Of a DNA stretch of 64,000 bases, positions 1 through 64,000 are shown one piece after another. How positions within the stretch are numbered: position 1 is the stretch's first letter; every line of letters starts with the position of its first letter. The DNA comes from Desulfitobacterium dehalogenans ATCC 51507 (GTDB lineage Bacteria > Bacillota > Desulfitobacteriia > Desulfitobacteriales > Desulfitobacteriaceae): contig NC_018017.1 of NCBI RefSeq assembly GCF_000243155.2, forward strand, positions 1,798,001 through 1,862,000, given 5' to 3'. Below the pieces are notes generated by a model. The model saw only the letters and a program-made list of their open reading frames with translations. It was not told where the DNA came from and did no database searches. The position numbers and the translations under genes were made by a program.

Positions 1-1
1 G

Positions 2-1231
2 GTCGTTAAGGTCTTTAACTATGAAGAAAAAGCCAAAGAGACCTTTAACCGCAAAAATGAGGAGCTTTGTGCCCATGCCACGGCAGCCAATTCCTATGTC
101 AATATCATCATGCCTATGATGAACAATTTTGGCTATATCCTTTATGTAGCTTTAGCCATTGTCGGCGGCTTCATGGCTATTAGGGGAGTTCCCAATCTGA
201 CCATCATCGGGACTAATGTACTTACCTTGGGAACGATTGCCTCTTTCCTGCAGTTGTCCCGCAGCTTCATCATGCCCATTGCTCAGGTGTCTCAGCAGTT
301 AAATGCCATCATCATGGCTTTAGCTGGGGCTGAACGGATCTTCAAACTCCTTGATGAAGAGCCGGAAAGGGATGAAGGGCATGTGAGCTTAGTCCATGTC
401 AAAAAAGAAAAAGGCCGCATGATTGAAAGTGCAGAGCACACAGATATGTGGGCCTGGAAAATTCCTCAGGAAGATGGAACGGTGGAGTATAGAGAGCTTA
501 AAGGAGAAGTCCGTTTCTTCGATGTAGACTTTGGCTATGAAGAGAATAAGATGGTTCTGCACAACATCACCTTATATGCTGAACCCGGGCAGAAGGTGGC
601 CTTTGTCGGGGCTACGGGAGCCGGTAAGACTACCATTACCAATCTGATCAACCGTTTCTATGATCTTGCCGATGGAAAGATCCGCTACGACGGAATCAAC
701 ATCAATAAAATCAAAAAAGGGGATCTGCGCCGTTCCCTGGGTATCGTACTGCAGGATGTCAATCTGTTTACAGGAACAGTGATGGACAATATCCGTTATG
801 GCCGTCTTGATGCTGGTGATGAGGAATGCATTGCCGCCGCTAAGCTGGCCAATGCAGATGGCTTTATCCGTATGCTTCCCCAAGGCTATCAGACGGTTCT
901 TTCCGGGGACGGCAGCGGATTATCTCAAGGCCAACGGCAGCTGATATCGATTGCCCGTGCCGCGGTAGGGGACCCGCCGGTGATGATTCTGGATGAAGCC
1001 ACCTCCTCCATCGACACCCGCACCGAGGCCATCGTCCAGCGGGGGATGGATTCCTTGATGGAAGGGAGAACGGTCTTTGTCATTGCCCATAGACTTTCCA
1101 CAGTTAAGAACTCCGATGTGATCATGGTTCTCGAAAAGGGAAGGGTTATTGAACGAGGCACCCATGAGAAGCTGATTGCCGAAAAAGGGAAGTATTATCA
1201 GCTTTATACGGGAGCCTTTGAGCTGGAATAG
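2..1231 (+). CDS. ABC exporter, permease-ATPase (5' partial)
   Basis: The reading frame is open from the left window edge (nt 2), so the start lies outside; about 409 residues are visible. The first part is the end of an ABC exporter membrane domain with hydrophobic segments, and the rest is a full nucleotide-binding domain: Walker A GATGAGKTT (about nt 608-634), a Q-loop, signature LSQGQRQ, Walker B MILDEATSSID and the H-loop IAHRLS. This is the layout of half-size MsbA/LmrA-type multidrug or lipid exporters, which act as dimers in the cytoplasmic membrane. A partner exporter gene may lie to the left. The substrate cannot be told from sequence. A G-rich stem-loop follows the stop codon. Confidence 0.93.
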   Translation, partial: VVKVFNYEEKAKETFNRKNEELCAHATAANSYVNIIMPMMNNFGYILYVALAIVGGFMAIRGVPNLTIIGTNVLTLGTIASFLQLSRSFIMPIAQVSQQLNAIIMALAGAERIFKLLDEEPERDEGHVSLVHVKKEKGRMIESAEHTDMWAWKIPQEDGTVEYRELKGEVRFFDVDFGYEENKMVLHNITLYAEPGQKVAFVGATGAGKTTITNLINRFYDLADGKIRYDGININKIKKGDLRRSLGIVLQDVNLFTGTVMDNIRYGRLDAGDEECIAAAKLANADGFIRMLPQGYQTVLSGDGSGLSQGQRQLISIARAAVGDPPVMILDEATSSIDTRTEAIVQRGMDSLMEGRTVFVIAHRLSTVKNSDVIMVLEKGRVIERGTHEKLIAEKGKYYQLYTGAFELE

Positions 1232-1233
1232 CG

Positions 1234-1256
1234 CAGAGGGGGGGAATCCCCCTCTG
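1234..1256 (+). terminator. G/C stem-loop after the ABC exporter
   Basis: An inverted repeat (CAGAGGGG and CCCCTCTG arms) begins three bases after the exporter stop codon. It has no clear T-run behind it, so it may be an mRNA 3' stabiliser or an imperfect intrinsic terminator. Confidence 0.5.
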
Positions 1257-1442
1257 AGTGAGTCTCGCTCAAACATCCCGCTACTCGAAATGGCGAAAAT
1301 ATATTTAGAATAGCTACCTTTTTCCAATTACGAATGGTTAGTTTTCTACCCAACTTAAAAGAGGATTTCGGAATTGTGCAAGCGAAAACATGTAATATGA
1401 TAGTTGAATATCTCTAGAAATTTAAAAGTGAGGAGTATTCTT

Positions 1443-2159
1443 ATGCAAAGCAAAATTGCCCAAGCTATTAAATTAAGAAACCAGCCTGTAGCGGTATTGC
1501 GCTCCAATTCCAAGCCCGAAAAGGCAATGCAATTTAAAGAAGGAAAATGGGGTTGTGCCATCTCTCTGCTCAACATGGCTGCCAAAGGACATGTTGCGGT
1601 ATTTGCTAACTCTACGACTACTTGTAACGGTGGTAAGGTGGGACTGGGATTCAGGCAATTTGAGTTGGGTTTTATTGAGTATTTCTTATCTACGGGTGGT
1701 GTAGGTGGACGAGAAGGGGAGTTTTATAAAAAGAACCCTGAACTCGCTGGTAAATTCGCTCTTGGACTGCCTAAAGTGACAGCAAAAGAATATATTATCT
1801 TTAAGCCCCTGTCCGAAGCAAAAGAAGGCGAAACTCCGGAGGGGATCATCTTTTTAGTTAATGCGGATCAGATCTCGGCCTTGACTGTGCTGGCCAATTA
1901 TGATCGACCGACTCAGGATAATGTCAAAGTTAACTTTGGAGCGGGCTGTCATCAGACTGTGCTCTTTACCTTGGATCAAGTCGATAAGGACAAGGATCAG
2001 TGCTTTATTGGCCTCACGGATCCTTCTGCCCGGAAATTCATCGATAAGGATATTCTTTCTTTCAGCATGACCTACAAACGTTTTCTGGAATTGGAAGAAC
2101 AGGTAGAGGAAAGCTTTCTGACCAAGGAAACATGGCTGGAGATAGCCGAACGCATTTAA
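1443..2159 (+). CDS. DUF169 family protein
   Basis: A 238-residue soluble protein of the DUF169 family (COG2043), found in many anaerobes and archaea; its biochemical function is not established. The N-terminus ([12 protein letters not shown]) and the internal [10 protein letters not shown] and [10 protein letters not shown] segments, with conserved cysteines, match my memory of that family. The ATG at 1443 is preferred over the ATG at 1404 because AGGAG lies 7 nt upstream (1431-1435). The gene overlaps the convergent norB stop by 4 bp (2156-2159), so the two transcripts meet tail to tail with no terminator between them. Confidence 0.8.
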
Positions 2160-3484
2160 GCTTTCCGGGTCTTCCACCAAGTCTTGATAATTAAAAAGGA
2201 TAAGATAGCTGCTCCCAGAGTGAACAGAGAGCCCAAGAGAGCGCGTAGGATTAAATAAGGATTGATGACTGAGCTCACTACCATGAAATCAATCCCCATG
2301 ACTCGCCACAGATAAGTCTGAAGAAATCCGGCCAGGATCAGACAAAGACTCATGCCGATGAGGCCAAGGTTGAGGAGGATGATTCCAGATACGCCATATC
2401 CGTAGGTTTTTTTGTTCAGGGCATCTTCCTCAATTAAAATGGCATAAGCACCGGCTAAAATCAGAAAACCTATGGTGCCAAATAAAGCTAAATGCGCATG
2501 TCCTGAGGTTATATAGGTACCATGGGTATATAAATTGATCCAGGGAATTGTGATCAATATACCCAGTAAGGTTGCTCCGGTAAGATGGTGGAATATACTG
2601 CTTAAAATCAGCCAGACGGCAAGCTTTTCTCTAAGGCTGAAAGGTTTGTGTTTCTTAAACCCTTTATAGATCAAATAGGCAAGGAGAAAGACAGGCAGGA
2701 CTTGAATGAAGCTGAAAACCGGGCCCAGGAAGAGCCAAATCGGAGGAAAGCCGATCCAAAAGTAATGATGCCCCGTGCCGAATAATCCCCCGATCACTGA
2801 AAGAGTGGCTTCCAAGTAGAGCCACTTTTCTATATCCTTTTTGGCAGCAATACCGGCTGTAACAAAAAAGGAAGCGATGAAGCCGCTTGTGGTGAGTTCA
2901 AAAGCCATCTCTTCCCAAAGATGGACCACCCAAAACTTTACCGCTTCGTCAGCTACGGGATTATTGAATCTCAAAACATTGGGTATGAGCAACACACTGA
3001 GAAACACCACCCCTACTGTCATAATTCCTGCAGCAGGGGTTATTTTCCGTCTGTTTTTCCAAAGCGTTCTTATTAAGTTGTATGTTCCGAGAAGGAGACC
3101 TAGTGAAATTCCCATATAAAAGACAGGCAGTCCGTCCAGATATTCCCGCCCGTTACCGATTCCCAGGGCTAAAGTACCCAGAAGTCCGCCTGAAGCTATT
3201 AGTAATATGACAAACTGCCATCTGGCCAGCCGTGGTGAATAGATATCTGCCTTGAGTTGATCCACAGTAAAATAGTACACCATCCCCATCATACCGATGA
3301 CCGGCCAAAAAGTGGCCAGGGCAAGGTGCACGGCCCGTCCATATTCGTAGGAAATAGGGGAAGGGAAATCGGGAACTATCAATGAAGTTGCTCCAAGCAA
3401 GGCGACCAGGCCCTGAATACCAAAGAGGAACACGGCGTAGAGGACATACCGGCGGGCGATTTGTTTTCCTAAGAAACCCTTCAA
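2156..3484 (-). CDS. norB: Nitric oxide reductase large subunit-like haem-copper oxidase (NorB)
   Basis: A 442-residue integral membrane protein with about twelve hydrophobic helices, resembling NorB, the catalytic subunit that reduces NO to N2O. The expected metal ligands are visible: His in [11 protein letters not shown] (low-spin haem), HLWEE giving the FeB His and the Glu four residues later that distinguishes Nor from oxidases, the paired His of GTGHHYFW, and the two His of [10 protein letters not shown]. The start is a TTG that overlaps the norC stop (TTGA), with GGTGGGG upstream, so the two are translationally coupled. Function as an NO reductase is inferred from motifs and from the norC partner; the electron donor is unknown. 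Confidence 0.85.
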
Positions 3485-3882
3485 CGGACATCCCCACCTT
3501 TTAATTCTTTTGGTTGAGGAGGCCAGCCTAAGGTAGGAATGGTATTTAGGTACTCGAAATAAGCGATCATAGCCAGGGTTTCCTTTTCAGTCAAAGAAGT
3601 ATGGGTCTCTTTTTGATGGGGCGGAAGCACCGGCGGATTGTTAAACAAAGTCATTAGATAGTCAGGGGTTCGTTCAGCCGTGATATGGGTTAAATCTCCT
3701 CCCACATACCCGCCATTGCCGAATAAAGTATGGCAGCTGACGCAATTATAGCGCTGCCAGACTTCTTTACCGGCGACCGCTTCCTCGCTCATGGGATAGT
3801 CCAGTGCCCAGGAGAATTTAACGGTCAAAGCAAATAGGGCAAAGGAAGATATAGAAATGAGAATAAAGGTTCTGAGTTTCAA
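3481..3882 (-). CDS. norC: NorC-like membrane-anchored cytochrome c
   Basis: A 133-residue protein with one N-terminal membrane anchor or uncleaved signal (about residues 5-26) and a single c-type haem site CVSCH near residue 50, followed by a Met-containing C-terminal half. This is the architecture of NorC, which feeds electrons to NorB from the outer face of the membrane. It is the first gene of the norCB pair and overlaps norB by 4 bp. Haem attachment would need a cytochrome c maturation system; ccdA and a TlpA/ResA-like gene lie at 32-33 kb in this window. Confidence 0.85.
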   Translation of the reverse strand: MKLRTFILISISSFALFALTVKFSWALDYPMSEEAVAGKEVWQRYNCVSCHTLFGNGGYVGGDLTHITAERTPDYLMTLFNNPPVLPPHQKETHTSLTEKETLAMIAYFEYLNTIPTLGWPPQPKELKGGDVR

Positions 3883-3934
3883 AGTGTATCATCCATTCTT
3901 GCAATTGAAGCAGTAGGTTTACGGGGCACTAAAT

Positions 3935-4581
3935 GTTGTCCGGGTCGCGTAGCTTTACGCACATCACTCACGCTATAGCTCCGGGGCTGGTCAACTCGCT
4001 TTCTTAACAGCTACACCAACCTCTGGGTAATACCTGATGTGAACCATGGCTCCGCTTCGTTAAGAAAGCTTCGCTGACCTGACCGCCCCTGCGCTTAAAG
4101 AAAGCTTGGCTTATGGTTAGTGAAGCGAAGCAGAAGCCTTAGCTGCCTTATACACAGTGAAATCCGTTCGCTCCTGTGCGTAAAGCTACGCTTGAGGGTC
4201 CCTATTCAGCACTTTTCTGGGATTTTTGCGACTCCCTTTCAGGTCTTTTTAAGGGTAGCCAACCATGCCGCGGGGGCACCAGCAGAGGATGAAAAAGCTG
4301 TACTAATCAGAAAAGCTGTACTGCTCAGACCCGAAAGGCAGCCCAAGGATTTTGCTTTTAGGCAGAGAACGGATTTAAGCGAGCAGGTAGCAATCTTCGC
4401 GAAAAGACTGCAGCGGAGTCGGGTTGGAAACAGGACGTTTCCAACCGCCCATTAAGCAGGAGCGATTTGGGCGGATACCCGATAGAGCGGAGGTCTTGAG
4501 CGATTAGATTGCTCCGCGCAGCTTATGGAGTGAACGCCAAAAGCTAAATCCTGGAGAATCAGCTTTCGGGTCTTTTTAAGA
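3935..4581 (-). repeat. Dispersed palindromic repeat, copy A (modules 1 and 2)
   Basis: Non-coding repeat that fills the 830-bp gap between norC and the nup terminator. Read on the minus strand it runs module 1 (about 4581-4220) then module 2 (about 4205-3935), the same order as copy E at 58.8-59.6 kb. Module 1 holds the conserved apical hairpin GGTTGGAAAC/GTTTCCAACC (4422-4446) and a neighbouring stem GCCCA/TGGGC. Module 2 is bounded by an inverted repeat GTAGCTTTACGCAC/GTGCGTAAAGCTAC. Ends carry AAAAAGACC. On the minus strand the copy starts about 80 bp after the nup operon terminator. Open frames inside it are not coding. Confidence 0.9.
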
Positions 4582-4655
4582 ATAAAACTTCTCTTCCTTA
4601 GTATTTACGAGTTGAGCAGATAAATACTATCCCTGCCGAAGGTTAGGAGCTGGAC

Positions 4656-4691
4656 AGAAAAAGGAGCTATCCTGGATTGCAGGACAGCTCC
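4656..4691 (-). terminator. Terminator of the nup operon
   Basis: On the minus strand the arms GGAGCTGTCCTG and CAGGATAGCTCC close a 5-nt loop and are followed by TTTTTC. It lies 22 bp after the nupQ stop. Confidence 0.85.
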
Positions 4692-4712
4692 CTGGTGGTA
4701 ACTCATGGGTCA

Positions 4713-5678
4713 TCAGCGCTGACTCTTGTCGTAAGGTATCCCTTCAGCTTTTGGTGCTCTGGATTTCTGAGAGGTGAAGGCCAGAACGACCATTGTAGCC
4801 AGATAGGGCAGCATTTTGTAGAAGGTTTGGTTGATGTTCAGAGCATGCAGGAAGGGGATGAGGGCAATGGAATAGGCCAAGGTGCGCAGGAAGGCAAAGA
4901 ATAAGGCCGCCAGCAGAATCTGAAAGGGTTTCCACTGTCCAAAGATCATGACGGCCAGGGCTAAGAAGCCGAACCCTGCTACTCCGGTGTGACCGTTGAT
5001 GTTGCTGTTCATGACTCCGACAGCATAGAAAAATCCGCCCATTCCGCCCAGGAAACCGGACATACTAACCCCTGCGTAACGCATAACATAAACATTGATG
5101 CCCACCGAATCCGCAGCATGAGGATGCTCACCGCAAGCCCTCAGGCGCAAGCCGAAGCGTGTCTTATAGAAGATGATCGCTGCAATGATCAGGAAAAGGA
5201 AACCGATATAGACGGTGATATAGGTGTTCTGGAAAAATAACTTGCCGATGACGGGCAAATCCCCCAGAACAGGGATTTTCCGCAGATAAAAGTTCACATT
5301 GGTGGTAATGCCGTCGCTGTTAAAGGACATTTTCGCATAAAGGAGGATCATTCCGGGAACCAGCATGTTTAAAGCCGTTCCCGATATAGTTTGGTCCGCT
5401 TTCATCGTGACAGTAGCCAGAGAAAGCAATAAGGAAAAAGTGATGCCTGCCAGAGCAGAAACCACCATGCCCAGCAAGAGGATATACTGTGGGTTCAGGG
5501 AGGAACCCTGAACAAAGTAGACAAAGAGGCAGCCAAAGAAGGCACCGAAGAGCATGATCCCTTCTAAGGCGATATTGATGATGCCGCTACGCTCACTGAA
5601 CATCCCGCCCAGGGCCACTAAGAGCAAGGGTATCGCTACAGGAAGCGTATTTTGAACCAAATAATATACGGTATCCAT
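4713..5678 (-). CDS. nupQ: Nucleoside-type ABC transporter permease (NupQ/YufQ-like)
   Basis: A 321-residue membrane protein with eight or more hydrophobic segments, of the COG1079 permease family that works with BMP-type binding proteins. The N-terminal motif SERSGIINIALEG and the ACGEHPHAADSVGI loop are typical of this family. It is the last gene of a four-gene operon; its ATG is 2 nt after the nupP stop and its GGAGGAGG ribosome binding site lies in the nupP end. With NupP it should form the membrane channel of an importer for purine or pyrimidine nucleosides. The substrate is inferred from the B. subtilis nupNOPQ relatives. Confidence 0.88.
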   Translation of the reverse strand: MDTVYYLVQNTLPVAIPLLLVALGGMFSERSGIINIALEGIMLFGAFFGCLFVYFVQGSSLNPQYILLLGMVVSALAGITFSLLLSLATVTMKADQTISGTALNMLVPGMILLYAKMSFNSDGITTNVNFYLRKIPVLGDLPVIGKLFFQNTYITVYIGFLFLIIAAIIFYKTRFGLRLRACGEHPHAADSVGINVYVMRYAGVSMSGFLGGMGGFFYAVGVMNSNINGHTGVAGFGFLALAVMIFGQWKPFQILLAALFFAFLRTLAYSIALIPFLHALNINQTFYKMLPYLATMVVLAFTSQKSRAPKAEGIPYDKSQR

Positions 5679-5680
5679 AG

Positions 5681-6889
5681 TTACGCCTCCTCCTTAGTTG
5701 TTCCGGAAGTGTCCTGATCCTTAGGGAGAATCTTCTCAGCCAAAATCTCTTTGGAAGTCTCTCCTGAAGAAAGAGGTTGTTTTCTCATAAAAAGTTTTTT
5801 GAAAAAAGCAACCACAGTAGTATTCATCAGCATCGCAAAGGCTGAGAAATAGATGATGACGGCGATAACGATATCAATAATCTCCGGCTTATAACCGTAT
5901 AGGCTGGCCAGGGTTCCCCCCCGCTGGATATGGGAAATGAATACGGCAGAGAAGATAATTCCCAGAGGATTATTGCTGCCCAGGAGGGCTACGGCGATCC
6001 CGTTAAAACCATTGGCAGCGATGACATTAATGGGCTCATAGGTCATACTGCTGCCCATGATGGTAGAGGGAGCTAAGATGGCAAAGGCGCCGCCTAATCC
6101 CGCCATGGCTCCGGCGATACCCATGGTGAGTATAATATTGCGTTTACCGTTCATACCGGCGTAAGTGCTGGCATTTTTATTAAACCCTGTGGCTCTGAGT
6201 TCATAGCCAAAGGTTGTCTTATTTAAGACGATATAAAGAAGAATAGCGATAATAATAGCCAGGATGATGGAGATATTGGCATTGGAATGTTCTATACCTA
6301 AGGTAGGCAATTGAGCGGAAGCGGGGAGATAGGCTGTACGGGTCTTAGAGGAAACGTACATGACCCCATTGCCTTGAATAAGCATGTCCACTAAATACAT
6401 CCCGATATAGTTGAACATGATGGAGGTAATGACCTCATGGACGTTGAGCAGGGATTTAAAGATACCCGGTATTAAACCCCAAAGAAGTCCGCCGATCATA
6501 CCCGCTATGACACAGGCCACCCAATGGATTCCAGCGGGAAGGTCCCACATAAATCCTACATACAGGGCGAAGAACATGCCCATGGTATATTGACCGGACG
6601 CTCCGATGTTAAAGAGCCCCATTTTAAAAGCAAAGCCAACGGCTAAACCGGTCATAAGGATCGGTGTGGCAAAATAGAAGACATCGGCCAGGCGCTTGAA
6701 GCCGCCGATGAGCATCATTTGCAACCCGGATAAGGCGTTGTCGGGACTGGCAAAAGCCATGATCAGAAAAGCAAAGACAAAGCCCAGAAAAATGGACATA
6801 AGGGCGGCAGTAAATGCTGAAAACCCTTTACTGTGAATCAATCGATGGAAAAGAGAGGGTTTGGAAGGGGGTATTGTCTTATTCTGCAT
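5681..6889 (-). CDS. nupP: Nucleoside-type ABC transporter permease (NupP/YufP-like)
   Basis: A 402-residue permease of the COG4603 family with an N-terminal cytoplasmic stretch and about ten hydrophobic segments; NIGASGQYTMG and the ATGFNKNASTYAGM loop are characteristic. The start at 6889 (MQNKTIPPSK) is preferred to the upstream GTG/ATG options because GGAGGG lies 5 nt before it and a longer form would overlap nupO by over 100 bp. As called it overlaps nupO by 11 bp. It pairs with NupQ in the membrane. A C-terminal charged tail (about 40 residues) is variable in this family. Confidence 0.88.
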   Translation of the reverse strand: MQNKTIPPSKPSLFHRLIHSKGFSAFTAALMSIFLGFVFAFLIMAFASPDNALSGLQMMLIGGFKRLADVFYFATPILMTGLAVGFAFKMGLFNIGASGQYTMGMFFALYVGFMWDLPAGIHWVACVIAGMIGGLLWGLIPGIFKSLLNVHEVITSIMFNYIGMYLVDMLIQGNGVMYVSSKTRTAYLPASAQLPTLGIEHSNANISIILAIIIAILLYIVLNKTTFGYELRATGFNKNASTYAGMNGKRNIILTMGIAGAMAGLGGAFAILAPSTIMGSSMTYEPINVIAANGFNGIAVALLGSNNPLGIIFSAVFISHIQRGGTLASLYGYKPEIIDIVIAVIIYFSAFAMLMNTTVVAFFKKLFMRKQPLSSGETSKEILAEKILPKDQDTSGTTKEEA

Positions 6890-8423
6890 GGGAGCCCTCC
6901 TTTTGGTTGCGTTTTGCTCCGGACATGTAAAGACCCAGTTCCTGAACAGTGGTGGTCTTGGGGTCCAGTTCGCCGACGATTTCCCCTTCATACATAACCA
7001 GGATTCGATCGCTGACGTTCATAACTTCGTCAAGTTCCAGGGAGACCAATAAGACCGCTTTTCCGGCGTTGCGACGGGCCACCAGCTGCTTATGGATATA
7101 TTCGATAGCACCGACATCCAGGCCCCGGGTGGGCTGTACCGCCACCAACAGTTCGTGATCTTTGTCTATTTCCCTGCCAATAATGGCCTTTTGCTGGTTT
7201 CCTCCGGACATGCTGCGGGCGATGGTAATCGGCCCTTGTCCGCTTCGCACATCGTACTGTTTGATTATTCCTTCAGCATAGGCCCGCACGGCCTTGCGCC
7301 TGATAAATCCAAACCGTTGAAACTGTGGCTGCCAGTAACGCTGTATAACCAGATTATCTTCTAAAGTATAATCCAGGACCAGGCCGTACTTGTGCCGGTC
7401 CTCGGGAATATGGCTCATACCGGATTTGGACCGGGTACGGATGGAAGCTTTGCTTATATCTTGATCACAAAGGGTAATGGTACCGCTTGTGTGTCTTTCC
7501 AGCCCGGTCAGGGCAGAGACAAATTCGGTTTGTCCATTGCCGTCAATACCGGCCAGGCAGACTATTTCGCCGGCGCGAACGTCTAAAGAGACATTGTTTA
7601 CGGCGTTTTTCTTACTGGTTTTGGAGGGAACAGAGACATTCCTTACGGATAAGACTACTCGCTCAGGTTTACTCGCTTCCTTTTGAACCCTGAAGCTTAC
7701 ATCCCGGCCCACCATCATACGGGAGAGTTCTTCTTTTGTGGTATCTTTTATTTCAACAGTGCCCACATATTGTCCTTTGCGCAGTACGGTGCAGCGATCG
7801 GCAACTGCCATTATCTCGTTTAATTTATGAGTTATAAATAAGATCGATTTGCCTTCTTGGGCAAAGCGGCGCATGATTTCCATAAGTTCATCGATTTCTT
7901 GAGGGGTTAAAACGGCTGTGGGTTCATCAAAGATCAGAATTTCGTTATCCCGATAGAGCATTTTGAGAATCTCAACCCTTTGCTGCATGCCCACGGATAT
8001 TTTTTCGATGATGGCGTCGGGATTCACTTCCAGGCCATATTGCCTGCTTAGTTCAACGATTTTTTCCTTGGCCTTTTTCTTTTGCAAAAAACCCAGGGTA
8101 TGGGGTTCGACTCCTAGCATAATATTTTCGAGAACAGTAAAGATTTCCACCAGTTTAAAATGCTGATGAACCATGCCAATACCTAAAGCGTTAGCGTCAT
8201 TGGGATTATTGATTTTTACGGTTTTTCCATTTTTACGGATTTCGCCTTTCTCCGGTTGGTATAAACCGAATAAAACGCTCATAAGGGTGGACTTTCCGGC
8301 ACCGTTTTCTCCTAACAGAGCGTGAATCTCGCCTTTTTTCAGACGCAAAGTTATAGTGTCGTTGGCGACGATACCGGGGAACTCTTTAGTGATATTGAGC
8401 ATTTCAATAATATAATCGTTCAT
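6879..8423 (-). CDS. nupO: Nucleoside-type ABC transporter ATPase, two ABC domains (NupO/YufO-like)
   Basis: A 514-residue soluble ATPase with two tandem ABC domains (COG3845), as in sugar and nucleoside importers. Domain 1 has Walker A GENGAGKST (about residues 38-46), signature SVGMQQR and Walker B LIFDEPTAVLTP. Domain 2 has a degenerate Walker A (GIDGNGQTE) with signature SGGNQQK and VAVQPTRGLDVG, a degeneration usual in this family. It lies between the binding-protein gene and the two permease genes, separated from nupN by a perfect hairpin at 8465-8488 that may lower its expression relative to NupN. Confidence 0.92.
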   Translation of the reverse strand: MNDYIIEMLNITKEFPGIVANDTITLRLKKGEIHALLGENGAGKSTLMSVLFGLYQPEKGEIRKNGKTVKINNPNDANALGIGMVHQHFKLVEIFTVLENIMLGVEPHTLGFLQKKKAKEKIVELSRQYGLEVNPDAIIEKISVGMQQRVEILKMLYRDNEILIFDEPTAVLTPQEIDELMEIMRRFAQEGKSILFITHKLNEIMAVADRCTVLRKGQYVGTVEIKDTTKEELSRMMVGRDVSFRVQKEASKPERVVLSVRNVSVPSKTSKKNAVNNVSLDVRAGEIVCLAGIDGNGQTEFVSALTGLERHTSGTITLCDQDISKASIRTRSKSGMSHIPEDRHKYGLVLDYTLEDNLVIQRYWQPQFQRFGFIRRKAVRAYAEGIIKQYDVRSGQGPITIARSMSGGNQQKAIIGREIDKDHELLVAVQPTRGLDVGAIEYIHKQLVARRNAGKAVLLVSLELDEVMNVSDRILVMYEGEIVGELDPKTTTVQELGLYMSGAKRNQKEGSHAE

Positions 8424-8464
8424 AATAACCCCTCTTCATATATTCTCCATGTAAATAGGGGAAA

Positions 8465-8488
8465 GGGGAAAGGGTATTCCCTTTCCCC
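8465..8488 (-). other. Intercistronic hairpin between nupN and nupO
   Basis: A perfect 10-bp inverted repeat (GGGGAAAGGG and CCCTTTCCCC) closes a 4-nt loop within the 98-bp gap. There is no T-run, which favours an mRNA processing or 3' stabilising structure over a terminator, as commonly seen after binding-protein genes of ABC operons. Confidence 0.75.
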
Positions 8489-8521
8489 TAGTCTTCGCTC
8501 TAATTGATAGGGATAATCGTA

Positions 8522-9697
8522 TTATCGAACTTCAACGGTAACTTTGCTGAGTTTAAGTCCGGATACAAGCTCATCCGCAGTAGCATAACCGTTGGCATCT
8601 TTTACTTCGATGGTTCGGATAGGATCCACAGAACCATCCACTAAAGACTTAAATACTTTTTCATATTGCTCTACAGTGAATTTTCCGAACCGGTCAAATG
8701 CGTTGGCCTTAGCATCCCCGATGACAGCAGTGGGGAGTCCGATTCCATCGTTAGCTGCTGCGAAATAGGTGGTTTGTCCGGCAAAAGTGCTCCAGCTGTC
8801 GGTTTTGTAGATGGACTCGAGAACTTGGACTACAGAAGCCCGCAAACCTTTGGTTGCGGAAGTAATAACAGTTTCGCTGTCATAGCGTTGGTCAACGTCA
8901 ACGCCGATAACTTTTTTTCCTGCTTCGGCAGCTGCAGACATAACGCTCTTGCCTACGGCACCGCCGCAAGCAAAGATCACTTCTGTACCACCTTGATACA
9001 TAGTTTTAGCGGTGGCTTTATTGTTATCGGTCTCATTGAAGTCGCCGGTGTAATGGTAGATTGCCGAGATTGCACCATCAGCCAGACCGAGTTCTGCAGC
9101 AGCAGCCTCAGCACCTTGTAAGTAGCCGTAGCCGAAGGATTGTACTGCTGGAACAGCCATACCGCCCATGAAGCCAAGCTTTGTCATACCATCCATAACA
9201 GCGGCATAACCGGCCAGATAACCGGATTCTTCTTCAGAATACATAATGCTGGCGACATTTCCTTTGGTATCAAAGGTTTTGTAGTCGGCAGTGTGAGGCG
9301 CTCCATCCAAGAGGATGAATTTCACATCAGGATATATGGTTTGAGCTTCAAAAATAGGTACCTCAAACAAGAAGCCGGGGGTGACAATTACTTTAGCCCC
9401 GCCGGTAACAGCTAAATCAATGGCTGCCAGATAACCTGCGTCGGAAGCTTCTTCAGGTTTGTAGTATTTGTGGGTAATGTTGTTGGCTTCAGCAAATTCG
9501 ACAACGCCTTCCCAAGATCCCTGGTTAAAGGACTTGTCATCAATATTGCCTTTGTCGGTAATGAGAGCGATCTCAAAACCTCCACCGCTTGGGGTGCCGC
9601 TATTGCCTGCATTATTGGCGGATGGAGTGCTGCCGCATCCTGTAGCCAAAAGGGCCACCAATAAGAGTGCCAATAGAACGGATGTGATTTTTTTCAT
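8522..9697 (-). CDS. nupN: BMP-family nucleoside-binding lipoprotein (NupN/PnrA-like)
   Basis: A 391-residue extracytoplasmic binding protein. The N-terminus is a lipoprotein signal with lipobox LLATGC (Cys about residue 21), followed by a Ser/Gly/Asn-rich linker and a BMP (PnrA/Med) domain beginning EIALITDKGNIDDKSFNQGSW, a family hallmark (the DDKSFN segment binds the nucleoside in PnrA). It is the first gene of the operon, with a GGAGAAGAGAAG ribosome binding region. It should capture nucleosides for NupOPQ. The exact ligand is inferred; related proteins bind purine nucleosides. Confidence 0.92.
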   Translation of the reverse strand: MKKITSVLLALLLVALLATGCGSTPSANNAGNSGTPSGGGFEIALITDKGNIDDKSFNQGSWEGVVEFAEANNITHKYYKPEEASDAGYLAAIDLAVTGGAKVIVTPGFLFEVPIFEAQTIYPDVKFILLDGAPHTADYKTFDTKGNVASIMYSEEESGYLAGYAAVMDGMTKLGFMGGMAVPAVQSFGYGYLQGAEAAAAELGLADGAISAIYHYTGDFNETDNNKATAKTMYQGGTEVIFACGGAVGKSVMSAAAEAGKKVIGVDVDQRYDSETVITSATKGLRASVVQVLESIYKTDSWSTFAGQTTYFAAANDGIGLPTAVIGDAKANAFDRFGKFTVEQYEKVFKSLVDGSVDPIRTIEVKDANGYATADELVSGLKLSKVTVEVR

Positions 9698-10007
9698 CTT
9701 CTCTTCTCCTTTTTTATTCCTTTTTCTTCTTAGGGATTTCGGTGTATTTTGTATCCCAAATGTATTTTAACATCCTCATAAAAATTTACAACTATTCAAT
9801 TTTGGAAAGTTCTATATAAATTTCTTATCAAGGAGAATTTGTATTATTAAATGTTTAAAAGAAGAAATACAAAAGAAAAGAAAGAAGGCGGAGGTATCGC
9901 CATGGATACCTCCAGCCTTCTTTAGGGTGCAGACTTTTCAGCAGTTTGAACTGCATTACGTATGGTTTAAAAAGATGATGGTTTAACCAATCTCACTTAA
10001 TTGAAGA
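9698..10007. other. Intergenic region holding the nup promoter and ferritin terminator
   Basis: This 310-bp gap lies between two minus-strand genes. The AT-rich part near 9700-9860 should hold the nup promoter and leader; no purine or other riboswitch fold is recognisable there. The ferritin terminator occupies 9884-9920. Confidence 0.6.
9870..9920 (-). terminator. Ferritin gene terminator
   Basis: On the minus strand the arms GAAGGCTGGAGGTATC and GATACCTCCGCCTTC (9884-9920, with one bulge) are followed by a pyrimidine-rich TTTC repeat. It lies about 90 bp after the ferritin stop. Confidence 0.85.
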
Positions 10008-10520
10008 TTAAAGTACCAGAGAAGGTGCTGAATAGACCCGGGCTCCCAGCTCCTGGTTCAGCATATAGAGACTTTTTGGATCTTGACCAAAAAGTTCGAA
10101 CTTGCTGATAAGATCGGTGGAGGTTTTCTCTTCTTCACCTTGCTCCTTGACGAACCAATCTAAAAATTGCATGGTGCGGAAGTCTTTTTTCTCATATGCT
10201 GCAGCGTAAATAGTGTTTATGGAAGCCGTCACCATTTGCTCGTGCTTCAAGGCGGCAAGAAGGGGAGCTTTAAAATCTTCATAAGTAAGGTCGGGAGCAG
10301 CTATGGCATCAAGGGTAACTTTTTCATCATTGTTGAGAAGATAGGTCCGGAGGAGCATGGCATGGTCTCTTTCTTCCTGGGCTTGGATATAAAACCAATT
10401 TTCAAAGCCATCTAAACCATTGTCAGAATAATAATTGGCCATATCCAAATAGAGATAAGCCGAATAAAGTTCCTTGTTGATTTGTTCGTTGAGCAATAAA
10501 GCTACTTCACGGTCGAGCAT
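10008..10520 (-). CDS. Non-haem ferritin
   Basis: A 170-residue ferritin of the FtnA type, which oxidises Fe(II) and stores ferric iron inside a 24-subunit shell in the cytoplasm. The di-iron ferroxidase ligands are visible: Glu in NKELYSAYLYL (about 17), QAQEERDHA with Glu and His (about 48-54), a mid-helix Glu near 95, and KEQGEEE (about 126-132). GAAGGAG precedes the ATG. Length and the single four-helix bundle match the family. It is transcribed alone between its own terminator and a divergent promoter shared with the TVP38 gene. Confidence 0.93.
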   Translation of the reverse strand: MLDREVALLLNEQINKELYSAYLYLDMANYYSDNGLDGFENWFYIQAQEERDHAMLLRTYLLNNDEKVTLDAIAAPDLTYEDFKAPLLAALKHEQMVTASINTIYAAAYEKKDFRTMQFLDWFVKEQGEEEKTSTDLISKFELFGQDPKSLYMLNQELGARVYSAPSLVL

Positions 10521-10749
10521 AAGTCATTCTCCTTCTTTTTTGTTTTATTATTGACCATAGTATAGCAGATTCTTGCCCCATACCCAAACAATCGCGATAT
10601 TTAATAATTAATAGAGGATAAATTACTTTTAATTTACAAAATAGTTTCCGGGTAAAATATAATGTCAAAATTTGATGTTTCCTGCAGACACTTTTTAACC
10701 TATTATGTTATCATTAGACTAAAAATTACATTCAAAGGAATTAGGAACT

Positions 10750-11553
10750 ATGAAGCAGAAGCTGAATCGAAAGTCTTCGTTTTTAATAACTTTGCTGCTA
10801 TTTGTCCTGGTTATTGGTCCTCTGCTCTATTGGAGCTGGCCCTACTTAACCCTTTTAAGCGACCCGGATCAAGTCCGCGAGATCATTATTCGATCAGGGA
10901 CCTGGGGGCCGCTGGTGTTTATTTTCTTACAGATTGTGCAGGTCTTGATTGCCCCCATACCCGGTCAGGTTATTGGGGTCATTGGCGGATTTTTATTTGG
11001 TCCCTTTCTGGGTTTGCTTTACACAATGCTGGGTGCCACCATTGGATTTACCTTAGTTTTTATTCTCTCCCGGAAATTAGGACGTCCCTTTGTGGAACGG
11101 TTTGTGGATAGGAAGAATATGGAGCGCTTTGACCATCTTTCAGAGGAAAAAGGAGCCTGGGTGTTCTTTTTTATTTTTCTCCTGCCCGCTTTTCCAGATG
11201 ATCTTATTGCATTTATTGCCGGACTAACGACGATTCCCATCCGGACCCTGGTTCTGATCTCTGTGGCAGGCCGGCTGCCGGGCTATGCCGTCTTAGCCTT
11301 TATGGGCAATGGATTGGCCTTGGAGAATCTGAACCCTGTAGTGGTTACGATTGCGGCATTAATTATTATCTTTGTCTTAGCATGGTGGAAGCGAGGGTGG
11401 TTACGGGAGTTTGTCGAGCACAGGAATCGAACTCAATTCATCAGTGAACAGTGGAATTTGCATTGGCAAAAGATCATTCTTTGGACCATTATTTTGGTTA
11501 TTATTTTTGTGATATTTTATTATGCCGCTACGGTTACCCCCATTCAACGCTAA
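10750..11553 (+). CDS. TVP38/TMEM64 (DedA-superfamily) membrane protein
   Basis: A 267-residue membrane protein with about six hydrophobic segments and the SNARE-associated/VTT domain (COG0398). The glycine-rich motif GQVIGVIGGFLFGPFLG and the FLLPAFPDDLIAFIAGL segment are typical; family members of the wider DedA superfamily take part in phospholipid transport across the membrane, but the role of this branch is not settled. A start ATG at 10750 follows AGGAA. It is divergent from ferritin and followed by the bacteriohemerythrin promoter. Confidence 0.85.
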   Translation: MKQKLNRKSSFLITLLLFVLVIGPLLYWSWPYLTLLSDPDQVREIIIRSGTWGPLVFIFLQIVQVLIAPIPGQVIGVIGGFLFGPFLGLLYTMLGATIGFTLVFILSRKLGRPFVERFVDRKNMERFDHLSEEKGAWVFFFIFLLPAFPDDLIAFIAGLTTIPIRTLVLISVAGRLPGYAVLAFMGNGLALENLNPVVVTIAALIIIFVLAWWKRGWLREFVEHRNRTQFISEQWNLHWQKIILWTIILVIIFVIFYYAATVTPIQR

Positions 11554-11556
11554 TAT

Positions 11557-11600
11557 AAAGAATAATTATTCTTTGGTAGGATTTTCACTTATGATATAAT
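11557..11600 (+). promoter_or_regulatory. Promoter with overlapping palindrome before bacteriohemerythrin
   Basis: A perfect 18-bp palindrome AAAGAATAATTATTCTTT (11557-11574) sits across the expected -35 position of a good -10 element TATAAT (11595-11600). The palindrome could be an operator; it resembles Fur/PerR-like AT-rich sites only loosely. Confidence 0.55.
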
Positions 11601-11649
11601 AGGAAGAACTACAGGAAGTGTTTGAGGAGAGAGTGAAAGGAGTCAATCT

Positions 11650-12069
11650 ATGATCTGGAAGGAAAAATACAAGGTCGGTGTTCCTGTTATCGACAGTCAA
11701 CATGAGGAGTTGTTTTCACGGGTAGCTAGCTTCGTGGAAACGCTGCGTTCCGACAAGCCATGGGAACAAAAGGTTGAAAAGGTCAATGAAACCCTCGAAT
11801 TTATGAAAAGCTATGTGGTTACTCATTTTGCCGATGAAGAGGCTTATCAATTGGAGATCGGATATCCTCATTTTGAAGAACATCAGATAATACATAAAAA
11901 TATGGTTGCTTATGTGGTTGCTGTATCCCAGGAGTACGAAAAGGAAGGCTTTAAAGAAGAGCTTATGCAGCAATTTGGGGGAAAACTTTTGGCATGGCTG
12001 ATCAACCATGTGGTAGCTTATGATCAGAAAATAGCCGAATATGCAAGAAGCAAGGAGGGTAAACAATGA
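11650..12069 (+). CDS. Bacteriohemerythrin
   Basis: A 139-residue single-domain hemerythrin that binds O2 at a di-iron site. The ligand pattern is visible in order: His in DSQHEELF, His and Glu in THFADEE, the two His of HFEEHQIIH, and His plus Asp in INHVVAYDQ. It may store or sense oxygen. The gene is preceded by AAAGGAG and overlaps the downstream cheX-like gene by ATGA, so the two proteins are made together; this suggests an oxygen-linked chemotaxis or stress role, which is inference. Confidence 0.94.
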   Translation: MIWKEKYKVGVPVIDSQHEELFSRVASFVETLRSDKPWEQKVEKVNETLEFMKSYVVTHFADEEAYQLEIGYPHFEEHQIIHKNMVAYVVAVSQEYEKEGFKEELMQQFGGKLLAWLINHVVAYDQKIAEYARSKEGKQ

Positions 12070-12524
12070 GCGCGAAAGACCTTCTGACCCCCTTTTCTAA
12101 TGCTGCCAGTCAAACCTTTAAGCTCTTACTGGATCTGGATGTATCTACTGATGTAAGTCAGCCCATAGAAAGCAGCGAGGAAGCTAAAGAAAAAGTTGAT
12201 ATTGTGATTGAGATTACAGGGGACCTTGCCGGAGAAGTGATGTACAGTTTTCCTAAGGATACCACCCTGGAAATGGTCAAAATGATGAGCGGGATGGAGT
12301 TTAATGAAATCGACGAATTTGTAAAATCCGCTCTAGGTGAAATTGCGAATATTATCAGCGGCAATGCCATGACCGGATTGTCCCAATCTCAAGTTATATG
12401 CGATATCCGTCCTCCGAAAATTCTTGAAGGAGGGGCCCTTCCCACGAAAGAAGGGTGTCCTATTTATCGAACCAAAGTTAAGACCTCGATTGGGGATGTG
12501 GAACTTAATTTCCGTACAGTTTAG
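12066..12524 (+). CDS. cheX: CheX-like chemotaxis phosphatase
   Basis: A 152-residue CheX/CheC-family protein. The diagnostic helix with Glu and Asn two turns apart is seen in SALGEIANIISGNA (about residues 87-100), which in CheX and FliY dephosphorylates CheY-P. Only one such helix is seen, as in CheX. It starts inside the stop codon of the bacteriohemerythrin gene and ends in front of a strong terminator. No other che genes are nearby, so the response-regulator partner must be elsewhere. Confidence 0.85.
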   Translation: MSAKDLLTPFSNAASQTFKLLLDLDVSTDVSQPIESSEEAKEKVDIVIEITGDLAGEVMYSFPKDTTLEMVKMMSGMEFNEIDEFVKSALGEIANIISGNAMTGLSQSQVICDIRPPKILEGGALPTKEGCPIYRTKVKTSIGDVELNFRTV

Positions 12525-12548
12525 GATGTAATTCATGTAAGTATTTCG

Positions 12549-12584
12549 GCCCTGGTTCATTTTAAATGAACAGGGCTTTTTTTA
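12549..12584 (+). terminator. Terminator of the hemerythrin-cheX operon
   Basis: Arms GCCCTGGTTCATTT and AAATGAACAGGGC form a stem with one bulge, followed by seven or more T. Confidence 0.92.
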
Positions 12585-12706
12585 TATTGAAAATAATTAT
12601 AAATGGCAATATAATTTAGACAAATTGTTTAGGATATCGCAAGATTCGGAACCCCGTGAAGAGGGGGGCAGAAAGAGCGAGAAGCAATAAATTGAAGGAG
12701 AAACCA

Positions 12707-14845
12707 ATGACCAACCATAGTTTGCTTTCAGTATTGTCTTTATTTGCTGTACTTGTTTATATGTCCTTTGGTATTTATACCTACAGACAAAGTCCTCAAT
12801 CCCGTATTCATCAATCCTTTCTCCTTTTATGTCTGAGCTATTCTGTTTGGTCTTTTGCTTATGCTTTTGCTTATATAGCCCAGGATGCCTGGACCTTTTC
12901 CTTTTGGAATAAGCTGGCCGCTCTAGGCTGGTGCAGTTTTAGCGCCTTGATTCTCTACCTTGTCCTGCTCATTACAGAAAACTCCCTTGTGAAACACAAT
13001 GGGGTTAAATTCGTGATCTTTTTACCTGGGCTTGTTTTCTATGTGCTTGCCGTCTTCTGCTTTGGCCCGAATCTGGAGACACCTGTCCAAGTGGCCAATT
13101 TTTTCTATGCCGGTGACTTTTTGTATAATTTCTCCTATTTGCTCATCGCCATTGTCCTCTTGTTTAAGTGGGGATATGCATCACCTCATATCCGGATTAA
13201 GAAACAATCCCGGATCCTCGTCATTACCAGCCTGATCCCATTTTTATTAAACCTGACGACCCAAACCATTTTACCTGCCCTGATCCAAATACACCTTCCC
13301 ACGATGGGACAACTCTACTCACTCATTATGATTTTTGGGGTTTTTATTGTGGTAACACGTTATCACTTTTTTAAACTTCCTGAGAGCGTTATTATGCAGG
13401 AGATTATGAATGAAACCCTGGATACGGTGATTGTAGCGGACCAGGAAGGCCGGATACGGAAGGTTTCCAGCCAGATGAGAGCCTTGCTTGGTTATGATGA
13501 AGATGAGGTTATGGACCATACCCTGGAATTTCTTTTTCGGAAGGCAGATCAAGGTAAATTTGACTTGAGCCAAATGAAAAACAGGGATCTTAAGTATACG
13601 GATATAGAAATAATCAAGAAGGACAAAAGTACTCTGCCCGTCAATGTAGTGTGCAAGCGGATTAAAGATAGAAAACTTCATGATGTCCTGGGCTTTGTAT
13701 TTATCGTTCAAGATAATCGCCTCGTTTACGAACTTAAGCGAAAGAATGAGGAGCTCTTCAGGGAGAAAGAAAGGTATAAATTAAGCTTACAATCTGTGAA
13801 GGAAAAGCAAGAGAAGATTGAATATTTAAGTTACCATGATCAACTTACAGGTCTGTATAATCGGAGATTTCTGGAAGAGGAGCTTAGCCGGATTGATTTT
13901 ACGCAAGACTTGCCCTTGACCATTACCATGGCGGATGTCAACGGGTTAAAGCTCGTCAATGATTCCTTTGGACACGCTTACGGTGACCGATTGATTCGTA
14001 AAGTGGCTGAGGTCATCCAAGAGGGCTGCCGTCAGGAGGATTTGGTGGCCAGAATTGGTGGGGATGAGTTCATTATTCTTATGCCCAGAACGAATGAGTT
14101 TGAGGCAAGAAGAGTGATTAAGGGTATTAAAGCTAAGGCTTTGCAGGAAAAGATCGGCGGCTTGGAATTGTCCGTCTCCTTCGGGTATGAAACCATGGAA
14201 AATCCCGAAATAAAGATTAATGAAATATTAAAAAAAGCCGAAGATTATATGTATAAAAATAAGCTGTCGGAAAGCCCCAGTGTCAGAAGCAAAACGATTG
14301 ATACTATCATTAAGACCTTGCATGAAAAGAACAAACGGGAAGAGCAGCATTCCCACCGGGTCTCTGAATTATGCAAAAGGACTGCCATCGAACTGGATTG
14401 TTCCAATGATGAAATTGAAGAACTTAAGACGGTGGGTCTCCTTCACGACATTGGAAAAATCGTCATCAGCGAAACAATCCTGAACAAACCGGATAAGCTC
14501 CGGGATGAAGAATGGGAAGAGATTAAGCGTCATCCGGAGATCGGTTACCGCTTGCTTTGTACCATTAAGGAAATGTCTGAGATGGCTGAGTACGTCCTGG
14601 CTCATCATGAAAGATGGGATGGAACAGGGTATCCTAAGGCCCTAAAGGGGAAAGAAATCCCCCTCCAGGCCAGAATTATTTCCATTGCGGATTCCTACGA
14701 TGCTATGATCAGTGAGAGAAGTTACCGCAAGGCTTTACCTGAAGAGGTAGCCGTAGCAGAATTGATGAAGAATGCAGGAACCCAGTTTGATCCGGAGATT
14801 GTGAAGGTTTTCGTTGAGAAAGTTCTGGGAAAAAAAGCTATCTAA
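12707..14845 (+). CDS. Membrane sensor with PAS, GGDEF and HD-GYP domains
   Basis: A 712-residue c-di-GMP enzyme. In order: seven or more N-terminal membrane helices (about 1-225, histidine-kinase 7TM type), a PAS domain (about 235-345), a short coiled coil, a GGDEF domain (about 380-530) with intact RIGGDEF and an RxxD inhibition site (RQED) five residues before it, and an HD-GYP domain (about 540-712) with HDIGK and HHERWDGTGYP. It should therefore be able both to make and to break c-di-GMP in response to a membrane signal. The ATG at 12707 has GAAGGAG 6 nt upstream and is preferred over an ATG at 12656. Confidence 0.92.
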   Translation: MTNHSLLSVLSLFAVLVYMSFGIYTYRQSPQSRIHQSFLLLCLSYSVWSFAYAFAYIAQDAWTFSFWNKLAALGWCSFSALILYLVLLITENSLVKHNGVKFVIFLPGLVFYVLAVFCFGPNLETPVQVANFFYAGDFLYNFSYLLIAIVLLFKWGYASPHIRIKKQSRILVITSLIPFLLNLTTQTILPALIQIHLPTMGQLYSLIMIFGVFIVVTRYHFFKLPESVIMQEIMNETLDTVIVADQEGRIRKVSSQMRALLGYDEDEVMDHTLEFLFRKADQGKFDLSQMKNRDLKYTDIEIIKKDKSTLPVNVVCKRIKDRKLHDVLGFVFIVQDNRLVYELKRKNEELFREKERYKLSLQSVKEKQEKIEYLSYHDQLTGLYNRRFLEEELSRIDFTQDLPLTITMADVNGLKLVNDSFGHAYGDRLIRKVAEVIQEGCRQEDLVARIGGDEFIILMPRTNEFEARRVIKGIKAKALQEKIGGLELSVSFGYETMENPEIKINEILKKAEDYMYKNKLSESPSVRSKTIDTIIKTLHEKNKREEQHSHRVSELCKRTAIELDCSNDEIEELKTVGLLHDIGKIVISETILNKPDKLRDEEWEEIKRHPEIGYRLLCTIKEMSEMAEYVLAHHERWDGTGYPKALKGKEIPLQARIISIADSYDAMISERSYRKALPEEVAVAELMKNAGTQFDPEIVKVFVEKVLGKKAI

Positions 14846-14878
14846 AATACTATGAAAACTTAACTAGGTGTGAGGATA

Positions 14879-15643
14879 ATGCTCGGAGCTGTCGTTGGCG
14901 ATATTATTGGCTCTGTCTATGAGTTTAACACTATAAAAAGCAAGGACTTCCCCTTGTTTTCTTCCCATTCTAGATTTACGGATGATACCGTATTGACCAT
15001 GGCCACGATCGATTCGCTTATCCATGGGATGCCTTTTGCGGAAGCTTATCGAGCATGGTTTAAGCGATACCCCCAGGCAGGATATGGGCGGAGTTTTAAA
15101 GAATGGGCGGAGTCCGGTCGGAATGAACCCTACTACAGCTGGGGCAATGGTTCCGCCATGAGAGTCAGCCCCATAGGCTTTTACTATAAAACGCTGGATG
15201 AAGTGCTGGAGAGGGCAAAGAAGAGTGCGGAAGTCACCCATAATCATCCCGAAGGAATCAAAGGAGCTCAGGCCACGGCAGCGGCTGTATTTCTCGCTAA
15301 GCGTAGAAAAACAAAGAGTGAGCTGAAAGAGACTATTGAACGGGAATTTAGCTATAACCTGAATGAACCTCTAGAGAAGATTAGGAATGGGTATACCTTT
15401 GATGTCTCTTGCCAGGGCAGTGTACCCCAGGCAATTCGGGCCTTCCTGGAGTCTGAGAACTTTGAAGATGCCATAAGGAATGCCATATCCATCGGTGGGG
15501 ACAGTGATACCATCGCTTGCATAACAGGAGCCTTAGCAGAAGCTTATTATGGTCATGTTCCTTATGAGATTAAAAAAGAGGCTATAACCTATCTGGATGA
15601 TCCGATAAATGCCTTATTGAGCAACTTTTATAGAGCCCTTTAA
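14879..15643 (+). CDS. ADP-ribosylglycohydrolase (DraG family)
   Basis: A 254-residue hydrolase of the ADP-ribosyl-glycohydrolase family, which removes ADP-ribose from proteins or small molecules using two Mg ions. Ligand motifs are clear: GDIIGS near the N-terminus, FTDDT (about residue 37) and GGDSDT near the C-terminus. No ADP-ribosyltransferase or nitrogenase regulation gene is near, so the substrate is unknown. GTG at 14870 is an alternative start; the ATG at 14879 gives the usual family N-terminus MLGAVVGDI. A terminator follows at 15657. Confidence 0.88.
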   Translation: MLGAVVGDIIGSVYEFNTIKSKDFPLFSSHSRFTDDTVLTMATIDSLIHGMPFAEAYRAWFKRYPQAGYGRSFKEWAESGRNEPYYSWGNGSAMRVSPIGFYYKTLDEVLERAKKSAEVTHNHPEGIKGAQATAAAVFLAKRRKTKSELKETIEREFSYNLNEPLEKIRNGYTFDVSCQGSVPQAIRAFLESENFEDAIRNAISIGGDSDTIACITGALAEAYYGHVPYEIKKEAITYLDDPINALLSNFYRAL

Positions 15644-15656
15644 TATGAGTCCAATA

Positions 15657-15687
15657 AACCATCCAGAATCAAGGGTGGTTTTTTTTT
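15657..15687 (+). terminator. Terminator after the ADP-ribosylglycohydrolase gene
   Basis: Arms AACCATCC and GGGTGGTT with an 8-nt loop, followed by a run of T. Confidence 0.9.
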
Positions 15688-15784
15688 ATAAAAATCTTGC
15701 CTATTTATATTCAGATAAGATAAAATTAATTGTTAACACCTAATGGTAAAAAATGTATAAAACTAGAAAATGGGGGAATGCATA

Positions 15785-16684
15785 TTGATTGAACAAGAAG
15801 CTGTAGGGCAAGTCTGTGTGCCAAGAAGTCATCAAAAGATGAAAATAAGAAGCCTCGTTAAGAGGGCATTTTTTATAAGCCTTGGAGCGGTTACTATGGC
15901 CTTTGGCCTAGAGGGGATATTGATTCCCAATCATATTATAGATGGCGGTGTTACAGGGGTCTCCATGATGCTGTCTCATTTAACCCCCATCAAGCTCGGG
16001 GTGTTTTTGTTTCTCCTCAATTTACCCTTTTTTTTCTTAGGGTATAAGCAAATCGGGAAGACCTTTGCCGTGAGTATGCTTTATGGGATTTTTATTTTGT
16101 CTCTTTCAACAGTCCTCATGCACGATTTGACCCCCGTAGTACATGATGAGCTTCTGGCTGTGGTTTTTGGCGGCCTTATGCTAGGCTTCGGGGTCGGCTT
16201 GGTCATCCGTAACGGCGGAGTTCTGGATGGGACGGAGACTTTGGCTATCCTTATAGAGAAAAAAGCTCCCTTCTCCGTAGGCGAGATTATCATGATCATT
16301 AATGTCATTATTTTCTCCGTAGCTGCCTTTATTTATGGCTTAGATAATGCCCTGTATTCTATGTTAACCTACTATATTGCCTTTAAGACCATTGATATCG
16401 TGGTTAAGGGCTTTGATGACATGAAGTCCATTTATATCATTAGTCAATGTAATCAAGTCATTGCAGAAACCATTATGCAGAGATTAGGCCGTGGGGTGAC
16501 TTATTTAAAAGGAGAGGGATCCTTCTCCGGAGACGAGAAGAATATTGTTTTTTGTGTTTTTACCCGGCTGGAAGAAGCTAAAATGAAAGATATTGTCAGA
16601 GAAATCGATCCTTCTGCCTTTCTGATTATCTCAGATGTTGGAGAAGTCAAGGGCGGACGGTTTAAGAAAAAGGATATACATTAG
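15785..16684 (+). CDS. YitT family membrane protein (DUF161-DUF2179)
   Basis: A 299-residue protein with five or six hydrophobic helices (about 20-210) and a C-terminal soluble DUF2179 domain (about 215-295). GVTGVSMML and the RNGGVLDGTETLAIL segment are typical of the YitT family, whose function is unknown. The TTG at 15785 follows GGGGGAA by 6-7 nt; the ATG at 15770 has no ribosome binding site. It stands alone between two terminators or promoters. Confidence 0.85.
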   Translation: MIEQEAVGQVCVPRSHQKMKIRSLVKRAFFISLGAVTMAFGLEGILIPNHIIDGGVTGVSMMLSHLTPIKLGVFLFLLNLPFFFLGYKQIGKTFAVSMLYGIFILSLSTVLMHDLTPVVHDELLAVVFGGLMLGFGVGLVIRNGGVLDGTETLAILIEKKAPFSVGEIIMIINVIIFSVAAFIYGLDNALYSMLTYYIAFKTIDIVVKGFDDMKSIYIISQCNQVIAETIMQRLGRGVTYLKGEGSFSGDEKNIVFCVFTRLEEAKMKDIVREIDPSAFLIISDVGEVKGGRFKKKDIH

Positions 16685-16796
16685 AACGCGATTCACTGTA
16701 TAATTAAGAGTGAATTTCATGGCGAAAAAGCCATACCGAATTTGTAACCAATACCGAAGGGTATTTCGATATATCCTGAAGTAAGGAGGGAAAATT

Positions 16797-17153
16797 ATGC
16801 AGTTTATATGTTATTCCAGATGTACGACTTGTCAAAAAGCACGGAAATGGTTAGAGGAAAAAGGCCTTTCCTTTGAAGTCCGCGATATCAAAGGAGAGAA
16901 TCCTACCTTTGAAGAGCTGCAAAAATGGTATGAACTTAGCGGGTTACCTCTAAAGCGTTTCTTTAACACCAGCGGTCAACAGTATAAGAGCTTAAATCTT
17001 AAGGATAAGCTTCCCATGATGACTGAAGAGGAGCAGTTAAAACTTCTGGCGACAGATGGAATGCTGGTGAAGCGCCCTCTTTTACTGGGGCAGGATTTTG
17101 TTCTGACAGGTTTTAAGGAATCTGAATGGGAAGAGAGATTAAACAAAGAATAA
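16797..17153 (+). CDS. ArsC/Spx-family thioredoxin-fold protein
   Basis: A 118-residue protein of the arsenate reductase/Spx/MgsR family. The N-terminal CTTC redox pair (about residues 9-12) and the late RPLLL motif are present; the CxxC form is shared with Spx and MgsR regulators, while classical ArsC has one catalytic Cys here. It could be a redox regulator of RNA polymerase or an enzyme of unknown substrate; sequence alone does not decide. AAGGAGG lies before the ATG. A strong terminator follows. Confidence 0.85.
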   Translation: MQFICYSRCTTCQKARKWLEEKGLSFEVRDIKGENPTFEELQKWYELSGLPLKRFFNTSGQQYKSLNLKDKLPMMTEEEQLKLLATDGMLVKRPLLLGQDFVLTGFKESEWEERLNKE

Positions 17154-17181
17154 GACAATTAAATACGGGTCGGTAATGACA

Positions 17182-17225
17182 AGCCCAGTATCCCAATTAA
17201 TGGGGGATACTGGGCTCTTTTTTTT
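17182..17225 (+). terminator. Terminator after the ArsC/Spx-like gene
   Basis: Arms AGCCCAGTATCCC and GGGATACTGGGCT close an apical loop and are followed by a T-run. Confidence 0.93.
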
Positions 17226-17288
17226 GCGCCGAGTATGAGCAAGAATTTATATGCTGATCCGGGTCAATTTAATGTCTTAAGTTATGTG

Positions 17289-17318
17289 TTGACAGCTCTT
17301 TGAGAGGAATGCTATTCT
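17289..17318 (+). promoter_or_regulatory. Candidate promoter of brnQ
   Basis: A consensus -35 TTGACA (17289-17294) is followed 18 bp later by TATTCT (17313-17318), about 65 bp before the brnQ start. No T-box or other riboswitch fold was recognised in the leader. Confidence 0.55.
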
Positions 17319-17382
17319 ATAATAGTTTGTTGAAAAAATATAAATATTAGAATTCATCAATACTACGATAAGGAGTCAAGAG

Positions 17383-18696
17383 ATGAAGCTTTCAAACAAG
17401 GACATTTTGATTACAGGATTCGCACTCTTAGCTATGTTTTTCGGGGCAGGTAACCTTATTTTTCCGCCTATGCTTGGTTTGCAAAGTGGAGATCAGCTTT
17501 CCTGGGCCCTGTTGGGCTTTATTGTAACGGGAGTCGGGCTTCCCTTTTTAGGAGTGACCGCGGTGGCTAAAGCCGGTGGGGATTTGGAATTGCTCGCTAA
17601 CCGGGTTCATCCTGCTTTCAGTAAAATTATCACGACTATTTCAGTTCTCTGTATTGGTCCCCTTTTGGCTATTCCAAGAACCGCTGCTACAACCTATGAA
17701 GTAGCTATCGCTCCTGTGACCCAATTCATTCATCCTCAGTTAGCGTTATTGCTGACATCTGTTGCTTTTTTCGCCATTACCTTATTTTTTGTCTTAAGGC
17801 CGACCCAAATCCTTGATAGCGTGGGGAAAATCCTTACCCCTTTCATGCTGATTTTTTTAGCTATTATCATTTATGTCGGAGTAACTCATCCTTTAGGCAC
17901 GATGGCTCAAAGCAGCTATATGAATCCATTTTCTCAAGGGTTTTTAGAAGGCTACAATACCATGGATGCTATCGCCTCGGTGATTTTTGGTATGATTATC
18001 GTTAAAGGCATCAAGGAGAAAGGTGTAAACGATAACAACCAAATAGCAAGAATCACCATCACAGCAGGAATGATTGCAGCAGCAGGTTTATGTTTCATCT
18101 ATGTTGGATTGGGATATATTGGAGCCACGACTGGAACCTTATTTACCGGGACTAATCATGGGCAGATGCTTATATTCATCAGCGAATCCTTATTAGGAGT
18201 CCCAGGCCGGACTATTATTGGTGTCGTTATGGCTTTAGCCTGTCTCACCACAGCTATTGGGCTGGTGGCCAGCTGCGGAGAGTATTTCAGCCGTTTAACC
18301 CATAACCGGGTGAGCTATAATACGGTAGCGATTATTACTACTTTTATCAGCTTTATTTTAGCGAACATGGGCTTAGCTAATATTTTAAGGGTTTCCGTAC
18401 CCTTGTTGGAATTCGTCTATCCGATCATTATTGTCCTGATTATGCTCGCACTGCTTCACAATCTCTATAAAGGTAAGAGAGCAGTTTATGTGTGGACAGT
18501 GGGAATCATCGTCTTCTATGTCACCCTGGACACCCTTTATGATTTAGGGACATCACTGGGGATTAATCTCGGCCTTATTCGGAAGGTCATGGATTTTCTG
18601 CCTTTCTATCACCTGGGTCTGGGATGGTTAATTCCCGCTGTACTCACCTTAGTTTTAACTATGGTTTTCACCGCCGGGAAATCCGCTAAGGCATAG
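17383..18696 (+). CDS. brnQ: Branched-chain amino acid:cation symporter (BrnQ, LIVCS family)
   Basis: A 437-residue membrane transporter with twelve hydrophobic helices. The N-terminal motif FFGAGNLIFPPMLG and the PRTAATTYEVAIAP segment are hallmarks of the BrnQ family, which imports leucine, isoleucine and valine with Na+ or H+. AAGGAG precedes the ATG. It is monocistronic with its own promoter and terminator. Immediately after the terminator lies repeat copy B in the same orientation. Confidence 0.93.
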   Translation: MKLSNKDILITGFALLAMFFGAGNLIFPPMLGLQSGDQLSWALLGFIVTGVGLPFLGVTAVAKAGGDLELLANRVHPAFSKIITTISVLCIGPLLAIPRTAATTYEVAIAPVTQFIHPQLALLLTSVAFFAITLFFVLRPTQILDSVGKILTPFMLIFLAIIIYVGVTHPLGTMAQSSYMNPFSQGFLEGYNTMDAIASVIFGMIIVKGIKEKGVNDNNQIARITITAGMIAAAGLCFIYVGLGYIGATTGTLFTGTNHGQMLIFISESLLGVPGRTIIGVVMALACLTTAIGLVASCGEYFSRLTHNRVSYNTVAIITTFISFILANMGLANILRVSVPLLEFVYPIIIVLIMLALLHNLYKGKRAVYVWTVGIIVFYVTLDTLYDLGTSLGINLGLIRKVMDFLPFYHLGLGWLIPAVLTLVLTMVFTAGKSAKA

Positions 18697-18730
18697 AAGG
18701 GCATTCCTATCAACAAGGAAATTCCGTAGT

Positions 18731-18766
18731 AAAAGCAGAACTCCTCTTCGGGGTTCTGCTTTTTTG
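18731..18766 (+). terminator. brnQ terminator
   Basis: Arms AGCAGAACTCC and GGGGTTCTGCT form a stem followed by six T. Confidence 0.92.
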
Positions 18767-18784
18767 CATGATTAAAACTTCCTT

Positions 18785-19251
18785 AAAAAAGACCTGTAAG
18801 CTGATTCTCCAGGATTTTGCTTTCGGCGTTCACTCCATAAGCTGCGCGGAGCAATCTAATCGCTCAAGACCTCCGCTGCGTCGGGTCCACCTTCGCCGCT
18901 AAGCAGTCTCTGTGGCATGGCGGCTTGGGCGAAACCCTCGCCCGGGTTTCGTGCCCAAATCGGCTCCTCGAAAGCACTGCTTTCGCACTTGTTCTCAATG
19001 GGCGGTTGGAAACGTCCTGTTTCCAACCCGACTCCACTGCAGTCTTTTCGCGAAGATTGCTACCCTGCTCGCTTAGAATCCGTTCTCTGCCTTATAGCAA
19101 AATCCTTGGGCCGTCTTTCGGGCTTGAGCGGCGGGTAAGAAGTGCAAAAAGTGACCTGTGCGTAAAGCTACTCGACCCGGACACTTGGACAACGCTTTTC
19201 ATCCTCTGCTGGTGCTGCGGCAGCGGCATGGCAGGTTACTCTAAAAAAAGA
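18785..19251 (+). repeat. Dispersed palindromic repeat, copy B (module 1)
   Basis: Fills the 625-bp gap between brnQ and the sigma factor gene, starting about 20 bp after the brnQ terminator and in the same orientation. It begins AAAAAAGACCTG and ends CTCTAAAAAAAG. Nested inverted repeats are seen: GGATTTTGCT with AGCAAAATCC (outer), AGCAATCT with AGATTGCT (middle), GCCCA (18953) with TGGGC (18999), and the apical GGTTGGAAAC/GTTTCCAACC (19004-19028). It shares with copy E an extra hairpin CGAAACCC/GGGTTTCG and has a private insertion next to the GCCCA stem. Open frames here (for example 18925-19254) are not genes. Confidence 0.9.
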
Positions 19252-19321
19252 TAAAAGTTTTTGCATCCTTGAAATGAAAATCAAGGGTAAGTTTCTCTAA
19301 TAGATAGGAAGGGGGGCGGAC

Positions 19322-19831
19322 ATGGGTGTATTTGGAGGAAAAGGAGTCGATAAAAAGACCTATGTGGCTTTCATCACAGACTATAAAAGCATGATGTACC
19401 GCATTGCATTTGGCTATCTCGGCGATGAAGCCAAGGCCTTGGAGGCGGTGGATGAAGCTGTATATTTAGGATATGTTCATAGGAAAGAACTGCGGGAACC
19501 CAGTTTTTTCAAGACATGGCTGACTCGAATCCTGATCAATGAATGTTACCGAATCTTGAGAATGGGCAAGCGGGAAGTGATCATGGAAGTCCTGCCGGAA
19601 CAAGGGCAGTCTTTTCCTGAGGGCACATTATCCATCAAGCTGGCCGTACAAGCTCTGCCTGAAGACCTTAGAAAGGTGATTGTTCTGCGCTATTTCGGCG
19701 GCTATACCATTGCGGATACTGCCCTTATACTGGGAATTCCGGAGGGGACGGTAGCCACCCGTAGCCGCAAGGCTTTGAAGATCCTGAGAGTGGAACTGAG
19801 TGAGGAGGAAGGGGGAGACTGTTATGACTGA
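19322..19831 (+). CDS. ECF-type RNA polymerase sigma factor
   Basis: A 169-residue extracytoplasmic-function sigma factor with region 2 (about 12-75, binding the -10 element) and region 4 (about 105-160, helix-turn-helix with TIADTALILGIPEGTVATRSRKAL). GGAAGGGGGG precedes the ATG. It overlaps by 8 bp a gene for a one-pass membrane protein with a DUF4179-like region, which is the usual place of an anti-sigma factor. The inducing stress is unknown. Repeat copy B lies directly upstream, so its promoter must lie within or just after the repeat. Confidence 0.92.
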   Translation: MGVFGGKGVDKKTYVAFITDYKSMMYRIAFGYLGDEAKALEAVDEAVYLGYVHRKELREPSFFKTWLTRILINECYRILRMGKREVIMEVLPEQGQSFPEGTLSIKLAVQALPEDLRKVIVLRYFGGYTIADTALILGIPEGTVATRSRKALKILRVELSEEEGGDCYD

Positions 19832-21242
19832 AGGCAACCAAGAGAATTTAACAAAGAGCAGGCATGATGCGGGGCAGGAGTGGCAGGCTTTTATAGCTGA
19901 GGCTTATGCAGAGCCTAATCGCTTAGGATCAGTGGAAGATACGTTGGAGAAAAGAATTGGTCAGGGCAAGAGGAGAAAGAGAGCCTTCTATAGTTCTCTC
20001 TCGACAGTTGCTGCCGCACTATTATTGATCTTCTTGGTCAATAGCAATTCTGCTTTTGCTCATACCATGTCCCGTATCCCGGTTATCGGCCACTTGATTG
20101 AGTATATACAGTTTGATAAAAGCCTGAGCGGGGCCATAGAGAATGAATATATTCAGGAAGTAGCTCTGACTGCCTGGGATGGAGAAAAACAATTATCTCT
20201 GCCTTACGTCCTTGCCGATGAAAAAAATTTGGTGCTCTTTTTTCAACTTCCGGATGACTTCGAATTGGCAGCCCATGAGTGGGCCAATATCAGCCTCAAG
20301 GAGATGAGGGATGGAGGGACAGGAGAAAAAATCGAAGGCTTTGCCTATTCTTCCTCTAACTTGTCTCCAGATGAACTGGAAAAAAATCATGGTTTTATCA
20401 TGCAGCGCTATTATTTTTCTGAAGGTGAATTGCCGGAGTCCATCTCCTTTGATGTGCTTTTGGAGCTGGAAATCCTTCCCCAGGAGGAACGAGCCGTTCC
20501 CGTAGGGGAATTCGAAGACCATGTTTATAAACCCAATATGAAAGAAGTAGGGATCTTCACCTTTGAAGTTCAATTTGAAGAATTTGCTGAGCCTATTGTT
20601 TATGCATTTCATAAGACCTTCAGCATCCATGGGCAGAAGATCACTCTGGAAGAGATGAGAGTCTATCCCACGGGAACGGAAGTGTCCTTTACTTTTGCCG
20701 ATGACAATACAGCATGGGTCAAGGGATTGAATTTAGCTGTTGAGGAAGACGGGAACATCGTGCTCAAAGGCAGTCAAGGGATTAGCGCCATGAATAAAGA
20801 GGATTACAGCGGAATGAGTGTCTTTATCGAGTCGGATTATTTTGAAAAACCTAAGAAACAGGAGCTTCTGATTCAGGGGCTGCGCTTACTGGATAAGGAA
20901 GAGGAATTTATTACTGTGGATCTGGAGAAAAAGACCATAACCCCGGCTATTGAGGGAACGGAGTTAAAAGAAGTTATCAAAGGAGAAGGAAAAGCCAACC
21001 TGGTTTTTGATACAAAAGTCATGGAAGAGGGTAGCTTCGGTGCCTTTGGTTTCGAATATAGGGATGAAGAAGGAAAGACCTATACCCTGAATGGTTTAGG
21101 AACCTTGTCACCTCAAGATTCCTGGATGGAAACACGGATCACGGTAGAATATCCGGAGAGCGGCAAAATTATTTTGCAAAGAACATTAACCCCTCTGCTC
21201 ATCCTGGAAGAGCCAATCCGAATCGATCTTCCTCAGCGCTAA
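19824..21242 (+). CDS. DUF4179 membrane protein, probable anti-sigma factor
   Basis: A 472-residue protein with a cytoplasmic N-terminus (about 1-55), one membrane helix (about 58-78, AAALLLIFLVNSNSAFA) and a large extracytoplasmic part with a DUF4179-like region and a C-terminal DUF5643-like region. Such proteins are encoded right after ECF sigma genes and are thought to hold the sigma factor at the membrane. The ATG at 19824 is preceded by GGAGGAAGGGGGAG and overlaps the sigma stop, which implies coupled translation. The anti-sigma role is inferred from position. Confidence 0.8.
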   Translation: MTEGNQENLTKSRHDAGQEWQAFIAEAYAEPNRLGSVEDTLEKRIGQGKRRKRAFYSSLSTVAAALLLIFLVNSNSAFAHTMSRIPVIGHLIEYIQFDKSLSGAIENEYIQEVALTAWDGEKQLSLPYVLADEKNLVLFFQLPDDFELAAHEWANISLKEMRDGGTGEKIEGFAYSSSNLSPDELEKNHGFIMQRYYFSEGELPESISFDVLLELEILPQEERAVPVGEFEDHVYKPNMKEVGIFTFEVQFEEFAEPIVYAFHKTFSIHGQKITLEEMRVYPTGTEVSFTFADDNTAWVKGLNLAVEEDGNIVLKGSQGISAMNKEDYSGMSVFIESDYFEKPKKQELLIQGLRLLDKEEEFITVDLEKKTITPAIEGTELKEVIKGEGKANLVFDTKVMEEGSFGAFGFEYRDEEGKTYTLNGLGTLSPQDSWMETRITVEYPESGKIILQRTLTPLLILEEPIRIDLPQR

Positions 21243-21355
21243 TTCCAATATTAAGCCAATTACAATATTAAATTAATATTTCAGAAGGAGAAACAAAATT
21301 GAACTAGAATTATAAATTATACTGGAATTATCAGCGTTTGAAAGGGAGGAATTGA

Positions 21356-22987
21356 ATGAGAACTAAAAAAAGACTTTTCACCATGTCCTTATTTTTAGCG
21401 GCAATCCTTGTATTGACAGGATGTACGGCTAACCAAAAGGCAATTTTGGATGCGTCGATGAAGATGCAAAACGTCAATTCTGTACAACAGCATATGACAA
21501 TGTCCATGGACCTAAAGGGTTCAGGATTGGATCCCATGCTTCAGGAGCAAGTGGATCAAATGGCGGCGATGCTCAATGGGGCGAAAATTGAGCTCGATAT
21601 GAAGACCAACAGCAATAAAGAGAAAACCGTCCTTCGCGCCCAGGCAGATATGACGATGAGTATGCCGGGACTGGAAATGAAGATGCCTTACTGGATCGAT
21701 ATGGATATGGCGGGAGATCAGCCTAAGCTCCTGGAGATATTCCAAATGCCATCTATGGCTAAAGCTTCCTTGCCGGCAGAGTTCATGAACAAAGAGTATA
21801 TGGTCATGAATCTCTCCGATACAAGCTCATCGGAATTAAGTACCCTGGATATGACCAAGTTGATGGATTTCAGTGTGAACTTTCAAACAAAATGGACGGA
21901 CTTTTTGATGGGTTATGCTGCCCGTTTCAACCCTGGTATTGAGGTCGTCAGTGTACCTGTCAATGATCCTTCCACACAGAAATACACCATTCATCTTAAT
22001 GACAAGGCATTTAAAGAGTTGTTAAGCTACAGCGTCAACCATTTTGCCCAAGATGAAGAAGCTCAGGGTTTTATTCAAGAGTATTTCCAAACGATTTTCG
22101 AGCTGACAGGAGGACCGGCCTCTTTAGAAGATTCGATGGATTTTGATGAGAGTTTTCTGGGACCGGAAGAATCCGCTGCGGTTTTGACAGAAATCAACGC
22201 GGTCTTAGAATCCCTAAAAGATGTTACCCTGATTGGTGAGAGCGGTATTCAATTGAACTACACCATCACAGACGGTTACATTACCCAGAATAGCGGCAGC
22301 ATCGATCTGCAGATCGACTTGTCTCAAATTGCCGGCTTGATGAATATTCCCGGTGAAGAAGCAACGGAAATCAGTGGCGTCTTGAATCTTGTCCTAAACT
22401 TTGATTCAGAGACTTCAAACATCAATCAACCCATTGACATCCGGATTCCTGAATTAAGCCCGGAGAATTCTTTCGATTACTTTGAATTTATCGAAGCATC
22501 TCTCTCTTCATTAGAGCAGGTTACGGAGCCTACTCCGGAACAAGCTACTTCGGAACAACCTTCTGCTCCGGAGCCGGTTCCATCGGTGTCCGAGTCTTCT
22601 GAAGAACCCGCTGCACCGACACCCGCGTCTACCCAATATACGGTACAGCCGGGAGATACCTTGTCCACCATCGCGCTTAATCATTATGGAAGCTATGAAC
22701 ATCATGCCGACATCTACCAAGCCAATGCAGCAGCTTTCAAGAAGAGTAATAATCGGGTGGATGCAGGAATGGTCTTAACTCTTCCTGCCAAAGGATTACT
22801 GGCTCCCTTGTCCACAGAGAACATAAAACAAGTTTATACCGTTAAATCTGGAGATACCTTGGGAACGATAGCTAAACAGATGTACGGCGACGGTTCCCTC
22901 TATACAAAAATTTATGAAGCCAATAAAGAAAGACTAAAGAATCCCAACCTGATCTTTGAAGGACAAAAATTGGTCATACCTAACTAG
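21356..22987 (+). CDS. Lipoprotein with two C-terminal LysM domains
   Basis: A 543-residue exported lipoprotein. Lipobox VLTGC lies near residue 22. The long middle part (about 25-385) is Met-rich and resembles secreted lipoprotein domains without assigned function. A Pro/Glu/Ser linker (about 388-425) leads to two LysM repeats, beginning [13 protein letters not shown] and [13 protein letters not shown], which bind peptidoglycan. It may link membrane and cell wall. It follows the sigma/anti-sigma pair in the same direction with 110 bp between and may belong to its regulon, which is inference. AAAGGGAGG precedes the ATG. Confidence 0.85.
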
Positions 22988-23017
22988 ATTTTTCTTAGAA
23001 TTTAAAAGGTTATCTTA

Positions 23018-23060
23018 AAAGAGAGTGAATTACCTCGTCGTAAATCACTCTCTTTTTTAT
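23018..23060 (+). terminator. Terminator after the LysM lipoprotein
   Basis: Arms AAAGAGAGTGA and TCACTCTCTTT form a stem followed by a T-run. Confidence 0.9.
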
Positions 23061-23241
23061 TTTGACCCTGAGGAAGAAGAAAGAAAAAAGTCGAAGATTA
23101 AGAGGAAATAAGTAAATTATAAAGAATAGATATAAAATGAAAATTTGAAATATTAAGTGAAGAGAAATTAGAAAATCACAAAGAATGATGAGCAGAGAAA
23201 AGTACAAAAGACAAAAGCAAATGAATTTAGGGGGATGAATC

Positions 23242-23550
23242 ATGAATTTAGAGAAGGCTTACTACGAAAGCTCCGCAGGATTATTGGTTACTGATGCAGA
23301 CTTTAAAGTAATTTGGGCTAATCGTTTCGAAGAAGAGTTTTATAATAAGCCGGTTATTGGGCTGGATGTGGTAGATTGCCATAAGTCTGAGAACAGAGAG
23401 AAGATACGTGAATTTATCGGAAGGTTTAAGACTGGTGAAATGAAAGAGTTTACGAAAACTGCCATAGGAATGATCATTACTTATAGCAGTTATACAATTG
23501 ACGGAGAGTTCGCCGGATTGGTCAGAACAAGAATCAGGATGCCTCAATAA
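23242..23550 (+). CDS. Small free-standing PAS-domain protein
   Basis: A 102-residue protein that consists of little more than one PAS fold: ESSAGLLVTDADFKVIWAN at the start, GLDVVDCHKSENREKI in the middle helix region and a closing beta strand. The VxDCH pattern resembles PAS domains found with DUF438 and hemerythrin-like proteins. No output domain is attached, so it may bind a ligand or partner in trans. AGGGGG precedes the ATG. It lies between two terminators and is probably monocistronic. Confidence 0.75.
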   Translation: MNLEKAYYESSAGLLVTDADFKVIWANRFEEEFYNKPVIGLDVVDCHKSENREKIREFIGRFKTGEMKEFTKTAIGMIITYSSYTIDGEFAGLVRTRIRMPQ

Positions 23551-23595
23551 ATCTCCTGACAAAATTGCCTATACTTGTAAATCGGTCATCGTTCA

Positions 23596-23628
23596 AACAG
23601 CTGAGGGAATACCCAGCTGTTTTTTTAT
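23596..23628 (+). terminator. Terminator after the PAS gene
   Basis: Arms AACAGCTG and CAGCTGTT with a 10-nt loop and a run of T. Confidence 0.9.
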
Positions 23629-23647
23629 TGTGGAAAGTATAAACGTA

Positions 23648-23689
23648 TTGACTAAGTGATCATAGTGTATATAATGTATATATACACTA
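23648..23689 (+). promoter_or_regulatory. Promoter and 9-9-9 operator of the GntR-ABC operon
   Basis: A promoter TTGACT-16 bp-TATAAT (23648-23653 and 23670-23675) is overlapped by a perfect inverted repeat TAGTGTATA, 9 bp, TATACACTA (23663-23689). This is the kind of site used by YtrA-type GntR repressors and lies just before the regulator gene, so autoregulation is likely. Confidence 0.8.
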
Positions 23690-23713
23690 TTTTACGCGGC
23701 AGGAGGTGATCTT

Positions 23714-24094
23714 TTGGATATTATTATCAGCAACTCCAGCGGGAAGCCTATTTATGAGCAGATCACTTCTCAAATAAAGAACTTAATTATAACAGGGGAA
23801 CTCAGGCCTGGGGATGCCCTGCCATCCATGCGCCTCCTGGCTAAAGAATTGCGCATTAGTGTGATTACAACGAAAAGAGCTTATGAAGATTTAGAACGGG
23901 ATGGATTTATCCAGTCCATCATGGGAAAAGGAAGTTTTGTGACTTCGCAAAATACAGAGTTAATACGGGAAGAGCATTTGCGGAAGATAGAGGAATACCT
24001 CCAAAAAGCTATTGAGACAGCAAAGCTCTCAGATATATCCCTGGAAGAGCTTCTGGAGATAACGACTATGCTTTATAAGGAAGGGGAGGAATAA
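23714..24094 (+). CDS. GntR-family regulator, YtrA subfamily
   Basis: A 126-residue regulator with an N-terminal winged helix-turn-helix (about 8-76; MRLLAKELRISVITTKRAYEDLE) and only a short helical C-terminal tail for dimerisation, the YtrA form. A perfect AGGAGGTGAT site lies 3 nt before a TTG start. It is the first gene of a three-gene operon with an ABC ATPase and permease, the arrangement of ytrAB-like operons that respond to cell-wall antibiotics or other envelope stress. The operator at 23663-23689 is probably its target. Confidence 0.92.
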   Translation: MDIIISNSSGKPIYEQITSQIKNLIITGELRPGDALPSMRLLAKELRISVITTKRAYEDLERDGFIQSIMGKGSFVTSQNTELIREEHLRKIEEYLQKAIETAKLSDISLEELLEITTMLYKEGEE

Positions 24095-24943
24095 ATGGTG
24101 AATGTCCTTGAAGTTAAAAATCTATCTAAAAAATATAATGAGTTTCAATTAAAGAATGTCAAGTTTTCCTTGCCCCAGGGCTGCATTATGGGTCTGGTAG
24201 GGGAGAACGGAGCAGGAAAAAGTACAACAATAAAGCTGTTGCTCAATTTGATTCGACGTGACGGGGGAGAAGTAGAGATCTTCGGCAAGGATAATTTAAC
24301 CCATGAGAGAGAGATCAAGGAAGATTTAGGAGTGGTATTTGACGAGAGTAACTTTCCGGATAATATGAATGCCATAGATATCTCTTTAATGATGAAAAAT
24401 GTCTATAAGAATTGGGATCAGGAGATCTTTGAGGGTTATCTCCGGAGGTTTGCCTTAGTACCAAAGAAAAAAGTCAAAGATTATTCCAGGGGCATGAAAA
24501 TGAAGCTGTCCATTGCCGTAGCACTCTCTCATCACCCTAGGTTCTTGATTCTCGATGAACCCACCAGTGGATTAGACCCTATGGTGCGGGAAGAGATTCT
24601 GGATATTTTCCTGGAATTTATACAAAACGAAGAACACTCCATTCTTATTTCTTCACATATCATCAGTGATCTTGAGAAAATCGCCGACTATATTACGTTT
24701 ATTCATAGTGGAGAGGTGTTATTCAGCGAAGCAAAGGATCAGCTCCTGGAGGATTATGGGATCTTAAAATGCAGCCATACAGAATTGGACCAATTGGATA
24801 AAGAGTTGATCATAGGCTATCGGAAAAATCAGTTCGGCATTGAAGCCTTGGTTAAAAGAAAAAAACTCAAAGGGAAATTCCTGGTGGATTCAGCAGGAAT
24901 AGAGGATATAATGCTGTTTTATAGCAGGGGGGCAGGAAAATGA
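24095..24943 (+). CDS. ABC transporter ATPase of the GntR operon
   Basis: A 282-residue ATPase of the BcrA/YtrB type: Walker A GENGAGKST (about 35-43), an ABC signature reduced to YSRGMKMKLS, Walker B FLILDEPTSGLDP and the switch His in ISSHIISD. The start codon follows directly on the gntR stop, and the end overlaps the permease start by ATGA. It energises an ABC-2 type exporter or a sensing complex; the substrate is not known. Confidence 0.9.
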   Translation: MVNVLEVKNLSKKYNEFQLKNVKFSLPQGCIMGLVGENGAGKSTTIKLLLNLIRRDGGEVEIFGKDNLTHEREIKEDLGVVFDESNFPDNMNAIDISLMMKNVYKNWDQEIFEGYLRRFALVPKKKVKDYSRGMKMKLSIAVALSHHPRFLILDEPTSGLDPMVREEILDIFLEFIQNEEHSILISSHIISDLEKIADYITFIHSGEVLFSEAKDQLLEDYGILKCSHTELDQLDKELIIGYRKNQFGIEALVKRKKLKGKFLVDSAGIEDIMLFYSRGAGK

Positions 24944-25563
24944 AAGGATTGATGATTAAGGATATCTTTGCGCTAAAGACTCAAGGCAAGATACTTTTGG
25001 CCTTGTTGGTATTCTATGCCGTGTATTCGATTGTATTTCAAAATCCCAGTATGTTGGCCGCTATGATTATCCTTTTATGTATTATGTTACCGATGACCAC
25101 AATGGCTTATGATGAAAAAAGCAAATGGGATAAATATGCTCTATCTATGCCCATCCAAAGAAGAACCATTGTCTTAAGCAAATATTGTTTTGCGATCATT
25201 GCTGAGCTTTTAGGAGTCGTTATTGTGGGAGTTCTCGGTGGAGTCATTGTCTTTTTTACGGGTGAAATGGAAATCAGGGAACTGCTCATCATGACTCTGG
25301 CACTGGGTGGAGTTGGTTTGTTCTTGCTCGCCGTAATCCTGCCTATACTCTTTAAATTTGGTATAGAAAAGGCCAGATTTATTGTACTGCTGGTGTTCTT
25401 TATCCCCTCTATGGTCGCAATGATGCTTCCTCGGCTAGGGATTGAACCCCCCAGTCTTGAAACCATAAAACTATTAGGGTATGCATCTCCTTTGATTGTT
25501 ATAGGTATGCTTCTCCTTTCGATGAAAGCCTCCATCGGTATCTATAATAGAAAAGAGTTTTAA
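24940..25563 (+). CDS. ABC-2 type permease of the GntR operon
   Basis: A 207-residue membrane protein with about six hydrophobic segments and the N-terminal KGLMIKDIFALK motif common in small ABC-2 permeases of ytr-like operons. It overlaps the ATPase gene by 4 bp and is the last gene before a terminator. With the ATPase it should form a two-component exporter. Confidence 0.85.
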   Translation: MKGLMIKDIFALKTQGKILLALLVFYAVYSIVFQNPSMLAAMIILLCIMLPMTTMAYDEKSKWDKYALSMPIQRRTIVLSKYCFAIIAELLGVVIVGVLGGVIVFFTGEMEIRELLIMTLALGGVGLFLLAVILPILFKFGIEKARFIVLLVFFIPSMVAMMLPRLGIEPPSLETIKLLGYASPLIVIGMLLLSMKASIGIYNRKEF

Positions 25564-25580
25564 AACATGCTGTGAAGAGT

Positions 25581-25618
25581 AGAATCTTTGGACTGATGTT
25601 CAAGGATTCTTTTTCATT
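25581..25618 (+). terminator. Terminator of the GntR-ABC operon
   Basis: Arms AGAATCTTTG and CAAGGATTCT (one G-U pair) are followed by TTTTTCATTTT. Confidence 0.85.
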
Positions 25619-25642
25619 TTGAGGACAATCCTGGTTGATTTA

Positions 25643-25672
25643 GCATGAAAATTACCTTTATTTGACACACTA
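25643..25672 (+). promoter_or_regulatory. Candidate sigma-G promoter of the ger operon
   Basis: GCATG, an 18-bp spacer and CACACTA match the forespore sigma-G pattern (gHATR, 18 bp, CATnHTA) with one mismatch, 59 bp before the first ger gene. Germinant receptor operons are known to be made in the forespore under sigma-G. Confidence 0.6.
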
Positions 25673-25730
25673 ACCATACCCAATGGTGGTCCTCTGTAAA
25701 ATTGCTGTTCAGGAAGGCTAGGGAAGCACA

Positions 25731-27347
25731 TTGTTTAAGGAATTAACTCAAAAAGCCCTTTCTTTAGGAACTAAAAAAAATAGAAATGAAAAAGATGGTC
25801 AATGGGGAATCCAATCTGGGCCTTTGGACAATTCTCTCCAGGAAAACCTGCAAAGCTTAAAACAGACCTTTGATCTATGTGCAGACATTTCTTTCCGGGA
25901 ATTCGAAATTAATGCCGGTAAACCTATCCGTGCCGCACTGATTTATTTTAAGGGAATTACCGATGCTAAACGAATCTCCGAGCAGATGCTGGAACCGATC
26001 ATGTATGTAGCTCCCGAATTAAGAGATGATGATCAGTCAATAGATAACAAAGCCATTCACTATGTCCAGAATCGCTTAAGCACGGCAGCTAGTGTTGAAA
26101 CAACCCAGGACATAGGTGAAGTAACAAAAGGGATCTTGGATTCTAAGGTGGCCTTACTGATGGATGGAGTTTCCAGTGCTTTGCTGATGGATGCTCCCGG
26201 GGGGAAAACAAGAACTTTAGCCGAACCTGACTCAGAGCCCGTTGTCCGGGGACCTAAAGACGGCTTTGTAGAAAGTTTGTCCACCAATATCATGCTCCTG
26301 CGCCGCCGCATACGTACCAGCCTTTTAAAAATGGAGACACTTGAGATAGGGGATTTAAGCCGCACTCAAATCGCGGTATGCTATGTTCAAGGAATTGCCA
26401 ATGATAAAATCGTTGAAGAAGTAAAGACCCGCCTGAAAAGGATTAAAATAGATGGAATCCTGGCCAGTGGCTATATCGAAGAAATGATTCAGGATGAACC
26501 TATATCAAATTTCCCTTTGATCTTTACTACGGAGCGTCCTGACCGTGTTGCCGGCTGTTTGCTGGAGGGAAGAGTGGCGATTTTAGTGGACAATACTCCT
26601 GTGAGTCTTGTGGTACCCTGCACCTTCTCGACAATGCTTCAGGCTTCCGAGGATTACTATATTTCTGCCGAATTTTCTACTTTTGTCCGAATTCTGCGCT
26701 TTATCGGCCTGAATTTTTCTCTGATGCTCCCGGCTTTAACAGTAGCTGTCTTTTCCTTTCATCAAGAGTTGATCCCTCTGCCGCTTCTCGCCACTGTGGC
26801 AGGCGCTCGGCAAGAATTACCCCTTCCCATTTTCATGGAAATTCTTGCCATGGAGATAACCTTTGAGTTGCTTCGGGAAGCGGGAGTCCGTCTTCCCAAA
26901 ACCATAGGCCAGGCGATCAGTACCGTAGGGGGTATAGTCATTGGCCAGGCTGCAGTAAATGCCGGTTTTGTGTCTCCGTTATCTGTGATTGTAGTGGCTT
27001 TGACGGCCATTTCCTCTTTCACGATTCCTAACTATCCGGCAGGGACATCTATCCGTATTTTGCGCTTCTTCCTTCTCGTGTGTTCAGCTATTTTAGGAAT
27101 CGTGGGAATTATGTTTGCTCTTATGCTCATTCTCTTTCACCTCACTAGTCTGAGATCATTTGGCGTACCTTATCTCAGCCCATTTGCTCCCTACAGTCCC
27201 AGAGATTTTAAAGACAGCATCATTCGTGTACCCTGGTGGGCCATGATCACCCGCCCCCGGTTGTATGAAGGTAAGGAACCGGAGCGCCAAGCCCGGAATC
27301 AGGGACCTCAAAAGCCTGATCAAGGGGGAGGGGGCTCCCATCAATAA
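25731..27347 (+). CDS. Spore germinant receptor subunit A (GerA family)
   Basis: A 538-residue protein: a long hydrophilic N-terminal region (about 1-300), then four to six membrane helices (about 300-465) with the conserved PALTVAVFSFHQELIP and ARQELPLPIFMEILAMEITFELLREAGVRLP type stretch, and a Pro-rich tail. This is the A subunit of a Ger-type receptor that senses nutrients in the inner spore membrane. A TTG start follows AGGAAGG. It shows that the organism makes endospores. The germinant cannot be told from sequence. Confidence 0.93.
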   Translation: MFKELTQKALSLGTKKNRNEKDGQWGIQSGPLDNSLQENLQSLKQTFDLCADISFREFEINAGKPIRAALIYFKGITDAKRISEQMLEPIMYVAPELRDDDQSIDNKAIHYVQNRLSTAASVETTQDIGEVTKGILDSKVALLMDGVSSALLMDAPGGKTRTLAEPDSEPVVRGPKDGFVESLSTNIMLLRRRIRTSLLKMETLEIGDLSRTQIAVCYVQGIANDKIVEEVKTRLKRIKIDGILASGYIEEMIQDEPISNFPLIFTTERPDRVAGCLLEGRVAILVDNTPVSLVVPCTFSTMLQASEDYYISAEFSTFVRILRFIGLNFSLMLPALTVAVFSFHQELIPLPLLATVAGARQELPLPIFMEILAMEITFELLREAGVRLPKTIGQAISTVGGIVIGQAAVNAGFVSPLSVIVVALTAISSFTIPNYPAGTSIRILRFFLLVCSAILGIVGIMFALMLILFHLTSLRSFGVPYLSPFAPYSPRDFKDSIIRVPWWAMITRPRLYEGKEPERQARNQGPQKPDQGGGGSHQ

Positions 27348-28434
27348 AGAACGAATATCCGATTCACAGTTCACTGTGCTTTTGTTTTTAACGATGATGA
27401 CAACGGCTGTTCTCTATGTGACCAGTATTACAGTCCAGGATGCCAAGCAGTCGGCTTGGATAGTTCCCCTTCTGGCATCAGGCCCCGGATTTTTTTCCCT
27501 ATGGTTAATTGTAAAGCTTGGCCGCCGTTTTCCAGAGAAGGATTTAATCCAATACAGTACGGTTATTGCGGGGAAAATTATTGGCAAAATCATTGGGATA
27601 GGCTATATTTTCTATTTCTTTGTTTCCGGTTTCTTGATTATACAGCAGTTTACCGAGATTCTCTTTCTCTTCTTTTTGGGGAATACCCCCACATGGTTTG
27701 TCGGCCTTTGTTTTCTATTGGTCTGCAGTTATGGTGTTTTGCTGGGTATCGAAGTGATCGCTCGCTCCGCTCAATTTGTGCTTCCGCTGTTTGTGGTTAG
27801 TCTGATGAGCATTGCTTTTTTTTCTTTTCGGGATATGCACCTGGAAGAATTACTCCCCCTATTCGAAGGGGGACTGGGCGCGGTGGTTAAGGCATCCTTT
27901 GTCCCGGGTTCCTGGTTTGGTGAATGCATTATTCTGGCTTTTTTATTACCGTATATCAATAAGCGCAAAGAGATTTTTCGCAAGGGCTCCTGGGCGATTA
28001 TAGCTGCCGCCATCTTCTTTACTGGGAACATTCTTTTAACATTGCTTATTTTAGGCCCGGAACTATCAGCCAGCTACGACTTGCCTTTTTGGCTGATGAT
28101 CCGCTTTATCGAGGTGGGGCGCACTTTTTTGCGTATCGAGACCTTCATCATCTTCCTCTGGATTGCAGGGGCCATTGTGAAGCTTACCTTAGCCTATTAT
28201 TTGGGATGTACTGTGGTCGCCGAAGTGTTTGGCTGGAGATCCCGTCAATGGATTGTAATTCTTTTTGGGTCGGCTCTATTTGCGGCCTCAACTTTTTTTC
28301 TGAACAATGCTGTGGAATTAAACCTGGTTTTGAGCAAATATTGGCCGCCTTTTGCGTATGTCTTCCAATTGGTGATACCAGGCCTTTTATTGGGAGCGGC
28401 TTACCTATTTAAGAAAGGAAGAAAAACCCGGTGA
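27265..28434 (+). CDS. Spore germinant receptor subunit B (GerB family, APC-like)
   Basis: A 389-residue membrane protein with ten hydrophobic helices, of the amino acid permease-like GerAB family thought to bind the germinant and pass ions. The start is uncertain: the ATG at 27265 overlaps the A-subunit gene by 83 bp and lacks a good ribosome binding site, while homology seems to begin near ERISDSQFTVLL (about nt 27349), where no ATG, GTG or TTG is present in frame. An unusual start codon near 27340 after GGGGGAGG is possible. It ends by overlapping the C-subunit gene (GTGA). Confidence 0.88.
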   Translation: MKVRNRSAKPGIRDLKSLIKGEGAPINKERISDSQFTVLLFLTMMTTAVLYVTSITVQDAKQSAWIVPLLASGPGFFSLWLIVKLGRRFPEKDLIQYSTVIAGKIIGKIIGIGYIFYFFVSGFLIIQQFTEILFLFFLGNTPTWFVGLCFLLVCSYGVLLGIEVIARSAQFVLPLFVVSLMSIAFFSFRDMHLEELLPLFEGGLGAVVKASFVPGSWFGECIILAFLLPYINKRKEIFRKGSWAIIAAAIFFTGNILLTLLILGPELSASYDLPFWLMIRFIEVGRTFLRIETFIIFLWIAGAIVKLTLAYYLGCTVVAEVFGWRSRQWIVILFGSALFAASTFFLNNAVELNLVLSKYWPPFAYVFQLVIPGLLLGAAYLFKKGRKTR

Positions 28435-29606
28435 AGAAGAAGATTCGCGGATTGCTATTTTTCGGTCTTATAGCAAGTTTACTCCTATTGAGCGGATGCT
28501 GGGATAGTAAGGAAGTGGAGGACTTAGCTGTCTCAACCCTTATTGCCTGGGATAGGGTCACCGTCGATGGGAAGGATCTATGGCAGATTTCTACCCGCAT
28601 CCTGGATTTGACGACAGATCAAACCGGTGGGGGAAAAGGAAAATCCTATGCTCATGAAATTCTGCTTAAAGGAACAGGAATTACTATCCAGGATGCCTTT
28701 AACCAACTGGTCATGCGCCTGCCGGCTATGAATTTTATTGAGCATAATGTAGGCATTATTATAGGGGAAAGAGTGGCCCGTGAAGAACTCCCCAACATCA
28801 TGGGCGCGGACCTGCGTTTTCCCCGCTCTCGTATTAGTGTTGATGTTTTTACTTGTGAGGGAGAAGCCTTTAGGATTCTGCAGACAGAGCCTGAATTGAG
28901 TTTCACTCTATCCAAAGAGGTGCGCAAAATTGCGGACAAAACCGCGGAGGAAAGTGGAGCATCCCTCAAAATGACCGCTTTAGATTTCAGTAAGCAGATT
29001 ATTCGCAAGGACCGGGATGCCGTATTACCCCAGATCAAGGTCTACAACCAGCAGGAAGGAGAAGAGACAGCGGAGCAATCAGTAGTAATTCAGGGGTTTG
29101 GAGTGGTTCGTGATACAAAGTTGGTGGGGTGGCTGGGGGACGAAGAAACTTTAGGGTATATCCTCAGTGTCGGAAATCCAACAAGTCCTGAGATCCCTCT
29201 TCCAGTGGAGCGGGAAGATATCATATTCAGTTACTTTATTACCAGCGCCAAGGGGCGGATTTCCTCAGGGCTGGTGGAGGGAAAGCCCAAATTTACCCTA
29301 CATATTCAAACCAAAGGTGTAGTGCACGAAGCAAGTACTCCAATACTGACAGAGAAGGATCGACCGGCGTTGGAAAAGGACATTGAGGAAAAGATTATCG
29401 ACTTGGTATGTAAAGCTGTCGCCAAGGCAAAAGAATATGATGCAGATATTTTCGGCTTTAATGAACATCTTCATCGCTATCATCCCAGGGATTGGGAGAA
29501 AATTGCCCCGGATTGGCGGAAGTATTTTAAGGATGCAGAAATCGAAGTGGAGGTAGAAGCTGAGGTCAAAGCCTTCGGCGCATCCAGTACTGGGTTTAAT
29601 TTTTAA
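28431..29606 (+). CDS. Spore germinant receptor subunit C (Ger(x)C lipoprotein)
   Basis: A 391-residue lipoprotein of the GerAC family with lipobox LLLLSGCWD (Cys about residue 23) and the typical following stretch SKEVEDLAVSTLIAWDRV. GerAC proteins sit on the outer face of the inner spore membrane and are needed for receptor function. The GTG start overlaps the B-subunit stop by 4 bp, so the three ger genes are translationally linked. A terminator follows. Confidence 0.92.
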   Translation: MKKKIRGLLFFGLIASLLLLSGCWDSKEVEDLAVSTLIAWDRVTVDGKDLWQISTRILDLTTDQTGGGKGKSYAHEILLKGTGITIQDAFNQLVMRLPAMNFIEHNVGIIIGERVAREELPNIMGADLRFPRSRISVDVFTCEGEAFRILQTEPELSFTLSKEVRKIADKTAEESGASLKMTALDFSKQIIRKDRDAVLPQIKVYNQQEGEETAEQSVVIQGFGVVRDTKLVGWLGDEETLGYILSVGNPTSPEIPLPVEREDIIFSYFITSAKGRISSGLVEGKPKFTLHIQTKGVVHEASTPILTEKDRPALEKDIEEKIIDLVCKAVAKAKEYDADIFGFNEHLHRYHPRDWEKIAPDWRKYFKDAEIEVEVEAEVKAFGASSTGFNF

Positions 29607-29645
29607 AATCTTGGCTGATTTTAGTTTTTTGATTAGAAAGGTAGG

Positions 29646-29678
29646 GCTCCCCCATGTGAGGGAGCTTTATTTTTTTTA
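29646..29678 (+). terminator. Terminator of the ger operon
   Basis: Arms GCTCCC and GGGAGC followed by TTTATTTTTTTT. Confidence 0.85.
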
Positions 29679-29759
29679 ATGGTAATTTGTCAGAAGAAAA
29701 TATAAAATAGGAAATATATATACAACTATACATCAGGATGAAGAGGGGTCAGAGAAACT

Positions 29760-30998
29760 ATGCAAGGAATTATTGAAAGACAGCAAGAAGGAATGGGTCA
29801 AAAGCACCTGGGAAGAAAGGGCCTTATCGCCTTTATCGTATTAATGAATATGTTTATTCCTTTATCGATGGACCTGTATCTGCCGGCATTGCCGACCATG
29901 AACGAATATTTCGGCAGTAGTGCCGCCATAACGAATTTAACCCTGAGCCTGTTTTTCCTATTTTACGCAGCAGGTATTCTGGTTTGGGGACCTTTAAGCG
30001 ATCGTTATGGCCGGAAGGTCATCATCATGATGGGGAGCGCTATTTATATTGCCAGCAGTATTGCGTGTGCCCTATCCCCCAGTATTACATTCTTAATTAT
30101 TTCCCGCGCCTGCCAAGGAATTGGCTCAGGAGGGATTACCTCCGCCTCCATGGCTATAGTTAAAGATTGCTTCACAGGGAAGAATAGGGAAACGATTCTG
30201 GCCATCACTCAATCGATTTCCGGATTGGCCCCTATGCTTGCCCCCATCGTCGGCGCATGGATTTTGTATTTCACTGATTGGCGAGGATCTTTTTGGTTAT
30301 TAGCTCTCATTAGCATAATTAATTTAGTATTAACTATCCTATATAAAGAAACATTGAGAGAAGAAGAGCGCTACCGGGGTAGTCTCTTAGGCTCCTGGAG
30401 CCGCTTGGTGGTGGTGGCCAGGAACAAAAGCTTTATTATCCCAGCCCTCATTTTTGCTTTTGGCTCCATCCATTTTATGGGCTATATCGCGGTCTCTTCC
30501 TATGTCTATATCGATTATTTTGGTCTCAGTGAGCAGATGTATAGCTACTTTTTTGCTGCCAATGCCTTAATCTCGATCTTAGGGCCGGCTATCTATATCC
30601 GCTACTTTATTAATTTCAATAAGAGGGCTTTAGCCGTGTTGTGCTTTGGTGTGGCTGCTTTAAGCGGAGTTCTTATTATGACCTTAGGACAATTGTCTCC
30701 CTTTATCTTTTTGGTGGGGATTATCCTCATGTCCCTTACAGGAACGGTTATGCGTCCCTTCAGTACGAATATTCTCATGGAACAGCAAAAAGGGGATGCG
30801 GGATCCATGTCTTCCATTATCAATATGTCCTTTACACTATTCGGCAGTTTAGGTATGGCCATCGCCTCCATCTCCTGGGGAAACATCGTCGTCGGCCTGG
30901 GTGCCTTAATCGCCATAGGATCAGGGATTTCCATACTTGCCTGGTACGCCTTTATGAAGTCCAGCATTCCTTGTGCCGGGGTAAAAGACAGTCAGTAA
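29760..30998 (+). CDS. MFS multidrug transporter, Bcr/CflA family
   Basis: A 412-residue protein with twelve hydrophobic helices. The loop motif GPLSDRYGRKVIIMMG after helix 2 and the helix 1 motif PLSMDLYLPALP identify the Bcr/CflA branch of drug:H+ antiporters. It should export a toxic compound; the substrate is unknown. It ends 43 bp before thpR, with no terminator seen between, so the two may be co-transcribed. Confidence 0.88.
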   Translation: MQGIIERQQEGMGQKHLGRKGLIAFIVLMNMFIPLSMDLYLPALPTMNEYFGSSAAITNLTLSLFFLFYAAGILVWGPLSDRYGRKVIIMMGSAIYIASSIACALSPSITFLIISRACQGIGSGGITSASMAIVKDCFTGKNRETILAITQSISGLAPMLAPIVGAWILYFTDWRGSFWLLALISIINLVLTILYKETLREEERYRGSLLGSWSRLVVVARNKSFIIPALIFAFGSIHFMGYIAVSSYVYIDYFGLSEQMYSYFFAANALISILGPAIYIRYFINFNKRALAVLCFGVAALSGVLIMTLGQLSPFIFLVGIILMSLTGTVMRPFSTNILMEQQKGDAGSMSSIINMSFTLFGSLGMAIASISWGNIVVGLGALIAIGSGISILAWYAFMKSSIPCAGVKDSQ

Positions 30999-31041
30999 TT
31001 ATAAAGCATCGCCAATTTAGAGAACTTATGGAGGCAAAAAC

Positions 31042-31593
31042 ATGAGAGCCTTTGTGGGAATTGATTTTACTGAAGAAATTAAGGATGAAATCTATGGGTT
31101 TCAACAGAAGCTGAAAGGTTATGCCCAGAGAGGAAGATGGAAACATCGGGATAATTTTCATCTTACGTTAAAGTTCTTAGATGAAATTTCTCCCGCTCAG
31201 AAGACAGATATTGATGAAGCCCTGCTGAGACTATGCCAAAGAGAAAGTCCTTTTAATTTAGAGTTAAAGGGCCTGGGAGTATTCACCGGCAAAGAATCCA
31301 TTCGGGTATTATGGCTGGGATTAGCCGGTGATATCCAGGAGATGGAGTCCCTCCATCAAAAGGTGAGCCAGGCCTTGGTCCTTCTAGGCTTTCCTCCCGA
31401 GAGAAGGCGCTTTAGTCCCCATATCACCCTGGGACAGGATATCGTGTTTGAAGGCGGATTTGAGGAAATCAATGCAAAGGTCGAAGGCTTTGAGTTCAGC
31501 CCTACCCATGTGGAGAGGATTCACCTCTTTAAAAGTGAGCAAATCCAGTTCAAGAGAATTTATACAAAGATCTCGGAGTATCCTCTGGGCTAA
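31042..31593 (+). CDS. thpR: RNA 2',3'-cyclic phosphodiesterase (ThpR, LigT family)
   Basis: A 183-residue 2H phosphoesterase. The two catalytic HxTx motifs are visible, HLTL (about residues 39-42) and HITL (about 128-131), and the N-terminus RAFVGIDF is typical. ThpR opens RNA 2',3'-cyclic phosphates. GGAGG precedes the ATG. It stands after an MFS pump gene and before a bidirectional terminator and repeat copy C. Confidence 0.92.
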   Translation: MRAFVGIDFTEEIKDEIYGFQQKLKGYAQRGRWKHRDNFHLTLKFLDEISPAQKTDIDEALLRLCQRESPFNLELKGLGVFTGKESIRVLWLGLAGDIQEMESLHQKVSQALVLLGFPPERRRFSPHITLGQDIVFEGGFEEINAKVEGFEFSPTHVERIHLFKSEQIQFKRIYTKISEYPLG

Positions 31594-31629
31594 GCGATGA
31601 TTGAACTGCTTTGAATATTGCTCCAGGCA

Positions 31630-31668
31630 TAAAAAAGGAGCCACGACAACTGTTGTCGCGGCTTCTTT
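31630..31668. terminator. Bidirectional terminator after thpR
   Basis: Arms AGCCACGACAAC and GTTGTCGCGGCT are flanked by an A-run on the left and a T-rich stretch on the right, so the structure can end transcripts from either strand. Confidence 0.85.
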
Positions 31669-31721
31669 CGTGATCTTATCAGGCTTTGATTCCGTAGGGT
31701 GATGGTGATTTGGAAAGCATT

Positions 31722-32039
31722 GAAAGCTGTCTCCAGGATTTTGCTTTCGGCGTTCACTCTATAAGTTGCGCGGAGCAATCTAATCGCTCAAGACCTCCGC
31801 TGCGTCGGGTTCCCGGCTAAATCGGCTCCTGCCTCATAGCCGGTTGGAAACGTCCTGTTTCCAACCCGACTCCGCTGCAGTCTTTTCGCGAAGATTGCTT
31901 ACCTGCTCGCTTAGAATCCGTTCTCTGCCTTAAAGCAAAATCCTTGGGCTTGTCTTTCGGGTTTGAGTGGCCTGGATATAGGATAAGCTACACGACCCGA
32001 GCCGTCTTTTCATCTTCTGCCGGTGCAGTCCCAGCTGGT
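31722..32039 (+). repeat. Dispersed palindromic repeat, copy C (module 1, compact)
   Basis: Fills most of the 446-bp gap between thpR and the convergent tlpA-like gene and runs right up to the stop codon of the latter. Same orientation as thpR and starting about 55 bp after its terminator. This is the cleanest module 1: outer arms GGATTTTGCTTT/AAAGCAAAATCC, middle arms AGCAATCT/AGATTGCT and AAGAC/GTCTT, GTCGGGT-type inner arms, GGCTA (31815) with TAGCC (31837), and apical GGTTGGAAAC/GTTTCCAACC (31842-31866). It lacks the extra hairpin of copies B and E. Confidence 0.9.
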
Positions 32040-32642
32040 TTATTGCTTAACCATACCTTTCAGCACGGTCTCTAAAGTGCTTTTCTTTAAAGGTCCCCGG
32101 TACCCGGTTACGATATATCCTTCCTCATCAATGAATAGGGTGGTGGGAATGGTGGAAACGCCATAGACAGAGGCAGCTTGGGTGTTCTTATCCAGATAAA
32201 TAGGGAATGCATACCCTTCCTTTTTCACAAAAGCCTGGCCGGATTCCTCGGTTTCCCGCTGGCCATCCACCAGATCCACCATAAGAAAAGCCACCTCGTT
32301 TTTATATTGAGCGTAAGCCTCGTTAAAATGGGGCATTTCCTCACGGCAGGGAGGGCACCAGGACGCCCAGAAATTTAGTACCACAGGCTTCCCTTGAAAA
32401 TCCGATAATTTATACTCAGCGCCGTCAGTCCCATAGATTGTGATATCAGGGGCCATAGTTTTCTTTTCTTCCTGGGCTGCAGCAGGATCTCCTTCTTGGG
32501 AACTGGGCTTTTCTTGTTCCAGGGTGACGGATTCCTGAGTAGACCCATACTTTGCCGATAAAGAAGAATAGACCCCATAAGCTCCCCCTAGAAACAGGAC
32601 AAAGACGACAATGCCCAGAATCAACTTGGTATTATTATTCAT
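32040..32642 (-). CDS. Membrane-anchored TlpA/ResA-type thiol-disulfide oxidoreductase
   Basis: A 200-residue protein with one N-terminal membrane anchor (about 8-28), a charged linker rich in Glu, Gln and Lys, and a thioredoxin-like domain (about 65-198) with the redox site WASWCPPCREEMP. It faces the outside of the cell and probably reduces disulfides such as apocytochrome c haem-binding cysteines, using electrons passed by CcdA, encoded just upstream. It is the last gene of an operon that begins with a response regulator at 35.6 kb. GAGGAGG precedes the ATG. Confidence 0.9.
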   Translation of the reverse strand: MNNNTKLILGIVVFVLFLGGAYGVYSSLSAKYGSTQESVTLEQEKPSSQEGDPAAAQEEKKTMAPDITIYGTDGAEYKLSDFQGKPVVLNFWASWCPPCREEMPHFNEAYAQYKNEVAFLMVDLVDGQRETEESGQAFVKKEGYAFPIYLDKNTQAASVYGVSTIPTTLFIDEEGYIVTGYRGPLKKSTLETVLKGMVKQ

Positions 32643-32697
32643 AATTACCTCCTCAAGGATAGTGTTTTTTATCTTTTATAATGTGGATGTGTGATGA

Positions 32698-33369
32698 CTA
32701 AAAGGTAAGCAGAGTCAGGAAATATCCCATCATCCCTGTAGCCATTAATACTCCCACCAGAACGAGAAGTCCTCCGGACAAAAAGTTAATAATTCGATAA
32801 TTTCTCTTAATAAAGCCCAAAGTGGATTTCAGGCGTTCAATAAGCAGAGCGCTGGCCACAAAGGGAATTCCCAGTCCTAAGGAAAAGCACAAAAGCATGA
32901 GTATTCCCTTGAGACTTTCCCCTTCGGTAGCGGCGAACATCAAGGCGGAACCTAAAAATGCTCCCACACAAGGAGTCCAGCCGATGGAGAAAATGATGCC
33001 GAAAAGCAAAGAGGAGAAAAATCCTAAGTTCACGATCTTCATATTAATCTGCCGATTGATATTGAGAAAGGGAATCCGGATCACACCCATAAAATTGAGC
33101 CCAAATACAATCACGATAAGCCCTGTTACAAGATTGATCCCCTGATTATATTCCCGGAAAAAGCCGCCCAAAGTGCCGGCAAAAGCTCCCAGAGTAACGA
33201 AGACCAGAGTGAAGCCCAGAACAAAGCCAAGAGCATTGGTCAGGGTTCTCATTGTTTTGTCATCGGATCCTTGTCCTGCAAAATAGGAAATGTAAATAGG
33301 CAGCATGGGAAGCAGGCAAGGAGAGATAAAGGTAATAATTCCTTCCAAAAATAAAAGTAGATACTCCAC
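32698..33369 (-). CDS. ccdA: Thiol-disulfide interchange membrane protein CcdA
   Basis: A 223-residue membrane protein with six hydrophobic helices, of the CcdA/DsbD-beta family. The two conserved cysteines lie in FISPCLLPMLPIYISYF (helix 1) and GWTPCVGAFLGS (helix 4). It carries reducing power from cytoplasmic thioredoxin across the membrane to extracytoplasmic thioredoxin-like proteins such as the TlpA/ResA protein encoded next. The start is a GTG with AAAGGATGAT upstream. It lies 4 bp after the histidine kinase gene, so redox maturation seems to be under the same control. Confidence 0.93.
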   Translation of the reverse strand: MEYLLLFLEGIITFISPCLLPMLPIYISYFAGQGSDDKTMRTLTNALGFVLGFTLVFVTLGAFAGTLGGFFREYNQGINLVTGLIVIVFGLNFMGVIRIPFLNINRQINMKIVNLGFFSSLLFGIIFSIGWTPCVGAFLGSALMFAATEGESLKGILMLLCFSLGLGIPFVASALLIERLKSTLGFIKRNYRIINFLSGGLLVLVGVLMATGMMGYFLTLLTF

Positions 33370-33373
33370 AGGA

Positions 33374-34924
33374 TCATCCTTTCGGTGAAATACATTTGAA
33401 GTGAAAACTGAATTGAGTTCCTAGGTTGGGTTGGCTCTCTACAGAGACGCGAATGGTGTGCCGATCGGCAATCTGCTTGGCAATAGCCAGTCCCAAGCCG
33501 GTTCCGGTTTTATTCTCCACGGCTTTTGATTTATAAAAGCGGTCAAAGATATGAGGCAAATCTTCAAGGGCGATACCTATTCCTTTATCCCGGATGGTTA
33601 CGGTATTATTCGCAAAAGTGATCCATACCTCCTCTTTAAGTGGGGAGAACTTTATGGCGTTATCCAAAATAATCAGGAACATTTGACGGAGACGCACATA
33701 ATCTCCCAGGATAGAACAAAGAGGAGCGTCCTGATCTAATTCTGTTTTTAATACGATATCTTTACTGCGGGCGATATTTTGAGCACTTCGGATCACATCA
33801 CGGAGCAGATCCCCAAGGTTGATTTCCTCCATCTCCATCTTAAAGTCGGGATTTTGTAAACGGGTTAAATCCAAAAGGTCATTCACCAGGCGCTGTAAAA
33901 AGATGCTTTCATTAAGCATTTGCCTATGGTAGTCCTTGATCTGATCCGGATCAGCAATGACTTCATCACAGAGAGCTTCCAAAGAACCCCGGATGACCGT
34001 TACAGGGGTTCTAAGCTCGTGGGAGATATTGGCGATGAAGTCGCGACGCTGTTGTTCCAGACGTTCGCTTTCGTGGCTGGCCAGCTCCAAACGCTCACTG
34101 AGAATATCAATAGCTGAGGCTAGTTCCCCGATGTCATCTTTTTGCTGAACTCCGGTCTTGGCCAGATAGTCACCCTTAGCCAGTTGAAGAGTGGAGTTTT
34201 TCATACGGTTTAAAGGTTTGGTAAATGTATACGCCAAGAGAATGGAAAGGAGAAGGGATAAGAGGAGAGCTGTTCCGATGCTCATGGCTAGAATCCCTGC
34301 TCCCTGCCGAAGAGCTTCCTTGGTTCCCTGAATGGGAGAATGAAGAAGCAAGGCACCGACCACGTTATCTCCAGCTTTGATGGGGGCTCCCACAGTTAAG
34401 GTAGGGGTATTGAGAAGGGAACTGAAGCCTTCGCTAAAGGTGGTTCTACCCTGAAACACTTCTTTGACAACCTGATCAGCGTCTGCTGGTAAATCGGCAT
34501 AGTTAATCTGCCGGTTGGTCATATGGCCAATGGTCATAAGCTGCAGGGATTCATCCACGATCCAGACATCTGCCATAGCGATCTTATCAAGGAATTGGAG
34601 GTAAGAGCTATATCCTCCCATACCCTGCATCATGCCGCCCATGCCCATACCCATGCCGTGCATCATGCCACCCATACCGCCCGCACCGCTCATGCCGCCT
34701 TTTCCGGCCGCGTTGCCGCGGGTATCAGTGGCGGCATTGGAGTTGCTTATTAAAGTCGAAAGAGTCCCGGCAATAGAGACCGCGCGTTTCTCCATTTCAA
34801 CTTTGTGCAGATGAATCGTCTGATTCTTGAACAACGTCATAAACACACTGCCGATAATGAGTGAGAACAAGAGCAGGCTCATGGAAAAATAAAGGGTGAG
34901 TTTAAGGGCGATTTTATTCTTCAT
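33374..34924 (-). CDS. Sensor histidine kinase with Met/Gly-rich extracytoplasmic domain
   Basis: A 516-residue sensor kinase: helix 1 (about 8-30), an extracytoplasmic domain (about 31-210), helix 2, HAMP (about 230-285), HisKA with FIANISHELRTP and a full HATPase domain (ILDNAIKF, GIGIALED, GTGLGLAI). The extracytoplasmic part carries an insertion rich in Met, Gly and one His (nt about 34615-34700), of the kind that binds Cu(I) or Ag(I). The ATG at 34924 overlaps the response regulator stop by 11 bp and has GGGGAGA upstream; an upstream start at 35059 would overlap far more. Metal sensing is inference. Confidence 0.9.
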   Translation of the reverse strand: MKNKIALKLTLYFSMSLLLFSLIIGSVFMTLFKNQTIHLHKVEMEKRAVSIAGTLSTLISNSNAATDTRGNAAGKGGMSGAGGMGGMMHGMGMGMGGMMQGMGGYSSYLQFLDKIAMADVWIVDESLQLMTIGHMTNRQINYADLPADADQVVKEVFQGRTTFSEGFSSLLNTPTLTVGAPIKAGDNVVGALLLHSPIQGTKEALRQGAGILAMSIGTALLLSLLLSILLAYTFTKPLNRMKNSTLQLAKGDYLAKTGVQQKDDIGELASAIDILSERLELASHESERLEQQRRDFIANISHELRTPVTVIRGSLEALCDEVIADPDQIKDYHRQMLNESIFLQRLVNDLLDLTRLQNPDFKMEMEEINLGDLLRDVIRSAQNIARSKDIVLKTELDQDAPLCSILGDYVRLRQMFLIILDNAIKFSPLKEEVWITFANNTVTIRDKGIGIALEDLPHIFDRFYKSKAVENKTGTGLGLAIAKQIADRHTIRVSVESQPNLGTQFSFHFKCISPKG

Positions 34925-35609
34925 TCGTTTTCTCCCCGAATTTATAGCCCACACCCCAAATGGTTTTAATCTCCCAATTTTCATGGGGGAAGGAATCCAA
35001 TTTGGAGCGCAAGCGTTTAATATGGGAATCCACGGTACGGATATCTCCAAAGTAATCATAGCCCCAAACGCTATTGAGGAGATTATCCCGGGAGAACACT
35101 TTGTTGTGATTCGATGCCAAAGTCCAGAGGATTTCGATTTCTTTCTTGGTTAAGGAGACAGGATGTTGGTCAATGGTCACAAGATAGTCGTCCAGATTGA
35201 TCATAAGGTTATCAAAGGAGAAAACTTGCTTTTTCTGCTCGTCGGTTTGACTGATTCTGCGCAGAAGAGCTCGGATTCTCGCCATCACCTCACCGGGGGA
35301 AAAGGGCTTGACGATATAATCATCTGCCCCGATATCCAGCCCCATGATCCTTTCGAAATCCTCGCCCCGAGCGGTAATCATGATGATAGGGACATTTGAG
35401 GTTTTACGAATTTCCCGGCAAACCTCAAAACCGTCTACTTTAGGCATCATCACATCCAATAAGACCAGATCGGGTTGAAGCTTATGAAAAAGCTCCAGTG
35501 TTTCGCAGCCATCCAAAGCAATATGAGGCTGATAGCCTTCTTTTTTCGCATATTCTTCTAATATCGATGTAATTTGTTTATTATCATCCGCAATTAATAA
35601 AGTTAACAT
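34914..35609 (-). CDS. OmpR-family response regulator
   Basis: A 231-residue response regulator with an intact receiver domain (phosphorylation site in LVLLDVMMPKVDG, about residue 54; conserved Thr and Lys in MITARGED and DDYIVKPF) and a C-terminal winged helix (about 130-228) ending in the usual SHIKRLRSKLD and VWGVGYKF-type segments. It is the first gene of the regulator-kinase-ccdA-tlpA operon. Targets may include its own promoter and the divergent secreted protein gene at 35968, which is inference. Confidence 0.93.
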   Translation of the reverse strand: MLTLLIADDNKQITSILEEYAKKEGYQPHIALDGCETLELFHKLQPDLVLLDVMMPKVDGFEVCREIRKTSNVPIIMITARGEDFERIMGLDIGADDYIVKPFSPGEVMARIRALLRRISQTDEQKKQVFSFDNLMINLDDYLVTIDQHPVSLTKKEIEILWTLASNHNKVFSRDNLLNSVWGYDYFGDIRTVDSHIKRLRSKLDSFPHENWEIKTIWGVGYKFGEKTNEE

Positions 35610-35781
35610 AACGATCTCTCCCTAATTGCCTTTAGCCCATTTTACCATAGTATTGTTAAAAACTTGTGTGACAAAAGTCATCCTTCTGGACCGGCGTCTT
35701 ATTATACTGCTTAATCCGTTTATTAAGGACTGAGAAATACAATGGTTTTGGCTTAGAAAAGACATAGTTCTGTCATAATTT

Positions 35782-35932
35782 TTGATTACTCTATAATCAA
35801 GGATTCAGACAGAATTCTTGACACTATCAGAAAGTATAAACTTGCGTTATATACTTTCTAAGCATAAGGACAACCAACGGCTTTGCCTCACTGGGGATAT
35901 GGGTCAAAGGCACGGCGAAGCCGGGTTTTCTT
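35782..35932 (+). promoter_or_regulatory. Promoter and structured leader of the small secreted protein
   Basis: A -10 TATAAT (35792-35797) lies within an inverted repeat TTGATTA, 5 bp, TAATCAA (35782-35800). The leader that follows holds three hairpins in a row: CAAGGATTC/GAATTCTTG, AGAAAGTATA/TATACTTTCT (35829-35859, perfect), and GGCTTTGCC/GGCGAAGCC (35879-35922) followed by GGGTTTTCTTT. The last could be an attenuator. I do not recognise it as a known riboswitch class. Confidence 0.5.
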
Positions 35933-35967
35933 TAAGCCTAGGGTATAAAAAATTAGGAGGTATGAAT

Positions 35968-36417
35968 ATGACAAAGTTCAAAAAGGCTATACTGATTGGA
36001 GCCATCGTGCTCGGAGTAGGGGTATCTTCCTCAACGGTCCTGGCTGCCTCTGCCTATAAGAACCCCGTAGAGGCATTAGCGGGAATCACCGGAAAAACAG
36101 TAGAAGGGGTACTTACTGAACACTATGAAACAGGTAAAAGCCTAGGAGCCATGGCCGATGAGGTTGGTAAACTGGATGAATTCCAAAAAGAGCTTTTGGA
36201 AATGAAAAAAGATGCTTTGGCTCAAAGAGTTGAATCCGGAGATTTGACACAGCAACAAGCAGATCGAATGATTACATCCGTTGAAGAGAATCAGGCTTAT
36301 TGCTACGGCGATGGCTATGGTAGAGGACGCGGAATGATGGGATCCGGTTATGGAGGAGGTATGTTTGGTCGTGGCCAAGGCGGCTGCGGCGGATTCGGCT
36401 ACAATCAAGCCAGATAG
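35968..36417 (+). CDS. Small secreted protein, helical with Gly/Met/Arg-rich tail
   Basis: A 149-residue exported protein with a cleavable signal peptide (about 1-27, ending VLAASA), a helical middle part (about 30-110) that resembles DUF2680-like small secreted proteins of Firmicutes, and a tail of Gly, Tyr, Arg, Met and two Cys (from about 112). The function is unknown; a metal or surface-binding role is possible. The ATG at 35968 has AGGAGG 7 nt upstream; the ATG at 35962 is too close to it. It is divergent from the two-component system whose kinase also carries a Gly/Met-rich stretch. Confidence 0.75.
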   Translation: MTKFKKAILIGAIVLGVGVSSSTVLAASAYKNPVEALAGITGKTVEGVLTEHYETGKSLGAMADEVGKLDEFQKELLEMKKDALAQRVESGDLTQQQADRMITSVEENQAYCYGDGYGRGRGMMGSGYGGGMFGRGQGGCGGFGYNQAR

Positions 36418-36512
36418 TACTTTCTAAAATCATCATTAATAGTAGGATTCTCAATCGGCTTTGTTCCTACACAGGAATACTCCTGCTCTGCTCTTAATTC
36501 ATGAAGAGACAT

Positions 36513-36557
36513 TGCTTTCTCCAAAGGCCAAAGGGCCCAGGGGAGGGCATTTTTTTA
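36513..36557 (+). terminator. Terminator after the small secreted protein
   Basis: Arms TGCTTTCTCC and GGGGAGGGCA (with G-U pairs), enclosing a smaller GGCC/GGCC structure, are followed by seven T. Confidence 0.75.
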
Positions 36558-36644
36558 TTAATGGCCAGGGTTGAGGAAGGCTGCGATGAAACTAGAGTAC
36601 CTGTTCTCTTTTATAGACAGCACGTGTCAATAGGCTTGACGACC

Positions 36645-36681
36645 AAATATAAAACAACTTCCCTTAATTAAGAGGAAGTTG
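36645..36681 (-). terminator. ung terminator
   Basis: On the minus strand CAACTTCCTCTTAAT and ATTAAGGGAAGTTG form a stem followed by TTTTAT, 34 bp after the ung stop. Confidence 0.88.
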
Positions 36682-36714
36682 CTTCTAGATAAAAAGTAAG
36701 TAAACTAATCCGGA

Positions 36715-37389
36715 TCAGAGATCTTCAATCTGCCAATCAATGGATTCCTTACCTTGGGATACTAAAAAGTTATTGGCCTTAGAAAAAGGCTTGCTGCCAA
36801 AAAATCCACCATAAGCAGAGAGTGGGCTGGGATGAACGGATTTTATAATGAAATGTTGAGGATTAGTGATAATACTTTGCTTGGTCTGCGCATTTTTTCC
36901 CCAAAGGATAAACACCACGGGCTCTTGGCGCTGATTCAAGAGGAAGATCACTTTATCCGTAAATTGATGCCATCCTATCTGAGCATGGGAATTGGCCTGA
37001 CTGGCGCGAACGGTCAGGGAAGTGTTCAGGAGTAAAACCCCCTGATCTGCCCATTGTTTGAGGTAACCATGGTTGGGAATCCTACATCCAAGATCGTCCT
37101 GCAATTCTTTAAAGATATTTTGCAGGGAGGGCGGAGCCGGTACACCGGGTTTAACAGAAAAGCTTAATCCATGGGCTTGGTTCGGACCATGGTAGGGGTC
37201 TTGCCCCAGGATGACCACTTTTACACCTTTATAAGGGGTAAAATGCAGGGCATTAAAAATGTCGTACATATCGGGATATATAGTTCGGGTTCGGTACTCC
37301 TGTACCAAATACTTTCTCAGCTTTTGATAATATTCCTGCTGAAATTCATCCTTTAATAATTCGTGCCAATCATTTTTCAATATTTGCAT
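36715..37389 (-). CDS. ung: Uracil-DNA glycosylase (family 1)
   Basis: A 224-residue enzyme that removes uracil from DNA. The catalytic motif [18 protein letters not shown] (Asp about residue 65) and the late motif [13 protein letters not shown] are intact, which defines family 1 Ung. The ATG at 37389 has GGGTGAT upstream; a GTG three codons earlier is the alternative. The gene is monocistronic, divergent from the GGDEF-EAL gene. Confidence 0.95.
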
Positions 37390-37521
37390 CGTTATCACCC
37401 ATATTTATTATACCATAGCCCAGGATACGATTGTTTTTTAGTTTTTTGTTTAATTTGTTCGAAAAAATTAATTGAGTATAGTCAGAAAATAGTGTATAAA
37501 TAACTAAGAGGAGGCATGCGG

Positions 37522-40443
37522 ATGACAATTATTAACAACAACTTAATGAAAAAATTCATTATCATCCTGATTGTCTTTTTCTGTTTGTTCAGCGGCCCAA
37601 AACCATCGGTTCAAGCTCAGACCAATCAGCGGGTATTGTTTATCAGTTCGTACTCGGAAAGCTTTGAGACTGTACCGGAACAAATTGCCGGGATTCACGA
37701 AGCTTTGGATCCACAGAATATTCTCCTGGATATTGAATATATGGATACCAAGCGGTTTGATACTCAGGAAAATGTCCATAATTTCTTCACTTCCCTGCAA
37801 TACAAACTGGACCATACCGAACCCTATGATGCCATCATTGTAGGGGATGATCGAGCTCTTGATTTTGCCATGACTTATCAGAAGGAGCTTTTTGCCGAGC
37901 TCCCTATTCTATTTTTAGGGATAAATGATATCAACCGGGCGGAAGAGGCAGCGCGCAGCTCATACATAACCGGTATTGTGGAAAGTGTTCCCATCAAAGA
38001 GAATATAGAACTCGCCCTGAAATTTAACTCGAATGTCAATCGGGTCCTGGGTCTTGTCGAAAGCAGCATCACCGGGATGGGGGAGAAGGATCAGTTTTAT
38101 GGTGCGGTAGGATTTTATCCAAGCCTGCGTTTTGAAGATGTAAATATTTCCGAACATACCCAGGAGGAAATGGCGGGTATCCTGCAAGAGATCAAGGATG
38201 ACACCATTGTCCTATTTATAGGCAGTATGTACAGGGACAAGGCAGGTGTCGACCTATCCATTGATGAGGCGGCAGCCTTTATTAGCGCCAACACCCATGT
38301 TCCTGTCTATCGGCCGACCATCGGCGGGGTAGGTCAGGGATTTCTGGGAGGAATGCAGATATCCTATCGTGAGATGGGAAAGCGTGCTGGTGAAATGGCT
38401 GTGCAGGTACTCAGCGGAACTCCTGTCCAGGACATTCCGATGATGAACAAGAGTCCTTATCATGCCATCTTTGATTATCAAGTGGTGCAGCAATTTGATC
38501 TTCCGGAAAACTTGCTTCCCGGAGATGCATTTTTGCTCAATAAAGAAGTCAGCTATTTTGAGCAAAACATGAAGCTGCTCATGGGTGTATTTGCCGCTTT
38601 GTTCATTATGATGATCATTAGCACTTTAATGGGTATCGATAGCCTTAAACATCGTACCATGCAGCGAAAATTGAGGGAGAGCAATGAGGAACTCTCAGCT
38701 ACTTATGAGGAGCTGGCAGCTACCGAAGAAGAACTTCGTCATCAATATAAGCTTATCGAAGAGAATGTCCAGAGAATCGAGCTTTTTAATCAAAAGTATG
38801 AGCACGCCATTTACAGTACCAATAGCGTGGTATGGGAACTGAATCTGAGCAATCGGAATATCTATTTCTCCCAGAACTTTCAAAACTGGCTTTCCCATCC
38901 CTTTCCATGGATGGAGCCCTTTGATGTGCTCATGAAAAAATACCTTGATGAAAAGACCGCCCAATTGATTAATGACGAAATAGCAGCTTATCTGGATGGA
39001 AAAAAGAGCGAGATTATGGTTGAGTTTCCGGTTAAGCCCAGCTCGAATCAGCCCCGGTGGATAAAAGCCCATGGCAAATCCATCCAGGGAAGTGGCGAAG
39101 AGGAGGTCATCCTTTACGGAATTCTAACGGATGTGACGGAAGGGAAACGGCAGCAGGAGCATATTGATCACCTTGCCCATTATGACTATCTGACCAATCT
39201 GCCCAATCGTATGTCCTTTATGAAAACACTTCAAGAAGAGGTGGAAAAGGGTCAGCCTTTATACATTATTCTGATGGATATTGATAATTTTAAGGAAATC
39301 AACGATACCTTAGGTCATGTTTGGGGAGATAAGGTCTTAAGGTCAGTAGCTCAAAAGCTATCGGATAATGCCTGCCCTAATATGTTTATCTCCCGATTCG
39401 GTGGCGATGAATTCCTCGTGCTGATTACGAATCGGGATGGTTGTAGCATGGAGGAGTGCATTAAACATATTCGTACACTATTCGAGCAGCCCATTCCTGT
39501 TGATCGCAATGAGTATACGATTAAATTTAGCATGGGGATTACCCGTTATCCCGAGGACAGCACAAATATTGATCAGCTGATTATGAATGCAGATACCGCT
39601 TTATATCAAGTCAAACGCAACGGCAAAAACCATCATCTTCTTTACAATAAAGAAATGCAGCAGGAACTCCGCAATAAAGCAGTTACGGAAGGAATTATTC
39701 AGAAGGCAGTCCAGGAGGACGGGTTCTACCTGGTTTATCAGCCTCAAGTCAATGTAAAGACGGGTGAGATAGAGAGCTTTGAGGCCTTGGTACGTTTAAA
39801 GCACCACGCTATTCCTCCTGATGTATTTATTGGTATCGCTGAGGAATCGGATCTGATCTGCCAGATCGGCAGAGCAGTGACTAAAGAGGCCATTCGTCAG
39901 GCAGCAAATTGGCGGGATAAAGGCCATCCCCGCAAACCCATCTCGATCAATTTCTCCAGCAAACAGATTAGAGATAAGGATTATCTTCAGTTCCTCATCA
40001 ATACCTTGGAGGAGTATGAGTTAGATCCTCAGTATTTAGAGATTGAAATTACGGAGAGTATCTTACTGGAGGAGACCGAACTTACTCTGGAGCTCTTGGA
40101 GCGGATCAAAGAATTGGGTATAAAAATAGCTTTGGACGACTTTGGCACAGGTTTCTCCTCACTCAATTATCTGACCTACATACCGGTGAATAAGGTGAAA
40201 TTGGATAAGAGTTTATGCGATAAGTTCTTAAGCCCCGATAATATCAAAGTTATCGAGAGCATTATCTCTCTGGCTCATAGCCTTAACTTGGTGATTACCG
40301 CCGAAGGCATTGAAGAGCAATGGCAGTATGAGCAATTAAAAGCAAGCGGCTGCAATACCATTCAAGGGTATTTGTTCAGCAAACCTTTAATAGCAGAAGA
40401 AGCAGAAAAAATCTATGAGAAGAACTTTTTACATTTGATTTAA
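37522..40443 (+). CDS. GGDEF-EAL protein with periplasmic-binding-type sensor
   Basis: A 973-residue c-di-GMP enzyme. In order: signal or anchor helix (about 8-30), an extracytoplasmic domain of the ABC-substrate-binding type (about 38-340), a membrane helix (about 355-378), a coiled coil rich in Glu and Leu, a PAS-like region (about 420-555), GGDEF (about 570-725, FGGDEF intact) and EAL (about 745-970, FEALVR, EITESILLE, DDFGTGFSSL and KLDKSL intact). It probably senses a small external ligand and changes c-di-GMP. The ATG at 37522 has AGGAGG 7 nt upstream and is preferred over 37516. Confidence 0.92.
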   Translation: MTIINNNLMKKFIIILIVFFCLFSGPKPSVQAQTNQRVLFISSYSESFETVPEQIAGIHEALDPQNILLDIEYMDTKRFDTQENVHNFFTSLQYKLDHTEPYDAIIVGDDRALDFAMTYQKELFAELPILFLGINDINRAEEAARSSYITGIVESVPIKENIELALKFNSNVNRVLGLVESSITGMGEKDQFYGAVGFYPSLRFEDVNISEHTQEEMAGILQEIKDDTIVLFIGSMYRDKAGVDLSIDEAAAFISANTHVPVYRPTIGGVGQGFLGGMQISYREMGKRAGEMAVQVLSGTPVQDIPMMNKSPYHAIFDYQVVQQFDLPENLLPGDAFLLNKEVSYFEQNMKLLMGVFAALFIMMIISTLMGIDSLKHRTMQRKLRESNEELSATYEELAATEEELRHQYKLIEENVQRIELFNQKYEHAIYSTNSVVWELNLSNRNIYFSQNFQNWLSHPFPWMEPFDVLMKKYLDEKTAQLINDEIAAYLDGKKSEIMVEFPVKPSSNQPRWIKAHGKSIQGSGEEEVILYGILTDVTEGKRQQEHIDHLAHYDYLTNLPNRMSFMKTLQEEVEKGQPLYIILMDIDNFKEINDTLGHVWGDKVLRSVAQKLSDNACPNMFISRFGGDEFLVLITNRDGCSMEECIKHIRTLFEQPIPVDRNEYTIKFSMGITRYPEDSTNIDQLIMNADTALYQVKRNGKNHHLLYNKEMQQELRNKAVTEGIIQKAVQEDGFYLVYQPQVNVKTGEIESFEALVRLKHHAIPPDVFIGIAEESDLICQIGRAVTKEAIRQAANWRDKGHPRKPISINFSSKQIRDKDYLQFLINTLEEYELDPQYLEIEITESILLEETELTLELLERIKELGIKIALDDFGTGFSSLNYLTYIPVNKVKLDKSLCDKFLSPDNIKVIESIISLAHSLNLVITAEGIEEQWQYEQLKASGCNTIQGYLFSKPLIAEEAEKIYEKNFLHLI

Positions 40444-40505
40444 GATGTAATTCTTGGATACGCACACTTTTTTCGGCAATACTAGCGAAAAGGAGTGTGA
40501 TTCCT

Positions 40506-40934
40506 ATGAATGGAAATGCTGAGCTCTTAAATTTCATCTACCAGAACTCTCAGATGGGTGTGTCAACCCTTAACCAATTGATAGAAATCGTTGAAGATGA
40601 CAAGTTCAAAAACCATCTGAAATCTCAATATAAGGAATATCAGGAAATCCATAAGGCAGCTAAAGACATGTTGAATGAAAATGGTTTTGATGAAAAGGGT
40701 ATCAGTACTTTGGAGAAAATACGTACCTACCTGATGATTGGCTTTGAGACTTTGACTGATAAAAGCCCTTCTCATATCGCCGAAATGCTGATTGTCGGCA
40801 GCAATATGGGTATAATCAATGCAGTGAAGAATATCAAAAAATATCAGGACGCTGAGCCGAATATCCTCAACCTAATGGAACGACTCTTGCGTTTCGAAGA
40901 AAATAATGTGCAGGAGTTGAAAGCATTTTTGTAA
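40506..40934 (+). CDS. Uncharacterised helical-bundle protein
   Basis: A 142-residue soluble protein that seems all alpha-helical, with four amphipathic helices and many charged residues; it looks like a ferritin-like or spore-coat-like bundle but no metal-ligand pattern (ExxH pairs) can be seen. I do not recognise the family. AAGGAG lies 10 nt before the ATG; a GTG at 40497 is possible. It follows the GGDEF-EAL gene by 60 bp in the same direction and may be co-transcribed, and it ends in a strong terminator. Confidence 0.7.
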   Translation: MNGNAELLNFIYQNSQMGVSTLNQLIEIVEDDKFKNHLKSQYKEYQEIHKAAKDMLNENGFDEKGISTLEKIRTYLMIGFETLTDKSPSHIAEMLIVGSNMGIINAVKNIKKYQDAEPNILNLMERLLRFEENNVQELKAFL

Positions 40935-40955
40935 GTTCTCAAACAAGACCGCATT

Positions 40956-40999
40956 AAGCCCCAGAGTCCTTTGATACAAAGGGTCCTGGGGCTTTTGGC
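40956..40999 (+). terminator. Terminator after the helical-bundle gene
   Basis: Arms AAGCCCCAG and CTGGGGCTT with an extended inner pairing (CCTTTG/CAAAGG) and a short T-run. Confidence 0.88.
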
Positions 41000-41040
41000 C
41001 GATCTAGGGAAAGGATATGAAAGCAGGCTCCCTAAGTATC

Positions 41041-41395
41041 CGAAAGAAGTCTCCAGGATTTTGCTTTCGGCGTTTACTCCATAAGCTGCGCGGAGCAATC
41101 TAATCGCTCAAGACCTCCGCTGCTGTCTTTTCACGAAGATTGCTTTCCTGCTCACTTGAATCCGTTCTCTGCCTGAAATCAAAATCCTTGGGATGCTTTT
41201 TCAGGGCTTGGGGGCAGAGCGATGTGGAAAGCGGTGCTAAAAAGGACCCGTCAGCGTAGCTTTACACACAAAAGGGAGCTATTGAGTGAACGTTGTGCGG
41301 AAAGCTACCTGACCCGACCTAACCTAACCCCGCCTTTCATTCATCTGCAGGTACTACGACAACAGCATAGCCAACTTCCCGGAAAAGACTCGCAA
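41041..41395 (+). repeat. Dispersed palindromic repeat, copy D (deleted form)
   Basis: Fills most of the 572-bp gap before the Nudix gene, same orientation as the upstream gene and about 45 bp after its terminator. The left part matches module 1, but the sequence jumps from the first CTCCGCTGC to the segment after the second one, so the apical hairpin and its neighbouring stem are missing; the deletion ends coincide with the direct repeat seen in the other copies. A shortened module 2 remains (GCGTAGCTTTACACAC and GTGCGGAAAGCTAC). The right end is GGAAAAGACTCG. Confidence 0.85.
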
Positions 41396-41506
41396 GCGTA
41401 ACCCAACTCCCCACAGCCAAACATGGCTAAACCCAAGTATCTGTTGTAAACTCAAGAGAGAACATCAATCATCTTCCCAATCTGCATATACAAGTGAGGT
41501 TAGACA

Positions 41507-41905
41507 ATGAAAGATGTCACAGCTGCCATTATAGTTAAAGGTAAAAAAGTCCTGATTGCCCGAAGAGCTCCCGGTGAAAAGCATGCGGGAGGCTGGGAAT
41601 TCCCCGGAGGGAAAGTGGAAACGGGGGAGACTCCCGAGGCCTGTTTAAGGCGTGAGCTTTCTGAAGAGTTTGGGATAGAAACAGAGGTGCAGGAGTATAT
41701 CCAATCAAGCCTCTATGAATATCCTCAAGGATCAATCCGTTTATTAGCCTATCAAGTCAAGATCCTCCAAGGGGATATCCAGCTGCGGGTCCACGACCGA
41801 TATGAATGGGTTAGTGTTAATCAGTTGCTGAATTATGAGCTGCTTCCGGCAGATGTGCCTATAGCACACTATTTACAGGAGTATTTAATTCGAACAATGA
41901 TTTAA
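41507..41905 (+). CDS. Nudix hydrolase, MutT/8-oxo-dGTPase type
   Basis: A 132-residue Nudix enzyme. The Nudix box GGKVETGETPEACLRRELSEE is complete (about residues 34-56), and the N-terminal VTAAIIVKGKKVLIARR is typical of MutT-like enzymes that clean the nucleotide pool of oxidised dGTP. The ATG is preceded by GTGAGG. It is transcribed from the region of repeat copy D and converges on the EamA transporter gene, whose stop lies 23 bp away. Confidence 0.92.
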   Translation: MKDVTAAIIVKGKKVLIARRAPGEKHAGGWEFPGGKVETGETPEACLRRELSEEFGIETEVQEYIQSSLYEYPQGSIRLLAYQVKILQGDIQLRVHDRYEWVSVNQLLNYELLPADVPIAHYLQEYLIRTMI

Positions 41906-41927
41906 GAAAATCTCGGGCATCCTTATG

Positions 41928-42980
41928 CTAATGAATGTGCCCGTGATGTATATCCGGGGTGTGATGATGGCAATGAGCCAGTGGTTTGTGAGTATGGATG
42001 TGGCTGTGCTCACCATCAAAGGAATCCGGGTGAGGATGATTATGATGGTGATCTTTATGGGAATGGCGGTGCTCATGAGTGAGGGCAGGATGCTCATGAA
42101 GATGCTCATGATCTTCACTGGAGGCTAAATAGGCTCCTGCAATCATAACCCCTAAGGCGATGAGAAAAGAGGGAGTGGGTATTTCCCTGAAGATCCCAAA
42201 GGATAAACCAACTCCGATGAAAGGAGCCAGTGCATAATAAGCACTGGTTCTCGCTGCGCCTAATTCACGTTGTGCCCGCACATAAAAGAAGATACTCAAT
42301 CCATAAGCGACAAAACCCAGCAAAAGTGCACATAAGCTATACCCGATACTGCTGAACCCTTCTTTAAGGAGCAGTGCTAAAGCTAAAGCCCCCATACCCG
42401 AGCCTAAGCCTTTAATAATGACGATATCCATGGGGTCTTTTATGGAGAGCTTTCTCGTGCAATTGTTTTCAAATCCCCAGCAAATGCATGACAGCAAAAC
42501 AAAGATTGATCCTAGGGAGAGTGTAAAGTTGCTGAGATCTTCCACAGAAAGAATAATGCTGGCCAAAGTAATTAAGGCGAGTGCGGCCCATAAGCGCTTG
42601 CCTATGGATTCTTTGAAGATAAGTAAGGCAATGAGAGAGGTTGCCACAATTTCAAAATTTCCTAAAAGAGAAGCATGAGCTGCTGAGCTTAAAGCTAAGC
42701 CCACCATTAAAAATACGGGAGCGGCAATATCCAAGACAATCATGGCCAAGACATAGGGGAAATCCTTTTGGGTGATTCGGGCTTCCTTAACTTCCGATCC
42801 CTGTGTACGGCTAAATAAGCGAACAGCACACATCCCCAGTCCCGCGCCCAGATAGAGGAGGGCAGCCATCATGGTAGGGGAGATTTCCGCCAGTAACAAT
42901 TTAGAGACAGGAGAACTAATGCCAAAAAGCAAGGCGGCGAGGACGGCAAAGAAAATAGCTGAGGTCTTTTTTGGTTCCAA
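41928..42980 (-). CDS. EamA/DMT-family transporter with His-rich C-terminal tail
   Basis: A 350-residue membrane protein made of two EamA repeats with ten hydrophobic helices (about 1-290), the form of drug/metabolite transporters. It then has an unusual 60-residue hydrophilic tail (about 291-350; nt 41928-42110) with more than twenty histidines, with His-Asp and His-Pro patterns like those of zinc, nickel and cobalt transport proteins. The tail should be cytoplasmic if the ten-helix topology holds. A role in metal transport or metal buffering is inference; the tail has no frameshift signs, since the frame stays open and its pattern is regular. Confidence 0.88.
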   Translation of the reverse strand: MEPKKTSAIFFAVLAALLFGISSPVSKLLLAEISPTMMAALLYLGAGLGMCAVRLFSRTQGSEVKEARITQKDFPYVLAMIVLDIAAPVFLMVGLALSSAAHASLLGNFEIVATSLIALLIFKESIGKRLWAALALITLASIILSVEDLSNFTLSLGSIFVLLSCICWGFENNCTRKLSIKDPMDIVIIKGLGSGMGALALALLLKEGFSSIGYSLCALLLGFVAYGLSIFFYVRAQRELGAARTSAYYALAPFIGVGLSFGIFREIPTPSFLIALGVMIAGAYLASSEDHEHLHEHPALTHEHRHSHKDHHHNHPHPDSFDGEHSHIHTHKPLAHCHHHTPDIHHGHIH

Positions 42981-43072
42981 TGAAACACAACTCCTTTAAG
43001 AGTAAACAGTTCAAGCCTTATTTTAATTATAGGTGGGGTGGTCAAGACTTTTCAAGTCCTGAAACATGGATA

Positions 43073-43114
43073 AGAAAAAAAGCACGGATCGCCCTTTAAG
43101 GGCGACCCGTGCTT
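43073..43114 (-). terminator. Rubrerythrin terminator
   Basis: On the minus strand AAGCACGGGTCGCCC and GGGCGATCCGTGCTT form a long stem followed by TTTTTTC. Confidence 0.92.
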
Positions 43115-43170
43115 ACCGACAAGGTCGGACTCATAGACCTGCTGATCCATTAACCTTAGTATGCTTAACT

Positions 43171-43665
43171 TTAGTACTTAATGAATTTATCCCCGGGTAC
43201 ATTACAGATAAAACACTTTTCGGGGACGATTTTCTCGATGTTGCCACAGACAGGGCAGAGGTAATAGAAGACTTCTTCGTTTGCGTCTAAGTTCTCTAAA
43301 GCATCTTTATAGAGCTTGGCATGGACTTCTTCTGCTTTCATTGCAAAAGTAAAGGTGGTCACTGCTGCTTTATTGCCTTCTTCTTCAGCGACTTTAATAA
43401 AATCAGGGTACATGCTTTCGAACTCATAGGTTTCACCGGCGATTCCATCCTTCAGATTATCCACGGTGGAACCTACTTTACCAGCGAGCTCCAATTCCCT
43501 GAGGGCATGCAGGGTCTCAGCATCAGCCGCTGCCCGAAAGAGTTTGGCGGCGTTGAGGTTACCATCTTTTTCGGCCTTTTTTGCGTAAGCAAGGTACTTT
43601 CTATTGGCTTGGGATTCACCGGCAAAAGCATCCATAAGATGTTTTAATGTTCTTTGTTGGTTCAT
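43171..43665 (-). CDS. Rubrerythrin
   Basis: A 164-residue peroxide-scavenging protein. The N-terminal ferritin-like domain holds the di-iron ligands (Glu in FAGESQANRKY, Glu in AADAETLHA, Glu in YEFESMYP, and KAEEVHAKL) and the C-terminal rubredoxin-like domain has YLCPVCGN and KCFICNV (two CxxC pairs). It reduces H2O2 in anaerobes. GGAGGATT precedes the ATG. It is divergent from the lysine transport operon and has its own terminator. Confidence 0.95.
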   Translation of the reverse strand: MNQQRTLKHLMDAFAGESQANRKYLAYAKKAEKDGNLNAAKLFRAAADAETLHALRELELAGKVGSTVDNLKDGIAGETYEFESMYPDFIKVAEEEGNKAAVTTFTFAMKAEEVHAKLYKDALENLDANEEVFYYLCPVCGNIEKIVPEKCFICNVPGDKFIKY

Positions 43666-43800
43666 TTGTTAATCCTCCATTCCTTATATAACTAAAGAGT
43701 GATGGGTTCCTCTAGTATAAACTAGATTCTACAGTTTCATTAAATTTCCTCTAAAGAAATTACCGGATGATATACATACATAATACAAAACCGGTTCGGG

Positions 43801-43828
43801 TTGACAAGCTGTCTTATGTTATTGTAGA
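43801..43828 (+). promoter_or_regulatory. Candidate promoter of the lysine riboswitch transcript
   Basis: TTGACA (43801-43806) with TGTAGA after a 16-bp spacer, placed about 35 bp before the riboswitch aptamer. Confidence 0.5.
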
Positions 43829-43863
43829 CTGAAGATAAATTCATAGTGAACCTCACTTTTCAG

Positions 43864-44042
43864 GTGGGGTAGAGGTTGCGATATTTAACAGTCCTTTTTG
43901 GAGCACGAGCAGCGAGGAGAACAAGGAGAAGGAAATATCGCCGAAGCTTTTAATACGCTCAGTATTATGGGCTGGGTCTGCAGTGAACAACTGCAGAACT
44001 GTCTCAATAGACGTCCCGGTTTATTGAGTTGTGCTATCTCGG
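43864..44042 (+). ncRNA. Lysine riboswitch (L-box)
   Basis: The conserved L-box blocks occur in the right order and spacing: GTAGAGGTTGCG (43869 on), GGAGAAGG before ATCGCCGAAG (43937-43946), GGGCTGGG (43969 on), AACTGTC (43997 on) and GCTATCTC (44033-44040). GGTAG and CTATC pair as P1. The B. subtilis lysC leader has the same blocks. A terminator hairpin follows at 44082 and then a lysine-type ABC importer, so lysine should stop transcription. An open frame crossing it (43898-44137) is not a gene. Confidence 0.9.
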
Positions 44043-44081
44043 CGGGGGAAAAGAGGGGTTTAAGGGCAATAGGACTTTTGC

Positions 44082-44117
44082 GACCTGAGTACCAACTCAG
44101 GTCTCATTTATTTTTCA
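44082..44117 (+). terminator. Riboswitch-controlled terminator
   Basis: Arms GACCTGAGT and ACTCAGGTC with a 4-nt loop, followed by a T-rich stretch, 40 nt after the L-box aptamer and 55 nt before the first gene. Confidence 0.88.
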
Positions 44118-44172
44118 CACTATTTAATATTTTATGAAAATCAGGTAATGAGAAGAAGGAGAGGGTTCAGCA

Positions 44173-45021
44173 ATGAAGAGAAAATTATCATTAGTCATGG
44201 CAGGGGTACTTGCGGCCATGCTGTTGGTCACGGGCTGCAGTTCAGGTAGTCAGGGAAATGCCCAAACACCGGCCGCGGGAAATGAAGGCAATACATTCAA
44301 AGTCGGCTTGGAGGCAGGTTATGCCCCCTTTAACTGGACTCAGATGGATGCTGCCAACGGCGGAGTCAAAATTGAGGGCGGCGCTGAATATGCCGGTGGT
44401 TACGATGTGGAAATCGCCAAAAAGATTGCTGAAGGTTTAGGAAAAGAACTGGTCATTGTTAAAACCGAATGGGATGGTCTGGTTCCTGCTTTAACTTCCA
44501 GGAAAATCGATGCGATTATCGCCGGGATGTCCCCGACTGAAAAACGGAAAGAAACTATTGATTTCTCCGATATTTATTACCAGTCCGATCTGGTTATGGT
44601 GGTAAAGAACGGCAGCAAGTATGAAAACGCTACCTCTCTGAAAGATTTTAATGGGGCTAAAATTACGGCTCAGTTAAACACCTTCCACTATGATGTCATT
44701 GAGCAGATCGAAGGGGTTGCCAAACAAACCGCTATGGATAACTTCCCGGCTATGCGGGTAGCTATACAATCAGGCATGATTGACGGCTATGTTTCCGAGC
44801 GTCCGGAAGGGGTCAGTGCCCAAGCGGCCAACAGTGATTTCAAAATGGTTGAATTCACCGATGGATTCCAAACATCCCCTGAAGATACAGCCATTGCTGT
44901 AGGAGTGAAAAAGGGCAGCGAACTTACAGCCAAAATCAATGAGATCCTAAAAGGAATTTCTGAACAAGAGCGCCTTCAAATCATGGATAAGGCAATTCAG
45001 AATCAACCTGCAGCTAACTAA
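44173..45021 (+). CDS. Amino-acid ABC transporter binding lipoprotein (lysine-type)
   Basis: A 282-residue binding protein of the SBP_bac_3 family. Lipobox LLVTGC (Cys about residue 22) is followed by a linker and the domain start FKVGLEAGYAPFNW; the DAIIAGMSPTEKRKETIDFSDIYY segment and the late EDTAIAVGVKKGSEL are family hallmarks. Its 5' leader is a lysine riboswitch, so lysine, or a related basic amino acid, is the likely ligand. It is the first gene of a three-gene importer operon. AGAAGGAGAGGG precedes the ATG. Confidence 0.9.
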   Translation: MKRKLSLVMAGVLAAMLLVTGCSSGSQGNAQTPAAGNEGNTFKVGLEAGYAPFNWTQMDAANGGVKIEGGAEYAGGYDVEIAKKIAEGLGKELVIVKTEWDGLVPALTSRKIDAIIAGMSPTEKRKETIDFSDIYYQSDLVMVVKNGSKYENATSLKDFNGAKITAQLNTFHYDVIEQIEGVAKQTAMDNFPAMRVAIQSGMIDGYVSERPEGVSAQAANSDFKMVEFTDGFQTSPEDTAIAVGVKKGSELTAKINEILKGISEQERLQIMDKAIQNQPAAN

Positions 45022-45066
45022 GGCACTTTAAAGGACATTTTTATTCCGCTGCGAATAATGTTTCAT

Positions 45067-45097
45067 AAAACCGGCTACATTTAATGCAGTCGGTTTT
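45067..45097 (+). other. Intercistronic stem-loop in the lysine importer operon
   Basis: Arms AAAACCGGCT and AGTCGGTTTT (one G-U pair) with an 11-nt loop lie in the 140-bp gap between the binding protein and permease genes. It ends in TTTTGTG and could be a partial terminator or an mRNA 3' protector that keeps the binding protein in excess. Confidence 0.65.
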
Positions 45098-45162
45098 GTG
45101 ATGTTTTCTGCGAATGCCCTGTTACTTATAAGGTTATTGATATATTTATAAGGAGGAGAATG

Positions 45163-45921
45163 ATGAGCTTAGATTGGTTCATACGCATTGTATCCGAAAA
45201 CTGGCCCATGTTCCTGCGTGGAGCGGGGTTCACCCTATTAATCTCTATCATTGGTACTATCATCGGCTCCCTCATCGGACTTATTATCGGTGTTATACGC
45301 ACCGTCCCCATGCCGGAACGGGGGATGAAACGCATCTTTCTGAAAGTGGTCAATGCTCTTTTGGCAAGCTATATTGAGTTCTTCCGGGGAACCCCTATGA
45401 TCGTTCAGGCTATGGTCATTTATTACGGATCGGCGTTAGCCTTTGATATCCATATGAACCGCATCTTTGCGGCTGTCTTTATTGTGTCTATTAATACCGG
45501 AGCCTATATGTCGGAGATCGTTCGCGGGGGAATTATATCCATTGATAAAGGACAATTTGAAGCGGCACATGCTATCGGTATGAATCATATCCAGACCATG
45601 ACCAATGTGGTTTTGCCTCAGGTTATCCGTAATATTCTTCCGGCTACGGGGAATGAATTTGTAATCAATATTAAGGATACTTCCGTTCTCAATGTGATCT
45701 CCGTGACGGAATTGTATTTCCAAACCAAGTCCATTGCCGGGAACAACTTCCGCTACTTTGAATCTTTCGCTGTGGCCTGTATCATCTATTTCATTATGAC
45801 CTTTACGATCACCCGTATTCTTCGTTATATCGAGAGAAGAATGGACGGACCGGAAAGCTATACTATGAATCAAATGCAGGTTCAAACGGCTGAGAGTATG
45901 CTGCGCAGAACCAAGACCTGA
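45163..45921 (+). CDS. Amino-acid ABC transporter permease (lysine-type)
   Basis: A 252-residue permease of the HisM/GlnP type with about five hydrophobic helices. [17 protein letters not shown] and the EAA loop [20 protein letters not shown], which binds the ATPase, are intact. A single permease gene is present, so it should work as a homodimer. The ATG at 45163 has AAGGAGG 5-7 nt upstream; the ATG at 45160 is the alternative. Regulated with its operon by the lysine riboswitch. Confidence 0.9.
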
Positions 45922-45941
45922 TTGAGGAAGGAGGAAAAACC

Positions 45942-46685
45942 TTGGAAAAAATCATTGAAGTTCACCATTTAAGCAAATCCTTCGGCGCCAATGAAGTCTT
46001 GAAGGATATCGATTTTTCGGTGCGCAAGGGAGAAGTGGTCTGTATCATCGGTTCCTCCGGCTCAGGGAAGTCCACGCTTCTGCGCTGTATTAACCTTTTA
46101 GAAAAACCCAGCGGCGGCCAAATCATCTATAAAGGCGAAAACATTCTGGATGATCAGCACGATGTCTATCAATACCGCCAAAAACTGGGGATGGTCTTTC
46201 AGCAGTTCAACCTGTTTAATAACCATAATGTCCTGAACAATTGCCTGGTAGGGCAGATCAAATTATTGAAGCGTTCCAAGGCCGAGGCCGAGGAAGTAGC
46301 CATGAAATACCTGAACGTTGTGGGAATGGAGCAATACATTAATGCCAAACCCAAGCAATTGTCCGGAGGACAAAAACAGCGGGTAGCCATTGCCCGTGCT
46401 CTTTCCATGGAGCCGGATGTGATGCTGTTCGACGAGCCCACCTCCGCCTTGGATCCGGAGATGGTAGGGGAAGTTCTGAAAGTTATGAAGGAATTGGCCG
46501 AATCGGGGTTGACCATGTTGGTGGTTACCCATGAAATGGGCTTTGCCAAAGAGGTTTCCGATCGAGTCGTCTTTATGGATAAAGGGGTTATCGCTGAAGA
46601 AGGGCCGCCGGAGGAGATTTTTAATAATCCGAAGCAAGAGCGGACCCGGGAGTTCTTAAAACGGACGTTAACTCCCCAAGTTTAA
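45942..46685 (+). CDS. Amino-acid ABC transporter ATPase (lysine-type)
   Basis: A 247-residue ATPase of the GlnQ/HisP family. Walker [10 protein letters not shown] (about 37-45), Q-loop MVFQQFNLF, signature [15 protein letters not shown] and Walker [14 protein letters not shown] are all intact. The start is TTG with GAAGGAGG upstream. It is the last gene of the lysine-type importer; its terminator is shared with the convergent ABC exporter. Confidence 0.93.
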
Positions 46686-46698
46686 TATGTGATAAGAC

Positions 46699-46737
46699 AA
46701 TACCCTCAAGACTTCAAAAGCTTGAGGGTATTTTTTT
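46699..46737. terminator. Bidirectional terminator between lysine importer and ABC exporter
   Basis: Arms AATACCCTCAAG and CTTGAGGGTATT with a 10-nt loop and T-run; it reaches the stop codon of the minus-strand exporter at 46736. Confidence 0.9.
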
Positions 46738-48592
46738 AGCGTTGCTCCAGATCCTCCAGGATAATCTTAAACTGGGTCTCATAGAGGAGTTTATAGAGTC
46801 CCTCCTCCTCGACCAGATCCCAATGGGTCCCCCTTTGGACGATTTCTCCATCCTGTAAGACGATGATTTCATCCACGGCCATAATAGTGGAAAGCCGGTG
46901 TGCGATAATAACACTGGTTCTGCCTCTGATAATAGGTTCAATGGCTTCCTGAATGAGGGACTCGCTGATAGAATCCAGGGAAGAGGTGGCTTCATCCATA
47001 ATCAGGACTTTGGGATTCTTCAAAAGAACCCTGGCGATGGAGAGGCGTTGTTTCTCCCCGCCGGATAATTTCAATCCCCGGTTGCCTACTAAAGTGTCAA
47101 AGCCCTCAGGAAGAGTGCGGATAAAATCATAGATATTGGCTTCCTGACAGACTCTGATCAAGTCCGCTTCTTCGGCCTGCTCATTGGCATAGTGGAGGTT
47201 CTCACGAATGGTTCCGTTGAAGAGATAGGTGTCCTGGGAAACCATGCCAATGTTCTGGCGCAGAAAGTTCAGGTCAAGGTTCCGAACATCCTGCCCATCC
47301 AGGAGAACTTTACCTTCGGTCACATCATATAAGCGAGGGATGAGGTTGACCAAGGTGGATTTTCCTGTTCCCGAGGGCCCCACAATAGCCACGGACTTTC
47401 CTTTTTCTATGGTTATATTGATATCCTTCAGGATGGGCTTTCCCTCATACTGAAAAGAAACATGGTCAAAGATGATTTTTCCTGCACACTCCTTGGGGAC
47501 GATAACCTGGGGGGAGTTTTTAATTTCAACGGGGATGTCAAAATACTCAAAGATTCTGGAGAAGAGGGCCAGGGAACGGATGATATCCACCTGAATGGTT
47601 AGAAGGACATTCACAGGAAGATACAGACGTCCCAGCAGTGCTACGACAACGGTAATATCCCCTACAGTCAGGTCTGAGCCCATTTTGATAATGAGGAAGC
47701 CACCGGCTAAGTAGATGATCATGGGTCCCATATTGGTGAAGGTATCAAAAATGACCCGGAACCATCTGCCCACGAGAATTTCCCGGATGCTTAAACGGGT
47801 GATCTCCCGATTGATTTTCTCAAATTTTGTGTACTCCTTATCCTCACGGGTAAATAATTTAACCAAGAGTTGACCACTGACACTTAAGGTTTCATTAAAC
47901 AATTGGTTGGAGGCATCCGTTTGCTCCTGCTTGGCCATGGTGAGGGACCAGCGGCGATTTCCCACTTGATTGGTGGGGAGGATGAACAAAGGGACGATGA
48001 TAATACTGATCAAAGCCAGGACCCAATTCTTTTGGAAGAGGGCGGCCAGGGTTGTAACGAGGATAATGGTATTGCTGACAATTCTGGTCAAGGTACCCAC
48101 AATGACGCTTTGAACACCATTGATATCCGTGGTCATACGGGTAATGATATCTCCTTGATTATTATTTGTGAAGAAACGGTGGGACATCTGCTGCAAATGG
48201 CTATACATCTGATTTTTCATATCGTAGATAATATGTTGAGCGACCCAGGTAGTCAGGTAGTTTTCGAGGACATTAATTAAGTTAGAGATGATCAAGACGG
48301 TAAAAGAAAGGAGGATCAACTGGGCCAAGAGGGAAAAATCTTTACCGATCAACCCCTCGTCAATAATACGTCCGGATAATAAAGGAGGAAGGAGTCCAAG
48401 GAGGGATGAGGTAATGATAGCGAAGAACACTAAGGCAAGCCTTGGCCAGTAAGGCAGAAGATAGCTCAAAATTCGTTTGAGAAAAGCTTTAGTCAGTTTA
48501 GGCCTATTGAGTTTTTCTTCTTCAGTCAGCGGGGAGTGAGCGCTTCGCCCCGGGGGTCTGCCATACCGCATGAGAATCTCCTCTAATGACAT
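46736..48592 (-). CDS. ABC exporter, permease-ATPase
   Basis: A 618-residue half-size ABC exporter: a cytoplasmic lead (about 1-45), six membrane helices (about 48-345) and a full ATPase domain with Walker A GPSGTGKST (about 410), Q-loop MVSQDTYLF, signature LSGGEKQRLSIARVL and Walker B VLIMDEATSSLD. The lead containing RYGRPPGRSAHSP is common in clostridial exporters of this group. It should work as a dimer to expel drugs or lipids; the substrate is not known. It is monocistronic and divergent from the Mn riboswitch-mntP unit. Confidence 0.92.
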   Translation of the reverse strand: MSLEEILMRYGRPPGRSAHSPLTEEEKLNRPKLTKAFLKRILSYLLPYWPRLALVFFAIITSSLLGLLPPLLSGRIIDEGLIGKDFSLLAQLILLSFTVLIISNLINVLENYLTTWVAQHIIYDMKNQMYSHLQQMSHRFFTNNNQGDIITRMTTDINGVQSVIVGTLTRIVSNTIILVTTLAALFQKNWVLALISIIIVPLFILPTNQVGNRRWSLTMAKQEQTDASNQLFNETLSVSGQLLVKLFTREDKEYTKFEKINREITRLSIREILVGRWFRVIFDTFTNMGPMIIYLAGGFLIIKMGSDLTVGDITVVVALLGRLYLPVNVLLTIQVDIIRSLALFSRIFEYFDIPVEIKNSPQVIVPKECAGKIIFDHVSFQYEGKPILKDINITIEKGKSVAIVGPSGTGKSTLVNLIPRLYDVTEGKVLLDGQDVRNLDLNFLRQNIGMVSQDTYLFNGTIRENLHYANEQAEEADLIRVCQEANIYDFIRTLPEGFDTLVGNRGLKLSGGEKQRLSIARVLLKNPKVLIMDEATSSLDSISESLIQEAIEPIIRGRTSVIIAHRLSTIMAVDEIIVLQDGEIVQRGTHWDLVEEEGLYKLLYETQFKIILEDLEQR

Positions 48593-48725
48593 TTTAATAT
48601 CATTATAATTATAGGGTATTATTTGGCTGATGTCACTTTGACTTAAAAGGGAATATTATGGAGCAGTGGGGGGAAACAGGTTGAATATTAATGGAAGATG
48701 GTATAATATTGACAATATGGCGTTT

Positions 48726-48840
48726 CCATGGGGGAGTAGTTAGCATAGCCGTGGCTATGTGGCAAGTCAACATAATGACCACTCGGTCTGGCTTGTCTTA
48801 AAAAACAAGACTCATGAGTAGTTCTTAAAGCTACCCGTGG
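48726..48840 (+). ncRNA. yybP-ykoY riboswitch (Mn2+ sensor)
   Basis: The aptamer shows the class signature: GGGGAGTAG at the 5' side, GTCAACATAATGACC, CGGTCTGG and the closing GCTACCC, with a P1 stem CCATGGG (48726-48732) and CCCGTGG (48834-48840). Known members bind Mn2+ and often control the manganese exporter mntP, which is the next gene here, 87 bp downstream. High Mn2+ should switch expression on. The expression platform between 48841 and 48914 was not resolved. Confidence 0.9.
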
Positions 48841-48927
48841 GTCTTATTTTGATTCCGATGGATTTATTAAGTAAAATTCATGGCATCCGGGGAACCATAA
48901 AATTAAGTTAAAGCAAGGAGTATGATC

Positions 48928-49488
48928 ATGGGAAATCTGGCGTTATTAATCATTGCCATAGGGCTTTCCATGGACGCTTTTGCTGTGGCTATCAGCAAAG
49001 GTTTGTCCATGCGGCGGATGAGCTATAAGACAGCATTAATTACGGGAGCTTTTTTCGGAGGATTTCAGGCTTTAATGCCTCTCATAGGCTTTGTGTTGGG
49101 AACGCGGTTCGAGTCCTATATTACGGCAATCGACCATTGGATTGCTTTTATCCTCCTTTCTCTGATCGGTTTGAATATGATTAAGGAGTCCAGAGGTCCC
49201 TGTGAAATCATCGAAGACCGGTTTAATCTTAAAGAGATGGTCACTCTGTCCTTAGCCACAAGCATTGATGCCTTGGCTATTGGGGTTACCTTCGCCTTTT
49301 TGCATGTGGACATCCTACCCGCCGTATCCATGATTGGTGTAACTACCTTCGTTTTTTCCTTCTTGGGGGTTAAGATCGGTAATGTTTTTGGAGAGTGCTA
49401 TAAGTCCAGGGCTGAGTTGGCCGGTGGGGTGATTCTGATTTTGATGGGGGTTAAGATCCTTTTAGAGCATCTGGGCTTCCTTGGCTAG
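48928..49488 (+). CDS. mntP: Manganese efflux pump MntP
   Basis: A 186-residue membrane protein with six hydrophobic helices and two repeats of the MntP pattern: [12 protein letters not shown] near the N-terminus and [13 protein letters not shown] near residue 115, whose Asp residues are needed for export in characterised MntP. The ATG at 48928 has AAGGAG 7 nt upstream; the ATG at 48922 is too close. It lies under a Mn2+-sensing riboswitch, which fits its function. Confidence 0.95.
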
Positions 49489-49576
49489 TCACGTTTTAAA
49501 GTATATTTAAGCTAGACAGGATAGAATAATTGGAAATAAGGCCCTGGTCTATCCCATGGAAAAAGGGAGGGGTATG

Positions 49577-50125
49577 ATGCGATTATTATTAGCCGAGGAT
49601 GAACTGGAACTCGCCAATGCTTTAACCATGATTCTCAAGCACAACAATTATTCTGTGGATGCGGTATATAATGGGGCTGATGCTCTGGATTGGGCTTTGG
49701 CCGGAAACTATGATGGAATCCTCATGGATATCATGATGCCAAATGGGCTTGAGGTTCTCACCAAGCTTCGGGAAAAGGGGATTTCTACCCCGATCTTAAT
49801 GCTTACGGCAAAAGGGGAAATCGAGGACCGGATCGAAGGTTTGGATCATGGGGCAGATGATTACCTCACGAAGCCTTTTGCCATGGGGGAATTATTGGCA
49901 CGAATTCGTGCCATCACCCGGCGCAAGACGGAATTTGCCCCCAATCTCCTGACCGTAGGCAATTTGCAGTTGAATCGGACAAACTATGAACTATCCAGTG
50001 AGAAGGGTTCCCTACGGTTAGGGAACAAAGAATATCAGATGATGGAAATGATGATGAGCAGTCCTAATCGGCTGATCTCCACAGAGCAATTCAAAGCGGA
50101 AGTATTGAAGATTGTATTGCGCTGA
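49577..50125 (+). pseudogene. OmpR-type response regulator, truncated
   Basis: A 182-residue remnant of an OmpR-family regulator. The receiver domain is nearly complete (LMDIMMP with the phosphorylated Asp, MLTAKGE, DDYLTKPF), although two residues after IMMP seem missing (family form MMPKMDG, here MMPNG). The DNA-binding domain begins normally up to RLISTEQF and then stops after about ten unrelated residues, losing the recognition helix and wing. No kinase gene follows. It is probably a decayed two-component system, or else a receiver-only protein. A terminator follows at once. Confidence 0.75.
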
Positions 50126-50144
50126 CCAGCTTGAAAGAATTGAG

Positions 50145-50180
50145 AAAAAACAGCATCACTCAAAGCGATGCTGTTTTTTC
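50145..50180 (+). terminator. Terminator after the truncated regulator
   Basis: Arms ACAGCATC and GATGCTGT extended by A/T pairs, followed by TTTTTTC. Confidence 0.9.
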
Positions 50181-50232
50181 AATAATAAAAAGCACGATGT
50201 TATCATTTTATTTGCTCTTTTTTCAGCCGGAA

Positions 50233-50274
50233 TTGATATTAATCAAGGTTCCTTTCTTCGTTATGATTTAGAAT
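50233..50274 (+). promoter_or_regulatory. FNR box and promoter of scdA-hma
   Basis: A perfect FNR box TTGAT-ATTA-ATCAA (50233-50246) lies 29.5 bp (centre to start of -10) before TAGAAT (50269-50274). This puts the box near -41.5, the class II activation position. Confidence 0.8.
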
Positions 50275-50320
50275 AAAAGCATTAAAAGAAGAACAACGGA
50301 TACGAAGGGGGATATTTCTT

Positions 50321-51016
50321 ATGAAACAAACAATCACAATCAACGGTCAAACAGAGCTTGGCGAACTTGTAACTTTTTTTCCTGCCATTACTTCACGCTT
50401 GAATGATCTGCATATTGACTACTGTTGTCAAGGGGATCGCTCCCTCGAATCAGCTATCAAAGAAGCAGGTCTGTCGATCGATTTCATCGCAGAAGTACAG
50501 AACGCGTACAATAATTATTTAGCAAAACCAGACAAGGAACTACCGGTAACTGAGCTTTCTGACGAAGAGCTCATTGACCTCATCCTTGATACACATCATC
50601 TAACCGAGCGTGCTTTATGGAAGGAGCTGGATAAGCAAGTTAATTTGATTTTGCTCGTCCATTATGAGCATGGCAAGGACTTGATGCTGAATGTGCACCG
50701 CAGCTTCAGCGAATTAAAGATGGAGTTAGAGGAGCATTTCGCAAAAGAGGAGAAGGAACTTTTCCCCGCGATGCTTAAAGAAAATAAGATACCTGAAGAT
50801 CGTGCGGCCATAAGGGCACTGATCGACGAATTAGAAGGTGAGCACGATGGTGCCGGTAAGATTATTAAACGTTTAATCAAGGAAACCAACGATTTCACAC
50901 CACCGGAGTACGCCTGTCCTACAGTGAAAGCAGTTTATCAGAAACTCCATGAGCTGGTTGATGATATTTTCCTGCATATCGCCAAGGAAAACAGCGTTTT
51001 ATTCAAGCGTTACTAA
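50321..51016 (+). CDS. scdA: Iron-sulfur cluster repair di-iron protein (ScdA/RIC/YtfE)
   Basis: A 231-residue protein with the N-terminal DUF542 domain (DYCCQGDRSLESA, about residues 28-42) and a C-terminal hemerythrin-like domain with His and Glu ligands in THHLTERAL, VHYEHGKDL, LEEHFAKEEKELFPAM, GEHDGAG and FLHIAKENSVLFK. RIC proteins repair iron-sulfur clusters damaged by NO or peroxide and help release iron. It heads a unit under a perfect FNR box and is followed by a small HMA-domain gene 22 bp away. AAGGGGG precedes the ATG. Confidence 0.95.
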   Translation: MKQTITINGQTELGELVTFFPAITSRLNDLHIDYCCQGDRSLESAIKEAGLSIDFIAEVQNAYNNYLAKPDKELPVTELSDEELIDLILDTHHLTERALWKELDKQVNLILLVHYEHGKDLMLNVHRSFSELKMELEEHFAKEEKELFPAMLKENKIPEDRAAIRALIDELEGEHDGAGKIIKRLIKETNDFTPPEYACPTVKAVYQKLHELVDDIFLHIAKENSVLFKRY

Positions 51017-51037
51017 ATCTGAAGGAGTGATGCTACT

Positions 51038-51259
51038 ATGGCAAAAGCAGAATTTCAATTAGAGCCCTTAACTTGTCCGACCTGTGTCAAGAAAATTGAA
51101 TCCACACTGACCAAGGCCAAAGGGGTTGATTCGGTAAAAGTATTATTCAGCTCCAGCAAGGTAAAAACGGAATTCGATGATACCCAAACGAATGCCGAGA
51201 AACTAAAGCTAACGATTGAAAACTTAGGTTATACAGTATTAACTTCGAAAGTCTCTTAA
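51038..51259 (+). CDS. Small HMA-domain metal-binding protein (CPTC)
   Basis: A 73-residue protein that is a single heavy-metal-associated domain with the metal site LTCPTCVKKIE (Cys pair about residues 14 and 17). Free-standing HMA proteins act as metallochaperones. It lacks the Met before the CxxC found in copper chaperones, so the metal is uncertain. GAAGGAG precedes the ATG. Together with scdA it forms the first FNR-box unit; a second HMA gene lies after the terminator in the next unit. Confidence 0.88.
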   Translation: MAKAEFQLEPLTCPTCVKKIESTLTKAKGVDSVKVLFSSSKVKTEFDDTQTNAEKLKLTIENLGYTVLTSKVS

Positions 51260-51330
51260 ATAATTTATTTTGCGATGGCCTTGATCCAGCAGGCTGGGGT
51301 GGGATTTCAATTCCAGATCTAAATAACAAA

Positions 51331-51360
51331 AAGAAGCGAGGCAGGGCCTCGCTTCTTCTG
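51331..51360 (+). terminator. Terminator after scdA-hma
   Basis: Arms GAAGCGAGGC and GCCTCGCTTC with a 3-nt loop, flanked by an A-run and a short T/C stretch; it separates the two FNR-box units. Confidence 0.85.
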
Positions 51361-51413
51361 CGTGCGACAGGCAGTCGCGCTGACTCACTTAACGGGTCTT
51401 TTTTAGTCTAATC

Positions 51414-51455
51414 TTGATTTTAATCAAGGCGAATAGATCGGATTTGCACTATGAT
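51414..51455 (+). promoter_or_regulatory. FNR box and promoter of hma-P1B ATPase-crp
   Basis: A second perfect FNR box TTGAT-TTTA-ATCAA (51414-51427), again 29.5 bp before a -10 element TATGAT (51450-51455). The geometry is identical to that of the box at 50233. Confidence 0.85.
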
Positions 51456-51492
51456 TAGGTTCATCAGAAAGAATTCTTAAGGAGGAACAGAC

Positions 51493-51741
51493 ATGAGCAA
51501 AGTTCTATTTCAGATAACACCACTGAGCTGTCCCGGCTGTGGCAAGCAAATCCATGAAAAGCTAATGGAACAGGATGGTGTCATAATAGTGAAGGTCTTT
51601 CCGAGACTTGGCAGGATCCGCACAGAATTCGATGAGGCAAAGACAAATGCGGCACATTTAGAGGGTCTGATCGGCAGCTGGGGTCACGCCGTGGAGCTTA
51701 AAAAGCTCAAAAGGGGGTATGAAAATGATGAAGCATATTAA
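51493..51741 (+). CDS. Small HMA-domain metal-binding protein (CPGC)
   Basis: An 82-residue single HMA domain with the metal site LSCPGCGKQI (Cys pair about residues 13 and 16). It is paralogous to the CPTC protein at 51038 (shared IxPLxCPxC and RTEFD/KTEFD segments) but has a longer Lys-rich tail. AAGGAGG precedes the ATG. Its end overlaps the P-type ATPase gene, which lacks an N-terminal HMA domain, so this protein may serve as its detached metal-binding domain. Confidence 0.88.
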   Translation: MSKVLFQITPLSCPGCGKQIHEKLMEQDGVIIVKVFPRLGRIRTEFDEAKTNAAHLEGLIGSWGHAVELKKLKRGYENDEAY

Positions 51742-53608
51742 TAAGCATAAAAACCAGATGACAGCAATTTCCGGTATCCTTATCGTGCTTGGTTTCCTGC
51801 TTTCATTAGCAGGATATGAAAGCTATAAGGATTTGGCTTTGATCACGGCGACCCTCATCGCCATTATTCCTATCGCCCTCAAGGCTTTCCAAGCGCTGCG
51901 CATGAAGGCCTTTAGTATTGAACTCTTGGTGACGATCGCCGTCATGGGTGCCCTTTATATTCATGAGTACACCGAGTCTTCAGTTGTTACGTTCTTGTTT
52001 TTATTTGGTGCCTACTTGGAAGCACGTACTCTGGAAAAAACCCGTTCTTCTTTAAAAGCACTTGTGGATATGGCGCCACAGGAGGCAAATGTCATTCGTG
52101 AAGGGAGAAATTTGACGATACCTGTGGAGGAAGTCGTCAAAGGTGATCGGGTTATTATCCGCTCTGGAGGCAAGGTTCCTGTTGATGGCAGTATCGTGTC
52201 CGGTAAAGCGACCTTGAATGAAGCGGCTATTACAGGTGAATCTGTGCCGGCCTCGAAAGAGATAGATGATAAGGTTTATAGTGGTACTATTGTCGATAAT
52301 GGCTATATAGAAATTATTGCTGAAAAAGTTGGGGATGATACTACTTTTGCAAAAATAATCGAGCTTGTGGAAGAAGCACAAGAATCAAAATCAAAAACCC
52401 AAAAGTTCTTGGATAAGTTTTCAAACTACTATACACCGGCTATAGTCATCTTATCGATCATCGTTTATGCGCTTACCCGTAACCTCCATTTAGCAATTAC
52501 CTTCTTAGTTGTCGCTTGCCCTGGTGCTTTGGTCATCGGGGCACCTGTGTCCACTGTTGCCGGAATTGGCAATGGTGCTAGAAACGGTGTCCTTGTCAAA
52601 GGCGGAGAGGTTATGGATCGCTTATCTAAGGTTGATACAATTGTCTTTGACAAAACGGGTACCCTAACGAAAGGAAAACCGGCAGTAACAGATATGAAAA
52701 ACTTCTCTAATCTGGAAGCCAAAGAATTGCTCAGATTGGTGGCGAAGGCAGAAACTATTTCTGAGCACCATCTAGGACAAACGATTGTCAAAGAAGCGAA
52801 TAAGAGGAATTTGAGCCTTGAAGGAGAAGTGCTTAACGGTGAAGTAATTAAAGGCAATGGCATTCGAGCACAAGTTGACGGTTACGAGCTGGCGATTGGT
52901 AATCGGAAGCTAATGGATGCGGGAAATATCCAGGTTAGTGATGAGGCTTCAGCTTATGCCCTTCAACGTGAAAAAGCAGGAAACACGGCAATATTCGCGG
53001 CGGTAGATGGCCAGGTTGCCGGTATCTTCTCCATAGCCGACCAGATCCGTGAAGATGCCCATCAAGCTTTAGCGGAACTGAGAAAGCATGGTATCAAGAA
53101 AATGGTGATGCTGACCGGGGACAATAAGCATACCGCTGAGTTAGTTGCCGATGAACTCGGGCTGGATGAATTTCAGGCAGAACTACTACCGGAAAACAAA
53201 GTGGAATTTGTTAAGAAGTTGAAAGCGGCTGGACATGTCGTGGCGATGGCAGGGGATGGAATTAATGATGCACCGGCTATTGCGACAGCCGATATAGGCT
53301 TAGCCATGGGTGAAGGCGGTACCGATGTATCCATGGAAACAGCGGATGTGGTCCTGATGGCGGATAAGCTCATGCAGTTCTCTCATGCCTACGCACTTGC
53401 CAAGGCGACGGTGCGTAATATGAAGCAAAACACATTCTTTGCAGTGGCCATTGTCTTTATTCTCTTAGCTGGGGTATTGTCGGACTATGTTCATTTGGCA
53501 TCGGGGATGTTTATCCATGAAGCCAGTATTTTAATCGTGATCCTTAATGCCATGAGACTGATGCGCTTCAATCATAGAAGCGAAAGTGTCGAAATCGAAA
53601 TGAGATAA
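51725..53608 (+). CDS. P1B-type metal-transporting ATPase with CPG membrane motif
   Basis: A 627-residue heavy-metal P-type ATPase with about six membrane helices and no N-terminal metal-binding domain. The catalytic motifs are intact: TGES, DKTGTLTKG (phosphorylated Asp), HHLGQ (HP-like), MLTGDN and GDGINDAPA. The metal-site helix reads VACPGALVIGAP, that is CPG in place of the usual CPC, SPC or TPC, and the last helices read FIHEASILIVILNAMRL, like the HEG(G/S) of P1B-4 (Co/Fe/Zn) pumps. The metal is therefore open; iron or zinc fits the context with scdA. ATG 51725 has AAGGGGG 7 nt upstream. Confidence 0.92.
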   Translation: MMKHINKHKNQMTAISGILIVLGFLLSLAGYESYKDLALITATLIAIIPIALKAFQALRMKAFSIELLVTIAVMGALYIHEYTESSVVTFLFLFGAYLEARTLEKTRSSLKALVDMAPQEANVIREGRNLTIPVEEVVKGDRVIIRSGGKVPVDGSIVSGKATLNEAAITGESVPASKEIDDKVYSGTIVDNGYIEIIAEKVGDDTTFAKIIELVEEAQESKSKTQKFLDKFSNYYTPAIVILSIIVYALTRNLHLAITFLVVACPGALVIGAPVSTVAGIGNGARNGVLVKGGEVMDRLSKVDTIVFDKTGTLTKGKPAVTDMKNFSNLEAKELLRLVAKAETISEHHLGQTIVKEANKRNLSLEGEVLNGEVIKGNGIRAQVDGYELAIGNRKLMDAGNIQVSDEASAYALQREKAGNTAIFAAVDGQVAGIFSIADQIREDAHQALAELRKHGIKKMVMLTGDNKHTAELVADELGLDEFQAELLPENKVEFVKKLKAAGHVVAMAGDGINDAPAIATADIGLAMGEGGTDVSMETADVVLMADKLMQFSHAYALAKATVRNMKQNTFFAVAIVFILLAGVLSDYVHLASGMFIHEASILIVILNAMRLMRFNHRSESVEIEMR

Positions 53609-53652
53609 CGAAGGAAAGCGAATTGGTATAATGCTAGGAGAGGAAAGTTGAA

Positions 53653-54366
53653 ATGAGCAAACATGAGTGCGGTCATGGGCATAATCACGGGTGTGAATGT
53701 GAGGGACACACATCATGTGTCTCATTGGTACCGATATTTAATCATCTCGAAGCTGAGCAAATGGCTGAAATCACGGAAGCTGTTCAATCAGATTCCTACA
53801 AAAAGGGCGAGGTCATTTATCGGGCCGGGGATCAATCCGATTCACTCTATATTGTCAGAAGTGGGAAAATCAGAGTTTATCGTTTATCAGAATCTGGCAA
53901 GGAACAGTTGGTGCGTTTTTTGAGCCCAGGGGATTTCACAGGTGAACATGCTTTGTTCAGTGAGTCTGTTCATGAGTCCTATGCCGAAGCAGTGGAAAAC
54001 ACGGAGGTTTGTCAGATAACGCGCACGGATTTACAGAAGTTCCTTTTGAAATACCCCTCAATTTCTTTGAAAATCTTAACGGAATTCTCGAGCAGGCTGG
54101 AAAAATCGGAGAAACAAACCACAAGAGTCTCAACGGAGAAGGTGGAAACCCGGCTTGCTCTTTTCCTGGCTGAGTGTATCGATAAAGAAGAAGCGTCGAT
54201 GGAGTTTGTACTTCCGATGAGTAAAAGGGATCTGGCTTCCTTCCTAGGGACAACGCCGGAAACAATCAGTAGGAAATTAACGGAATTTGAAGACGCGGGA
54301 TATATTAGACAGAAGGCCCATAGGAAGATAGAGGTTATTGATTTAGATGAACTGCTCTTGGTCTAA
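53653..54366 (+). CDS. Crp/Fnr-family regulator with His/Cys-rich N-terminus
   Basis: A 237-residue regulator with a cyclic-nucleotide-binding-like beta-roll domain (about 28-145), a dimer helix and a C-terminal helix-turn-helix whose recognition helix TTPETISRKL has the Glu-x-x-Ser-Arg pattern that reads TTGAT half-sites. The N-terminus HECGHGHNHGCECEGHTSC holds five His and four Cys and could bind a metal or an iron-sulfur cluster. Two perfect FNR boxes lie before the units of this region, so it probably controls them and itself. It resembles the FLP regulators of lactic acid bacteria. GAGAGGAAAG precedes the ATG. Confidence 0.92.
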   Translation: MSKHECGHGHNHGCECEGHTSCVSLVPIFNHLEAEQMAEITEAVQSDSYKKGEVIYRAGDQSDSLYIVRSGKIRVYRLSESGKEQLVRFLSPGDFTGEHALFSESVHESYAEAVENTEVCQITRTDLQKFLLKYPSISLKILTEFSSRLEKSEKQTTRVSTEKVETRLALFLAECIDKEEASMEFVLPMSKRDLASFLGTTPETISRKLTEFEDAGYIRQKAHRKIEVIDLDELLLV

Positions 54367-54491
54367 ACAGCTTTGCTTTGAGAGTAAATATATTTAAGCT
54401 AGGAAAGCTAAAGATTGAATAATGTGTTATAATTAACCAAAAATAAGCGTTTTTGCATGAAAAACAGAATTTAAGATTGAGGTGATGACTT

Positions 54492-55049
54492 ATGAGTCGA
54501 ATAAAGATTGGAGTCCTCGTGGGAAGTTTACGCAAAGATTCCTTTTGCCGCAAGCTGAGTAAGGCTCTTAAGGAAGTAGCCCCTGAGTCCTTCGACCTGG
54601 AAGAAGTGGAGATTGGAGAACTGGTTCTTTACAACCAGGATCTTGATGAGCCGGACAACCTTCCGGAAGCCTGGACTGTCTTCCGGGAAAAGATGAGAAG
54701 CTATGATGCCTTTATTTTTGTGAGCCCCGAATACAACAGGTCAGTGCCTGCGGTCCTTAAGAATGCTCTCGATGTGGGATCCAGGCCGCCCAGTAAGAGC
54801 GTGTGGGGAGGCAAACCCGGAGCGGTCCTGACTGCCTCACCGGGTTCAATCGGTGGCTTTGGTGCGAACCATCACCTTCGGCAAATCCTGTCCTGCTTAA
54901 ATGTGCCCACTATGCAGGCTCCTGAAGCTTACCTGGGCAATATTGCAACTGCTTTTGATGAAAGCGGCAATCTTACCAGTGACCGGACCCGCGGATTTTT
55001 ACAAAAATTCATGGAGTCCTATGCAATTTGGGTGGGCAAGAATAGATAA
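54492..55049 (+). CDS. NADPH-dependent FMN reductase
   Basis: A 185-residue flavodoxin-like enzyme of the FMN_red family. The FMN phosphate loop GSLRKDSFCRKL (about 11-22), SPEYNRSVPAVLKNALD (about 77-93) and the GxxGG-type ASPGSIGGFGA loop are intact. Family members reduce flavins, quinones or chromate. GAGGTGAT precedes the ATG. It is followed 25 bp later by a ferritin-like gene, so the pair may be an oxidative stress operon. Confidence 0.92.
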   Translation: MSRIKIGVLVGSLRKDSFCRKLSKALKEVAPESFDLEEVEIGELVLYNQDLDEPDNLPEAWTVFREKMRSYDAFIFVSPEYNRSVPAVLKNALDVGSRPPSKSVWGGKPGAVLTASPGSIGGFGANHHLRQILSCLNVPTMQAPEAYLGNIATAFDESGNLTSDRTRGFLQKFMESYAIWVGKNR

Positions 55050-55073
55050 CTCAATAAAAATGGAGGGATAGTC

Positions 55074-55559
55074 ATGAATGCTTTGGAATTCGCCATCAAA
55101 ATGGAGCTGGAAGGGGAACGCTATTACCGGGAGCAAGCAGAAATTAATCAAGGAAACAGCTTGAAATCAATTTTCTTAATGCTGGCAGATGATGAAAAAA
55201 TGCATGCTCAAATCTTAGAGAAGAAAGCCAATAAATTGGACTATTCACTGGAACCTAACGAGACCTTGGCCACGGCCAAACATGTCTTCAGCAATAAAGA
55301 CAGGATTAAAAACGAGATTAAAGAGATTCCCAGTCAGATCGATGTTTATCGGGCTGCCATGGAAAATGAAAGAGAAAGCATCCATCTCTATCAAAAATGC
55401 GCCTCTGAAGCAGCGGATGAGGAGACAAAGGCCTTGTTCGAATACCTGATTCTCCAGGAAGAAGATCACTATGCCGTCCTGGATCGATTGATCTCTTTAC
55501 TTAGCCACGCTGAAGAATGGGTGGAAAATGCCGAGTTTGGAGTCAGGGAAGATTATTAA
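55074..55559 (+). CDS. Ferritin-like (rubrerythrin-superfamily) protein
   Basis: A 161-residue four-helix protein with the di-iron ligand pattern of erythrin-type proteins: Glu in MELEGERYYRE, Glu and His in DDEKMHAQI, Glu in MENERESIHLY and ExxH in QEEDHYAVL. It lacks a rubredoxin domain. Its likely role is peroxide or iron handling. ATG is preceded by TGGAGGG. It follows the FMN reductase gene, which could provide electrons. A strong terminator follows. Confidence 0.9.
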   Translation: MNALEFAIKMELEGERYYREQAEINQGNSLKSIFLMLADDEKMHAQILEKKANKLDYSLEPNETLATAKHVFSNKDRIKNEIKEIPSQIDVYRAAMENERESIHLYQKCASEAADEETKALFEYLILQEEDHYAVLDRLISLLSHAEEWVENAEFGVREDY

Positions 55560-55576
55560 AACAAATTGATACTAAG

Positions 55577-55618
55577 AACCACGAGTTTGTTATGATGACA
55601 GACTCGTGGTTTTTTCTT
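55577..55618 (+). terminator. Terminator after the ferritin-like gene
   Basis: Arms AACCACGAGT and ACTCGTGGTT with a T-run of six or more. Confidence 0.92.
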
Positions 55619-55752
55619 TTAAAGTGAATTTAAGGTTCAGCATGTAAACTCTAACCATGGTGATTGTTAAGTCATTGTAAATCTTATCTAAAAGCAATGT
55701 AAAGGGGTATTTAATACAAACAGGATGAAAAAGAAATCTGGAGGGCAAACAA

Positions 55753-56107
55753 TTGAGCAAATACCAATCTGTTTTCAAGCACTACGAAAAGAAATATAGG
55801 TTGAATGAAGAACACTATAGCCATCTGATGAAAAAACTGGAGGGAAAGCTGAAAGAGGATAAATTCAAGCAAAGCATTATCAGCAATATAAGACCTTGAT
55901 TTAAGCATAGCTCCTTGGGGAAATTTGTTATTGGCTCCGGGAGAGCACCTTATGGAGATAAAGATTGCCGGAGCGATGCCGTTATGGCTTTCTCATACTT
56001 TAGACGAACTGGAAATCTACCCGAGCTCCTTTTCCAAATACGGCAAGGCTTATATGAGCTTGTTAGCACGTCAAACATTGAATAAAGGAGGAAAAGCCAT
56101 TGCCTAA
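55753..56107 (+). pseudogene. VTC-domain (polyphosphate polymerase-like) gene with internal deletion
   Basis: Two remnants of one VTC-domain gene. The first runs 55753-55899 (TTG start after CTGGAGGG) and encodes the family N-terminus FKHYEKKYRLNEEHY up to a stop after residue 48. The second, 55925-56107, encodes the family C-terminus LAPGEHLMEIKI, AMPLWLSHTL and IYPSSFSKYGKAY. The central part with most of the catalytic tunnel residues is missing, a loss of roughly 300-450 bp. The usual partners DUF4956 and a Cthe_2159-like protein follow. The second fragment overlaps the DUF4956 start by 8 bp, as the intact gene would. Confidence 0.85.
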
Positions 56108-56753
56108 CACTATTTTTCAAAGTATATTGAATACAGACACTACTGGAGCTGCCTTTTCTATGCAATCTTTTCTCCTTTGTACAGGTATTTCCATATTGCT
56201 GGGAATTGTTATTGCTTTTTTCTATGCGTTTCGTAACTCCTACTCCTATAGTAAAAGCTTCGTGGCTACTTTAGCCTCATTACCGGCAATTGTTCAGCTT
56301 GTTATCATGCTGGTCAACCGAAACTTAGGTGCCGGTCTTGCCGTTATGGGTGCATTCAGCTTGGTGCGTTTCCGTTCCATTCCTGGTTCCGCAAAGGAAA
56401 TCAGCAGTATTTTTCTGGCTATGGCTATAGGCTTAGCCACTGGTATGGGTTTCTTAGGGATTGCAGTTATTTTCACATTGATCCTTGGCTTGACCAACCT
56501 TCTGCTGGATTGGGTTGGGTTTGGGGAGCAGAAAAATGCCGAGAAAACCCTGAGAATTACAATTCCCGAGGGGCTGGATTACAGTGGAGTTTTTGATGAT
56601 CTCTTTGGCCGGTATCTGAGCAAGTGGGATTTAGTCCGGGTTAAAACCACCAACATGGGGAGCCTCTTTAAATTAGATTACCGAATAGTATTAAAAGATG
56701 CAAAAATGAACGAGAGCTTATTAATGAACTTCGCTGTCGCAACGGTAATTTAG
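56100..56753 (+). CDS. DUF4956 membrane protein
   Basis: A 217-residue protein with four or five hydrophobic helices (about 22-150) and a C-terminal soluble part. GAFSLVRFRSIPGSAKEISSIFLAMAIGLATGMG-type central stretch is the hallmark of DUF4956, here split over residues about 82-120. Its function is unknown; it is regularly encoded with VTC-domain and CotH or Cthe_2159-like proteins. The TTG start has AAAGGAGG 7 nt upstream and overlaps the end of the VTC remnant. Confidence 0.88.
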   Translation: MPNTIFQSILNTDTTGAAFSMQSFLLCTGISILLGIVIAFFYAFRNSYSYSKSFVATLASLPAIVQLVIMLVNRNLGAGLAVMGAFSLVRFRSIPGSAKEISSIFLAMAIGLATGMGFLGIAVIFTLILGLTNLLLDWVGFGEQKNAEKTLRITIPEGLDYSGVFDDLFGRYLSKWDLVRVKTTNMGSLFKLDYRIVLKDAKMNESLLMNFAVATVI

Positions 56754-56796
56754 AGATTCTCTGCGGCAGGGTCAGTGTGCGTAAGGAGGAACTTTA

Positions 56797-58704
56797 ATGA
56801 AGAGAACATGGTCCAAGAGATACCAATTGGTTTCTTTTTCCTTGGCCCTGACCTTGTTGGTCACAGGCTGCGGAAGGGCCGGAAGTGAACGGGAAGCGGG
56901 TGAAACCTCTGCGGCAATCTCCTCTCCGGCAGCTTCATCAGCTGAATTTGATCTTGGTTTTTCAGCCCGTGATTTGGACATAGGCTTTGATGAAACCACA
57001 GCTACCAAAATTACTTTAAACGATGGCGGCATTGAAGTATCGGGTTCAGGTGCCAAGGCCGAGGAAGATAGGGTAACCGTTTCACAAGAAGGGACGTATA
57101 TTTTGTCCGGAGCTTTAAACGATGGACAAGTCATCGTTGATGCACCGGATACAGACAAGGTTCAGCTTGTCCTGAATGGGGTGAGTATCCATAATGAGGA
57201 TCATGCGGCTTTGTATATTAAAGAAGTAGATAAAGTTTTCATAACCCTCGCAGCAGATAGCAGAAATACTCTGACCGATGGAACGAAGTATGTCCAAATA
57301 GATGAAGCCAATGTGGATGGGGTGATTTACAGTAAGGCCGATCTCACCATTAATGGTAGCGGCTTACTAAATGTCGTCGGAAATTATAAACATGGGATTG
57401 TATCCAAGGAAGATCTGGTCATTACCGGCGGAAAAGTCTCCGTGACCGCTCAGGGTCAAGGGCTGCACGGTAAGGATTGTGTAAAAATCAAAGATGGAAT
57501 CTTTGTCTTAAATACTCAAGGGGATGCCGTTCAGTCGGATAACGCGGAGGATGGAACCAGGGGGTTTGTCTATATCGCGGGCGGTACCTTTGCCATCGAA
57601 ACCCAAGGAGATGCCTTCCAAGCCGAAACCCTCCTCCAAACGGATGGGGGTACCTTTAAAGTTGTCACCGGTGGAGGCAGTGAAAACGCCAGCACGGATG
57701 CCAAGGGCAATGAGCGGAACGGCTGGGGGATGTGGGGCAGACCTCAAGGAAATCCGGAGAGCATCAATGGAGCTGTACCTGAAGCAACAGCTGCAGTTGA
57801 AGAAGATGCGACTCCCAGTGCCAAAGGGTTTAAGGCTGGTAGTGAGCTCATTCTCAATGAAGGAAGCTTTAATATCGATTCTTCTGACGACGCCCTTCAC
57901 AGCAATGGAACTCTGGTCATTACCGGGGGCACTTATGCCATTAGCTCCGGAGATGATGGACTTCACGCTGACGGTGATTTGAAGATCACCGGGGGAATCC
58001 TCTTAGTGGAAAAAAGCTATGAGGGTATTGAAGGAAATACCATAACGATCACGGGCGGTATCATCGAAGTCACTGCCCTTGATGACGGACTGAACGTAGC
58101 CGGGGGCAATGACGGCTCTGCCTTTGGCCGACCTGGGCAGAATAACTTCACTAAAGCAAATACAGACCAATATCTGCGGATTAGCGGCGGTGAGATTAAG
58201 GTCAATGCAGCCGGGGACGGACTGGATTCCAACGGAAATCTGTTCGTCGAAGGGGGAACGATTACTGTAAGCGGCCCTGTTGATAATGGTAACGGTGCCC
58301 TGGATTATGACGGAACAGCCACGATTACCGGTGGAGTGCTGATGGCTACAGGGAGCAGCGGTATGGCCCAAGGCTTTGCTGAGGACTCCAGCCAATATTC
58401 CCTGCTCCATGTTCTATCAACATCTGTGGCGGCAGGAAGTGAGGTCACGTTGACCGACGCCAATGGAAAAGTCATCTTAAAATGGACGGCGGATAAGGAG
58501 TTTAATACGGTTCAACTCAGTTCGCCAGACCTCGTCCAGGGTGGCACCTATACTTTGACTGCCGGCACCGTTACTGAAACGGTTACTCTGTCCTCAATTG
58601 CTACTTCCAATGGCGGCGGCATGGGAGGGGGCAGAGGGGGCAACCCGGGAGGTATGATGGGTCAGCCTCCTCAGTCGGGCGAAAGGCCGGGGCATTCTAA
58701 ATAG
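56797..58704 (+). CDS. Cthe_2159-like carbohydrate-binding lipoprotein
   Basis: A 635-residue exported protein. Lipobox LLVTGC (Cys about residue 24) leads to a region of short repeats built on GxxxITGGxxxVxxxGDGLHADG-type turns (about 70-560), typical of a parallel beta-helix; this is the DUF4353/Cthe_2159 family, whose founding member binds polygalacturonic acid. The tail (about 610-635) is rich in Gly, Met and Pro. Its partners in the cluster are DUF4956 and a broken VTC gene; no CotH kinase gene is here. GTAAGGAGG precedes the ATG. Confidence 0.88.
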   Translation: MKRTWSKRYQLVSFSLALTLLVTGCGRAGSEREAGETSAAISSPAASSAEFDLGFSARDLDIGFDETTATKITLNDGGIEVSGSGAKAEEDRVTVSQEGTYILSGALNDGQVIVDAPDTDKVQLVLNGVSIHNEDHAALYIKEVDKVFITLAADSRNTLTDGTKYVQIDEANVDGVIYSKADLTINGSGLLNVVGNYKHGIVSKEDLVITGGKVSVTAQGQGLHGKDCVKIKDGIFVLNTQGDAVQSDNAEDGTRGFVYIAGGTFAIETQGDAFQAETLLQTDGGTFKVVTGGGSENASTDAKGNERNGWGMWGRPQGNPESINGAVPEATAAVEEDATPSAKGFKAGSELILNEGSFNIDSSDDALHSNGTLVITGGTYAISSGDDGLHADGDLKITGGILLVEKSYEGIEGNTITITGGIIEVTALDDGLNVAGGNDGSAFGRPGQNNFTKANTDQYLRISGGEIKVNAAGDGLDSNGNLFVEGGTITVSGPVDNGNGALDYDGTATITGGVLMATGSSGMAQGFAEDSSQYSLLHVLSTSVAAGSEVTLTDANGKVILKWTADKEFNTVQLSSPDLVQGGTYTLTAGTVTETVTLSSIATSNGGGMGGGRGGNPGGMMGQPPQSGERPGHSK

Positions 58705-58758
58705 TCAGGGTTAAGAGTGCGGTGGGAAAAACCGTAGATGACAGATCGGTAAAACCTC

Positions 58759-59590
58759 TGAAAGTCAATTCTCTAGGATTTTGCTTTCGGCGTTCACTCC
58801 ATAAGCTGCGCGGAGCAATCTAATCGCTCAAGACCTCCGCTACGTCGGGTGCACCTGCGCCGCTAAGTAATCTCTGTGGCGTGGCGGCTTGGGCGAAACC
58901 CTCACCCGGGTTTCGTGGCTAAATCGGCTCCTGCCTCATAGCCGGTTGGAAACGTCCTGTTTCCAACCCGACTCCGCTGCAGTCTATTCGCGAAGATTGC
59001 TTACCTGCTCGCTTAGAATCCGTTCTCTGCCTGAAAGCAAAATCCTTGGGCTGCCTTTCAGGCTTGAGCGGCGTGGATGTAGGATAAAGGGGCGCGAGTG
59101 TGGGATAAAGCTATACGACCCGGACAATACTTTTCATCCTTTGCTGGTGTTGCGGCAGTGGCATGGGGGACTACTCTAAAAAAGACCCGGAAGAGAGTCA
59201 GAAAAGACCTGCTGGCGTAGCTTTACGCACAAAAGTGAACGGATTTCACTGTGTATAAGGCAGCTAAGGCTTCTGCTTCACTTCACTCACCATAAGCCAA
59301 GCTTTCTTTAAGCGGAAGGGCGGTCAGGTCAACGAGGCTTTCTTAACTTAGACGAGCCACCGGTTCACATCAGGTATTACCCAGAGGTTTGGCTCGACTG
59401 TTAAGAAAGCGAGTTCACCAGCCCTGGAGCTATGAAGTACGTGAGCTCCGATGGAGAAAGCCTCCGGTGGAGGGTTTCAGGAGCTCACGCCCGAAGGTTC
59501 GTTGTGCGTAAAGCTACCCGACCCGAGCGTCTTTTTCATCCTCTGCTGATGCCACCCGCAGCATGGCCGGTTACCCTGAAAAAGACCCGA
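58759..59590 (+). repeat. Dispersed palindromic repeat, copy E (longest, modules 1 and 2)
   Basis: Fills the 991-bp gap between two convergent genes, in the orientation of the upstream gene. Module 1 (58759-59187) carries outer arms AGGATTTTGCTTTC/GAAAGCAAAATCCT, the extra hairpin CGAAACCC/GGGTTTCG shared with copy B, GGCTA (58917) with TAGCC (58939) and the apical GGTTGGAAAC/GTTTCCAACC (58944-58968). It ends CTCTAAAAAAGACCCGG. Module 2 (59188-59590) is bounded by GTAGCTTTACGCAC/GTGCGTAAAGCTAC, contains CTTTCTTAAC/GTTAAGAAAG and a private GTGAGCTCC/GGAGCTCAC stem, and ends CCTGAAAAAGACCCG, repeating the end of module 1. No protein is supported here. Confidence 0.9.
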
Positions 59591-59627
59591 TAGAAGGGCT
59601 AATAAACCCGCAGGGTAGCTTACCCTA

Positions 59628-59671
59628 TAAAAAAGAACGCCCGAGCATTGCTAAGCTACGCTCAAGCGTTC
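59628..59671 (-). terminator. opuA operon terminator
   Basis: On the minus strand GAACGCTTGAGC and GCTCGGGCGTTC pair and are followed by TTTTTTA, about 25 bp after the opuAC stop. Confidence 0.88.
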
Positions 59672-59695
59672 CAGAGAGGAGACACTCGATGTGAA

Positions 59696-60595
59696 TCAGG
59701 ACTTAATCCAACTGTCCACCAAGTCCTGGTTTTCAGAGATCCATTTTTTAGCCGCCTCTTCGGGCTTCATACCATCGTTGATATAACTTTCCAAAGTGCC
59801 GATCTGCTGATCGTTGAGCTTAAACTTCTTGATCATGTCACCCACTTCGGGATGGGTTTGGGTAAATTTCTTGTTGGCTAAAGTATGAATCTCCTCGGAA
59901 TCACCATAGGAATTCTTGGGATCTTCAAGGTATTTCAAATCGTATTTGGCGAATTTCCAATGAGGGCTCCAACCGGTAATGGCAATCCATTCATTGCTGC
60001 GATAAGCCTTCTCTAAGGCAGCCAGCATAGCGGCCTCAGAACTTTGAATCAATTGAAAATCCAGCTCATAGCTGTCAATAGCAGTTTCAGTGGCTTTCAT
60101 GATGCCTGCCCCAGGATCGATACCCGTAATTTTGCCGCTGAACTTATCTTTATGAGCGTTCAATTCTTCGATAGAATTAATGTCCACATACTCAGGAACG
60201 ACAAGGCCGATTTTTGCTTCGGCAGTATACCATACACCATAGTCGTCCAGCTTGTCTTTGTATTTATCCCAGTAAGTTTGATGAGTAATAGGAAGCCAAC
60301 TGTCCATAAAAAGGTCTAAATTTCCTCCGGAAAGCCCAACAAAGAGAGGAGCGGCATCAAGGCTTTTCATCTCTACTTTATAACCTTGTTCTTCCAGGAT
60401 GACTTTCCAGAGGTTGCTGACAGCTATAGCTTCCGCCCAATTAACATAACCGATGCTTACAGTTTTCTCTCCGCCTTTGGCACTTTGATCGCCGGAGGGG
60501 CTGCCAGAGGGTGTTCCACAACCTATGAGTCCAATGGTGAGCAGACCTACCATGGCCCATATGAGGATTTTTTTCCAAGATTTTTGTAATTTCAT
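59696..60595 (-). CDS. opuAC: Glycine betaine/proline betaine ABC transporter binding lipoprotein
   Basis: A 299-residue OpuAC-type binding lipoprotein. Lipobox LIGC (Cys about residue 26) is followed by a Gly/Ser linker and the domain start VSIGYVNWAEAIAVSNL. The aromatic residues that cage quaternary ammonium compounds are likely those in YVNWAEA, DSWLPITHQTYW and TGWSPHWKF. It captures osmoprotectants such as glycine betaine for the permease and ATPase encoded upstream in the operon. It is the last gene before the terminator. Confidence 0.92.
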   Translation of the reverse strand: MKLQKSWKKILIWAMVGLLTIGLIGCGTPSGSPSGDQSAKGGEKTVSIGYVNWAEAIAVSNLWKVILEEQGYKVEMKSLDAAPLFVGLSGGNLDLFMDSWLPITHQTYWDKYKDKLDDYGVWYTAEAKIGLVVPEYVDINSIEELNAHKDKFSGKITGIDPGAGIMKATETAIDSYELDFQLIQSSEAAMLAALEKAYRSNEWIAITGWSPHWKFAKYDLKYLEDPKNSYGDSEEIHTLANKKFTQTHPEVGDMIKKFKLNDQQIGTLESYINDGMKPEEAAKKWISENQDLVDSWIKS

Positions 60596-60622
60596 TGAAC
60601 CATCCTTTATATTTTTTTAAGC

Positions 60623-61462
60623 TTATACCTTTTTAACCACCCGGGAGTTGCGCAGCGCTCCCTGACTGAGACGGTCAAGAATCATGGCTAAGATAACTAC
60701 GGCTAAACCATACTCAAAGCCTTTGCCAATATCCATTTGGGAAATTCCAGCCAATACTCCGGCTCCCAAGCCTTGAGCTCCAATCATGGCGGAGATAACG
60801 ACCATGGATAAGGAGAGCATCATGGTTTGATTGATTCCAGCCATGATGGTTGGCAAAGCCAGGGGCAATTGGATCTTCCAAAGCATCTGCCTGGAATTCG
60901 AGCCAAAGGCTTCTCCTACTTCCACCAGATCTACGGGAACCTGACGAATGCCCAGATCTGTTAAACGGATGACAGGTGGCATAGCAAAGATAACCGTAGC
61001 AAAGACTGCAGATACTGTTCCTAAACTAAAGAACATTAAAGCAGGAATGAGATAAACGAAAGAAGGCATAGTTTGCATGAAGTCCAGAATAGGGGAGAGG
61101 ACTTTATGGAAACCGTCATGCCGCGCTCCCAGTATTCCTAAAGGAACTCCGATAATTAAGGAGACAAGGGAAGCGATCAGGACCAGGATGAGAGTATCGA
61201 GAAAGGCCGGCCATAACTCTAAATTATAAATCAGGTAGAGGCCAACGGTAGTTCCCAGAGCCAGGCGCCATCCTTTAGCCCGCCATGCTAAAGTGGCAAA
61301 GAGAAGAATGAGGATAAACCAGGGAACCAGGTCAAGGCCGTCCCGCATCTTATCAGTGACTAAGGTTACAGAATCCGTAAAGGTATCAAAGGCACTTCCA
61401 AAGTAGAGGAGAAGGGTATCGACTCCATGATTAACCCACTGCCCCAAAGGAATTCGAATCAT
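60623..61462 (-). CDS. opuAB: Glycine betaine ABC transporter permease
   Basis: A 279-residue permease with about six hydrophobic helices and the EAA-type loop VDLVEVGEAFGSNSRQMLWKIQLPLALP that contacts the ATPase. The ATG at 61462 is chosen because AGGAGGTG lies 6 nt upstream; a GTG at 61471 is the alternative. The gene overlaps the end of opuAA by 32 bp. It forms the membrane channel of the OpuA-type importer, taking up osmoprotectants under salt stress. Confidence 0.92.
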   Translation of the reverse strand: MIRIPLGQWVNHGVDTLLLYFGSAFDTFTDSVTLVTDKMRDGLDLVPWFILILLFATLAWRAKGWRLALGTTVGLYLIYNLELWPAFLDTLILVLIASLVSLIIGVPLGILGARHDGFHKVLSPILDFMQTMPSFVYLIPALMFFSLGTVSAVFATVIFAMPPVIRLTDLGIRQVPVDLVEVGEAFGSNSRQMLWKIQLPLALPTIMAGINQTMMLSLSMVVISAMIGAQGLGAGVLAGISQMDIGKGFEYGLAVVILAMILDRLSQGALRNSRVVKKV

Positions 61463-62675
61463 AGCTTTCACCTCCTGTTTGGGTTGCCGTATTTCCTGTT
61501 TCAGCTAAGGCAGCAAGAACTGCACCACGAACAATGATTCCGATCAGATGTTGTTCATCATCAATTACGGCAAGGGGAACTTTTGTGTTGGCAATGACGG
61601 GAAGTATATCCTGAACAAGAACATTACCCTGGCAGGTGGGGACCTTTATCAGCTTGACTTCCTGAAGGCTTTGGACACCATTATGGCGAGCTTCGATAGC
61701 CAAATCGGCATTAATAAGTCCGTGTAAATGTCTGCTTCTATCCACGACGAAGACGCTGGACAGACCATGTTCCTTCATAACCTGGAGAGCAACATTGGGA
61801 CCATCCTTAAGCTGCACCACAGGCTGAGGGCGTTTCATAATATCTTTTAAGGTAAGAATCTTACTGCGATCCACACCGCGGGCGAATTTGGCTACATAAT
61901 CATCAGCGGGGTTGCCGACAATTTCTTCAGCTGTACCCACTTGGACCAGAGAGCCATCCCTGATGAAGGCGATTCGGTCGCCGATTTTCAGAGCTTCATT
62001 CAAGTCATGGGTAATGAATACGATGGTCTTATTCATCTTCTGCTGAAGGTTAAGAAGCTCATCCTGCATTTCTTCCCGAATTAAGGGATCCAAAGCGCTG
62101 AAAGCTTCATCCATGAGTAAGATATCAGGATCATTGGTTAAGGCTCGGGCCAATCCCACCCGCTGTTTCATACCGCCGCTTAATTCATCAGGGTAGGAGT
62201 TTTCCCAACCCGCTAGTCCTACCATTGCCAGGCAATCTCGGGCCTTCTGTTCACGAGCGGCTTTGCCGATCCCTTGAATCTCTAAACCGAATACAGTGTT
62301 TTGAAGGACCGTGCGATGGGGAAGGAGGGCAAACTGTTGGAAGACCATGCCTAATTTTTTTTGTCTTATTTGTCTCAGTTCTTGAGGTTTTAACTTAGTA
62401 ATATCCACCCCATCGATCAGGATGGCTCCGGCACTCGGTTCAATTAAGCGATTGAGACAGCGGAGAATAGTGGATTTACCGCTGCCGGAAAGGCCCATGA
62501 TCACGAATATTTCTCCTTCGTTGACTGTGAAGCTGACTTTATTCACACCGACGCTCAGGCCGGTCTCGGTTAGAATCTGATCTTTGCTCAAACCCTTTTC
62601 CAAAAGATTTAAGGCTTTTTGTGGTTGAGGACTAAAAACTTTGATCAGGTTATTCACTTCGATTTTTATGCCCAT
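61431..62675 (-). CDS. opuAA: Glycine betaine ABC transporter ATPase with CBS domains
   Basis: A 414-residue ATPase of the OpuAA/ProV family. Walker A GLSGSGKST (about 65), Q-loop MVFQQFALLPHRT, signature LSGGMKQRVGLARAL and Walker B ILLMDEAFSALDP are intact. Two CBS domains follow (about 285-400); in OpuA they act as the sensor of ionic strength. The ATG at 62675 has GAGAGGAGG upstream and gives the usual N-terminus; a start at 62717 would add 14 unsupported residues. It is the first gene of the operon. Confidence 0.93.
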   Translation of the reverse strand: MGIKIEVNNLIKVFSPQPQKALNLLEKGLSKDQILTETGLSVGVNKVSFTVNEGEIFVIMGLSGSGKSTILRCLNRLIEPSAGAILIDGVDITKLKPQELRQIRQKKLGMVFQQFALLPHRTVLQNTVFGLEIQGIGKAAREQKARDCLAMVGLAGWENSYPDELSGGMKQRVGLARALTNDPDILLMDEAFSALDPLIREEMQDELLNLQQKMNKTIVFITHDLNEALKIGDRIAFIRDGSLVQVGTAEEIVGNPADDYVAKFARGVDRSKILTLKDIMKRPQPVVQLKDGPNVALQVMKEHGLSSVFVVDRSRHLHGLINADLAIEARHNGVQSLQEVKLIKVPTCQGNVLVQDILPVIANTKVPLAVIDDEQHLIGIIVRGAVLAALAETGNTATQTGGESYDSNSFGAVG

Positions 62676-62711
62676 GTTTAACCTCCTCTCGAAAAAAATA
62701 GTTATCTCAAA

Positions 62712-62742
62712 TGACAACTTGTATGATACTGCAGAGTTGTCA
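62712..62742. promoter_or_regulatory. Inverted repeat upstream of opuA
   Basis: TGACAACT (62712-62719) and AGTTGTCA (62735-62742) form an inverted repeat 15 bp apart, 37 bp before the opuAA start. A third copy, AGTTGTCA, lies at 62893-62900 toward the divergent aminotransferase gene. It may be an operator of the 336-bp divergent region; the rest of that region holds no recognised feature. Confidence 0.5.
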
Positions 62743-63011
62743 CCATGCTATTTTATCCCTTTTCCCATCAGGAGTCAAAGAGGTTCAGGGAGGATAATCC
62801 TTTCTGAGCCGACCTCAGAGGTCATAAGCCTGGGGATTCTTCCAGATCGGGACAAATCCTTCATGATACTGACATATCCGATTGAATGCACAAGTTGTCA
62901 CTTGAGAATAAACCTGGGAACAAAATGAAGAGGAAAGGGTTAGCATTGCAGAGACTTCGCAGTTGATGCTATGATAAACATGAAAACAAAGATGAAAGAA
63001 GAGATGATGGC

Positions 63012-64000
63012 ATGATTTCCAATACCATGCAACAACAAGTTAAGAACTCCTCGATTATTCGTGCTATGTTTGAAGAAGGAAAACGATTAGCAGCACTATA
63101 CGGCGCTGAAAATGTGTATGATTTTAGTTTAGGTAATCCCAATGTGGAGCCGCCTGAGGAAGTCAAGAAAGCAATTATAGACATTATAAATGAAGAAAAT
63201 TCCACAGCCCTTCACGGCTATATGAATAATTCTGGTTTTGAAGACGTTCGAGGAGCTATCGCCGATTCCCTTAATCAACGATTCGCTACCGAGTTTTCGG
63301 CTGATAATATTCTCATGACGGTAGGGGCAGCCGGAGGTTTAAATGTCATATTCAAAACCCTTCTTAATCCTGAGGACGAGGTTCTTACCTTTGCTCCCTT
63401 TTTTGGAGAGTACCGTAACTATGTTCAAAACTATCAGGGTCAACTCATTGTGGTTTCTCCGGATACGAGGGATTTTCAACCTAATTTGGAAGAGTTTAAA
63501 GAGAAAATCAGTCCAAGGACCAAAGCTGTTCTGGTTAATTCACCCAACAATCCCACAGGGGTGGTCTATTCAGAAGAGACCATCGTTTCCCTGGCGAATA
63601 TTCTTCGGGCCAAGCAAAAGGAGTATGGCACAGTGATCTATCTGGTAGCTGATGAGCCCTATCGGGAGCTTGCTTATGACCAGGTGGAAGTACCCTATCT
63701 GACCAAGTATTATGAAAATACCATCGTAGGATACTCTTTCAGCAAATCCCTCTCTTTGCCGGGAGAGAGAATCGGCTATTTGGTGATTCCGCAAGAGGCT
63801 GCGGATTATGAAAATCTAATCGCCGCTGCTAATATTGCCAATCGCATTCTGGGATTTGTTAATGCTCCGTCCCTTTTCCAGAAGGTCATTGCCAAGTGTC
63901 TTAGTGCCCAGGTTGATCTTGAAACCTACAACCGGAATCGAGAGCTTCTCTATAATGCGCTTGTATCCTATGGTTATCAATGCATTAAACCCGAGGGAGC
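63012..64000 (+). CDS. Class I/II PLP-dependent aminotransferase (3' partial)
   Basis: The frame is open from the ATG at 63012 to the right window edge (329 codons visible), so the end lies outside. The fold-type I aminotransferase pattern is clear: FSLGNPNVEPPEEV near the N-terminus, MTVGAAGGLNVI, NSPNNPTGVVYS, VADEPYREL and the PLP lysine in YSFSKSLSLPGERIGY. It resembles aspartate/aromatic aminotransferases that use pyridoxal phosphate; the substrate cannot be assigned. AGAAGAGATGATGG precedes the start. It is divergent from the opuA operon. Confidence 0.92.
   Translation, partial: MISNTMQQQVKNSSIIRAMFEEGKRLAALYGAENVYDFSLGNPNVEPPEEVKKAIIDIINEENSTALHGYMNNSGFEDVRGAIADSLNQRFATEFSADNILMTVGAAGGLNVIFKTLLNPEDEVLTFAPFFGEYRNYVQNYQGQLIVVSPDTRDFQPNLEEFKEKISPRTKAVLVNSPNNPTGVVYSEETIVSLANILRAKQKEYGTVIYLVADEPYRELAYDQVEVPYLTKYYENTIVGYSFSKSLSLPGERIGYLVIPQEAADYENLIAAANIANRILGFVNAPSLFQKVIAKCLSAQVDLETYNRNRELLYNALVSYGYQCIKPEG

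Follow-up and report, generated by a model that had tools for sequence, protein, structure and literature searches.

Copper export operons combine a small HMA-domain chaperone (CopZ), a P1B-type ATPase pump (CopA) and a linked regulator, which is CopY or CsoR and not a Crp/Fnr protein. Regulators of the Flp type are FNR-like proteins with two conserved cysteines, one N-terminal and the other near residue 120, and with a disulfide switch and an FNR-type box; those of Lactococcus are tied to zinc, and to our knowledge Flp proteins have neither a clear core regulon nor an agreed signal. FNR itself shows a C-x-x-C cysteine spacing.

According to excerpts of the respective papers, SPC and HEGxT are proposed to form the metal site of P1B-4 ATPases (PMC8880997), the iron-exporting P-type ATPases known so far are assigned to this class (PMC7762939), and SPC is important in the iron pump DR1440 (PMC6091924). 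Excerpts likewise report that cluster use is disputed for the two-cysteine FNR-like proteins of Gram-positive bacteria, such as Flp of Lactobacillus casei and FlpA/FlpB of Lactococcus lactis, as against the four cysteines of FNR (PMC5039431), count FlpA among the metal homeostasis regulons of lactic acid bacteria (PMC3616900), and propose upstream of flpA and flpB in L. lactis MG1363 a motif that differs from the FNR box described below (PMC3547956).

Here we describe a cassette from a window of 64,000 nucleotides (the whole stretch of Desulfitobacterium dehalogenans DNA that was analysed) that resembles each of these systems in part. Like the copper operons it joins small HMA proteins, a P1B pump and a linked regulator; E. 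coli CopA, when aligned, differs in its CPC and in TM6. With the P1B-4 pumps (sCoaT and the iron exporters PfeT and FrvA) the ATPase shares HE and S in TM6, as seen in the alignment with sCoaT, and the lack of a fused N-terminal HMA domain, but CPG replaces SPC, the HEGxT threonine is absent, the HMA partner is free, and a linked Crp/Fnr gene stands where these pumps have Fur/PerR (excerpts of PMC7762939 and PMC8880997). The regulator is FNR-like, as are Flp, FlpA and FlpB, a likeness that rests on the cysteine pattern, with the named Flp proteins compared by description; it differs from the Flp systems in that its gene stands in the same cassette as those of RIC, a CPG ATPase and HMA proteins. 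The RIC protein has the ScdA_N and hemerythrin domains of ScdA/YtfE, with a TIGR03652 match (188.3 bits) below the cut-off of 204.7, and is here tied to a metal pump and the pump's regulator. On balance, the cassette is probably a self-regulated, acquired module for metal efflux and iron-centre protection, with Flp-type class II activation and a thiol or metal switch.

A cassette acquired as a block

The features of the locus are as follows:

49556..50125, plus strand: response regulator cut short, left over from the two-component system that was replaced, outside the module
50092..54382, no strand assigned: acquired cassette; the same-genus genome G001 matches the DNA to its left and right but not the cassette itself
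50144..50180, no strand assigned (the scan lists the minus strand): terminator-like hairpin near the left end of the cassette, 17-pair stem, a consensus match only
50233..50246, plus strand: FNR box 1, perfect TTGAT-N4-ATCAA by pattern match, TTGATATTAATCAA
50269..50274, plus strand: -10 element TAGAAT of promoter 1 (class II, box centre near -41.5), from spacing and relatives
50321..51016, plus strand: scdA/RIC, iron-sulfur cluster repair di-iron protein, 231 aa, with PF04405 (ScdA_N) and PF01814 (hemerythrin)
51038..51259, plus strand: hma1, free-standing HMA protein with CPTC, 73 aa, PF00403 E 4.5e-13
51329..51359, no strand assigned (the scan lists the minus strand): strong hairpin between the two units, 14-pair stem
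51414..51427, plus strand: FNR box 2, perfect TTGAT-N4-ATCAA by pattern match, TTGATTTTAATCAA
51450..51455, plus strand: -10 element TATGAT of promoter 2, from spacing and relatives
51493..51741, plus strand: hma2, HMA-like protein with CPGC, 82 aa, relatives in three related loci (L002, L003, L049)
51719..53608, plus strand: P1B-type metal ATPase, 629 aa, CPG (267-269) in TM4, GMFIHEAS (596-603) in TM6, no fused HMA domain
53653..54366, plus strand: Flp-type Crp/Fnr regulator, 237 aa, C22 and C120 invariant, recognition helix E203, S206, R207

When positions 48501-56500 of the window were compared by blastn with G001, the match stopped at 50091 and restarted at 54383; a response regulator and a histidine kinase occupy the place in G001, and part of these has been replaced by the cassette. 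Because G001 carries two-component genes instead of 50092-54382, we regard scdA-hma-hma-ATPase-crp as a cassette acquired as a block, in keeping with the single self-contained system proposed from the sequence-only reading of this DNA. Residues 1-182 of the truncated response regulator are 93% identical to the G001 regulator (open frame 240 aa), and its last residues extend into the cassette. The downstream FMN reductase and rubrerythrin were considered as members of the system and rejected, since G001, which lacks the cassette there, has both in the same place. Base composition showed no clear difference (0.437 in the cassette; 0.457 and 0.455 in the flanks), and a search of viral contigs with two peptide patterns matched 30 stretches, without a confirmed pump relative among them. 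The hairpin scan of the region found 9 against 5.9 expected in shuffles; the stretch between the two units (51262-51412) has a folding z of -3.22.

The gene identities first assigned were borne out. Both PF04405 and PF01814, the domains expected of a RIC, score above cut-off in the scdA product, and hma1 matches PF00403 at 49.8 bits (cut-off 24.8). The hma2 product is only HMA-like: it had no Pfam match, PF00403 included, and its NCBIfam matches (MerTP, CopZ, TIGR00003) all lie below cut-off. The ATPase scores 575 bits with TIGR01525 (cut-off 346) and has the catalytic DKTGT motif of P1B-type pumps.

Box and promoter geometry in the host and its relatives

Both perfect boxes were confirmed, as was their equal spacing: each -10 element begins 29.5 bp from the centre of its own box. 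Box 1 is also followed by a second possible -10, TATGAT at 50262, and relatives retain the hexamer at the TAGAAT position; a YA start step agrees with promoter 1 and is off by one base in promoter 2. An FNR box precedes scdA in four related loci (L001, L002, L003, L049), none being found by pattern search before scdA of a fifth (L016), and in L002, L003 and L049 a counterpart of box 2 precedes hma2.

The 4.3-Mb host genome contains 19 perfect boxes; the reversed control pattern occurs 4 times. Of the 17 outside the cassette, 14 overlap ORFs of 90 aa or more and 3 do not, the ORFs being mechanical calls (in two cases, L071 and L080, the box sits at the start of the ORF). As 14 of these 17 overlap ORFs and one-mismatch boxes in the window occur at chance (6 against 5.07 expected in shuffles), the box alone was rejected as evidence. 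The composite of box, N22 and TANNNT without mismatch is found three times in the whole host genome, namely at the two window promoters and at box 1 on the opposite strand; one mismatch adds 36 matches, with the reversed control pattern giving 10.

In the window and 67 related loci, 82 boxes (TTGAY-N4-RTCAA) lie in 35.4 kb at the starts of module genes and 18 in the other 721 kb, a background of about one box per 40 kb and an enrichment of about 93-fold. T-A---T stands exactly 29.5 bp from the box centre in 58 of 65 non-redundant promoters, window included (10 of 65 at the next-best distance), and in the same set a pyrimidine-A step is over-represented at 40.5/41.5 bp. When the set is widened and the window left out, the hexamer is at 29.5 bp in 76 of 88 non-redundant promoters; the reversed-box control has it in 9 of 110 boxes, here with near-copies included. 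These promoters, like both in the window, have the class II arrangement first read from the window, with the box centred at -41.5 from the predicted start in place of a -35 element. Among boxes not assigned to module genes, 11 of 32 readings (both strands of each) also show the class II hexamer. Class II boxes outside the assigned set lie in some cases before mini-RIC, Dps or flavodoxin genes, and in others before nothing clear.

The CPG pump, its neighbours and its metal

The window protein has the CPG motif, as do 101 of the 111 aligned ATPases in all, near-copies included; the remaining ten comprise second pumps with CPC, SPC or CPH, the E. coli proteins CopA and ZntA, and a row truncated ahead of the motif. 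The pump thus has neither the SPC of P1B-4 nor the CPC of P1B-1 and P1B-2, for which CopA and ZntA served as references. In TM6 the P1B-4 motif HEGxT is likewise altered: H and E are present in all 101 CPG proteins, G is variable, the x place is S in 100 and N in 1, and V or I takes the place of T. As GM..HE occurs in TM6 of all 101 (near-copies included), we assign the ATPase by its motifs to a distinct P1B group, CPG/HExS. A tree of 96 of the 106 ATPases supports the CPG group (SH-aLRT 97) and sets it on the side of ZntA and one SPC pump, its place beside ZntA being unsure given the quick method and the long branches of the reference rows.

Similar sets of switch and pump recur, by sequence comparison, across many related bacteria, including many Planococcus, Sporosarcina and Bacillus. 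A phylum survey of 398 genomes gave 62 with a match, and the best 30 loci from these, the window's own among them, were used. Three of the 67 related loci lack a full CPG ATPase (L058 is cut, L063 has CPH and L065 is in fragments), and the pumps of L115 and L116 are identical to those of L012 and L004. In the neighbourhood survey of 100 CPG ATPase genes, near-copies included, a separate HMA gene lies near 91, an FNR box near 73 and a Crp/Fnr gene near 55, so that 27 loci lack a box and 45 a nearby Crp/Fnr gene; the 31 loci with short flanks among them account for 12 of the boxes and 13 of the Crp/Fnr genes. RIC is a neighbour in 5, mini-RIC in 12, Dps in 9 and any of these iron proteins in 26. 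A later search found the shortened RIC (mini-RIC, about 100 residues) in 15 loci, all within the 31 with short flanks. Among the 15 mini-RIC genes 7 have a class II box, and so do the Dps genes on two plasmids that are near-copies of each other; by pattern search, the other 8 mini-RIC genes and 7 of 9 Dps genes have no such box of their own. On plasmid pLMR479a the iron-export gene fetB adjoins the module.

That the ATPase exports a metal is likely, and the earlier link to metal export and iron-centre repair has gained support. CPC and SPC both end in a cysteine that CPG lacks, and isoleucine or valine stands for the HEGxT threonine, so the metal is not readable by analogy. With RIC, mini-RIC and Dps as neighbours, iron is favoured, and Fe(II) may tentatively be named as the substrate; Zn/Co/Cd is rather unlikely and Cu(I) decidedly so. 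The best-surviving alternative, a possible though unfavoured one, is that the metal is zinc, copper or another thiophilic one, with the iron-protein neighbours answering secondary oxidative stress. The usual metals of CxxC HMA proteins are Cu, Zn or Hg and not Fe, the tree sets the CPG pumps on the side of ZntA and the SPC pump, some plasmid copies have CadD, a multicopper oxidase and a metal-sensitive regulator close by, and the ties of Flp proteins to zinc and of FlpA to metal homeostasis point the same way. Against this, HE in TM6 is the P1B-4 pattern, and RIC, mini-RIC and Dps recur, some sharing the FNR box. Among the open-licence articles listed as matches, titles and abstract openings named no CPG-type pump with a Flp regulator, a weak negative since "CPG" searches poorly; an excerpt of a cadmium-response paper (PMC8554106) leaves Crp, Fnr and Dps unmentioned.

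The regulator and the proposed switch

The recognition helix of the window regulator reads ETISR, and the E, S and R by which FNR-type helices are recognized, noted at the outset, are present in all 56 aligned regulators (near-copies included). C22 and C120 are the only cysteines invariant in the same 56, which is the two-cysteine pattern of Flp proteins. We lean towards a regulator that senses through a thiol or metal rather than as a [4Fe-4S] oxygen sensor. The classical alternative, in which an oxygen-labile [4Fe-4S] regulator turns the genes on without oxygen, is unlikely. It draws on the nearest solved structure by both sequence and fold, FNR of A. fischeri, with whose cysteines C16, C22 and C120 align, on the presence in the window regulator of C14 and C16 (spaced C-x-C, unlike the C-x-x-C of FNR) besides C22 and C120, and on the fit with the anaerobic life of Desulfitobacterium. 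However, a cysteine aligns to C14 in 44 and to C16 in 7 of the 56, six regulators have two cysteines in total, cluster use by Gram-positive two-cysteine proteins is disputed, and Planococcus, Sporosarcina and Bacillus, prominent among the carriers, are mostly aerobes; the sensing of absent oxygen read from the window is not borne out in that form. The AlphaFold model (mean pLDDT 79.1) is silent on the N-terminal cysteines, because residues 1-19 fall below pLDDT 50.

Given the helix and the linkage, the linked regulator very likely reads the two boxes, and it is likely, by their class II position, to activate from them. Because two of the other Crp/Fnr proteins among the 10 found in the host genome also have an E--SR helix (ETMSR at 1137159, ESVSR at 2231626), the reader is one that we infer, and this part of the earlier proposal stands as probable. 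That another Crp/Fnr protein of the host, such as one of these two, serves the boxes while the linked regulator has different targets is very unlikely, as the boxes arrived with the cassette and co-occur with a linked Crp/Fnr gene in relatives, no further zero-mismatch box with hexamer promoter exists in the genome, and no FNR box lies in the gap directly upstream of the regulator at 1137159.

In the module that we favour, the Flp-type product of the last gene would bind both boxes at -41.5 as a class II activator, promoter 1 driving scdA-hma1 and promoter 2 hma2-ATPase-crp, so that expression of crp would create positive feedback. The switch would most likely be thiol- or metal-based through C22 and C120 and not the four-cysteine [4Fe-4S] oxygen switch. 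The HMA proteins would deliver metal to the P1B ATPase or regulate it, the CPG/HExS pump would move the metal out, and RIC would tend damaged iron centres. It is possible, if doubtful, that CPG/GMxxHExS pumps are a P1B subclass of their own, exporting Fe(II) from damaged iron centres, fed by a free HMA protein and switched by a two-cysteine Flp protein together with RIC, mini-RIC or Dps, and not by Fur/PerR; if so, the cassette would be a transferable iron-damage response.

Copies of the cassette occur both on chromosomes and on plasmids of food-associated bacteria. As comparison across many genera fixes a regulator, its candidate binding site, promoter geometry and targets, it opens to direct test what a Flp-type switch senses and what this group of pumps carries. 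If the metal is iron, a regulator outside Fur and PerR would be added to bacterial iron export.

Promoters of the cassette and of its relatives

The cassette (50092-54382) is made up of two transcription units separated by a strong hairpin, each of which is preceded by a perfect FNR box (TTGAT-N4-ATCAA):

Boxes and genes of the cassette
from 50233, FNR box 1, perfect, centre 29.5 bp upstream of the -10 hexamer TAGAAT
50321-51016, + strand, scdA, iron-sulfur cluster repair protein (RIC)
51038-51259, + strand, hma1, small metal-binding (HMA) protein
from 51414, FNR box 2, perfect, centre 29.5 bp upstream of the -10 hexamer TATGAT
51493-51741, + strand, hma2, HMA-like protein
51719-53608, + strand, P1B ATPase with the TM4 motif CPG
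53653-54366, + strand, Crp/Fnr regulator

The equal spacing at both promoters, noticed in the sequence-only reading, is present as claimed and corresponds to the class II position. An FNR box taken alone is weak evidence, because the window holds six with up to one mismatch versus 5.07 expected; the host genome has 19 perfect boxes against four of the reversed pattern, and of the 17 that lie beyond the window, 14 overlap an ORF of at least 90 aa. The box combined with a correctly spaced hexamer is strong evidence against chance: with zero mismatches there are three matches in 4.32 Mb, all at the two window boxes, one being box 1 on the opposite strand. Allowing one mismatch adds 36 matches versus 10 for the reversed control; taken as a group, not individually, these make weaker additional targets elsewhere in the genome possible.

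Used as a query, the ATPase recovered 67 loci in records that name an organism, MAGs in many cases. Together with the window, these loci have 82 boxes in 35.4 kb near module-gene starts versus 18 in 721 kb elsewhere, a 93-fold difference in density, and reversed half-sites number 0 and 2, respectively. When non-redundant promoters are lined up by their boxes, T-A---T lies at 29.5 bp in 58 of 65, with the next best distance reaching 10/65; a pyrimidine at 40.5 bp (62/65) followed by A at 41.5 bp (52/65) would fit a start site at +1, as expected. The hexamer recurs at this distance in 76 of 88 promoters of a wider set that leaves out the window, as against 9 when all 110 boxes of that set are read backwards. 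These relatives and the three exact genome matches confirm and strengthen the original box-promoter observation.

Boxes unassigned to module genes show a class II hexamer in 11 of 32 readings; they are an impure control, since some precede genes of the Dps, flavodoxin and mini-RIC types, the last coding for a short RIC-like protein of ~100 residues. In four Planococcus and Planomicrobium loci a class II FNR-box promoter precedes a flavodoxin-type gene (L009, L013, L015 and L066; 4/4), and in L009, L013 and L066 one precedes a lipoprotein-like gene; the flavodoxin call is by Pfam in L066 and all the others are by eye.

Acquisition and recurrence of the module

At the cassette site in another member of the genus (G001), the same neighbours flank an uninterrupted 240-aa response regulator and a 408-aa histidine kinase; these names rest on similarity to the remnant in the window and on inspection by eye. 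The match between the window and G001 (86%) stops at 50091 and resumes at 54383 (80%), such that a 4.29-kb block comprising both units, their promoters and no other gene replaces 1,482 bp. The response-regulator remnant (49556-50125) is cut off by the cassette, with the two residues after DIMMP absent relative to G001, and the kinase is missing from the window site. Among three other genus members searched, G001 lacks a match to the pump at E 1e-120, and G002 and G003 each have one at 50% identity; the closest pumps, at up to 89%, come from MAGs labelled Paenibacillaceae, Bacillus, Eubacteriales and Syntrophomonas. These comparisons indicate that the cassette is an acquired, self-contained module.

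Downstream, at ~55750-56107, lies the remnant of another ORF that has lost ~390 bp and is intact (242 aa) in the matching G001 locus (L153 4571-5299); it resembles a VTC/polyphosphate polymerase domain protein. Some module copies come from records assigned to Arthrobacter, Alcaligenaceae or Acholeplasmataceae (L027, L044, L045, L050), which could mean either transfer or mislabelled contigs.

Among 100 CPG loci, 27 lack an FNR box and 45 a nearby Crp/Fnr gene. In 64 loci of records with named organisms the box is found in 56 and the gene in 39; in 31 further loci with short flanks, these are found in 12 and 13. The scdA-hma-ATPase-crp set proposed for a neighbourhood survey is recurrent in its core of HMA, CPG pump, Crp/Fnr and FNR box, whereas the complete set is rarer (L001, L002, L003, L049), as is the two-box layout with hma2 (L002, L003, L049).

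The pump and the regulator

TM6 carries G and M followed by H and E in 101/101 aligned CPG proteins, with S two residues past the E in 100 and N in one; N610 is likewise present in all 101. As all were retrieved by homology to the window protein, a common motif is expected among close relatives, and its conservation says more for pumps at about 48-56% identity. No CxxC occurs within the first 90 residues of the aligned proteins, and a separate HMA gene lies near 91 of 100 CPG pump genes. In the tree a single branch sets the CPG rows apart (SH-aLRT 97), with ZntA and an SPC pump lying nearer to them than CopA does, but the branches of the reference rows are long. Metal binding in P1B-4 pumps is proposed to involve SPC and HEGxT (PMC8880997). 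The CPG pumps share the HE but differ at the other positions of these motifs, which places them outside P1B-4 as so defined; nevertheless, they may work like P1B-4 pumps. L056 (4962-9419) combines three adjoining genes, for a CPG pump, an HMA protein and a P1B-4-like SPC/HEGST pump.

By sequence and predicted fold (model pLDDT 79.1), the nearest solved relatives of the window regulator are FNR of A. fischeri. Across 56 aligned regulators (the window's, a host paralogue encoded at 1137159 and a further 54 from elsewhere, with near-copies retained), C22, C120, E203, S206 and R207 are invariant (56/56), bearing out the E--SR recognition-helix pattern. A cysteine aligns with C14 in 44/56, and six have two cysteines in total. 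A cysteine aligns with C16 in 7/56. This conservation is the two-cysteine Flp pattern, and cluster binding by Flp-type proteins is disputed (PMC5039431). A thiol- or metal-based switch is therefore favoured, although the window protein, in which C16, C22 and C120 coincide with FNR cysteines, may carry a cluster. Since two of the other host Crp/Fnr proteins (10 in all, from one search) also carry E--SR, we infer, albeit with good reason, that the linked regulator reads the two boxes. These two are encoded at G000:C1:1137159 (L098 5633-6385) and G000:C1:2231626 (L090); the N-terminus of the former is rich in cysteines, and its gene comes after one that by eye looks like carbon monoxide dehydrogenase.

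The metal and the role of the module

RIC adjoins the pump in the window and five other loci. Mini-RIC genes stand beside the CPG pump in 15 of 31 loci of the additional genome set (L108, L119, L121, L123, L124, L126, L128-L130, L135-L137, L139-L141), seven with class II boxes; the protein has conserved HGxxHPEF and CE.Y motifs and is related to RIC through TIGR03652 (two members scanned), with no Pfam match in the one member scanned. Of the nine loci with a Dps gene, two that are nearly identical plasmid copies have a class II box for it, and the pattern finds none at the other seven; FetB is present on pLMR479a. This gene company points to iron. Against iron, CxxC-bearing HMA proteins are more in keeping with thiophilic metals, and CadD, a multicopper oxidase or a metal-sensitive regulator lies near some module copies. 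From the neighbouring genes, iron is our first, though tentative, choice. Known iron-exporting P-type ATPases are P1B-4 pumps, under Fur or PerR where their control is known (PMC7762939).

The component parts are of known kinds; what is new is the combination of genes and the pump group. Of the self-regulated system for metal efflux and damaged iron centres proposed earlier, the self-contained module with its linked regulator holds and self-regulation is probable, while absence of oxygen is not favoured as the signal. Judged from its genes and promoters, the cassette is probably a self-regulated metal-export and iron-repair module.
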